From Sphingomonadales bacterium (lineage in GTDB: Bacteria; Pseudomonadota; Alphaproteobacteria; Sphingomonadales; Sphingomonadaceae), in contig JAIVIZ010000086.1 of the NCBI GenBank assembly GCA_020200315.1, positions 1 to 37,203 on the forward strand: a stretch of DNA of 37,203 nt, in the 5' to 3' direction. The notes under the pieces are model-generated. The model was not told where the DNA came from. It saw only the letters and a program-made list of their open reading frames with translations, and made no database searches. Each line of letters begins with the position of its first letter. Within the stretch, counting starts at the first letter, position 1. This document shows, in pieces, positions 1-37,203 of this stretch. The position numbers and the translations under genes were made by a program.

Positions 1-1
1 G

Positions 2-643
2 CTGGGCGATGTCGCGCCCCTGAAGGATATGATCGCTGTCTCGAAGGCAGCGGGGGCGATGGTGCTGGTCGACGAAGCTCACTCGATGGGCTTCATCGGC
101 GAGAATGGCCGCGGCGTCGCCGAGGCGCAGGGCGTGATCGACGACGTCGACTTCATCATCGGCACGTTCTCCAAGTCGGTCGGCACGGTCGGCGGCTTCT
201 GCGTCTCGAACCATCCCAAGTTCGAGATCCTTCGCCTCGTCTGCCGCCCCTATGTGTTCACCGCCTCGCTTCCGCCGAGCGTGGTTGCCACCGCAGCGAC
301 CTCCATTCGCAAGCTGATGCACGGATCGAACAAACGGGCGCATCTGCTCGAAAATTCCAGGAGCCTCCACGCGGGGTTGAAGCAACTCGGCTTCACGCTC
401 GGAACGGAAGAGCCGCAGTCGGCGATCATCGCGGTCATCATGCCCGATCTCGAGAAGGGTGCCCTGATGTGGGAGGCGCTGCTCAAGGAGGGTCTCTACG
501 TGAACCTCGCACGACCCCCGGCGACCCCTGGCAACATGACCCTGCTGCGCTGCTCGCTGTGCGCCGAACATACGAGCGATCAGGTCGGTGAAATCCTCGG
601 CATGTTCGCGGCAGCGGGACGAGCGACCGGTTGCATCGGATAG
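2..643 (+). CDS. spt: Serine palmitoyltransferase, C-terminal part (5' end outside window)
   Basis: This is a PLP-dependent alpha-oxoamine synthase that condenses L-serine with palmitoyl-CoA to 3-ketodihydrosphingosine, the first step of sphingolipid synthesis. The reading frame is open from the window edge, so about half the enzyme lies upstream. Visible are the PLP-ring contacts in VDEAHSMG and the Schiff-base lysine in GTFSKSVGTVGG. The stretch RLVCRPYVFTASLPPSVVA is, from memory, nearly identical to soluble serine palmitoyltransferase of Sphingomonas paucimobilis, which separates it from the related BioF and Kbl enzymes. The frame ends at TAG, 50 bases before the histidine kinase. Sphingolipids replace or supplement LPS in sphingomonads, which fits the lipid kinase operon a few kilobases away. 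An AONS-family enzyme of other specificity is the only serious alternative. Confidence 0.93.
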   Translation: MGDVAPLKDMIAVSKAAGAMVLVDEAHSMGFIGENGRGVAEAQGVIDDVDFIIGTFSKSVGTVGGFCVSNHPKFEILRLVCRPYVFTASLPPSVVATAATSIRKLMHGSNKRAHLLENSRSLHAGLKQLGFTLGTEEPQSAIIAVIMPDLEKGALMWEALLKEGLYVNLARPPATPGNMTLLRCSLCAEHTSDQVGEILGMFAAAGRATGCIG

Positions 644-693
644 CTCGCTTCGCGACTCTTCCGCTCAAGCGTCAAGGCGCGTAGGCTCGCACC

Positions 694-2673
694 ATGACGC
701 CGACGGAAGAGCTGCAGTTCGATTGGCGCCGCGGCGGAGCCGCCGCGGCCGGGCTCATCGCGACACTCATCCTGCTCGGCATGGTGTTTCTCGTCGCCGT
801 TTCGAACCACGCTCGGGACTCCGCGCTGGAAAGCGAACGGCACGCCTACGACGTCAACCTGCTGACGCGCAGCGTCGATGCAACCCTCGTTCGCGCGGAG
901 GCTGCGCTCGGCAATTACGTGCTCGATGAGGATGAGCGCGTCACCGGCAACATCTATTACAGCCAATGGCGCCTCGCCGGCGAGGAGATCAACCAGCTTG
1001 ACCGGCTCGTCGCCAGCGATCCCGAGCAAAGCCGGCGCGTGGATGATCTCGAGAAAATCTATCAACTGCGCAGCGGCCAGTTCGCTACCGCCGCGCGCGC
1101 CGTTGCCGCCAAACAGGGCACGCTGGCAATCAACCTTTACTATCAGGCATCGCGGTCGCCGACGGGACCGGCGCTTCAGGCCAAGCTCGGCGAGATCGCC
1201 CAAAGCGAGCGGTCAGCGCTCGAAGCGCGAATTGCGCAGACCCAATTCTTTTCAGCCGAAGCGGATCGGTTGACCGATTATCTCAGCTGGCTCGGTGTGC
1301 TGGCCGGGATTGGCGGGATCATTCTTGGCGCGATTGCCGTGCAGGCGCTTCGTCAGAACGCCCTCGCCCGCCGCGAGGCCGAGAGCGAATATGAGCGCAG
1401 CCTCGCTTTGGAAGAGGCGGTTGCCGACCGAACGCGCGAGTTGAGCCTCGCCAATGAGGCGCTGAAAACAGAAGCGATCGAGCGGCAGTCGGCCGAAGCC
1501 CAACTGCGGCAGGTTCAGAAAATGGAGGCGGTCGGACAGCTTACCGGCGGTATCGCGCACGACTTCAACAATATGCTGGCGGTCGTGGTCGGCGGGATCG
1601 ACCTTGCGCGCCGGCGTCTCAACGGCCCACGCCGCGAGGTCATGCTCCACCTTAACAACGCCATGGAAGGAGCAACGCGCGCGGCCGCCCTCACCCGTCG
1701 CCTGCTGTCCTTTGCCCGGTCAGAGCCGCTCTTGCCGGAGCGCGTGGACAGCTCCAGCCTCGTCGCCGGCATGTCCGACCTTCTCGACCGTACGCTGGGC
1801 GAACGAATTAGTGTCGACACCAACCTCGACCCTCATGCCTGGGCGACGTTCGTCGACCCGCATCAGCTCGAAAACGCCATCCTCAACCTCGCTGTGAACG
1901 CCCGCGATGCGATGGACGGCACCGGCCAACTCACCATCGAAACCACCAACGTCAGCCTCGGCGCCAATGCCGTGGGCGACATCCGGGCCGGCGACTATGT
2001 GCGGGTGTCGGTCAGCGATACCGGGGCGGGCATGCCTGCGGATGTGATCGAGCGCGCCTTCGAGCCTTTCTTCACGACCAAGCCGGTCGGCAAGGGCACG
2101 GGTCTCGGGCTCAGTCAGATCTTCGGTTTTGCCCATCAGTCTGGCGGCGAGGTCGGCATCGAAAGCAAGGTCGGCAAGGGCACGACCGTGTCGATCTACT
2201 TGCCGCGAACCGAAGCGCAGGCGACCGTGCGACTTCATCCGGCGATGCAGCGGGGCGAAGCCGAGGCGCGAGTGCCCGGTGCGCGCATCCTGTTGGTCGA
2301 GGACGATCCGCGAGTCCGCGCCGCAACGGTCGGCGCGCTCGAAGATCTCGATTACGAGCCGGTCGCCTGCAGCAGCGGCGTCGAGGCGATCGCACTGTTC
2401 GATGCGGAGTCGTTCGACCTCGTCATCTCGGACGTGGTCATGCCCGAGATGACCGGCCCCGAGCTGATCCGCATCCTCAAGGCGCGGCGACCCGATATCG
2501 CGGTGATGTTCGTCACCGGCTATGTCGGTGAGGGCGAGAGCGATGACCTCGTCGGCCATGAGCTGCTGAGGAAGCCCTTCACGGTTGGCGCACTCGCCGG
2601 CGCCATCGTGCGCGCGCTGGACCGCGACTTCAGTGAATCGCCCCGGAGCGGAGGAGCCGCGGCAGCAGGCTGA
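694..2673 (+). CDS. Hybrid sensor histidine kinase with CHASE3-like sensor and C-terminal receiver
   Basis: This is a membrane-bound two-component kinase of 659 residues. A first membrane segment lies at about residues 17-37. A periplasmic helical domain of CHASE3 type follows to about 190, then a second membrane segment at about 195-218. A coiled coil at about 220-275 leads into HisKA with the phosphoacceptor H289 in [10 protein letters not shown]. The ATPase domain shows the N-box ([12 protein letters not shown]), the G1 box (DTGAGMP) and the G2 box (GKGTGLGL). A receiver domain follows, with the acidic pair EDD and phosphoacceptor D580 in [10 protein letters not shown]. The internal receiver suggests a phosphorelay or feedback design. 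No cognate regulator is next to it, so it looks like an orphan. Its last 44 bases overlap the tail of the converging nucleotidyltransferase gene. The signal sensed cannot be told from sequence. Confidence 0.93.
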
Positions 2674-3493
2674 TCGCGGCGAGCAGCGGATGGCGGCGTT
2701 GCCACGGCTTCAGCGCGAACTTCGTCCCGGCATGGCGATTGATTTTCCACACGATGTAGTCGGCGCCGCCCGCATAGGTGACACTCGCCTTGGCAAGGCG
2801 GAACACCGACAACGCTTTGCCTTCGAGCCGCCGTCGCATCCATCCATGGCTCGAACGGACCGCAACGGCCAACGCCGGCATGGTGAATCGGCGATAGCGC
2901 TCGGGATCGGCATCGACCACCGACACAGCGCGGCCTTTTCGCTCCGCCCGAAGCTCGGCTGAATAGGTCAGCGCAAACGCCTGTCGCCACAGGTCGAGTT
3001 CGTCGTCCAGATGACCAACGCTCGGCAGTGCCGAACCAAGCAGCGTCGGTGCGGCGCGGGCCACCGCCGCTACGGTTCTGTCGCGCGCGGCTTGACTACT
3101 CGCCCACACAAGCCGCGCTGGCTGGGCGAAGCGCGCCCACACCGACACGCTGCGCGTCTTTGGGCCGTTCAGCCGGTCAAAATCCCGCTCGCTCACCACA
3201 GCGTATTTGGCCGCAAGTCCGCCCAGTTCGAACGGAAAGACATTTGGTGGGATCAGGCGGTTGGCGAGCGCCAGCCAGCGCTTGCCATAGGCAGAGCGAT
3301 AGTCGGACACGATCAGATAGAAATCGAGCATCAGGCCGTCGAACTTCGCCTCGCGAAGGCACGACCCGTAGAACAGCACCGCGCGCGATGCATCGCCATG
3401 CTTCGCTGCGATGGCTTCAGCCAGGCGGGTGACTTGCGGATCGACGTCCTGCTCCAGCTCGGCGCGGACGAGCTCGACGAGCGGCTCGGTCAT
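2630..3493 (-). CDS. TAM41/Mmp37-like nucleotidyltransferase (possible lipid cytidylyltransferase)
   Basis: This 287-residue protein starts at an ATG four bases after the stop of the lipid kinase gene, so the two are probably co-translated. Residues 40-60 carry a nucleotidyltransferase signature: FYGS (G43, S44), then MLDF (D57) about 13 residues later. NRLIPPNVFPFE and KYAVVSERDF follow. This order resembles the TAM41/Mmp37 family, whose members have YGSG, then M-[LI]-DF, then KYGV, and which make CDP-diacylglycerol from phosphatidic acid and CTP in mitochondria. The resemblance is my reading by eye, not a search result. I infer that it activates a phosphorylated lipid made by the neighbouring kinase. 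The C-terminal third is basic and amphipathic, as expected for a membrane-surface enzyme. An upstream in-frame ATG (3559) lies inside the kinase gene and is less likely. A generic nucleotidyltransferase of unknown substrate is the fallback. Confidence 0.72.
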   Translation of the reverse strand: MTEPLVELVRAELEQDVDPQVTRLAEAIAAKHGDASRAVLFYGSCLREAKFDGLMLDFYLIVSDYRSAYGKRWLALANRLIPPNVFPFELGGLAAKYAVVSERDFDRLNGPKTRSVSVWARFAQPARLVWASSQAARDRTVAAVARAAPTLLGSALPSVGHLDDELDLWRQAFALTYSAELRAERKGRAVSVVDADPERYRRFTMPALAVAVRSSHGWMRRRLEGKALSVFRLAKASVTYAGGADYIVWKINRHAGTKFALKPWQRRHPLLAAISLLPRLLRSGAIH

Positions 3494-3497
3494 AAGG

Positions 3498-4472
3498 TCA
3501 AGCGGCGAGGCGGACGAACGACAGCGGCAGGGTCGAGCGCAGCGTGATTGGCTGGCCAATCTCGGCGCGGAACGTCTCCCCGTCCAGAATTACGTCGGAC
3601 GCATCCCCCTCAATCGAAATCTCGTCCGATCCCTCGATGTGAACGCCATCGAGCTTGCTCCGGTCGAGCTTGCCGACGAGGCTGGCGGCGATCGCCCGCA
3701 TCAGCAGGAACGGCCGCTGTTCCACTGCCAGCAGCTTGAGGCGGCCGGTCCGCACCGTGCCCACGTCCGATGTCAGCAGAAGCTTCTCGAGGGTGGTGAC
3801 CAGCAGCAGGGCGAAGCGCCCCGTCAGTTTGCCGTCGCGCCGAACCGAGACGCTGAGCGGGCTCGGCGCTGGCGGCAGGAAGCTCATCTTCAGCCCGAAC
3901 AACTGGCGCACCATCAGCGCCAGCGCGGCCAGCACATGACTGACTCCGTTGGGCAGGCCGAGCGGATAGATTTTATTGCGGCAGTAGAGCATCGTGTCGG
4001 CCAGGCCTGCCCCGCCGAGGAACATGCCGATCACGGGCTTGCCCTCGCCATTGCCATGCCGCAGCGCAATCAGCTCGCGCGGCACGAGGTGCGCCGAAAG
4101 ATCCCCTTGGGCAAGCTCGACCAGCCGCTCGAACGCAGCAATCGGGTCGCCGTGCGCGCCGAGGTCAAGCGCGATGAGGTTGGTCTTGCCGCTCGGCAGC
4201 ACGGCGACCGGCGGCGGCGCTTCGCCGAAATGACCGCCATTGTGCAGTTCGGTGAGCGCCGCCTGGACCGTACCGTCGCCGCCGTTGATGACCAGCATCG
4301 CAGGCTTGACCCGCGCGATGGTCTTCAGCGCCTCGCCGATCTGCTCGACCCGCTCGACCTCATAATGGAAGATATCTGGATGCGCCGCGCAATAGGCCCG
4401 GACACGGGGCAGCTGCGCGACATTGCCGGTCGATTTCGGGTTCGACAGCAAGGCGATACGCGCGCGGCCCAT
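3498..4472 (-). CDS. Diacylglycerol/sphingosine kinase family lipid kinase
   Basis: This 324-residue protein has the DAGK catalytic fold signature: NPKSTGN near the start (nucleotide-binding NP-x-SG-type motif) and GGDGT at residues 64-68 within LVINGGDGTVQAAL, followed by a GKTN motif where the family has GT-x-N. Such enzymes transfer phosphate from ATP to lipid hydroxyls (diacylglycerol, sphingoid bases, ceramide). The start ATG overlaps the stop of the DUF2141 gene as TGATG, and the TAM41-like gene starts four bases after its stop. This makes a tight three-gene unit. Caulobacter encodes a DAGK-domain ceramide kinase (CpgB) near its sphingolipid genes. With serine palmitoyltransferase 3 kb away, ceramide or a sphingoid base is a plausible substrate here. 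Diacylglycerol or undecaprenol cannot be excluded. Confidence 0.88.
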   Translation of the reverse strand: MGRARIALLSNPKSTGNVAQLPRVRAYCAAHPDIFHYEVERVEQIGEALKTIARVKPAMLVINGGDGTVQAALTELHNGGHFGEAPPPVAVLPSGKTNLIALDLGAHGDPIAAFERLVELAQGDLSAHLVPRELIALRHGNGEGKPVIGMFLGGAGLADTMLYCRNKIYPLGLPNGVSHVLAALALMVRQLFGLKMSFLPPAPSPLSVSVRRDGKLTGRFALLLVTTLEKLLLTSDVGTVRTGRLKLLAVEQRPFLLMRAIAASLVGKLDRSKLDGVHIEGSDEISIEGDASDVILDGETFRAEIGQPITLRSTLPLSFVRLAA

Positions 4473-4969
4473 CAGCTCTTCGCAGGACCGATCGAGAGGC
4501 CGCGGACATACATCAGGGTGACATCCGTGCGGGTCGGGCCGTTGCCGACCCGGATACCGGTCTGATTGAAGGCGGGCTTCAGGTTGAAGATGGTAAGGTG
4601 CGGGTTGCGCGAAAAACCGCCGCCGTCGGCACGGTCCTTGTCGCCGTTGCCATTCAGATCGTGGTGCAGCGCAACCGCGTACACACCGGGGGCCGGCACG
4701 GCGATGCAGATCTCCATCGGCGCGGTCGAGCGGACCGGGACGACGACGTTGCGCAGCTTGCCGTGATGCACGAGGTAGCGCGCCGGATTCCCGTCGTAGA
4801 GCGACACCTTGATCGTTCCCGTCGGCTCCTTGAAGCCCCTTACGAGGACATCGATCGACGGCCTGCCCGAGGTGCAGGCGGCCGCATCCGACCCAACCGC
4901 GGTGGCTGATGCGCCACTGCCCGTCGGCAGCGTGGCGATTATCGTGAACAACAAACCGAATTTCCGCAT
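4472..4969 (-). CDS. DUF2141-family secreted protein
   Basis: This 165-residue protein starts MRKFGLLFTIIATL and has a typical Sec signal peptide ending around the Ala/Ser-rich stretch at residues 18-25. The mature part matches the DUF2141 pattern: a beta-rich core with VRGFKEPTGTIKVSLYDGNP, then GVYAVALHHDLNGNGDKD, an Asp/Asn-rich loop that could bind calcium, and a C-terminal run into VTLMYVRG. Its molecular function is unknown. It is the first gene of the operon with the lipid kinase (overlapping TGATG) and the TAM41-like protein, so a periplasmic or outer-membrane role linked to the lipid product is plausible. The chosen ATG is the one that places the signal peptide at the N-terminus; an upstream in-frame ATG at 5101 would run into the lptF promoter region. 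It is divergent from lptF, with about 120 bases between. Confidence 0.85.
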   Translation of the reverse strand: MRKFGLLFTIIATLPTGSGASATAVGSDAAACTSGRPSIDVLVRGFKEPTGTIKVSLYDGNPARYLVHHGKLRNVVVPVRSTAPMEICIAVPAPGVYAVALHHDLNGNGDKDRADGGGFSRNPHLTIFNLKPAFNQTGIRVGNGPTRTDVTLMYVRGLSIGPAKS

Positions 4970-5091
4970 GATTTTCCAAACCGCTTCGCTATGAGGACTA
5001 GGACGGCAGCGCCCACAGCGAGGGCAGACTGCCCCTATCCGCTCTGTCGGCCCTGTTTGCGGCCAAATCATGGTATTGGGACGACCAAAAC

Positions 5092-6336
5092 TTGCCGGCA
5101 TTGATCGACCGATATCTGGCCCGCACCATCGCCGTTCCGCTGATCGGAACGCTGGTGCTCGCGTCGATGCTGTTCGTGCTCGACAAGATGCTGAAGCTGT
5201 TCAGCTTCGTGATCGACGCGGGCGGGCCGGTGAAGGTCGTGTGGCAGATGCTCGCCAACCTGCTTCCGGAATATTTCTCGCTCGGCATTCCGATCGGGCT
5301 TCTGCTCGGAATCCTTCTCGCCTTCCGCAAGCTCGCGACCTCGTCCGAGCTCGATGCCTTGCGAGGCAGCGGCGTCGGCTATGGCCGCCTGCTGCGCGTG
5401 CCCTACATCTTTGCCATTGGATTGACGCTGCTCAATCTGGCGATCGTCGGTTATATCGAGCCGTGGGCGCGCTACCGCTACGAGCGGCTGCGCTTCGACC
5501 TCACCTCCGGCGCGCTGGGTGCCGCGATCAAGGTCGGCGAGTTCAATCGGCTGGGCAAACGGATGACGCTGCGAATCGAGCGCAGCGACCACGACGGCAC
5601 GCAGCTCAAGGGCATTTTCCTTCAGGTCGACGACAAGCCGGGATCGACCGTTGCGGCGACCGCGGCGGAAGGGCGGTTCCTCGCCACCGACGATCCCAAC
5701 ACGATCCTCTTCCGCCTCAAGAAGGGCCGCCTCATCCAACAGATGGACAAGTTCGCCGCGCCGCGAAGCCTCGCCTTCGACAGCTACGACCTGCCGATCA
5801 GCCTGCCGGCGATCGACAAGTTCCGGGGGCGCGGCAAGGACGAAGACGAACTGACGCTGATCGAGGTGCTGAAGCGCGGATACGGTCCGGGCGGACCGTT
5901 CAATCGCGACCCCGCACAGGCCAATGCCAATTACCGCCTAGTTGAGGCGCTGATGATGCTGGTGCTGCCGCTGCTCGCGGTTGCCCTGGCCGTCCCGCCC
6001 AAGCGGAGCACTTCATCGTTGGGCATCTTCGTCGCGATCGTAATGGTCGTCACCTACCACAAGATCAATCAATATGGGGAGCAGATGGGGGCGCAGGGCC
6101 GGCTCGATCCATTGCTCGCGCTGTGGGGCCCGTTCCTCCTTCTGTTCTCGCTGATCCTGTGGATGTATCACGTCGTTGCGCATCGTCCCGGCGGTCAGCC
6201 GATCGGCGCGCTCGAGCGCTTCTTCGCCAAAATCAGCAAGTCGGTCCGGCGCCTGTTCAAACGGCGCTTCCGTGGTCTGAACGGAACGCAAGCCGACGAG
6301 GACGAGGATGAAGGCACAACGGCAGTGCCGGCATGA
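5092..6336 (+). CDS. lptF: LPS export ABC transporter permease LptF
   Basis: This 414-residue inner-membrane protein is of the LptF/LptG (YjgP/YjgQ) family. It shows paired N-terminal membrane helices (IAVPLIGTLVLASMLFVLDKM), the conserved PEYFSLGIPIGLLLGILLAF segment, the coupling motif ELDALRGSGV, a periplasmic jellyroll of roughly 150 residues, and a C-terminal block of three helices with the conserved PPKRSTSSLGIF region. With LptG and the ATPase LptB it extracts lipopolysaccharide from the inner membrane. A second TTG lies nine bases downstream. No ATG is in frame near the start, so TTG initiation at 5092 is the best call but not certain. The stop overlaps the lptG start by four bases (ATGA). 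The C-terminus has a cytoplasmic basic patch followed by a run of acidic residues. Confidence 0.93.
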   Translation: MPALIDRYLARTIAVPLIGTLVLASMLFVLDKMLKLFSFVIDAGGPVKVVWQMLANLLPEYFSLGIPIGLLLGILLAFRKLATSSELDALRGSGVGYGRLLRVPYIFAIGLTLLNLAIVGYIEPWARYRYERLRFDLTSGALGAAIKVGEFNRLGKRMTLRIERSDHDGTQLKGIFLQVDDKPGSTVAATAAEGRFLATDDPNTILFRLKKGRLIQQMDKFAAPRSLAFDSYDLPISLPAIDKFRGRGKDEDELTLIEVLKRGYGPGGPFNRDPAQANANYRLVEALMMLVLPLLAVALAVPPKRSTSSLGIFVAIVMVVTYHKINQYGEQMGAQGRLDPLLALWGPFLLLFSLILWMYHVVAHRPGGQPIGALERFFAKISKSVRRLFKRRFRGLNGTQADEDEDEGTTAVPA

Positions 6337-7442
6337 TCAACTTCGACTTCATGCCCTCGGCCCCGATCGCGCGCTACACGGCGAAACTGTTCCTGACGCG
6401 CACGCTTGCCGTGCTCGCGAGCCTCGCGCTCATCCTGATGACGCTCGATCTTCTCGGTGAGAGCGGCAAAATCCTTGCGGTACCCGGCAATGGTCAGGCG
6501 CAGCTCGGGCATTATGTCGTGCTCCGCATCCCGCAGCTGATCTCGCGATTCCTGCCGTTCTCGGCGCTGCTCGGCACGCTGATCGCCTTCGCCGGCCTCA
6601 ATGCCAACAGCGAGGTCATCGCGATGAAGGCCGCGGGCGTCTCCGCTCACCAGATCCTGGCTCCGTTGATCATCGCCAGCTTCGGCGTCGCGGTGGCGAC
6701 TTTCGCCTTCAACGAGACGGTGGTGGTCCATTCCACAGTGGCGCTAAGTGCATGGGAAGATGCCGATTACCATGCCATCCCGCCTGAGAGCGGGGTGTTG
6801 AGCAACATCTGGCTGCTCGATGGCGACGACCTCATCCGCGCGCGCCACGTCGGAGGATCGGGACGGGGTCTGCACCTCGAGCGGGTCACGGTTTACGAGC
6901 GCGATCATGGAACCCTGCAGCGGACGATCGACATCGCCCGTGCGGACCAGTTGCCAGGCGGCGGCGAGCAGGGCTGGCGGCTGAAGGGCGTGCGGACCTA
7001 CGACGCGGCGATGAACCTCGTCAGCGTTCAGCCGGAAGCGATCGGCTTCAGGGGTGTCAGCCGAGTGCGCTTCACCCTGGCCAAGGTCGACCCGACCGAG
7101 CAGGATTTTCCGACGTTGCGCCACTCGATCGCCGAGCTGGAGGCGGCGGGGCGTCCGACCGAGGAGGCACGCGCCGGCCTATGGCACAAAATCGCCGCGC
7201 CGTTGTCGACGATGCTGATGCCGCTGCTGGCCGCGATCGCGGCCTTCGGCCTCGCCCGCTCCGGCCAGGTGCTGCTCCGCGCCTGTGTGGGTATGGCGCT
7301 CGGCTTCGCCTATTTCGTGGTCGACAATTTCAGCTTGGCGATGGGCAATGTCGGCATCTACCCACCGTTCCTTGCCGCTTGGGCGCCCTTCCTGCTGTTC
7401 CTGCTGATCGGTGAAACCGTCCTCATCCGCAGCGAAGAATAG
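6333..7442 (+). CDS. lptG: LPS export ABC transporter permease LptG
   Basis: This 369-residue partner of LptF is translated from an ATG overlapping the lptF stop. It has the family layout: N-terminal helix (TLAVLASLALILMTLDLLGE), the segment PQLISRFLPFSALLGTLIAF, the coupling-helix motif NANSEVIAMKAAGVSAHQI that contacts LptB, a periplasmic beta-jellyroll at about residues 140-260, and the C-terminal helices with AAPLSTMLMPLLAAIAAFG. Together with LptF it forms the transmembrane part of the Lpt LPS extractor. LptB is not in the window. LptF and LptG are told apart by order (F before G) and by the longer periplasmic region and shorter tail here. The stop codon overlaps the -35 element of the predicted stress promoter. 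Confidence 0.93.
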   Translation: MINFDFMPSAPIARYTAKLFLTRTLAVLASLALILMTLDLLGESGKILAVPGNGQAQLGHYVVLRIPQLISRFLPFSALLGTLIAFAGLNANSEVIAMKAAGVSAHQILAPLIIASFGVAVATFAFNETVVVHSTVALSAWEDADYHAIPPESGVLSNIWLLDGDDLIRARHVGGSGRGLHLERVTVYERDHGTLQRTIDIARADQLPGGGEQGWRLKGVRTYDAAMNLVSVQPEAIGFRGVSRVRFTLAKVDPTEQDFPTLRHSIAELEAAGRPTEEARAGLWHKIAAPLSTMLMPLLAAIAAFGLARSGQVLLRACVGMALGFAYFVVDNFSLAMGNVGIYPPFLAAWAPFLLFLLIGETVLIRSEE

Positions 7443-7466
7443 GAACGTGGTCGCTGCATCGTCGTT
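7442..7466 (+). promoter_or_regulatory. EcfG-type general stress promoter
   Basis: The sequence reads GGAAC at 7442-7446, 16 bases, then CGTT at 7463-7466. This is an exact match to the alphaproteobacterial EcfG (sigma-EcfG) consensus GGAAC-N16/17-CGTT. It sits 29 bases before the ATG of the small hydrophilic protein gene at 7495, the correct place for a short leader. Its -35 element overlaps the lptG stop codon. The match is seen directly; use by EcfG is inferred. Confidence 0.7.
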
Positions 7467-7494
7467 GTCCCAGCGAAGCTGGAGGATGAGCGCG

Positions 7495-7782
7495 ATGGTC
7501 GATGACAAGCACCCGATGCAGGCCGACGGCGAGCAGCTTCGCACGAAGGACGATCGGCTGGAGAGCGTTGGAAAACCTGCCACGCGCCCTGCCGCGCCGG
7601 GCCAGACCGGCGAGTCAGGCGGCGGTCCCTACCCAAACCCCTACACCGGTCAGGTCAGCGATCCGGACGGGCCCGACAAGTTCCTCGGCCACGGCGGCCA
7701 GAGCGAAATCGAATATCACGGACCGGGTGAGGACGGCGACGAAGGCGGCGCCAAGGCGAATGCCGTGACCGAAGAGGATTAG
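7495..7782 (+). CDS. Small hydrophilic stress-type protein, unknown function
   Basis: This protein of 95 residues begins MVDDKHPMQADGEQ. It is strongly hydrophilic and rich in Gly, Pro, Asp and Glu, with no hydrophobic core segment, no signal peptide and no cysteine, so it is probably disordered. The middle reads GGPYPNPYTGQVSDPDGPDKF. I do not recognise a family. The start was chosen because GGAGG lies at 7481-7485 with nine bases of spacing; an ATG at 7486 would abut the ribosome site. The EcfG-type promoter just upstream suggests expression as part of the general stress response, and the composition resembles other small soluble stress proteins. The stop shares bases with the stop of the converging exonuclease III gene. 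Confidence 0.7.
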   Translation: MVDDKHPMQADGEQLRTKDDRLESVGKPATRPAAPGQTGESGGGPYPNPYTGQVSDPDGPDKFLGHGGQSEIEYHGPGEDGDEGGAKANAVTEED

Positions 7783-8552
7783 TCCATCAGCTCAATCCAG
7801 ACTGGCGCATGATCGCTGGTCTTTTCCCATCCCCGCACATCGCGGTCGACGCCGGCGGACTTCAAACGGGCAGCAATCGCCGGGCCGAGCAGCAAATGGT
7901 CGATCCTGAGGCCCGCGTTGCGCTCGTACGCCCGGCGAAAATAGTCCCAGAAAGTGTAGATCGTCGCGCCCGGATTGAGATGGCGCAGCGCGTCGGTCCA
8001 GCCCTGCGCCACCAGCCGCGCATAGGCCGCGCGCACCTCCGGCGCGAACAGCGCATCCTCGAGCCATCGCTCCGGCTTGTAGACGTCGAGTTCGGTCGGC
8101 ATGACATTGTAGTCGCCGGCGAGGATCACCGGCGCACCGCTGTCGAGCAAGCTCGCGGCATGGCGGATCAGCGCCTCGAACCATGCCAGCTTGTAATCGA
8201 ACTTCGGGCCAGGCCGCGGATTGCCATTGGGCAGATAGAGGCCGCCGATCAGGACGCCGCCGACCGCCGCCTCGATGTAGCGGCTGTGCATAGGTTCGGG
8301 ATCGTCGGGCAGGCCCCGTCGCGTTTCTATCGGCGTTCCGATGCGACTGAGGATGGCGACGCCGTTCCAGCTCTTCTGGCCATGCCACAGCGCCTCATAA
8401 CCCACGGCCCGAATGGCCTCGACCGGAAATTTCTCGTTGGGAGCCTTCAGTTCCTGCAGGCAGACGATATCGGGCCGCCCCTGTTCAAGCCAGCGCAGGA
8501 GCACGGGCAAGCGTCCGTTGACGCCGTTCACATTGTAGGTGGCAACTTTCAT
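7779..8552 (-). CDS. xth: Exodeoxyribonuclease III (first of two paralogues)
   Basis: This 257-residue enzyme belongs to the exonuclease III/APE1 endonuclease-exonuclease-phosphatase family, which cleaves abasic sites and removes 3' blocks in base excision repair. Catalytic features are visible: N7 in TYNVNG, E34 in CLQELK (same numbering as E. coli ExoIII), the GDYNVMP motif with the catalytic Asp and Asn, RIDHLL, and the C-terminal SDHAP histidine. The ATG is chosen because the conserved fold begins at MKVATYNVNG. The gene follows the desaturase gene on the same strand by 35 bases. Its TAA stop overlaps the TAG of the plus-strand stress gene (TTAG at 7779-7782). A second complete copy lies at 31416-32189. 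Confidence 0.95.
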   Translation of the reverse strand: MKVATYNVNGVNGRLPVLLRWLEQGRPDIVCLQELKAPNEKFPVEAIRAVGYEALWHGQKSWNGVAILSRIGTPIETRRGLPDDPEPMHSRYIEAAVGGVLIGGLYLPNGNPRPGPKFDYKLAWFEALIRHAASLLDSGAPVILAGDYNVMPTELDVYKPERWLEDALFAPEVRAAYARLVAQGWTDALRHLNPGATIYTFWDYFRRAYERNAGLRIDHLLLGPAIAARLKSAGVDRDVRGWEKTSDHAPVWIELMD

Positions 8553-8587
8553 GCGCCCGGCAACGCACCAGTTTGGGGTGAAGTGCC

Positions 8588-9694
8588 CTAGCGCCTCGCT
8601 CCGCCGCGCCAGCTGCTCGCCGCCAGCCGGCCGACGAGCGGCGGCAGGCCGCGATGGCTCGAGCGGTGGTAAAGCGAACCTTCCTCGAGTTCGGCGCACA
8701 GCCGCCGATGCGCCTCGCCGAGCGCATGATAGGGCAGGCCGGGCAGCAAATGGTGCAGCGCGTGGTAGCGCAGCCCGACCGGCGCCCACAGAGCCGGCAG
8801 GGTTCCGGGCGGCGGCACGTTTACGCTGTCGAGATATTGCGCGGTGACGCTCATCGCCTCGCCGTCATTCTCCCACAAGTGCGCGACCAGCGTGCGCACC
8901 TGGTTGAGCAGCATCGTCCCGGACGCGACGCCAAGGAAGATGGCGAAGGCGCGCAGCGGCACTACGCCGGTCGCGACGAGCAGCAGCAGCGAAATCGACC
9001 ACAGGCTGGCGCCCGCTTCCTGCCAAAGCCACACGCGCCGGAAATCACCATCGGCAGGGCGGCGGCGGAAGGCAGGGTTGATCTGCAACCCCGAATAGCG
9101 CGCGACGATTAGCGCGCGAAGCTTCGGTGAGACCAGCGACAGCGGAGTCAGCAGTGCGAAGCGCGCCATCAGTGCGACCGGCGCAAGCGTCGAAGCCACC
9201 AGGAACAGGGGAAACGTCCACGGCTTCATTAACGCCAGCGGGAGATATTCCGGGTCCTCCGCCGTCCCGTAGCGCGTCTTGGCATGGTGAAGATTGTGCA
9301 CGCCCTCATACATGAAGGACGGGATCAGCAGCGGAATGCCGACGAGCAGGTTCCAGCCGAGCCGGAACCCCGGCAGAGCGCTCGGCTTGATATGCGTCAG
9401 TTCGTGAATAAAGCTTCCTGCACGATATAGCGCGAGAATGGCAACGATCCCTGCTGCAACAGCCAGTAGCGTCGAACTCGCAAAGATCGCTGTAAAAAGC
9501 GCCGCATAACCGAGCGCCGCGGAGCCCAGCATGTCGGTCCAGTACATCTGCGGCTTGGCGATGTTCAGCTCGCGCGTCAGGTTGGCGGCGGTTCGGAGAA
9601 GATGCTTGTCGTCGGCGATCCGCGGCCGCACCCCGTCTACAGATAATGCTGCATCCGACGCGGCGGGGCGATCGAGGAGGGCTATTTCGTTCAT
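8588..9694 (-). CDS. Fatty acid desaturase family membrane protein
   Basis: This di-iron membrane oxygenase has 368 residues. The three histidine boxes are clear: HELTH at 97-101, HNLHH at 133-137 and HALHH at 311-315. Each is in the usual place relative to hydrophobic segments at about 55-90, 112-128, 160-185 and 232-270. Family members introduce double bonds or hydroxyls into acyl chains or related lipids. The specific substrate cannot be read. The start at 9694 (MNEIALL) was preferred over the ATGs at 9739 and 9736 because GGGAG lies a short distance upstream, while the farther ATGs have no ribosome site. It precedes exonuclease III on the same strand. A sphingolipid or carotenoid-type substrate is possible in this organism, but nothing shows it. 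Confidence 0.88.
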   Translation of the reverse strand: MNEIALLDRPAASDAALSVDGVRPRIADDKHLLRTAANLTRELNIAKPQMYWTDMLGSAALGYAALFTAIFASSTLLAVAAGIVAILALYRAGSFIHELTHIKPSALPGFRLGWNLLVGIPLLIPSFMYEGVHNLHHAKTRYGTAEDPEYLPLALMKPWTFPLFLVASTLAPVALMARFALLTPLSLVSPKLRALIVARYSGLQINPAFRRRPADGDFRRVWLWQEAGASLWSISLLLLVATGVVPLRAFAIFLGVASGTMLLNQVRTLVAHLWENDGEAMSVTAQYLDSVNVPPPGTLPALWAPVGLRYHALHHLLPGLPYHALGEAHRRLCAELEEGSLYHRSSHRGLPPLVGRLAASSWRGGARR

Positions 9695-9756
9695 GTCACT
9701 GTTCGCGCTCCCATTTGCAGCAAATAGTGGCGCCATCATTGCGTTGCAATGAACGC

Positions 9757-10506
9757 TCAGCCAAGCGTCCTGGCAAAGCGCATGCTGGTCCGTTCATAGC
9801 CCAGATGGCGGTAGAAAGCATGGGCTTGAGTCAGCCGGTCGTTGCTGGTGATTTCGACCAAAGCGCAACCGCTTCCGCGCAGGTGCGCCTCCGCTCGCTC
9901 GACCAGCAACCGCCCGATGCCCCTGCCCCGCGCCGCCTCTGCAACGACCAGGATCGTGATTCGCCCGACCGGGGCGGGGCGATGGACCACGATCATCCGG
10001 TGAAGTCCGCACAAGCCCACGACGGTATCGCCCAGGAGAGCGACCAGCGGTACCTCCCCGGCCCCGGCAAGCAATCGCAACCGCTCGCGCACGCCAGTCG
10101 CCTCCACGTCATGGTCGAGCAGCGCAATCAACGGCACCAGAGCTTCGGCGTCGCTCGGAACGGCGTTCCTGGTTTTCGGCTCGCGTTCGGGTACCGGCTC
10201 AGGCTCTGACAACTGCTCCGGTAGGGGCTCAGCCTCAGGTTCCGGCTTCTTGCGCCTCCGCGGCTTCTCCTTGACGCCGAGCGATGCGCTCCAGTCGGAT
10301 AGGCCGAGGCTTCGAAGATACTCCTCGACATCTTCGGCTGTCGCCGTCGGAATCTTAGCATTCATCCCGAACACCGCCCTGCCGGCGGCGTCGCTCAGTC
10401 CGACTTTGCCGAAACCCACCTTTCCCGAAGTCCGCACCCTCGAGCGGACCAGCTTGAGTCCGCGGTTGCGTGCGCTTTCCGCCAGCGCGTCGAGGTCGGC
10501 GCTCAC
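9757..10506 (-). CDS. GNAT acetyltransferase fused to an uncharacterised N-terminal domain
   Basis: This 249-residue protein is translated from a GTG that overlaps the stop of the DUF445 gene (GTGA at 10503-10506). Residues 1-75 form a small domain with RGLKLVRSRVRTSGKVGFGKVGLSDAAGRAVFG split around basic residues (about 16-47), whose family I do not recognise. Residues 80-112 are a linker rich in Pro, Glu, Lys and Arg. Residues 113-249 are a GNAT domain with the acetyl-CoA loop ARGRGIGRL (192-200) and the terminal pattern AHAFYRHLGYERT. GNAT enzymes acetylate amines on proteins, antibiotics or metabolites; the substrate is unknown. The basic N-terminal domain could bind nucleic acid or another protein, which is inference. 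Confidence 0.85.
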   Translation of the reverse strand: MSADLDALAESARNRGLKLVRSRVRTSGKVGFGKVGLSDAAGRAVFGMNAKIPTATAEDVEEYLRSLGLSDWSASLGVKEKPRRRKKPEPEAEPLPEQLSEPEPVPEREPKTRNAVPSDAEALVPLIALLDHDVEATGVRERLRLLAGAGEVPLVALLGDTVVGLCGLHRMIVVHRPAPVGRITILVVAEAARGRGIGRLLVERAEAHLRGSGCALVEITSNDRLTQAHAFYRHLGYERTSMRFARTLG

Positions 10507-11759
10507 AGCCTGTCGAGCAGGTGCAGCACGAGGCCAACGCTGCCGCCGACCAGTGTGCCGTTGATGCGAATATATTGAAGATCGCGGCCGACCGCGCTCT
10601 CCAGCCGATTGGTCACGGTCCGCGCATCCCACCCGCGCACCGTCTCGCTGACCAGCTTGACGATCGACCCGCCATAGCTCGCCGCCATGCCGGCTACCGC
10701 GCGGCGGGCGAACTGGTTGATCGCGGATCGAATTCGCGGGTCGCCCTCCAGTGTCGAGCCCATTGATTTGATCACGTCGCCGAGCTTGCCCGCCATCGCC
10801 GCATCCGGGTTGCGCGCCGCCTTGATCACCGCGGACCGCGCCTTCTGCCACAGCGTATCGATCCACAGCCCGACCGAACGGTTGGCGAGCAGTTCGTCCT
10901 TCATCGCCTCGACCCGCGTCCGCGTCTCGGCATTGGTCTGCAGATCGTTGGCGAGCTGCGCCAGCGCCTGCTCGACCTTGATCCGCACCGGATGCGCCGG
11001 GTCCGTGCCCATCTCGACCGTCAGCTTTTTAAGGCCGTCGACCACCGCATCGGCGATCCGGCTGTCGATTCCGGCCAGTTTGAGAATCCAGTTGGCGCGC
11101 TTGTGCACCATCTCACGGATCAGTTCCTCGTTGGCATCGAGCGCGCGCGCCATCCAGCGGATCGCCGCCTCGAGCATCGGCACGTGCCGATGCTCGTTGA
11201 TTGCGCTGGCGAGGGCATGGCCGAGGAGCGGCGCGACCTCCATTCCTTTCAGCCGCGACGACACCGCGCCTTTGATCAAGCCGCCGAGCCGCTCGTCGTC
11301 GAGGCTCTCGGCAAGGTCGGCGATCAGCCGCGACGCGCCGCGCCGGATGCGGGTTTCCTCGCCCGCCGGCGCCTGAAGGAACCTTCCCGCTACCCCGGCG
11401 AGGTCGATGTTCCGCATCCGCCGCGCCACCACCGGCGCAATCAGGAAATTTTCTTTGAGGAAGGTCGCCAGCGTCTCGCCGATGCGGTCCTTGTTGCGCG
11501 GAATAATGGCGGTGTGTGGGATCGGCAGACCGAGCGGATGCCGGAACAGCGCCGTAACGGCGAACCAGTCGGCCAGGCCGCCGACCATCGCGGCCTCGGC
11601 AAAAGCTTTGATCCACCCGGCGGCGGGATGCGCCGGCTCCAGCACCCGCGCGACGCCGAACGCCACCGCCATAATGACCAGCAGGCCGGTGGCGGCGGCC
11701 TTCATCCCCGCCGCGCCGGGCTGCGCGGGGTTGAAGCGGGAAAGCGGTCGCCGGGTCAT
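10503..11759 (-). CDS. DUF445-family membrane protein
   Basis: This 418-residue protein matches the DUF445 (YjiN-like) family. An N-terminal membrane segment at about residues 19-40 is followed by the conserved motif AFAEAAMVGGLADWFAVTALFRHPLGLPIPHTAIIPRNKDRI, which I recognise as the family hallmark. Then comes a long, mostly helical region with charged residues and a C-terminal hydrophobic hairpin (INGTLVGGSVGLVLHLLDRL). The function of DUF445 proteins is not established. The gene overlaps the GNAT fusion downstream by GTGA, so the two are likely co-expressed. It starts 44 bases from the RND gene stop on the same strand and may be read through from the pump operon. Confidence 0.92.
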   Translation of the reverse strand: MTRRPLSRFNPAQPGAAGMKAAATGLLVIMAVAFGVARVLEPAHPAAGWIKAFAEAAMVGGLADWFAVTALFRHPLGLPIPHTAIIPRNKDRIGETLATFLKENFLIAPVVARRMRNIDLAGVAGRFLQAPAGEETRIRRGASRLIADLAESLDDERLGGLIKGAVSSRLKGMEVAPLLGHALASAINEHRHVPMLEAAIRWMARALDANEELIREMVHKRANWILKLAGIDSRIADAVVDGLKKLTVEMGTDPAHPVRIKVEQALAQLANDLQTNAETRTRVEAMKDELLANRSVGLWIDTLWQKARSAVIKAARNPDAAMAGKLGDVIKSMGSTLEGDPRIRSAINQFARRAVAGMAASYGGSIVKLVSETVRGWDARTVTNRLESAVGRDLQYIRINGTLVGGSVGLVLHLLDRL

Positions 11760-11803
11760 CGCGGCACTCTAGGCAGGCGTAGGCGCGCCTGCCACCCTCG
11801 TGG

Positions 11804-14800
11804 CTATTCGGCCGGCTGGGGTATCGGCCCGCTCATCGGCTTATGCTCCTCGCCGTTATCTATGAGCCGGCCGAACTTGCGCGCGATCCAGCTTTCCATG
11901 TCGATCGCCAGACTGAACAGCGAGGGCACGAGCAACAGGGTCAGCGCGGTCGAGAAGAGCAATCCGCCCATCACGGTAATGCCCATCGGCGCGCGCCAGC
12001 TGCCGTCGCCAGTGAGCGACAGTGAGACGGGCACCATACCCGCGACCATTGCGACGGTGGTCATCACGATCGGCTGAGCCCGCTTATGACCAGCCTCGGT
12101 GATTGCCTCGTTCTTGGCCATTCCGTGATCCATCATCTCGACCGCGAAGTCGATTAGCAGGATGGAGTTTTTGGCGACGATCCCGAACAGCATGAGAATG
12201 CCGATGAACACCGGCAGCGACAGCGGCTGCCCGGCGACATGCAGCGCCACCGCCGCGCCGAGCGGAGCCAGCAGCAAGGAACCCATATTGACGAATGGCG
12301 ACAGGAAGCGCCGATAGAGCAGCACCAGCACGGCGAACACCAGCAGGATGCCGGAGGCGAGTGCGACGATAAAGTAATAGACGAGCTCGGCCTGCCACTT
12401 CTGATCGCCAAGGTTTAGCTTCGTCACGCCGTGAGGCAGATTCTTAACCGCGGGCAGTTGGTTGATCTGCTTCCACGCGTCGCCCGACACCACGCCGGGA
12501 GCGAGATCCGCGCCAACCGCCAGGCGCCGCACCTGATTGGTGCGCTGAACCGTCGCCGGACCCGCCCCGAAGCCGATGTCGGCGACCGACTTCAACGCGA
12601 CCGAGCCCCCGGAGGAGGTTGGCACCGGCAGGTTCTCCAGCGTAGAAAGATCGCGCCGGTCGTTTTGGGACAGCGACACGGTAATCGGGACCTGGCGGTC
12701 GGCCAGGGAGAATTTGGCGCTGTTCTGAGCGATATCGCCGATTGTGGCGATGCGCACGGTCTGGCTGAGAGCCGACGTCGTCACCCCGAGTTTGGCCGCC
12801 AGGTCGAAATGCGGCTTGATCGTGATTTCAGGTCGAACCTGTTCGCCCATCACCCGCGGTGCGCGCAGCACATGGATGGCCTGCATCTGTTCGGCGATCC
12901 GGTCGGCGGCAGCGGCCAGCGCCACGGGGTCCTCGGCACCGAGGAACATCATGATGTCACGGCCGCCGCCGCCTGGACCGCCGCCGTTTTGCGACATGAC
13001 GGTCACCTGAGCGTCGGGAATGGCTGCAAGTTGCGGTGCCATCGCCCGCCGGAACTCGGCGGACGTAATGGTGCGTGTCTTTTTCAGCCTGACGTTGAGA
13101 TAGCCCGCCCCGACGTAGATGCGCTCGAAGACCCGATCGACGTTGGGATTGCGCTGGATGAGGGCCGCCGTCCGATCGAGCAACTGCTCGGTCTGCCCAA
13201 GGGTCGCGCCGGGCGCCATGCGAACCTGCACGCGGGCGGTGTCGTCATTCGTTTCGGGCTGAAAGGTCATCGCCAAAGTGCTGATCAGCACGCCCGTAAG
13301 GACCAGCGCGCCGAAGCTCACCCCGACCATCCAGATGCGATGATCCCTGAACAGCGATAAGAGCCACCCGCCCAATCCTGGTCGTCTCGCCCGATACGCT
13401 TCGGCACGGTCCGTCGACAGGGTCCAGCGAAGCAAATCGAGGTATCGCGCCATCGTCCGGCCCGCGGCGTGCGCCTGCTCGCCATGCGCTTTCAGGAAAT
13501 AAGCGGCGATCAGCGGCGTGATCATCCGCGCGACGAGCAGGCTCATCAGCACCGAGATCACGACCGTGTAGCCGAAGCTTTTGAAGAACTGACCGGAAAT
13601 TCCGGGCATCAGCGCCACGGGCAGGAAGACCGCGACGATCGACATGGTCGTCGCCAGCACCGCCAGCCCGATCTCGTCGGCCGCATCCATCGATGCCTGA
13701 TAGGCCGTTTTCCCCATGCGCATGTGGCGGACGATATTCTCGATCTCGACGATCGCGTCATCGACCAGCACACCAGCGACGAGGCTCATGGCCAGCAGCG
13801 AGAGGAAATTAAGGTTTATCCCCATCAGGCTCATGAACCAGAAGGCGGGGATTGCCGACAGTGGAATGGCAAGCGCCGAAATCGCCGTCGCGCGGCCGTC
13901 GCGCAGGAACAGGTAGACGACAATGACCGCCAGAATGGCGCCCTCGAACAGCGCCTCCATCGAGGATTTATACTGCGACTTGGTATAGTCCACATTATTG
14001 TCGATTTCGTTGAAGCGGATGCGCGGATCCTCCTTTTCGATCTTGCGCATTTCCTTCCAGACGCCGTCATAAACGGAGAGGTCGGAGGTCCCCTTCGAGC
14101 GCTGAACGTTGAAGCTGATGACCTGCTTGCCATGCAGCTTGGCAAGCGTCCGCTGCTCGGAATAGCCGTCCTCCACACGCGCGATGTCGGCCAGCTTCAC
14201 GGTTCTGCCACCGCCCAGGACGATATCCGTCTGCGACAGGTCATAGGCGGTCTTGGCATTGCCGAGCACGCGCACCGACTGTTCGGATCCGGCGATTTCC
14301 GCCCGGCCTCCGGTCGCGTTGGTGTTGACCTGCCGCAATTGGGCGTTGACCTGCGCCGCAGTGATTCCCTGCGCCTGCAGGGCGGTGGGATCGAGCGTGA
14401 CCCTGATCTGACGGTCGACTCCGCCTTCTCGCGAGACGGCCGCCACGCCGCTCACCGAACGAAGCCGGCGCGAGACGTCGTTGTCGACATACCAGCTGAG
14501 CTCTTCCAGGCTCATGTCCGTGGTCTCGGCGGCGACGAACACGATCGGGTCGCCGGCGATATCGACCCGCTGTACCTGCGGTTCGAGAATTCCGTCGGGA
14601 AGATCGCTGCGGATCTGGGCGATGGCGTCGCGCACATCGTTGACCGCGCGATCCGTCGGCGTGCCAATCTGGAACTGGATGAACGTCTGGCTATTGCCCT
14701 CTCGAACGGAACTGTCGATCTCGTCGACGCCGGTGACGCCGCGCACTGCCGCTTCGACCTTCTGCGTAATCTGTGTTTCCATTTCGGTCGGTGCGGCGCC

Positions 14801-14965
14801 CGGTTGCGAGATCACCACAGTAGCGCCGGGGAAATCGATGTCCGGATTGTTCGTGACGCTCATCGAATGGAAGGCAAGCAGTCCCGCCAGCATCAGCCCG
14901 ATGAACAGCACGATCGGCGGCACCGGATTGCGGATGCACCAGGAGGAGATGTTGCGAAAACTCAT
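11804..14965 (-). CDS. RND efflux transporter, inner-membrane pump (HAE1 family)
   Basis: This 1053-residue transporter is of the AcrB/MexB-like hydrophobe/amphiphile efflux group. The first membrane helix is at about residues 12-32, followed by a porter domain, helices 2-6 at about 335-475, a second porter domain and helices 8-12. The proton-relay pair D402-D403 is present in GVLVDDAIVEIEN of helix 4, and the matching lysine K932 in AKNSILLIDFA of helix 10. These equal AcrB D407, D408 and K940. The pump exports drugs or lipophilic compounds with the adaptor encoded 29 bases upstream. No outer-membrane channel gene follows, so it presumably uses a TolC-like protein encoded elsewhere. The length is normal and there is no damage. 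Substrate range cannot be predicted. Confidence 0.96.
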   Translation of the reverse strand: MSFRNISSWCIRNPVPPIVLFIGLMLAGLLAFHSMSVTNNPDIDFPGATVVISQPGAAPTEMETQITQKVEAAVRGVTGVDEIDSSVREGNSQTFIQFQIGTPTDRAVNDVRDAIAQIRSDLPDGILEPQVQRVDIAGDPIVFVAAETTDMSLEELSWYVDNDVSRRLRSVSGVAAVSREGGVDRQIRVTLDPTALQAQGITAAQVNAQLRQVNTNATGGRAEIAGSEQSVRVLGNAKTAYDLSQTDIVLGGGRTVKLADIARVEDGYSEQRTLAKLHGKQVISFNVQRSKGTSDLSVYDGVWKEMRKIEKEDPRIRFNEIDNNVDYTKSQYKSSMEALFEGAILAVIVVYLFLRDGRATAISALAIPLSAIPAFWFMSLMGINLNFLSLLAMSLVAGVLVDDAIVEIENIVRHMRMGKTAYQASMDAADEIGLAVLATTMSIVAVFLPVALMPGISGQFFKSFGYTVVISVLMSLLVARMITPLIAAYFLKAHGEQAHAAGRTMARYLDLLRWTLSTDRAEAYRARRPGLGGWLLSLFRDHRIWMVGVSFGALVLTGVLISTLAMTFQPETNDDTARVQVRMAPGATLGQTEQLLDRTAALIQRNPNVDRVFERIYVGAGYLNVRLKKTRTITSAEFRRAMAPQLAAIPDAQVTVMSQNGGGPGGGGRDIMMFLGAEDPVALAAAADRIAEQMQAIHVLRAPRVMGEQVRPEITIKPHFDLAAKLGVTTSALSQTVRIATIGDIAQNSAKFSLADRQVPITVSLSQNDRRDLSTLENLPVPTSSGGSVALKSVADIGFGAGPATVQRTNQVRRLAVGADLAPGVVSGDAWKQINQLPAVKNLPHGVTKLNLGDQKWQAELVYYFIVALASGILLVFAVLVLLYRRFLSPFVNMGSLLLAPLGAAVALHVAGQPLSLPVFIGILMLFGIVAKNSILLIDFAVEMMDHGMAKNEAITEAGHKRAQPIVMTTVAMVAGMVPVSLSLTGDGSWRAPMGITVMGGLLFSTALTLLLVPSLFSLAIDMESWIARKFGRLIDNGEEHKPMSGPIPQPAE

Positions 14966-14994
14966 GGCGCGAGTGCCTTCAGATGCAAAACGAG

Positions 14995-16209
14995 TTAGCG
15001 GGCCGAAGTCGCGGCCGACGCGGCGGCACGGACTGGGTTGACCTTCTGACCCGGGTTGAGGAATGGTCCGGCCGAAAGCACGACCGCTTCCCCGCCCGTC
15101 AGCCCGGAAACAACCGTCACGCCCGCATCACTCACTTCGCCGATTTTGATCGGTCGACGCTCGACGACTTTCTTGGCGTTGATGACATAGACATAATTGC
15201 CTTGGGCATCACTCAGCATCGCGCTCTGTGGGAGCAGCGGCGCGGTGGTCGATCCCGCCATGATCTTCGCTTCGGCGAAGCCGCCCGGACGAATTGACGC
15301 TGCGTACGGGATCGCGATCCTGACCTCGCCCTGACGCGACTGAGGATCGATCACCGGCGCCACCTGCCAGACCGTTCCCGCCACGGGCCGGTCGAGCCCG
15401 AGCGGCGTGACGCTCGCTGCCATGCCGGTGTGCACCGCAGTGAGATCGCCTTGCGACAGCGAGGCACGCATTTCCATTTCGCCACCAAGGGCCAGCCGGA
15501 ACATGCCGCCGGCGGACGGTCCGACGATCTGACCGACCTCGACGTTACGGGACAAAATCAGGCCGTTGGTCGGGGCAAGGACGTTGAGCTGACCGATCTG
15601 CGCACGGGTCGCGCCGAGCTGGGCCTGCGCGACGCGCACCTGCGCCGCCGCGGCATCGCGCGTTGCGCGCTTCGCATCGAGGTCCGCCTTCGACACGAAG
15701 CCTCCCGCGACCAGACCTTGGGCGCGGTCGAGATTGGATTGCGCCAGCGCAGCGTTAGCGCGAGCAGCCTCTACTTGGGCGGCAAGCTGTGCCGCCTGCT
15801 GCACCTGCACCGAACGATCGATGGTCGCCAGCACCTGGCCGGCGTGTACCCAGCTACCGGCATCGACCAACACGCGGGTCACCCGGCCGCCGACGCCCGC
15901 GACCCCGATCGGCTGGTCGCGCCGCGCCGCGAGAGCGCCCGAGGCGGTGATGACACGGCCGACCGCGCTCTGGCCGGGGACGATGACCGTCACCGTCGGA
16001 ACCTGTCCACCCTTGCCGCTGCCAGCCGCTGCCGTGGCTCCGCCGCCTGCAGTGGCAGCCTTCTTGGCGCGGTTCATCGACATGGCAAGCATCAGCGCGA
16101 TCGCGACGACGGCGATCACGACCACCCCTACGATCAGGTTGCGGCGGCGCTTCGACCGATCGACCACGATCAGCGTCTCGGAACTGTTGAAGCTGGTTTC
16201 CCGGTTCAT
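14995..16209 (-). CDS. RND efflux periplasmic adaptor (membrane fusion protein)
   Basis: This adaptor of about 404 residues is of the HlyD/AcrA type. A basic cytoplasmic N-terminus (RSKRRR) leads into a membrane anchor at about residues 24-44, with no lipobox cysteine. A Gly/Ala-rich linker follows, then a biotinyl-lipoyl-like half motif (VTRVLVDAGSWVHAGQVLATID), an alpha-hairpin rich in Ala and Gln with QLNVLAPTNGLILSR closing it, and beta-barrel and membrane-proximal domains ending PFLNPGQKVNPV. It couples the RND pump to an outer-membrane channel. MNRETSFN is chosen as start by memory of related adaptors; ATGs at 16218 and 16251 are also in frame and no strong ribosome site decides. It is the first gene of the pump operon. 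Confidence 0.92.
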   Translation of the reverse strand: MNRETSFNSSETLIVVDRSKRRRNLIVGVVVIAVVAIALMLAMSMNRAKKAATAGGGATAAAGSGKGGQVPTVTVIVPGQSAVGRVITASGALAARRDQPIGVAGVGGRVTRVLVDAGSWVHAGQVLATIDRSVQVQQAAQLAAQVEAARANAALAQSNLDRAQGLVAGGFVSKADLDAKRATRDAAAAQVRVAQAQLGATRAQIGQLNVLAPTNGLILSRNVEVGQIVGPSAGGMFRLALGGEMEMRASLSQGDLTAVHTGMAASVTPLGLDRPVAGTVWQVAPVIDPQSRQGEVRIAIPYAASIRPGGFAEAKIMAGSTTAPLLPQSAMLSDAQGNYVYVINAKKVVERRPIKIGEVSDAGVTVVSGLTGGEAVVLSAGPFLNPGQKVNPVRAAASAATSAR

Positions 16210-16408
16210 GTGCGCCATTCTCGCAAAAAGCCCCCGATTTCGCCGTGACAAGCGGCTCCGGGTGTATTAGCCGAACAAGTCAGTGACGGCAACTGGCATC
16301 GTGAACCCCGCCTGGATAGCATTTTTCGACTAACGGCGGCACCCGCGATACCAACCGGCGTTGCTAACACAGGACTGTGGCCGCCGGGCCGACCAGAAGG
16401 GAAAAGAG
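16210..16408. promoter_or_regulatory. Divergent intergenic region between efflux operon and GlsB-like gene
   Basis: About 200 bases without a coding frame must hold the promoters of the leftward efflux operon and the rightward GlsB/YeaQ gene. I see no clear TetR- or MarR-type operator palindrome, no EcfG consensus and no riboswitch-like fold. A ribosome site AGAAGGG lies just before the ATG at 16409. Confidence 0.4.
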
Positions 16409-16675
16409 ATGTTGGGAGCACATGGAATTCTGGGCTGGATCATCATCGGCGGGCTCGCCGGCGCTATCGCCAAAGCGCTGATGCCCGGCCGCGATCCGGG
16501 CGGTTGTATCATCACCATCATCCTCGGCATCGCGGGCGCAGTGGTCGCCGGTTATCTCGGCCAGGCGTTGCACATCTACCGCCCTGGCGAAGCCGTCGGC
16601 TTCATTGCGGCGATCATCGGCGCCTTCATCATCCTGTTCATCTACCGGCTGATTGCCGGACGCCGTCGCCTCTAA
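16409..16675 (+). CDS. GlsB/YeaQ/YmgE family stress membrane protein
   Basis: This 88-residue, very hydrophobic protein has the family signature: MLGAHGILGWIIIGGLAGAIAKALMPGRDPGG at the start (split helix and loop), then IILGIAGAVVAGYLGQAL and a last helix GFIAAIIGAFIILFIYRLI ending in a basic tail GRRRL. That gives three membrane helices with conserved Gly and the PG-x-DPGG loop. Family members are small inner-membrane proteins linked to stress and acid resistance in E. coli; the biochemical role is unknown (older name: transglycosylase-associated). The ATG at 16409 is preceded by AGAAGGGAAAAG. A second, broken member of the family lies at 17559-17816, with the SIMPL gene between them. Confidence 0.9.
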   Translation: MLGAHGILGWIIIGGLAGAIAKALMPGRDPGGCIITIILGIAGAVVAGYLGQALHIYRPGEAVGFIAAIIGAFIILFIYRLIAGRRRL

Positions 16676-16769
16676 GGACCATCGAGGCGGTCACCCGGCG
16701 ACGGCCGTTCACGCACAGGCAATCCCGTCGCGTCGAGCGTCGCGCGATCGGTGCTGCAGGGAGGACAGG

Positions 16770-17495
16770 ATGACAAGAATGTTCGGGCCGATGGTCCTGA
16801 TGGCGAGCGTGCTGCTCGTGCCAGCGCCGGCAAGTGCGCAGGTTGGAGCAGTGGTGACGCAGCCGCTTGCCGGGACGCGCCTCGACATCAGCGCAACGGG
16901 CGAGGTGACCCGTGTTCCGGACATGGCCGTCATCACGGCGGGCGTGACGACGCAAGCCGCATCGGCCAGCGACGCCCTCGCCCAGAACGCCACGCGAATG
17001 GAGCGGGTGCGTGCCGCGCTGAAACGCGCCGGCGTTGCCGATCGAGACATCCAGACCGCGTCGATCAACCTCTCGCCGCAGTATAAGTATGGCGACAACC
17101 AACCGCCGCTGCTGACCGGCTATCAGGCGTCCAATCAGCTGTCGGTCCGCTTTCGCGACATTCGCTCGTCCGGGCGAATCCTCGACGCGCTGGTCGCCGA
17201 AGGGTCGAATCAGATCAATGGACCGAACCTGACCATCGACAAGCCCGATTCGGCGCTCGATGAGGCGAGGGCTAAGGCCATCGCGATCGGCCGCGCCAGA
17301 GCGGATCTCTACGCACGCTCACTTGGATTGCGGGTTGTGCGGGTGGTATTGGTCAGCGAAAGCGGCGGCTACGCCCCTCCGCCTCCTATGCCGATGGCAG
17401 TGATGATGAGGCGCCCGGAGTCGGCAAGGACTTTGATAGATCCGGGAGAGCAACAGCTGCAGATCACGGTTGCAATGAGCTTTGAACTTCAGTGA
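16770..17495 (+). CDS. SIMPL-domain (DUF541) secreted protein
   Basis: This 241-residue protein starts at an ATG preceded by GGGAGGA. The first 23 residues form a signal peptide ending in PASA before a Gln. The mature part has the DUF541/SIMPL pattern: ISATGEVTRVPDMAVITAGV at the start, the helix NATRMERVRAALKRAGVADRDIQT, the strand NLSPQYKYGD, and a C-terminal repeat of the fold (ARAKAIAIGRARADLYARSLGL). A Pro- and Met-rich insert (YAPPPPMPMAVMMRRP) precedes the last strand. SIMPL proteins are periplasmic or surface oligomers, such as E. coli YggE and Brucella BP26, with roles in oxidative stress but no known enzyme activity. It is followed by a terminator for the opposite strand. Confidence 0.92.
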   Translation: MTRMFGPMVLMASVLLVPAPASAQVGAVVTQPLAGTRLDISATGEVTRVPDMAVITAGVTTQAASASDALAQNATRMERVRAALKRAGVADRDIQTASINLSPQYKYGDNQPPLLTGYQASNQLSVRFRDIRSSGRILDALVAEGSNQINGPNLTIDKPDSALDEARAKAIAIGRARADLYARSLGLRVVRVVLVSESGGYAPPPPMPMAVMMRRPESARTLIDPGEQQLQITVAMSFELQ

Positions 17496-17505
17496 CGACA
17501 GTTGA

Positions 17506-17539
17506 TAAAAAGGCCGCGCCGGTTTCCGGACACGGCCTT
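17506..17539 (-). terminator. Rho-independent terminator of the interrupted GlsB-like gene
   Basis: On the minus strand AAGGCCG pairs with CGGCCTT (arms 17533-17539 and 17510-17516), with an inner CCGG/CCGG pair and a short loop. The hairpin is directly followed by a run of five T. It lies 20 bases after the GlsB-like stop. On the plus strand it lacks a T-tract, so it mainly ends minus-strand transcription. Confidence 0.85.
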
Positions 17540-17558
17540 CCTACGTTGCGGATCGGAA

Positions 17559-17816
17559 TTAGCGAACCGAGCCGCGGCGAACGAGATTGACGATTGCGAG
17601 CAACACGATTGCGCCCAGCAACGAATAGAGGAACGTCTGCAGCGTGATGCCATTGTTCAGCTACGCGCTGCCGCCGAAAATGAATCCAGCGATCGCCGCG
17701 CCGACGATGCCGACGACGATGTTGAGAACGATTCCCTGTTGACCGTCAGTGCGCATGATCATGCTTGCAAGCCAGCCGCAGATGCCACCGACGATGAGCC
17801 AGATAATGATACCCAT
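17559..17816 (-). pseudogene. GlsB/YeaQ family gene interrupted by an in-frame TAG
   Basis: Read from the ATG at 17816, the frame gives [19 protein letters not shown], an MRTDGQQG loop, and a second helix ending FIFGGSA. Codon 52 is then TAG (17661-17663). Past it the same frame continues with LNNGITLQTFLYSLLGAIV and ends VNLVRRGSVR and TAA. Together the two halves make an 85-residue family member with all three helices, so one base change explains the break, for example CAG to TAG. The ribosome site AGGAGGG, an EcfG-like promoter at 17866-17891 and a strong terminator are all intact, so the loss looks recent, or is a sequencing error. A truncated 51-residue two-helix product could still be made. 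Confidence 0.85.
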
Positions 17817-17865
17817 GAGCCTGTTCCCTCCTGTTCGCGGCCGTTGGACGGCCTTCCGGCATCAA

Positions 17866-17891
17866 GACGCGTGATGCCCGCATCTTGTTCC
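17866..17891 (-). promoter_or_regulatory. EcfG-like promoter of the interrupted GlsB-like gene
   Basis: On the minus strand GGAAC (17887-17891) is followed by 17 bases and CGTC (17866-17869), one mismatch from the EcfG consensus GGAAC-N16/17-CGTT. It lies about 50 bases upstream of the ATG. The family's link to stress supports the call. Confidence 0.5.
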
Positions 17892-17949
17892 GCAAGAGAA
17901 ACGCTCTGTCTAGTGTCGTGTGCGAAACGAACCGCCCGCGCGGGTCGGT

Positions 17950-18249
17950 TCAATAGCGCTGCTGGCGCTCATACTGCTCGCGATAATGCTTGATCCGGGT
18001 GACGCGCAGGCCGGGCATGCCGCTGCGATCCACCGCACGCTGCCAGCTCGTGAATTCCTCGAGGCTGAGCGTGTAGCGCTGACAGGCTTCGTCGATCGTC
18101 AGCAGTCCGCCGGAGACAGCCGCAACGACTTCGGCCTTGCGCCGAACCACCCAGCGAGTCGTGCCCGCCGGCGGCAGCGAACCGAGCGTCAGCGGTTCGC
18201 CGAGCGGCCCAATCACCTGCGCAGGTCGAATTTTCTGATTCTCGAGCAT
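17950..18249 (-). CDS. sciP: DUF1153-family transcriptional regulator (SciP, CtrA inhibitor)
   Basis: This 99-residue DNA-binding protein matches SciP of Caulobacter. Key parts are the N-terminal VIGPLGEPLTLGSLPP, then RWVVRRKAEVVAAVSGGLLTIDEACQRY (first helices of a trihelical, helix-turn-helix-like fold) and LSLEEFTSWQRAVDRSGMPGLRVTRI. SciP binds CtrA and blocks its activation of cell-cycle promoters, and also binds DNA; it is conserved across alphaproteobacteria. The basic recognition surface RRKAE is intact. The tail HYREQYERQQRY is basic and aromatic. The gene is monocistronic on the minus strand. Its upstream region holds TTAAC sequences that could be CtrA half-sites but no full TTAA-N7-TTAA box. 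Length and motif order are normal for the family. Confidence 0.88.
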   Translation of the reverse strand: MLENQKIRPAQVIGPLGEPLTLGSLPPAGTTRWVVRRKAEVVAAVSGGLLTIDEACQRYTLSLEEFTSWQRAVDRSGMPGLRVTRIKHYREQYERQQRY

Positions 18250-18340
18250 TGGCTTCCTGAACCTGTCGTTCCGTTGTCGATGGCCCCTGATTAACGCGGG
18301 CCTTTGAAGATATTCGTAAGGGCGCTGGTAAATGGCGCCG

Positions 18341-18631
18341 TTACTGTTCCTGTCGGCTCCTTAACCCTATCTCACGCTCGGCGGCGAAGGTGCCCCCGAG
18401 TTTGCGAACCGCCTCGCGCCATCCCTCACTACCGGAGAGGTAACAGGCGATCGCTTCCCTCCACTCGACACGGTCGCAAGCGGTCAATCGCGCAAGGTCG
18501 TCCTCCTGAAGCCGGGCCTCTCCGGCGGCACCGAATGAACCTTCGAACCGCGACAAATCCCTGCCTTTCGCCCCTGTTTCGTCGCGCCGGTCTAGAAGAG
18601 CAGGGTGAATATCGGGTAAAGGCTCCGCCAT
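18341..18631 (-). CDS. Small hypothetical protein, doubtful, divergent from mnmA
   Basis: The frame encodes 96 residues beginning [10 protein letters not shown] and ending RSRQEQ. It has protein-like composition, with two Trp in a helical C-terminal half ([15 protein letters not shown] and [16 protein letters not shown]), and no membrane segment. I do not know its family. Its ATG overlaps the mnmA ATG on the other strand as CATG (18629-18632), an odd arrangement needing promoters inside each other's coding regions. There is no clear ribosome site, and third-position GC is lower than in neighbouring genes. Without this gene, 18250-18629 would be a 380-base gap with only promoter DNA. It may be real, but the evidence is thin. 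Confidence 0.4.
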
Positions 18632-19751
18632 GCCCGACTGCAGTCCCGCCGATTTCGCGCTGAACCGCGCCCCCCAGGAGGCCCGAATCGTCGTCGCCAT
18701 GTCGGGCGGGGTCGACTCCTCGGTGGTTGCGGCACTCGCCGCCCGCAGTGGCGCCGAGGTGATCGGCGTGACCCTCCAGCTCTACGATCATGGCGCGGCG
18801 GTGAAGCGCTCGGGCTCCTGCTGCGCCGGGCAGGACATTTATGACGCGAAGACGGTCTGCGATCGCCTCGGCATCGCCCATTATGTCCTCGATTATGAAA
18901 GTCGCTTCCGCAGCGGCGTGATCGATCGCTTCGCCGATGAATATGCGCTTGGCCGGACGCCAGTGCCCTGCTCGCTGTGCAATCAGGGGGTGAAGTTCAC
19001 CGACCTTATCACCTTCGCGCGCGAACTGGGCGCCGATTGCCTGGCGACCGGCCATTATGTCCGCCGCACGATCGGCGGCAATGGCGGGCTGCAATTATGG
19101 CGCGGCCGCGACCCGGCCCGGGATCAGAGCTATTTCCTGTACGGAACGACGCACGATCAACTCGACTTTCTGCGCTTCCCCCTCGGCGACATGCCCAAGG
19201 CGCAGGTTCGCGCGCTCGCCGCCGAAGCGGGTCTGGCGGTCGCCGAGAAGCCTGACAGCCAAGACATCTGCTTCGTCCCGGACGGCGATTATGCGGCACT
19301 GGTCAAGCGCCTCCGTCCGGAGACCGCCGCACCGGGCGAGATCGTCGACTTGTCTGGCCGAGTGCTCGGCCATCATCCCGGCGTGGTCCATTTCACCGTC
19401 GGGCAGCGCCGTGGCATCGAACTCGGCGGTCAGGCCGAGCCGCTCTACGTCATGCGCATCGAGCCCGCGGCGCGCCGCCTCGTCGTCGGCCCGCGTCGGG
19501 CGTTGGCGGTCGCGTCGGCAAGGGTCGATCAGATCAATTGGCTCGGCGAGGCGCAGCGCGGCGTCCAGGCCAAGGTCCGGTCTCTCGCCCGCCCCGTCGC
19601 CGCGCATTGGGATGGCGAGTGGCTGCACTTCGCCGCTGAGGAATACGGCGTCGCACCGGGGCAGTCCGCCGTCTTCTATGAAGGCGACCGCGTGCTCGGC
19701 GGCGGCACGATCGTCGCGACCGAGCCGGCGGCACTGGCGGATGCCGCGTGA
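18630..19751 (+). CDS. mnmA: tRNA-specific 2-thiouridylase MnmA
   Basis: This 373-residue enzyme puts sulfur on U34 of tRNA-Lys, -Glu and -Gln. The PP-loop SGGVDSS lies at residues 25-31. The first catalytic cysteine is in [10 protein letters not shown] (C117 aligned to E. coli C102). ATGHYVRR follows, then the second catalytic cysteine in DSQDICFV. The C-terminal beta-barrel contains FTVGQRRG and the terminal GGGTIV strand. The short N-terminal extension before RIVVAMSGG is variable in the family; no other start fits. The stop overlaps the GTG of the PhzF-like gene (GTGA), so they are translationally coupled. Confidence 0.95.
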
Positions 19752-20587
19752 ACCTGCCCTATTGCCTGGTCGATGTGTTCGGCAGCGAGCCTTTCTCGGG
19801 CAATCCACTGCCGGTCATCGCCAACGCCGATGCGCTCGACACCGCCGAAATGCAGCGGATCACGCGCTGGTTCGGGTATAGCGAAACCGCTTTCCTCGTC
19901 ATGCCGACGGATCCTGCGGCGGATTATCGCACACGCATCTTCACGCTCGACCGCGAGCTTCCGTTCGCGGGTCATCCCACCCTAGGCTCGTGCCACGCGT
20001 GGCTGACCTTGGGTGGGAATCCGCGGAGGCCTGATCGCATCGTTCAGCAATGTGGCGCGGGTCCGGTCGAGCTCAGACGGGTTGACGACGCGCTTGCATT
20101 CGAAGCGCCGCCGCTGATCCGTTCGGGACCGGTCGACGAAGCGGACATCGCGGAACTTGCCGAATTTCTCCGTATCGATCGTGTTGTCATCCAGGAGGCC
20201 CAATGGGTCGACAATGGTCCCGGCTGGGCGGCGGTGATGCTTGCCTCCTCCGAAGCCGTTCTCGCGATTGATCCGCCATCGCAATGGTCGCGGCGAATCG
20301 AGCTCGGCGTTGTCGGCTCTCATGCGCCCGGCCATGAGGCAGCTTATGAAGTCCGATCCTTCTTTAGCGGGGAGCGCGGCGCGGTGCTGGAAGATCCCAT
20401 CACCGGCAGCCTCAACGCCTCGCTCGCGCAATGGCTCGGCGAGCGCTTTGCGGTGCCTTATGTCGTTCACCAAGGCACAGCTCTCGGCCGCAAGGGCCGG
20501 GTCGTCATCGACCGTGACGAGCATGGGAAGATCTGGGTTGGCGGCCGCACCGTCACCGTGGCCGAAGGCATTGCTCCGACGCTCTAG
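19748..20587 (+). CDS. PhzF-family isomerase/epimerase
   Basis: This 279-residue protein is of the PhzF/DapF-like fold. It begins [22 protein letters not shown], the hallmark N-terminus. The catalytic glutamate is in YSETAFL, GHPTLG carries the conserved His, and the second half has [28 protein letters not shown] with the DPITGS motif. PhzF itself isomerises a phenazine precursor, but most members, including YddE, have unknown substrates, and no phenazine genes are here. It starts with GTG overlapping the mnmA stop. Its TAG stop overlaps the stop of the converging cation transporter gene (CTAG at 20584-20587). Confidence 0.92.
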
Positions 20588-21558
20588 GGCTTTTCCGTCA
20601 GGTGCGAGGGCAGCATCGTCTCGCGGTCGGTGTGACCCTCGGGGTCGAGATGCATCAAAATCTCGGTATTCGGAAAGCGCCGTTGCAGCGCTTCCTCGAC
20701 CGGGTCCATCCGGTCGTGCGCTTCACGCACCGTCCACTCGCCCGGCACCCAGACGTGGAACTGGACGAAGCGGTGCGTACCGCTGCTCCGCGTGCGCAGA
20801 TCGTGCAGGCCTGCCAGCTCCGAATATTCTCCGGCGGTCTTGAGAAACTCGGTCCGGTCAGATTCGGGCCACTCCTCATCCATCAGCTGGGATAGCGACT
20901 GACTGGATGAGCGATAAGCGCCCCAGCCGAGCCACGCCGCCAGGATCAATCCGAATACCGCGTCGGCACCATGCACATGAACGAATTGCTCAAGGGCCAG
21001 CGCGACGATCACCGTGCCGTTGAGCAGCATGTCCGACTGATAATGAAGCTTGTCAGTGGCTATCGCGACGGACGCCGTCAGTTTCACGACGTGCGCCTGG
21101 TAGACCGTCAACCCAAGCGTGATCAAAATCGCGGCCAGCGACACGCCGATGCCCAGCTCCGCGTTCGACGTCGCGGCGCCCTCGGCCAGCCGCTCGACCG
21201 ATCGGATCGCGATGGCAATCGCCGACAGGCCGATGACGAACACCTGCCCAAGCGCGACGAGCGCCTCAGCCTTCCCGTGGCCGAAGCGATGATCGCGGTC
21301 GGCGGGCAGCGCCGCCACGCGAACGCCAAGCAGGATGACGAGGCTGGCGAACAGGTCCAGGCCGGTGTCGGCGAGGCTGCCCAGCATCGCCATCGACCCG
21401 GTGCGGTAGGCTCCCCAGGCCTTCAGCCCCAGCAGGACGATGGCGCAGGACACGCTGGCGATGGCGGCGCGCGTCGACAGGGACGACCGCTCCCCGTGAT
21501 CGAGGTGCCCTTGATGGTGCCCGTGGTGATGATGCCCGTGACTGTGGAAGCCGCTCAT
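20584..21558 (-). CDS. Cation diffusion facilitator (FieF-like Zn/Fe/Mn exporter)
   Basis: This 324-residue metal/proton antiporter has a His-rich N-terminus within the first 23 residues (HSHGHHHHGHHQGH split with others) that can bind metal. Six membrane helices follow. The transport site residues are visible as SLADTGLDL in helix 2 and HYQSDMLLN in helix 5, giving the Asp/His tetrad (D, D, H, D) typical of FieF and YiiP. The cytoplasmic C-terminal domain contains HDLRTRSSGTHRFVQFHVWVP and ILMHLDPEG, the conserved dimer domain. Metal choice between Zn, Fe and Mn cannot be read safely, though HxxxD/DxxxD suggests Zn or Fe. Its ATG overlaps the pdxH stop (ATGA), so they form an operon. Confidence 0.93.
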   Translation of the reverse strand: MSGFHSHGHHHHGHHQGHLDHGERSSLSTRAAIASVSCAIVLLGLKAWGAYRTGSMAMLGSLADTGLDLFASLVILLGVRVAALPADRDHRFGHGKAEALVALGQVFVIGLSAIAIAIRSVERLAEGAATSNAELGIGVSLAAILITLGLTVYQAHVVKLTASVAIATDKLHYQSDMLLNGTVIVALALEQFVHVHGADAVFGLILAAWLGWGAYRSSSQSLSQLMDEEWPESDRTEFLKTAGEYSELAGLHDLRTRSSGTHRFVQFHVWVPGEWTVREAHDRMDPVEEALQRRFPNTEILMHLDPEGHTDRETMLPSHLTEKP

Positions 21559-22130
21559 GGGTACAGCAGCCCTTCGCTCCAGCCGTCGCCCTCGCGGGTG
21601 AACAGGCGCCGCTCGTGCAGCCGATGCGCGCGGTCGTTCCAGAATTCGATGCGGTCGGGGACCACGCGAAATCCCGACCAGCGCGGCGGACGCGGCACGT
21701 CATTCCCTTCGAAGCAATCGCGAACCTCATCGAACCGCGCCTCTAACAGCCCACAAGATTCGAGCGGGCGCGACTGATCGCTCGCCCACGCGCCGAGTTG
21801 CGACTCCCGACTGCGGCTCGCGAAGTAGGTGTTCGCCTCCGTATCCGCGACCGGGCCCACCGCGCCTTCGATGCGCACTTGCCGGCGAAGGCCTTTCCAG
21901 TGGAACAGCAGCGCAACGTTTGGGTTTCGGACCAACTCCGCGCCCTTGCGGCTGTCGAGATTGGTGTAAAAAACGAAACCCTCGCTACCGTGACCCTTCA
22001 GCAGCACCATTCTGAGCGATGGCCGGCCCTCGTCCGCAGTCGCCAGCGCCATCGCTTCCGGATCGTTCGGCTCGCTTGCCCGCGCTTCCCCCAGCCAGGC
22101 GTCAAACAGCGCGAAGGGATCGTCGGCCAT
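21555..22130 (-). CDS. pdxH: Pyridoxamine 5'-phosphate oxidase
   Basis: This 191-residue FMN enzyme oxidises pyridoxine or pyridoxamine phosphate to pyridoxal phosphate. Characteristic motifs are in order: PSLRMVLLKG (FMN phosphate and substrate contacts), FVFYTNLDSRKG, PNVALLFHWKGLRRQVRIEG, ASRSRESQLGAWASDQS, and the C-terminal RPPRWSGFRVVPDRIEFW with RLHERRLF. The protein is slightly shorter at the N-terminus than E. coli PdxH, as is common in this group. Its TGA overlaps the start of the cation exporter. PLP supply matters for the PLP enzymes nearby (Spt, SerC), though linkage is probably coincidental. Confidence 0.95.
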   Translation of the reverse strand: MADDPFALFDAWLGEARASEPNDPEAMALATADEGRPSLRMVLLKGHGSEGFVFYTNLDSRKGAELVRNPNVALLFHWKGLRRQVRIEGAVGPVADTEANTYFASRSRESQLGAWASDQSRPLESCGLLEARFDEVRDCFEGNDVPRPPRWSGFRVVPDRIEFWNDRAHRLHERRLFTREGDGWSEGLLYP

Positions 22131-22232
22131 GGCGCGCCTTATGCGCGCTCACTCGCTCGCCGCAACCGGCTTGTTCGCCTGCCGCGTCCAACCCATCTGG
22201 CCATGCGCTGTCTTATCCGACTAAGGAACGCC

Positions 22233-23171
22233 ATGGATTTGTACCAACGCCTGGGGATCAAGCGCGGCGCCAGCGAGGCCGAGATCAAAAAGGCCTATCG
22301 CAGCCTCGCCAAGCAGCTCCATCCCGATCGTAACACCGACAATCCCAAGGCGGCGGAACGATTCGCGCAGGTGACGCAGGCTTACGATCTCCTGTCCGAC
22401 ACGGATAAGCGCGCGCGTTACGACCGCAGCGAAATCGACGAGGAGGGTAATCCCAAGATGCCGTTCGGCGGAGGCTTCGCCGGCGGTAGCGGACCGCGCG
22501 CCGGCAGCGCTGGCGGCGGCTTCCAGGGCTTTCCCGAGGGTTCCGACAGTGGCCAAACGGCGGACCTCTCCGACCTGTTCGAAGGCCTGTTCGGCGGTGC
22601 CCAGCATGGCGGTCGCGGCGGCGGCTTCGGTCGGCGCAGCGCTCCGCCGCAGAAGGGCGCCGACATCGCCTATCGCCTCAAGGTGCCGTTCGTCGATGCC
22701 GCCGCGCTGAAGCCGCAGCGGGTCACGCTTGCCAGCGGACGCACGATCGACCTCAAGCTCCCCAATGGGGTCGAGGACGGCAGCAAAATCCGTCTTGCCG
22801 GCCAGGGTCAGGAAGGACCCGGCGGCAAGGGCGACGCGATCGTCTCGATCGAAATTGCGTCGCATCCCTTCTACACCCGCGAGGGCAGCAGCATCCGCCT
22901 GACCCTGCCGGTCACGCTGACCGAGGCGGTGCTTGGCGCCAAGGTCAAGGTCCCGACCCCCGACGGGCCGGTGATGCTGTCGGTGCCCAGGGGCAGCTCG
23001 TCGGGCAAGGTGCTGCGCCTCAAGAACCGCGGCTTCACTGACAAGGCCGGCGTTCGTGGCGACCAGCTGGTGACGCTGGCCGTCGACCTGCCCGAAGAGG
23101 ACAACGCGCTGCAGACCTTCGCCGCCGGATGGGACGGGGGTGGCAATCCGCGAGCCTCGCTCGGGGTTTAA
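22233..23171 (+). CDS. J-domain co-chaperone (DnaJ C-terminal type, CbpA-like)
   Basis: This 312-residue type-II Hsp40 has a J domain at residues 1-68, with the HPD motif at 30-32 that activates DnaK. A Gly/Phe/Ser-rich linker follows at about 75-140. Two C-terminal beta-sandwich domains come next: DIAYRLKVPFVDAA opens the first, and LPVTLTEAVLGAKVKVPTPDG and KVLRLKNRGF are family signatures. There is no CxxCxGxG zinc domain, so it is CbpA-like rather than canonical DnaJ. The ATG is preceded by AAGGA. The gene ends nine bases before the YihY/BrkB gene. It probably serves protein quality control with DnaK. Confidence 0.92.
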   Translation: MDLYQRLGIKRGASEAEIKKAYRSLAKQLHPDRNTDNPKAAERFAQVTQAYDLLSDTDKRARYDRSEIDEEGNPKMPFGGGFAGGSGPRAGSAGGGFQGFPEGSDSGQTADLSDLFEGLFGGAQHGGRGGGFGRRSAPPQKGADIAYRLKVPFVDAAALKPQRVTLASGRTIDLKLPNGVEDGSKIRLAGQGQEGPGGKGDAIVSIEIASHPFYTREGSSIRLTLPVTLTEAVLGAKVKVPTPDGPVMLSVPRGSSSGKVLRLKNRGFTDKAGVRGDQLVTLAVDLPEEDNALQTFAAGWDGGGNPRASLGV

Positions 23172-23180
23172 GCCCGCGCC

Positions 23181-24224
23181 ATGCTGACCGTTTCCTCCCA
23201 GTCGCCCGAAGAACGGCGCAAGCGCCACGCGGAACTGAGGGCCAAGTTCGGGTCCGATGTTGCCGAGCGCTTCCGCCCCACCTTGACGCCCTGGTCGGTG
23301 TGCAAGCGCGTTGCGACGGGCGTTTATTCCGACGGCTTCATTCACGCCGGCAATCTCGCCTACCTCGCCGTGCTTGCGCTCTTCCCGTTCTTCATCCTGG
23401 CGGCGGCGGTGGCGCACCTCCTCGGGCAGAGCCAGGACGCGATCCTCACCGTCAACAACGTCCTCCAGCGGTTGCCCCCCAACGTCGCCGACATTTTGCG
23501 CGACCCGATCCGCGAAGTGCTGACCGTACGCACCGGCGCGCTGCTGTGGTTCGGCGGGCTGGTCGGGCTGTGGACCGCGGCGAGCTTCGTCGAGACGATC
23601 CGCGACATCCTCCGCCGCTCCTACGGCGTGCAATATTGCGCGCCCTTCTGGACCTACCGCTTGGGATCGATCGCGCTGATCATGGGGGCGGTCGTGCTGA
23701 TGATGGTCGCGCTGGGCGCATCGGTTCTGCTCGCCTCGGTCCACGAAGCGGTCGTCACCTGGTTCCCCTTCGCCGGCGGCCTCGCGACCAAGCTCGGCTT
23801 CTATCGCGTCGCGCCGGCCGTGACGCTCTACGTCACCTTCTACTTCCTGTTCCTCGCGCTGACCCCCTCCCGCTATCGCAAGCTGAGTTGCCGCAAATGG
23901 CCCGGCGCACTGTTCGTCACGGCATGGTGGCTGGCGGTCGTCGAACTCTTGCCGCGCATCATCGGCTGGTACGGCGGCTACCAGAAAACCTATGGCAGCC
24001 TGGCCGGCGTGATGGTCTCGCTGATCTTCTTCTTCTTCGCCGGATTGGGCGTGACGATCGGCGCGGAACTCAACGCCGCGCTGGCGGACGCGGGCGGCAA
24101 GGCGCTAAGGGGCGAAGTCTATTCGGGGCCGTTCAGCGACGAGCTGGAGGTGGTCGAGCCCCATCCGGGCGAGGATGTCGTCCCGGACCTGACGGGGCAC
24201 GATGTGAAGGGGATCAGCACATGA
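23181..24224 (+). CDS. YihY/BrkB family inner-membrane protein
   Basis: This 347-residue protein has the layout of the YihY (virulence factor BrkB) family. A cytoplasmic N-terminus of about 40 residues is followed by the first helix with FIHAGNLAYLAVLALFPFFIL, where the conserved pattern has ...S.AYFALLSLFP. Further helices lie at about 105-125, 165-190, 205-230 and 245-265, including FFFFAGLGVTIGAELNAAL at the end. The C-terminal tail is acidic. Older annotation as ribonuclease BN is wrong for this family; the function is unknown. It follows the J-domain gene by nine bases and overlaps fabI by ATGA, so all three may be one transcript. Confidence 0.92.
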   Translation: MLTVSSQSPEERRKRHAELRAKFGSDVAERFRPTLTPWSVCKRVATGVYSDGFIHAGNLAYLAVLALFPFFILAAAVAHLLGQSQDAILTVNNVLQRLPPNVADILRDPIREVLTVRTGALLWFGGLVGLWTAASFVETIRDILRRSYGVQYCAPFWTYRLGSIALIMGAVVLMMVALGASVLLASVHEAVVTWFPFAGGLATKLGFYRVAPAVTLYVTFYFLFLALTPSRYRKLSCRKWPGALFVTAWWLAVVELLPRIIGWYGGYQKTYGSLAGVMVSLIFFFFAGLGVTIGAELNAALADAGGKALRGEVYSGPFSDELEVVEPHPGEDVVPDLTGHDVKGIST

Positions 24225-25039
24225 GCGGATTGATGGCGGGCGGTTTGATGGCAGGCAGGCGCGGGCTGATCATGGGCCTCGCCAACGACCGCTCGCTGGC
24301 CTGGGGCATCGCCAAGGCGCTGGGCGGGCAAGGGGCGGAGCTTGCCTTCGCCTATCAGGGGGAAGCGCTCGAGAAACGCGTGCGGCCGCTGGCCGCCGAA
24401 CTCGGCTCCAGCCTGCTGATCGATTGCGACGTCAGCGACATGGCCAAGCTCGATGCCGCCTTCGCGACGCTCAGAGAATCGTGGGACGGGCTCGACTTCA
24501 TCGTTCACGCGATCGGCTTTTCCGACAAGAACGAGCTTCGCGGCGGCTATGTCGACACCAGCCTCGACAATTTCCTGATGACCATGAACATCTCGGTCTA
24601 CAGCTTCGTCGCCGTCGCCCAGCGCGCCCGGGCGATGATGAAGCCCGGCGGATCGCTGCTGACGCTAAGCTATTACGGCGCGGAAAAGGTCATTCCGCAT
24701 TACAATGTCATGGGAGTCGCCAAGTCGGCGCTCGAGACCAGCGTCAAATATCTCGCCGCCGACCTCGGCCCCGAGGGCATTCGCGTCAACGCGATCAGCG
24801 CCGGCCCGATCAAGACGCTGGCGGCGAGCGGCATCGGCGACTTCCGCTACATCATGAAATGGAACGAATATAACAGCCCGCTGCGGCGAAATGTGACAAT
24901 CGAGGATGTCGGCGGGGCGGGGCTGTACCTGCTGAGCGACCTGGCGAGCGGCGTCACCGGTGAAATCCACCATGTCGATGCCGGCTACAATGTGGTCGGC
25001 ATGAAAGCCGAGGACACCCCCGATATCGCGACGGTATAA
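24221..25039 (+). CDS. fabI: Enoyl-ACP reductase (NADH), FabI type
   Basis: This 272-residue short-chain dehydrogenase-like enzyme performs the last reduction of fatty acid elongation. The cofactor site is GLANDRSLAWGIA at about residues 19-31, which is FabI-specific (GxxxxxSxAxG). The catalytic pair is Y161 and K168 in PHYNVMGVAKSALE, with SYYGAEK before it. The loop GPIKTLAASGI carries the substrate-binding helix. The C-terminus GEIHHVDAGYNVVGM is typical. Its ATG overlaps the YihY stop. This is the class of enzyme inhibited by triclosan; the sequence alone does not say whether this one is sensitive. After the TAA, 76 bases hold the symmetric sites upstream of the next gene. Confidence 0.96.
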   Translation: MSGLMAGGLMAGRRGLIMGLANDRSLAWGIAKALGGQGAELAFAYQGEALEKRVRPLAAELGSSLLIDCDVSDMAKLDAAFATLRESWDGLDFIVHAIGFSDKNELRGGYVDTSLDNFLMTMNISVYSFVAVAQRARAMMKPGGSLLTLSYYGAEKVIPHYNVMGVAKSALETSVKYLAADLGPEGIRVNAISAGPIKTLAASGIGDFRYIMKWNEYNSPLRRNVTIEDVGGAGLYLLSDLASGVTGEIHHVDAGYNVVGMKAEDTPDIATV

Positions 25040-25076
25040 AGTTCTTTACAGAACTCCAAAGATAACTAAGAGAACT
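25040..25076. promoter_or_regulatory. Possible operator: AGTTCT/AGAACT repeats
   Basis: AGTTCT (25040-25045), TTAC, AGAACT (25050-25055) form a 16-base perfect palindrome. A third half-site AGAACT lies at 25071-25076, 21 bases (two helical turns) further on. All are between fabI and the RHH-like gene. It may be an operator of the downstream DNA-binding protein. The role is inferred only from symmetry and spacing. Confidence 0.4.
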
Positions 25077-25115
25077 CGTAGGCAGTCGTCTGGCTGCTGA
25101 TAATCGGGACGTACA

Positions 25116-25493
25116 ATGCCGACGATAGAAATCGACTTCCAATCGTTCAAGGAGATCACCTCCCGCCGCCGAAGTGAAAGCATGACCGAAGCGGAAGTTG
25201 TTCGGGAAGCGCTTGGCTTGACGACAGTTCCGATGAACGATGGGGAAGCCGTCTGGCACTCCGAAGGAGTCGCCTTCGCTAATGGGGCGAAGCTCCGCCA
25301 CGTTTTCAGGAGCGGAAGGGTCGTCACCGCGGAAATTTCAAAGGACGGCGTGATCTGGAACGGCCGCTTTTTCAAGGGGCTCTCGCCGGCCGCAGCCGAA
25401 GGCGCTGGGCATCAGGCTAATGGATGGCAATTTTGGGAAATCCAACTGCCCGATGGCCGATGGGTCAAGGCTGATACCCTTCGCCGGCGCTAG
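25116..25493 (+). CDS. Small DNA-binding protein: ribbon-helix-helix-like N-terminus plus RAMA/DUF4357-like domain
   Basis: This 125-residue protein has two parts. Residues 1-35 read as a strand followed by two helices (PTIEIDFQSFKEI, then SMTEAEVVREALGL), like a ribbon-helix-helix or SeqA N-terminal dimer domain. Residues 45-123 show a pattern I associate with the RAMA/DUF4357 fold: GVAFANGAKLRHVFRSG, VVTAEISKDGVIWNGRFFKGLS, PAAAEGAGHQANGWQFWEI, that is G-x-F-x-S-L-S-x-AA followed by NGW-x-FW. RAMA domains occur with restriction and methylation enzymes and are proposed to read modified bases. A DNA-binding, possibly modification-sensing regulator is therefore inferred. No restriction or methylase gene is next to it. 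Symmetric sites lie just upstream. It converges on purA with a 38-base gap. Both domain assignments rest on pattern reading. Confidence 0.7.
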   Translation: MPTIEIDFQSFKEITSRRRSESMTEAEVVREALGLTTVPMNDGEAVWHSEGVAFANGAKLRHVFRSGRVVTAEISKDGVIWNGRFFKGLSPAAAEGAGHQANGWQFWEIQLPDGRWVKADTLRRR

Positions 25494-25531
25494 TCGGGAA
25501 GCTCGACTGTGCGAGGCCGTGTTCCTCCTCA

Positions 25532-26821
<1,290 letters not shown>

Positions 26822-26852
26822 GATTGTTCCTTGCAGTTCGACAGCAGAGCTT

Positions 26853-26923
26853 CGTCCTTGCGAGGAGCGGCGCGACGAAGCAATCCAGGGTTGCTGGATT
26901 GCTTCGCTTCGCTCGCAAGAACG
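26853..26923. repeat. Palindromic intergenic repeat, family A (copy 1)
   Basis: The element starts CGTCCTTGCGAGGAGCG and ends CGCTCGCAAGAACG. Its inner arms GAAGCAATCCAG and CTGGATTGCTTC pair around a short GGTTG centre. A second, longer-looped copy is at 32192-32274. It lies between purA and serA and can fold into a long hairpin in RNA or DNA. Confidence 0.85.
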
Positions 26924-26930
26924 GTGGCGG

Positions 26931-28293
26931 TTAGAACCGCAGCGGCACGACCTCGCGAACGCCTTCGAGCTCGCCAAGGGAAGCGACGACGCTCGGCGGC
27001 ACCTCGCCGTCGACGGACACCAGCGCCACCGCCTCGCCGCCCGCATCGCGGCGGCCGAGGTTGAAGGTGGCGATGTTGATCCCCGCTTCGCCGAGCGCGG
27101 TGCCGAGCTTGCCGATGAAGCCCGGCGCGTCGGTGTTGACGATGTAGATCATCGTGCCGTCGAGTTCGGCCTCGACCGCGACTCCGAAGATGTCGACGAG
27201 CCGCGGCGCCTTGTTGCCGAACAGCGTGCCGGCCACGCGGCGCGTGCCGCCGGACGTGCCGACCTCGAGCGCGACGAGCGTGTGGTAATCGCCCTCCCGG
27301 TCGTGGCGCACCTCGCGCACGTCGAGGCCGCGTTCCTTGGCGAGGAAGGGCGCATTGACCATGTTCACCGTCTGCGAATAGGTGCCCATCAGCCCGGCGA
27401 GGACTGCGCCGGTGATCGGCTTCTGGTTGAGCTGCGCCGCCGCGCCCTCGATCTCGACCGCGACCGAGCGGACGTCCTCGCCGACGATCTGGCCGACGAG
27501 TTTCCCGAGCTTCTCCGCAAGCGCCATGTAGGGCTTCAGGCGCGGTGCCTCTTCCGCCGACAGCGAGGGCATGTTGATGGCGTTGGTGACGCCGCCGAGC
27601 AGCAGGAAATCGCTCATCTGCTCGGCCACCTGGATGGCGACATTGACCTGGGCCTCGCTGGTCGAGGCGCCGAGGTGCGGGGTCGAAATGAAGTTGGGCG
27701 TCCCGAATAACGGCGAGGCCTTGGCCGGCTCGGTCTCGAACACGTCGAGCGCCGCGCCGGCAACATGGCCGCTGTCGAGCGCGTCCTTCAGCGCCGCCTC
27801 GTCGATCAGGCCTCCCCGCGCGCAGTTGACAATGCGCACGCCATTTTTCGTCTGTGCAATATTTTCCCGACTCAAAATGTTGCGAGTCTGATCGGTCAGC
27901 GGTGTGTGCAGCGTGATGAAGTCGGCGCGGGCGAGCAGCGCATCGAGCTCGACCTTCTCGATTCCAAGGTCGATCGCCCGTTCCGGCGTCAGGAAGGGAT
28001 CGAACGCCACGACTTTCATTTTGAGACCGAGCGCCCGCGCGGCGACGATCGAGCCGATGTTGCCCGCGCCGATCAGGCCGAGCGTCTTGCCGGTGACCTC
28101 GACGCCCATGAAGCGGTTCTTCTGCCACTTGCCGGCTTGGGTCGAGGCGTCGGCCTCGGGCAGCTGGCGAGCGAGCGCGAAGATCAAGGCGATGGCGTGT
28201 TCGGCGGTGGTGATCGAATTGCCGAACGCGCTGGCGAAAAATCACCGCCGCCTGCGGGTCCATTTGGTCGGAAATGAGCACTTTGGAGGTCAT
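26931..28293 (-). pseudogene. serA: D-3-phosphoglycerate dehydrogenase, N-terminal deletion and frameshift
   Basis: SerA oxidises 3-phosphoglycerate in the first step of serine synthesis. The gene starts with ATG at 28293 and encodes MTSKVLISDQMDPQAAVIF, a normal SerA N-terminus. It then jumps to FGNSITTAEHAIALIFALARQ in another frame, which in intact enzymes begins near residue 100. About 80 codons are missing, including the IRS-type substrate motif. Removing one T from the TTTTT run at the junction would join the parts in frame. The rest is intact from about 28250 to 26931: NAD loop GLIGAGNIGS, NCARGG with the catalytic arginine, STPHLGAST with the catalytic histidine, an intervening domain and a C-terminal ACT domain. 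The longest uninterrupted frame begins at a TTG (28187) and gives 418 residues. This is either a damaged gene, a locally misassembled one, or one backed by another serA. Confidence 0.85.
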
Positions 28294-28303
28294 GTTCTTT
28301 CCT

Positions 28304-28445
28304 AGCCCCTCTCCCCTTCGCGGGAGAGGGAGGGAGCCGCCGCCGACGGTGAAAGGGAGAGGGGACGGTGGAGAGGTTCAGCCCCTCTCCCCGCTCGCGC
28401 GTTGCGCGAGTCGACCCTCCCCCGCGAGGGGGGAGGGTTGCCGCG
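28304..28445. repeat. GC-rich palindromic repeats, family C, overlapping the 3' end of serC
   Basis: Two units are seen. One is CCCCTCTCCC..CGGGAGAGGG near 28305-28331 with its echo GGGAGAGGGG near 28354-28364. The other spans about 28381-28440, with CGCGCGTTGCGCGAG in the middle and CCCTCCCCC..GGGGGGAGGG at its end. The second unit lies inside the serC reading frame. Confidence 0.75.
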
Positions 28446-29553
28446 ACGCCCACGCCCAATCGAGCCAGGGGCCAAGCGCCTCGATGTCGGCCGTGTCGAC
28501 CGTAGCCCCGCACCAGATGCGCAGGCCCGGCGGGGCGTCGCGGTAGCTGGCGATGTCATACGCGGCGCCTTCGGCTTCGAGCAGGCCGACGAAGCGCTTG
28601 ATCATCGCCTCGTCGGCGCCCTCGACGGTCAGACAGACGCTGGTGGTCGAGCGGATCGCCGGATCCTGCGCGAGATGGCCGAGCCACGGGCGCGCGTCGA
28701 TGATCGTGTTCAGCGCCGACGCATTCGCATTGCTACGGGCAATGAGAGCGTCAGCGCCGCCGATCGACTTCGCCCATTCGAGCGCGAAGATCGCGTCCTC
28801 GACCGCGAGCATCGAGGGCGTGTTGATCGTCTCGCCTCTGAACACGCCGTCGTTGAGCTTGCCGCTCGACGTCAGGCGGAACAGCTTCGGCAACGGCCGG
28901 TCGGGAACATAGGTCTCCAGCCGCTCGGCCGCGCGCGGGCCGAGGATCAGCACGCCGTGCGCCCCCTCCCCGCCGAGCACCTTTTGCCACGAGAAGGTCG
29001 CGACATCGATCCTGTCCCACGGCAGGTCGTAGGCGAACACCGCGCTGGTAGCATCGGCGAAGCTCAGGCCCGCTCGATCGGGCGCGATCCAATTGCCGTT
29101 CGGCACGCGCACGCCGGAGGTGGTGCCGTTCCAGGTGAACAGCACGTCATTGCGCCAGTCGACCGATGCGACGTCGGGAATGTGGCCATAGTCGGCACGA
29201 ATGACGGTTGGATCGAGCTTAAGCTGTTTGACCGTGTCCGTGACCCAGCCTTCGCCGAAGCTCTCCCACGCCAGCACGGTGACCGGCCGTGCGCCAAGCA
29301 TGGTCCACATCGCCATCTCGAACGCGCCGGTATCGGACCCCGGGACAATGCCGATGCGGTGAGTGTCGGGAAGCTGCAACAGCTCGCGCATCAGGTCGAT
29401 GCAATATTGCAGCCGCGCCTTGCCGAGCTTCGATCGGTGCGATCGGCCGAGACTGTCGGTAGCGAGTTTCGCAGCGCTCCAGCCCGGAGGCTTGGCGCAG
29501 GGGCCGGACGAGAAATATGGGCGCGCCGGCAGCGCCTTCGGCTTGTTCAACAC
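28378..29553 (-). CDS. serC: Phosphoserine aminotransferase
   Basis: This 391-residue PLP enzyme converts 3-phosphohydroxypyruvate to phosphoserine. FSSGPCAKPPGWS at the N-terminus, GSDTGAFEMAMW, and the PLP lysine K191 in FSWQKVLGGEGAHG identify it as the SerC branch common in alphaproteobacteria; FRGETINTPSM follows. The start is GTG at 29553, with AGGAG seven bases upstream; TTG at 29550 is the alternative. The conserved protein ends near LDWAWASR. The last 20 or so residues (from QPSPLAGEG to GERG) are translated from a palindromic repeat. It precedes serA on the same strand, so serC-serA form a serine operon. Confidence 0.93.
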   Translation of the reverse strand: MLNKPKALPARPYFSSGPCAKPPGWSAAKLATDSLGRSHRSKLGKARLQYCIDLMRELLQLPDTHRIGIVPGSDTGAFEMAMWTMLGARPVTVLAWESFGEGWVTDTVKQLKLDPTVIRADYGHIPDVASVDWRNDVLFTWNGTTSGVRVPNGNWIAPDRAGLSFADATSAVFAYDLPWDRIDVATFSWQKVLGGEGAHGVLILGPRAAERLETYVPDRPLPKLFRLTSSGKLNDGVFRGETINTPSMLAVEDAIFALEWAKSIGGADALIARSNANASALNTIIDARPWLGHLAQDPAIRSTTSVCLTVEGADEAMIKRFVGLLEAEGAAYDIASYRDAPPGLRIWCGATVDTADIEALGPWLDWAWASRQPSPLAGEGRLAQRASGERG

Positions 29554-29891
29554 TCTAACTCTCCTCGCAGAGAGCACGCGCCGCGTTGGGACGGCGTGGC
29601 CCGTCGCCGTGCATAGAGATTGTGCAATGCAGCGCAAGCGATAGTCGGTTGAACTCAGCTGGAAGTCGCGTTCGAGCAAGCAAAAGAACGGTTCACCGCA
29701 GGGTAATGGCGGCTCACCCCGGCAATGGGAACGAAAGGTTGAAATTGTTAACCAACACCGGTCTGTAGTCCATGTCGCTGCCTGGAAGGCAAATCTAGGC
29801 GATGACGACGGGGCTGGGGAGCTCCTTGTTATTTGGGATGTATCCGACGGCGCGCGAATGTGCGCGGCCGGACAGAGGAGCTTTACGGCCC
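29554..29891. other. Intergenic region between serC and the M23 peptidase gene
   Basis: These 338 bases hold no convincing gene. The region carries the divergent promoters of serC (left) and the M23 peptidase (right) and a PhaR-like site at 29620-29634. A ribosome site GAGGAG lies about 11 bases before the peptidase ATG. A TTGAAA at about 29739 could be a -35 element, but no good -10 follows at the right distance. Confidence 0.5.
29620..29634 (+). promoter_or_regulatory. PhaR-like operator, single copy
   Basis: TTGTGCAATGCAGCG matches the two phasin-upstream sites (TTGTGCAGTGCAGCA and TTGTGCACTGCAGCA) at 13 of 15 positions. It lies 67 bases upstream of serC. The similarity is seen directly; binding by a PHA repressor is inferred. 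Confidence 0.45.
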
Positions 29892-30935
29892 ATGACCGCA
29901 GTGCTGACCGCGACCGCATCGCCCAAATCGCTCTTCTGCGACCGCGATCTGTTCGTGCACGATGGCGCCAAGCTTCGCCGCCTCCGCCTCTCCGCGCCAG
30001 TCCAGGCGCTGTTTCTCGCCCTCCTCCTCTCGCTTGTTGCTTTTTCCGGCTATGCCGGCGCACGGCTGTTCGCCGGTACCTCCTTCAGCAGCGCGCCCCT
30101 CGGCGATGCGACCGAAGCCCGCGCCCGCAAAATCGAACAGCGCCAGGCGCTGATCGAGGCCGCGCTCGCGGGGCACAGGATCGACTCCGCCGCGATCGAC
30201 ACCGCCGGCGGTCCCATCGGTGCGCCGGGTGCGCTCGCCCGCGTCGAGACTGCGCAGTTGGCCCAGGCCGCGCTCGTCGCCCGTGCCCTCGACGTCCGTT
30301 ATCAGGTCACCGCCGCCGAACTGAAGCGCCTTGGCCTGACCCCGGCGCGGCTTGGCGAAACCGGCACCGGCGGCCCCTTCGAAAGCGTCAAGGCCGACCC
30401 GACCTTCAAGGCGCTGTTCACCAGCTGGAAGAAGCTCGACACGCTTCAGGACGGCGCGATTGCAGTGCCGTCGGAAAAGCCCATCCGCACGGCGGCCGCC
30501 TTCACCTCGGGCTTCGGCGTTCGCTCCGATCCGTTCCAGGGCCGCGCCGCGATGCACCCCGGCATCGATCTCGCCGGTCCGATCGGCACGCCGATCTACG
30601 CCACCGCCGATGGCACCGTGCTGCGCGCAGGGTGGAACGCGGGCGGCTATGGCAACATGGTCGAGATCGATCACGGCAAGGGCATCGCCACGCGCTTCGG
30701 CCACATGTCGGCGGTGCTCGTCTCGGCCGGCCAGCGCGTGATGCGTGGCCAGCAGATCGGCCGCATGGGTTCGACCGGCCGCTCGACCGGCAGCCACCTC
30801 CACTATGAAGTCCGCATCGACGGCCGTCCGGTCAACCCGATCCCGTTCATGAAGTCGACCGATTATCTCCTCGCGATGAAGGCCGGCTCCGGCGCGTCGC
30901 AGGACCAGGTCGCGATGGGCGGACCACAGCGGTAG
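29892..30935 (+). CDS. M23 family metallopeptidase (LytM-type), membrane anchored
   Basis: This 347-residue protein has a basic N-terminus, one membrane segment at about residues 38-58 (VQALFLALLLSLVAFSGYAGA), a helical periplasmic region to about 180, and a C-terminal M23 domain. The zinc ligands are in MHPGIDLAG (His, Asp) and in the final HLHYE. HMSAVLV carries the other catalytic histidine. All are intact, so it is likely an active peptidoglycan endopeptidase, rather than an EnvC/NlpD-type activator with missing ligands. Such enzymes cleave peptide cross-links during growth or division. The ATG has GAGGAG upstream. The C-terminus after the domain is short. Confidence 0.92.
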   Translation: MTAVLTATASPKSLFCDRDLFVHDGAKLRRLRLSAPVQALFLALLLSLVAFSGYAGARLFAGTSFSSAPLGDATEARARKIEQRQALIEAALAGHRIDSAAIDTAGGPIGAPGALARVETAQLAQAALVARALDVRYQVTAAELKRLGLTPARLGETGTGGPFESVKADPTFKALFTSWKKLDTLQDGAIAVPSEKPIRTAAAFTSGFGVRSDPFQGRAAMHPGIDLAGPIGTPIYATADGTVLRAGWNAGGYGNMVEIDHGKGIATRFGHMSAVLVSAGQRVMRGQQIGRMGSTGRSTGSHLHYEVRIDGRPVNPIPFMKSTDYLLAMKAGSGASQDQVAMGGPQR

Positions 30936-30986
30936 GCTCGCCGCCAGCCATTGCGAGCGGCACGGCCCACTCCTATCTCCATCAGC

Positions 30987-31316
30987 GTGGATGATCCCGC
31001 TATCCAGCTAACCGCCAATGCTGCCAAGCGGGTCGCCGCCATCGCCGCGCGTCAGGCAAAACCCGCGATACTGCGCCTTGCCGTGGACGGTGGCGGCTGC
31101 GCGGGATTCAGCTATCGGTTCGCTCTCGGCGAGTTCGAACAAGGCGATGCCTGCACCGAGACCGATGGCGTGCAGCTTGTCGTTGACCCCGTCAGCCTCG
31201 ATCTCGTGCGCGGATCGGCCGTCGATTTCGTCGAGGACATGGGCGGCGCGGCGTTTAAGGTGACCAACCCCAATGCGGCGTCCGGTTGCGGCTGCGGTTC
31301 GAGTTTTTCGATCTAG
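30987..31316 (+). CDS. erpA: A-type iron-sulfur carrier (ErpA/IscA/HesB family)
   Basis: This 109-residue protein of the HesB family delivers Fe-S clusters to target enzymes. The three conserved cysteines are present: C38 in VDGGGCAGFSY, and C101 and C103 in the terminal SGCGCGSSF. The start is a GTG giving VDDPAIQLTANAA. The next residues NAAKRVAAI match the usual A-type start, so upstream TTG frames were not used. ErpA rather than IscA is my preference because no isc or suf genes are near, but family members cannot be split safely by eye. A palindromic repeat follows before the second xth gene. Confidence 0.9.
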   Translation: MDDPAIQLTANAAKRVAAIAARQAKPAILRLAVDGGGCAGFSYRFALGEFEQGDACTETDGVQLVVDPVSLDLVRGSAVDFVEDMGGAAFKVTNPNAASGCGCGSSFSI

Positions 31317-31334
31317 GTTTCTGGTGTCTCAATT

Positions 31335-31401
31335 CCGTTCGTGTCGAGCGAAGTCGAGACACGCTCTCCCCTGTTCCCTCGACTTCGCTCGGGGCGAACG
31401 G
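31335..31401. repeat. Palindromic intergenic repeat, family B
   Basis: The element opens with CCGTTCG and the inner arm GTCGAGCGAAGTCGAG, and closes with CTCGACTTCGCTCG and CGAACGG. The arms pair over most of 67 bases. It fills the gap between erpA and the second xth gene, so it may act as an RNA hairpin between them. Only one copy is in the window. Confidence 0.8.
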
Positions 31402-31415
31402 TTAGGGGGAACGCG

Positions 31416-32189
31416 ATGAAACTCGCGACCTACAACGTCAACGGCATCCGCGCCCGTCTGCCGCGCCTGATCGAGTGGCTGGAGCGCGAAGCGCCCGATG
31501 TCGTCTGCCTGCAGGAGCTGAAGTGCGCCGACGAGGCGCTGCCGATCGCGGACATTGAAGCCGCCGGCTATGGCACCGTCTGGCACGGGCAAAAGGGGTT
31601 CAACGGAGTCGCCATTCTCGCCCGGGGTGACGCGCCCGAGCTGCGCCGCATCGGCCTGCCGGGCGATCCCGACGACAGCCATTCGCGCTATATCGAGGCG
31701 GAGGTCGGCGGGATTGTGATCGCCTCGCTGTACCTGCCCAACGGCAATCCGATCGGGACCGAAAAATTTGCGTACAAGCTGGCCTGGATGGAGCGCCTCC
31801 GAAGCCATGCCGCGACCCTTCTCGCGGAGGAAAAGCCGACCGTGCTGGCCGGCGACTGGAACGTCATTCCGGAAGATCGCGATGTCTTCTCCGCCCGCGC
31901 GGTCGCCAAGGACGCGCTGATTCAGCCGGAGACCCGCGCCGCCTATCGCACCATCGTCTATCAGGGCTGGACCGACGCACTTCGCGCGCTGCATCCCGAC
32001 AACGACAAATTGTGGACCTTCTGGGATTACACGATGGGCGCGTGGCAGCGCGACCTCGGCTTCCGCATCGATCATCTGCTGTGCTCAGCCCAGGCCACCG
32101 ACCGGCTGCGCGGCGCCGGCGTCGATCGCTGGGCACGGGGCGAGGAAAAAGCCAGCGACCACGCGCCGACGTGGGTGGAGCTCGACTAG
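31416..32189 (+). CDS. xth: Exodeoxyribonuclease III (second paralogue)
   Basis: This is a second full-length 257-residue exonuclease III-family enzyme. It has N7 in TYNVNG, E34 in CLQELK, GDWNVIP with the catalytic Asp and Asn, RIDHLL, and C-terminal SDHAP. It is clearly related to the copy at 7779-8552 but differs at many positions, for example GFNGVAIL against SWNGVAIL. This indicates an old duplication, or separate clades, rather than a recent copy. The ATG at 31416 follows AGGGGGAACGCG. The upstream in-frame extension is translated repeat DNA and is not part of the protein. The stop is followed by a family A repeat. Confidence 0.95.
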   Translation: MKLATYNVNGIRARLPRLIEWLEREAPDVVCLQELKCADEALPIADIEAAGYGTVWHGQKGFNGVAILARGDAPELRRIGLPGDPDDSHSRYIEAEVGGIVIASLYLPNGNPIGTEKFAYKLAWMERLRSHAATLLAEEKPTVLAGDWNVIPEDRDVFSARAVAKDALIQPETRAAYRTIVYQGWTDALRALHPDNDKLWTFWDYTMGAWQRDLGFRIDHLLCSAQATDRLRGAGVDRWARGEEKASDHAPTWVELD

Positions 32190-32191
32190 AT

Positions 32192-32274
32192 CGTCATTGC
32201 GAGGAGCGCAGCGACGAAGCAATCCACCCCATGCGGGCGATGATCTGGATTGCTTCGCTACGCTCGCAACGACG
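32192..32274. repeat. Palindromic intergenic repeat, family A (copy 2)
   Basis: CGTCATTGCGAGGAGCGCAGC and CGCTACGCTCGCAACGACG form the outer arms. GACGAAGCAATCCA and TGGATTGCTTCG are the inner arms around a central CCCCATGCGGGCGATGATC. It fills the space between two converging genes and could stop transcription in both directions. Copy 1 is at 26853-26923. Confidence 0.88.
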
Positions 32275-32276
32275 GG

Positions 32277-33416
32277 CTAGTTCAGTGCCCTCTCATAAAT
32301 TCGGTAACGATGATTGACCTGCGCGCCGGGTAGCTGCGCGATCGACATCATTCCCTGATTGTCCTCGAGGATCCAGCCGAACTCGCCGTGCGTCACTTCA
32401 AACTCGCCGACGCAGGCGCGGCGGATATGCTCGATCAGCATGAAGGCGAGCTGTCCCGCCAGCCGCGTGCCATGCAGCTTCTTGGCGACCCCCATCAGCG
32501 GCACCCGCACGCGCGCGGTGCGCGGCTTGCGCAGCCGCCACAGCAGCTTGGCCCAGCCGAACGGCAATAGCTCGCCGTTAAGGTCCGCGGTCAGCGCATT
32601 GATATCGGGAATGGTCAGCATGAAGGCGGCCGGCTCCCCATCGAGCTCGGCGATGCGCACCAGCTCGGGATAGATGATCGGCTTCAACTTCTTGCCGGCA
32701 TAGGCGATCTCCGCTGGAGTCAGCGGCACGAAGCCCCAGTTCGCCGACCAGGCGTCGTTGAGCAGATTGAGGATGATCGCCGAATCGCGGTCGAACTTCG
32801 ACTTGTCGACTGGTCGCAGCCGAATCCGCGGGTTCTTCTCGCCGGCCGCGATCAGCTTGCCCACAACGCCTTCGAGCGGCGGGCGGATGTCGACCTCATA
32901 GGTCAGCAGATCCTTAACCTTGGCGTAGCCCGCCGCCTCGATCCACGCCCGGTAAGCGGGCCGGTGATGGCCCATCATCACCATCGGCGGCTGGTCGAAG
33001 CCCTCGATCAGCAGCCCCGGCTCATCCCAGATCGACAGGCTGATCGGACCTATCGCCCGAGTCATGCCTTCGCCGCGCAACCACTCCTCGGCGGTCGCGA
33101 TCAGGTGCGCGGAGGCCTCGCCGTCGAGCGCTTCGAACATGCCCCATTGGCCGAGGCCGGGGCCCATATGATCGAGCACCAGCTCATCGACCTGCGCACT
33201 GATCCTCCCGACCACCTTGCCGTTGCGCTCGGCCAGCCAGAATTGCGCCTTGGCGTGGCCGAACCAGGGGTTTTTTTTGGGATCGATCAGCCCGTGCACT
33301 TCGCTCTTGAGCGGGGGTACCCAGGCGGGGTCGTCCTTGTACACCTGCCACGCGAAGTCGACGAAGGCCTTGCGGTCGGCCTTGCCGGCGACCTCGCGAA
33401 CGATGATGCTGCTCAT
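32277..33416 (-). CDS. GNAT-like N-acyltransferase family protein (YghO-like)
   Basis: This 379-residue protein begins SSIIVREVAGKADRKAFVDFAWQVYKDDPAWVPPL, split by typical positions. It then reads FWLAERNGKVVGRISAQVDE, a strand-and-loop arrangement of acyl-CoA N-acyltransferases. GPISLSIWDEPGLLIEGF and MGHHRPAYRAWIEAAGY follow, and a second acyltransferase-like half is at about 200-340. The overall form recalls E. coli YghO-type proteins. The substrate is unknown. Caulobacter's bacterial ceramide synthase is a predicted acyltransferase of this broad fold, so a sphingolipid role is conceivable but unproved. An A8 run (from Lys-Lys-Asn codons) is present but in frame. It follows murA by 60 bases on the same strand. 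Confidence 0.75.
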   Translation of the reverse strand: MSSIIVREVAGKADRKAFVDFAWQVYKDDPAWVPPLKSEVHGLIDPKKNPWFGHAKAQFWLAERNGKVVGRISAQVDELVLDHMGPGLGQWGMFEALDGEASAHLIATAEEWLRGEGMTRAIGPISLSIWDEPGLLIEGFDQPPMVMMGHHRPAYRAWIEAAGYAKVKDLLTYEVDIRPPLEGVVGKLIAAGEKNPRIRLRPVDKSKFDRDSAIILNLLNDAWSANWGFVPLTPAEIAYAGKKLKPIIYPELVRIAELDGEPAAFMLTIPDINALTADLNGELLPFGWAKLLWRLRKPRTARVRVPLMGVAKKLHGTRLAGQLAFMLIEHIRRACVGEFEVTHGEFGWILEDNQGMMSIAQLPGAQVNHRYRIYERALN

Positions 33417-33476
33417 CGTCGTGGGCTAGCGCGTCGCTGTCGGCTTAGCCAGCGCCGACGGCGACTCGGTCGCCGG

Positions 33477-34760
33477 TCAACCAGCGCTTCGCCGCTCGAT
33501 CGTCGCTCCGACCGCCGATAATTTCTCTTCGAGCCGCTCATAGCCGCGGTCGAGGTGATAGACGCGCAGGACTTCGGTCTCCCCCTCGGCCGCCAGCCCG
33601 GCCAGCACCAGGCTCATCGACGCGCGCAGATCCGTCGCCATCACGTTCGCGCCGGTCAGCCCGCCGACCCCGTGGACGATCGCCGAACGCCCGCGTACGT
33701 CGATGGTGGCGCCCATCCGGCGCAGCTCGGGGACGTGCATGTAGCGGTTCTCGAAGATCGTTTCCTCAAGGAAACTCTCGCCTTGGGCGACGCACAGCAT
33801 GGCCATGACCTGCGCCTGCATGTCGGTCGGAAAACCGGGATAGGGCGCGGTCGAGATCGCCAGCGGTTTCAGGGGGCCATCCGCGCTGACTTTCATCCCG
33901 CGGTCGTGGAATTCGACCATCAGCCCGGCGGCGGCGAGAGCATTGGTGATCGCCAGCATGTCGTGCGGCCGCGCGCCGATGAGATCGATCGACCCGCCGG
34001 TGATCCCGGCGGCGCAGGCATAGCTTCCCGCTTCGATCCGGTCCGGCATCACCTCATAGGTGCAGCCGTTGAGCCCCTCGACGCCGTCGATGATGAGGTG
34101 CGACGAGCCGATCCCTTCGATCCTGCCGCCCATCGCGACCAGGAGATTGCATAGGTCGACGATCTCCGGCTCGCGCGCGGCGTTGAATAATTGCGTTCGG
34201 CCCGTCGCGAGGACCGCCGCCATCAGTGCATTCTCGGTCGCGCCGACCGAGACCATCGGGAAGCTGTAGTCACCGCCCGACAGCCTGCCTTTTGGCGCGA
34301 CCGCCTTCACATAGCCGGCGGCAAGCTCGATCTCGGCACCCATCGCCTCGAGTGCGCGCAGGTGAAGGTCGATCGGCCGGTCGCCGATCGCACAGCCGCC
34401 GGGCAGCGACACGGTCGCTTCGCCCGCCCGCGCCAGCATCGGGCCGAGCACGACGATCGAGGCGCGCATCTTGCGCACCATGTCATAAGGCGCGACGGTG
34501 GACGCGATTTCCGCCGCCTGCAGCGTCATCCGTCGGCCGACCTCGCCCTTGCGGACGCCCTCGATCTTGGTCGACACGCCGAGCCCGTTGAGCAGGTGCG
34601 AAAAAGTGTCGACGTCGGCCAGCCGCGGCAGATTGGTCAGGGTCAGCGGACCGTCGGTCAGCAGCGCGCAGGGGAGGAGGGTGAGCGCCGCGTTCTTCGC
34701 ACCCGAAATCGGGATCGCTCCTTCGAGCCGCTTCCCGCCGACGATATGAATGGAGTCCAT
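33477..34760 (-). CDS. murA: UDP-N-acetylglucosamine 1-carboxyvinyltransferase
   Basis: This 427-residue enzyme transfers enolpyruvate from PEP to UDP-GlcNAc, the first committed step of peptidoglycan synthesis. K22 and N23 are in GAKNAALT, the active-site cysteine C123 is in [11 protein letters not shown] (the fosfomycin target position), and [10 protein letters not shown] and [11 protein letters not shown] are typical of the second half. The length is the family norm. The start MDSIHIVGG is a standard MurA N-terminus. The gene lies between the family D repeat (upstream) and the GNAT-like gene (downstream). Confidence 0.97.
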
Positions 34761-34792
34761 GAACGGCCCTTAGCGAGGCGGGGAGCGCTGAC

Positions 34793-34905
34793 AATCCTCC
34801 CCGGAACGGGGAGGTGGCAGCGCGAAGCGCTGACGGAGGGGGCCCGTAACCCAAAACCGGCTCATGCCGAGGGCCCCTCCACCCCTCCCCGTTTCGGGGA
34901 GGATT
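34793..34905. repeat. Palindromic intergenic repeat, family D
   Basis: The element starts AATCCTCCCCGGAACGGGG and ends CCCCGTTTCGGGGAGGATT. Each end forms its own small hairpin and the two ends are mutual inverted repeats. It lies between clpS and murA and touches the TAA of clpS. Only one copy is in this window. Confidence 0.85.
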
Positions 34906-35269
34906 AGGCCTTCTCCAGCGTGCATTGCAGCGGATGCTGGTTCTCGCGGGCGAAGTCGATCACCTGCGCGATCTTGGTTTCGGCGACCTCATAGGTGAAG
35001 ACGCCGCACACCCCGACGCCCTGCTGGTGAACCTGGAGCATCACCCGCGTCGCATCCTCGATTCCCATCGAGAAGAAACGCTGCAGGCAGAGCACGACGA
35101 ACTCCATCGGCGTGTAATCGTCGTTGAGCATCAGCACTTTATAATTGCTCGGTTTCTTGGTGCGCGGCCGGGTGCGGGTGACGACTCCGGTCTCGCCTTC
35201 CTCGCGCCCGCCGCCGCCGCCAACGCGGACGTCGTCATCGCCGTCGTGTCCGGGCTTGTCGCCTGCCAT
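34904..35269 (-). CDS. clpS: ATP-dependent Clp protease adaptor ClpS
   Basis: This 121-residue N-end-rule adaptor presents substrates to ClpAP. The N-terminus is acidic and glycine-rich and is followed by [29 protein letters not shown], where [10 protein letters not shown] is the conserved N-degron pocket. [23 protein letters not shown] and [12 protein letters not shown] follow. The start MAGDKPGHD is chosen by similarity to sphingomonad ClpS proteins; three more ATGs lie upstream in frame (35287, 35293, 35344). No clpA follows. A palindromic repeat begins at the stop codon. Confidence 0.94.
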
Positions 35270-35342
35270 GCTGATCAACTGCCTCATATGCATTTCGCGA
35301 ATATGGCAATGCACCATGTCCCCGCAAGGTGCCGCGACGGCC

Positions 35343-35377
35343 AAAAGAAAGCGGCCGCCCCGGGGAGGGACGGCCGC
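35343..35377 (-). terminator. Rho-independent terminator of the phasin gene
   Basis: On the minus strand GCGGCCG (35371-35377) pairs with CGGCCGC (35351-35357) around a GC-rich loop and is followed by TTTCTTTT (35343-35350). It lies about 30 bases after the phasin stop and before clpS. Confidence 0.85.
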
Positions 35378-35404
35378 CTGACTGCCTTTCCGGGGAGAGG
35401 AGGG

Positions 35405-36202
35405 TTAGGCAGTCAGTTCGCTGAACGCCTCGGCGTTGACGCTGGCGCGGTTCGACAGCGGCTGGATCGCCTCGCCGGTCAGTTTGACCAGCTGCTCGGT
35501 GAACTTGGAGCCCTCGGCGACGAAGCGGTCGAACGAGGAGCGGACCAGCTCCGAGTGAAGCTGGAAGAACTCGGTCGGCGACTTCGCCTCGGCGAGCGTC
35601 TTCACCGCGGCCGAAGCCTGCTCGACGCCGCCACGGGTCGAGGCGGCCACGTCCTGGCCAAGGTCACGCGCGCCGGCGAAGGCGATGCGGCTCGATTCGA
35701 CGACGGCTTCGACGTTGGCCTTGGCGGCTTCGGTCAGCTGCTCGGCGAAGACGCGGCCCTTGCGCACCGCGTCCTGGCTCTTTTCGCCGGCGTCGGCGAA
35801 CAGCGACTGAAACTTGTCGGCGCCCGGAACGGCGTTGAAGCCGGCGAACACATTCGGAAATTCATTGGTCATGATCGGAAGTCCTTTGAATTGAAACGCC
35901 GTCGCGGCTGCGGCGGGCTTGCGATGATACTGGCGGCGCACCGACGCATCGGCCGCCTTCGTGTTGCGTTTGCGTGCCGGATGCGCGGCGGAAGCAGCAA
36001 CAGACTTCACGCGGGGCTTGTACGTGCGCTTCGGGGTGGCTGCGGCCCGCGCCATACCGGCCGCCTTCGTGGCGCTCTTCTCCGCTTTCCGGGCGGATTT
36101 CTCGACCGCGCGGGCAACGACGGCAGCCGCCTCGCTTGGGGCGGCCACGGCGTCGACCGTAGCATCGATTGCGCGCCCGACATTGTTGCTTGCTTCACTC
36201 AT
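35405..36202 (-). CDS. phaP: Phasin-family protein with basic N-terminal extension
   Basis: This 265-residue protein starts at ATG 36202 with a perfect ribosome site AAGGAG eight bases upstream. Residues 1-45 are Ala- and Glu-rich; residues 46-110 are rich in Lys, Arg and Ala (KSARKAEKSATKAAG, PKRTYKPRVKS), like histone H1-type or PhaF tails. A phasin domain follows from about residue 111, starting MTNEFPNVFAGFNAV, with amphipathic helices and terms such as EKSQDAVRKGRVFAEQL and LHSELVRSSFDRFVAEGS. Phasins coat polyhydroxyalkanoate granules; the basic part may tether them to DNA. The internal ATG at 35872 (MTNEF) has its own AAAGGA, so a 155-residue short form is possible. Two PhaR-like sites lie upstream. 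Confidence 0.88.
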   Translation of the reverse strand: MSEASNNVGRAIDATVDAVAAPSEAAAVVARAVEKSARKAEKSATKAAGMARAAATPKRTYKPRVKSVAASAAHPARKRNTKAADASVRRQYHRKPAAAATAFQFKGLPIMTNEFPNVFAGFNAVPGADKFQSLFADAGEKSQDAVRKGRVFAEQLTEAAKANVEAVVESSRIAFAGARDLGQDVAASTRGGVEQASAAVKTLAEAKSPTEFFQLHSELVRSSFDRFVAEGSKFTEQLVKLTGEAIQPLSNRASVNAEAFSELTA

Positions 36203-36214
36203 GCTGAATCTCCT

Positions 36215-36229
36215 TGCTGCAGTGCACAA
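36215..36229 (-). promoter_or_regulatory. PhaR-like operator upstream of the phasin gene, proximal
   Basis: On the minus strand this reads TTGTGCACTGCAGCA. It starts at the edge of the ribosome site, so a bound repressor would block early transcription. It is the inverted partner of 36261-36275. PHA repressors of the PhaR family recognise sites like TTGTGCACTGCA in other alphaproteobacteria. Confidence 0.6.
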
Positions 36230-36260
36230 TAAGCGACTCATCGCGAGATTTCAAGAGAAA

Positions 36261-36275
36261 TTGTGCAGTGCAGCA
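36261..36275 (+). promoter_or_regulatory. PhaR-like operator upstream of the phasin gene, distal
   Basis: TTGTGCAGTGCAGCA matches the proximal site at 14 of 15 positions in the opposite orientation, 46 bases away centre to centre. The phasin promoter probably lies between the two. gmk, on the other strand, begins 43 bases beyond. Confidence 0.6.
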
Positions 36276-36317
36276 TCACCGGCTTGACGGGCTTCCTGAC
36301 GCACGCCAACAGCGTGC

Positions 36318-36974
36318 ATGGACCTTGACCAACGCCAGACGATCGGGCGCAAGCGGCGCGGCCTGCTGATCGTGCTGTCCTCGCCCTCAGGCGCGGGGAA
36401 ATCGACCATCAGCCGGATGCTGCTGGATGCCGACGATCAGATCAGCATGTCGGTCAGCGCGACCACCCGCCCGATCCGCCCGGGCGAAATCGAGGGGCGC
36501 GACTATCATTTCGTCGACGACGCGGAGTTCGACCGGCTGATCGCGGACGACAGTTTCGCCGAATGGGCGCACGTCTTCGACCATCGCTATGGAACGCCCA
36601 AGGAGCCGATCAAGGCCGCGCTGCGCAGCGGGCGCGACGTGCTGTTCGATGTCGACTGGCAGGGCGCGGAGCAGCTCAGCGTCGGCCTTGGCGAGGAACT
36701 CGTCACCATCTTCATCCTGCCGCCGTCGATGAAGGAGCTGGAGCGGCGACTCCGCGCCCGCGCAACCGATACCGAAGCGGTGATCGCGGGGCGGATGAAC
36801 CGCGCCGCCGGCGAGATCGGCCACTGGGCCGAATATGATTATGTGCTGATCAACGAAGACACCGACAAATGCCTCGCGGAAGTGCGCGCGATCGTCGCCG
36901 GGCAGCGCCTGCTGCGTCGCCGGCAGCTCGGCCTCGTCCAGTTTGTCCGCGATCTCGTCTCGCAGTCGGGCTAG
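36318..36974 (+). CDS. gmk: Guanylate kinase
   Basis: This 218-residue enzyme phosphorylates GMP to GDP. The P-loop SSPSGAGKST is at residues 21-30. The GMP-binding region reads SVSATTRPIRPGEIEGRDYHF, split by helix, and then GTPKEPI. The lid ELERRLRARATDTEAVIAGRM and the C-terminal YDYVLINEDTDKC are typical. It starts with ATG in GCATGGACC without a strong ribosome site, but alternatives would cut into the N-terminal strand. Its TAG overlaps the stop of the converging ATP12 gene (CTAG at 36971-36974). It is divergent from the phasin gene. Confidence 0.95.
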   Translation: MDLDQRQTIGRKRRGLLIVLSSPSGAGKSTISRMLLDADDQISMSVSATTRPIRPGEIEGRDYHFVDDAEFDRLIADDSFAEWAHVFDHRYGTPKEPIKAALRSGRDVLFDVDWQGAEQLSVGLGEELVTIFILPPSMKELERRLRARATDTEAVIAGRMNRAAGEIGHWAEYDYVLINEDTDKCLAEVRAIVAGQRLLRRRQLGLVQFVRDLVSQSG

Positions 36975-37203
36975 TCCCCAACGCTCACGAGATCGAGAAA
37001 GCGCTTCGCGGCGACAAAGTCCCGCTTGCGGTTGGCAAGCGCCAGCTCCGCGTCGGCATCCGCTCCCCACTGCTCGGCCTGCCACTGCTCGTCGAGACCG
37101 ACGGCGTTCCACGCCTCCTCGACGCTCACGGCGTCTTCGTGCAGCGCGAGCGCGACGATCAACGATCCGCCGATGGTCACCAGCGGCGACAGCCCGGCAA
37201 GGC
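36971..37203 (-). CDS. ATP12-family F1-ATPase assembly chaperone, C-terminal part
   Basis: The frame is open at the window edge and ends in TAG. About 76 residues are visible, ending LAGLSPLVTIGGSLIVALAL, then SVEEAWNAVGLDEQWQAEQWGADADAE and a terminal RDFVAAKRFLDLV. The pattern LDE-x-WQ-x-E-x-WG-x-DAEA is the ATP12 hallmark. ATP12 helps assemble the F1 alpha subunit in mitochondria and alphaproteobacteria. The N-terminal part is outside the window. It shares its stop with gmk. Confidence 0.88.
   Translation of the reverse strand, partial: LAGLSPLVTIGGSLIVALALHEDAVSVEEAWNAVGLDEQWQAEQWGADADAELALANRKRDFVAAKRFLDLVSVGD

What the first reader, a model, noticed from the sequence alone, without database searches (positions are those of the whole stretch)
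28187..28293. serA missing about 80 codons near its start, plus a frameshift at a T5 run
A normal SerA N-terminus (MTSKVLISDQMDPQAAVIF) is followed at once by FGNSITTAEHA from roughly residue 100, one frame off. Deleting one T restores a joined frame lacking the substrate-binding part. Serine synthesis is usually essential on minimal medium, so either another serA exists, the cell is a serine auxotroph, or the assembly is wrong here.
Basis: partly seen in the sequence, partly recalled or inferred. Interest (0 to 1): 0.62.

Follow-up and report, generated by a model that had tools for sequence, protein, structure and literature searches.

The report
serA gap, probably an assembly error
The serine-synthesis gene serA reads as broken here, with 218 bases missing near its start, but other basic genes in the same draft genome have similar clean gaps, so this is most likely a sequence-assembly mistake and not a bacterium that cannot make serine.

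Summary
serA (minus strand, start codon at 28293) runs from a normal 22-codon start straight into FGNSITTAEHA, one frame off. Against relatives 218 nt are missing (about 73 codons, not 80). The frame change follows from that length; the T5 run is an ordinary Ile-Phe (ATT-TTT), not a second lesion.

The held draft (2.18 Mb, 202 contigs, 86.94% complete) shows no second serA and no copy of the lost piece. The remaining 430 codons are open and as constrained as in relatives.

Similar clean internal deletions occur in gltX (206 nt), an RNase E/G gene (115 nt), a phaZ-like gene (279 nt) and glyA (168 nt). Among sampled genes, 4 of 82 in this genome show one, against 0 of 104 in near-complete relatives and 0 of 44 in fragmented ones.

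A cell with serA, glyA, a glutamyl-tRNA synthetase and RNase E all broken is implausible. No reads were available, so a real, very recent deletion is not excluded.

The parts
28228..28293 (-). serA start: 22 codons, MTSKVLISDQMDPQAAVIFRQR, homologous to residues 1-22 of the G024 protein
   Evidence: 77% identical to G024 over residues 1-22
28225..28229 (-). deletion junction (about 2 bp ambiguous): left flank ...CGCCAGCGCG meets right flank TTCGGCAATTCG; 218 nt present in relatives are missing
26934..28226 (-). rest of serA, 430 codons, open: NAD-binding domain, intervening domain, ACT domain
   Evidence: TIGR01327, 535.9 bits, profile 94-521 of 525; PF02826, PF19304, PF01842
28237..28243 (-). 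the T5 run and its neighbours (ATTTTTC), ordinary Ile-Phe codons; not a separate lesion
28447..29616 (-). serC, phosphoserine transaminase, whole, just upstream of serA
   Evidence: TIGR01365, 565.5 bits, cut-off 448.2, profile 2-372 of 374
25535..26848 (-). purA, adenylosuccinate synthase, whole, just downstream of serA
   Evidence: NF002223, 625.4 bits, cut-off 402

Best explanation
The 218-nt gap in serA is most likely a local assembly error in a draft genome: two contigs or graph ends that flank an unassembled stretch of about 0.1-0.3 kb were joined end to end without the sequence between them. Shown: the gap, its size, its abrupt junction, and four similar gaps in other conserved genes of the same assembly. 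Inferred: that the joining was done by software (scaffolding, gap closing or path resolution) and that the organism itself carries an ordinary intact serA.
For: (1) Four of 82 sampled genes of this genome have a clean internal deletion (flanks adjacent, 115-279 nt missing): serA, gltX, RNase E/G, phaZ-like; 0 of 104 genes in 28 stretches of eight genomes of 1-10 contigs and 0 of 44 genes in 22 stretches of four fragmented assemblies (gene names). (2) glyA lacks 168 nt against 9 of 9 relatives compared (seen first). (3) Several of these genes are usually indispensable (established knowledge), so all being truly broken is implausible. (4) The 430 remaining serA codons are open, and mean pN/pS against relatives is 0.249, against 0.270 (sd 0.075, 105 pairs) among relatives: no sign of an old pseudogene. 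(5) The lost piece is nowhere else in the held assembly. (6) The assembly has short N runs of 121, 34 and 2 bases in the sample; the 34-N run lies inside alaS where relatives need no extra residues, which suits wrongly sized scaffold joins. (7) In two other drafts of the genus (G005, G079) serA is split over two contigs near this place. (8) Chen et al. 2020 (PMC7111523, passages seen) describe local assembly errors and scaffolding gaps in metagenome-assembled genomes as a source of incomplete or incorrect protein-coding genes.
Against: No raw reads could be examined. The serA junction carries no N and needs no repeat, and repeat-free joins are not what simple repeat collapse gives. The excess of deletions is modest in number: one-sided Fisher p 0.015, and 0.043 with serA itself left out. 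The fragmented controls (44 genes) show none, so this is not a general feature of drafts. Lost segments are not unusual in G+C (four genes), and the serA one is no more conserved than the rest of the gene, so no reason for an assembly dropout was found. That the genome is a metagenome assembly is inferred, not stated by any search. N runs can also be stretches withheld by the operators.
Confidence: 0.85

Rival explanations
1. A real, very recent deletion of 218 nt made serA a pseudogene, fixed or common in the sampled population; the cells take up serine or make it another way.
For: The junction is clean with only about 2 bp of shared sequence, as in illegitimate deletions; no other serA was found. 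A recent event would leave the body conserved, as seen. A Glu-to-Gln change lies 8 nt left of the junction at a site that is Glu or Asp in the genus relatives read.
Against: glyA, the other common route to serine, is broken in the same clean way, and so are gltX and RNase E/G; serB and serC are whole.
Confidence: 0.1
2. The genome is truly decaying, as in a host-bound bacterium, with many short deletions in housekeeping genes.
For: Five genes with deletions of 115-279 nt.
Against: The rest of each gene aligns well in open frames (67-86% identity per flank), serA constraint is ordinary, the assembly (2.18 Mb at 86.94% completeness) is as large as its relatives, and in the 37-kb window no other gene showed a clean deletion (limited to genes with a counterpart in the fetched relatives).
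Confidence: 0.03
3. The frame change at the T5 run is used: ribosomes slip there and make a short SerA.
Against: The T5 is an ordinary Ile-Phe pair also seen in whole serA genes; the joined protein would still lack the N-terminal substrate-binding residues, and no relative read in full shows such an arrangement.
Confidence: 0.01

Closest known systems
D-3-phosphoglycerate dehydrogenase SerA (TIGR01327)
   Same: Profile positions 94-521 of 525 match at 535.9 bits, above the 454 cut-off; domain order NAD-binding, intervening, ACT; neighbours serC and purA.
   Different: About 73 codons of the N-terminal substrate-binding part are missing and the frames do not join.
Local assembly errors in metagenome-assembled genomes (Chen et al. 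2020, PMC7111523; abstract and passages seen)
   Same: Wrong or incomplete protein-coding genes at assembly joins; several per draft genome.
   Different: Their test, read support at the join, could not be done here; the passages seen do not describe clean 0.1-0.3 kb losses in particular.

Membership tests
SerA / TIGR01327 | score above the curated cut-off | tested here: met
   535.9 against 454 bits, although positions 1-93 are not matched
SerA / TIGR01327 | complete N-terminal substrate-binding part (PF00389) in one frame with the rest | tested here: not met
   PF00389 only 81-134, 14.3 bits, below 24.6; two frames
Pseudogene | reading frame interrupted in the sequence | tested here: met
Pseudogene | relaxed constraint on the remaining codons | tested here: not met
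   own mean pN/pS 0.249 against 0.270, sd 0.075, among 15 relatives; a very young pseudogene would not show it
Pseudogene | lesion present in the organism's DNA | not testable with these tools
   no reads or second assembly of the species held; the junction was not found in genome contigs, where the own genome may be left out
Local assembly error | no read supports the join | not testable with these tools
   no reads available
Local assembly error | similar lesions in other genes of the same assembly, not in relatives | tested here: met
   4 of 82 against 0 of 104 and 0 of 44; glyA against 9 of 9 relatives
Programmed frameshift | shifted product keeps the functional domains and the site is conserved | tested here: not met
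   lost residues are absent in either frame; relatives read in full have one open frame

The most novel reading that the evidence does not exclude
A free-living bacterium of this genus has really and very recently lost both serA and glyA by clean short deletions while keeping serB and serC, so that it depends on outside serine and glycine; the other broken genes would then also be real and the lineage close to a dead end or kept alive by its community.
Probability: 0.04. Interest if true: 0.5.

Novelty: not a real feature. Interest (0 to 1): 0.08.

Why it matters
If the reading is right, the finding is a caution: metabolic models built on this draft would call a false serine (and glycine) auxotrophy, and the same assembly carries more such false gaps in essential genes. 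If the deletion were real, it would be an unusual case of serine dependence arising in a genus whose other members read here keep serA.

Tried and rejected
Programmed frameshift at the T5 run: rejected, since the lost residues stay lost in either frame.

Deletion between direct repeats: I first suspected CGCCAGCGCG, which occurs four times in the window, but relatives do not carry it at the right-hand side; only about 2 bp are shared at the junction.

Second serA or the lost piece elsewhere: none found (one search gave only six short matches of at most 54 nt). One search was aimed at the wrong stretch (the part after the gap) and says nothing on this.

G+C dropout or unusual conservation as cause: not supported (four genes for G+C, serA alone for conservation).

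In one search other differences appeared and were not counted as clean deletions: a net -43 nt split in a mutL-like gene (name from memory), two gaps of 41 and 19 residues in a penicillin-binding-protein-like gene (name from memory; 62% identity; contig end), a missing C-terminal part of 104 residues in a recG-like gene (name from memory), and several missing termini in this genome and in the controls alike, many of them likely over-long ORF starts. The controls had splits too (net -37, -19, -2, -1, +1014 nt), but none with adjacent flanks and 25 or more residues missing. The gene counts differ between (94 and 113; 82, 104 and 44) because thresholds and sets differ.

Papers: two searches gave nothing useful (listings only); a third led to PMC7111523, of which I saw the abstract start and passages.

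Full report
What is there. On the minus strand serA starts at 28293 with 22 codons that match the relatives' start and then continues, one frame off, with FGNSITTAEHA. In G024, a one-contig relative, the two flanks of this place lie 218 nt further apart (query 1-67 and 68-594), and the protein comparison also gives net -218. In 32 loci of 28 relatives whose start was printed, the distance from the start used there to the GGCAA motif is 282-297 nt, always a multiple of 3; here it is 70 nt. Of the 24 same-genus relatives fetched, 22 have this N-terminus in one open frame; G010 is off frame and G005 is split over two contigs. The loss is thus about 73 codons. The T5 run is the ordinary Ile-Phe pair, and the frame change follows from 218 not being divisible by 3: one event, not two.

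What is lost and what stays. The remaining 430 codons are open and match TIGR01327 from 94 to 521 of 525 (535.9 bits, cut-off 454), with NAD-binding, intervening and ACT domains. The substrate-binding N-terminal part is missing (PF00389 below cut-off). As written, the gene could not give a working enzyme (established knowledge of D-3-phosphoglycerate dehydrogenase).

Is there another source of serine? In the held 2.18 Mb (202 contigs, 86.94% complete) there is one serA, no other PF00389 match at E up to 1, no match to the lost residues at E up to 10, and only six short DNA matches to the lost 218 nt. serB is present above cut-off and serC whole. glyA was found, but with an internal gap.

The same lesion elsewhere. 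That glyA gap is 168 nt against 9 of 9 relatives compared, computed by hand from the coordinates. I then compared 739 ORFs of G024 (800 kb plus 40 kb) with the window and 40 stretches of the own genome (392,161 non-N bases). Of 82 matched genes, 4 have a clean internal deletion, with flanks adjacent and at least 25 residues missing: serA -218, gltX -206, RNase E/G -115 and a phaZ-like gene -279 nt (names). In 28 stretches of eight relatives with 1-10 contigs there were 0 in 104 genes, and in 22 stretches of four fragmented assemblies 0 in 44 genes. One-sided Fisher p is 0.015, or 0.043 with serA left out because it was the reason for looking. The fragmented control is small and the difference is modest; the weight lies in which genes are hit. 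A second, more distant glutamyl-tRNA synthetase-like gene is whole (38% identity), so the gltX loss alone would not have to be lethal.

Constraint. Over the remaining serA codons the mean pN/pS of this genome against 15 relatives is 0.249; among those relatives it is 0.270, sd 0.075, 105 pairs. G003 and G070 were dropped because their sequence was not caught by the script. The gene was therefore under ordinary selection until very recently, or still is.

Signs of draft joins. The sample has three contigs with short N runs (121, 34 and 2 bases). The 34-N run lies within alaS where the two flanks are adjacent in the relative (identity). Such runs may be scaffold gaps of wrong size; N can also mean withheld sequence. 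In G005 and G079, two other drafts of the genus, serA is split over two contigs near the same place. Junctions share only a few bases, and the lost segments are not unusual in G+C in the four genes measured, so why the joins fell here is not explained.

Verdict. A local assembly or gap-closing error explains the gap, its abrupt join, the ordinary constraint, and the similar gaps in glyA, gltX, RNase E/G and phaZ. Passages of Chen et al. 2020 (PMC7111523) describe such errors as a source of incomplete or incorrect genes in metagenome-assembled genomes. That this genome is one is my inference from its completeness, contig number and N runs. The decisive test, read support at the join, could not be made.

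Noticed in passing
own genome, contig C45, about 6324-7289 (L045, L183): glyA (serine hydroxymethyltransferase) lacks 168 nt in frame, just after the THKT motif, against 9 of 9 relatives compared.
   Followed up: yes
own genome: L065 14050-15265, L129 7875-9538, L134 9190-10137: gltX, RNase E/G and phaZ-like genes have clean internal deletions of 206, 115 and 279 nt.
   Followed up: partly
L018 (G010): The serA N-terminus of this relative lies in another frame than the rest, perhaps a single-base error in that assembly.
   Followed up: no
L022 (G005); G079: serA is split over two contigs in these drafts; in G005 the two pieces overlap in the query, which may reflect mixed strains.
   Followed up: no
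window 28298-28440: The serC-serA spacer holds a GC-rich repeat (CCCTCTCCC...GGGAGAGGG); its first bases also match other contigs of the genome, and the serC frame seems to run on into it.
   Followed up: no
window 7785-8561 and 31392-32186: Two exonuclease III-like genes (name from memory), about 53-58% and 74-79% identical to the same proteins of relatives.
   Followed up: no
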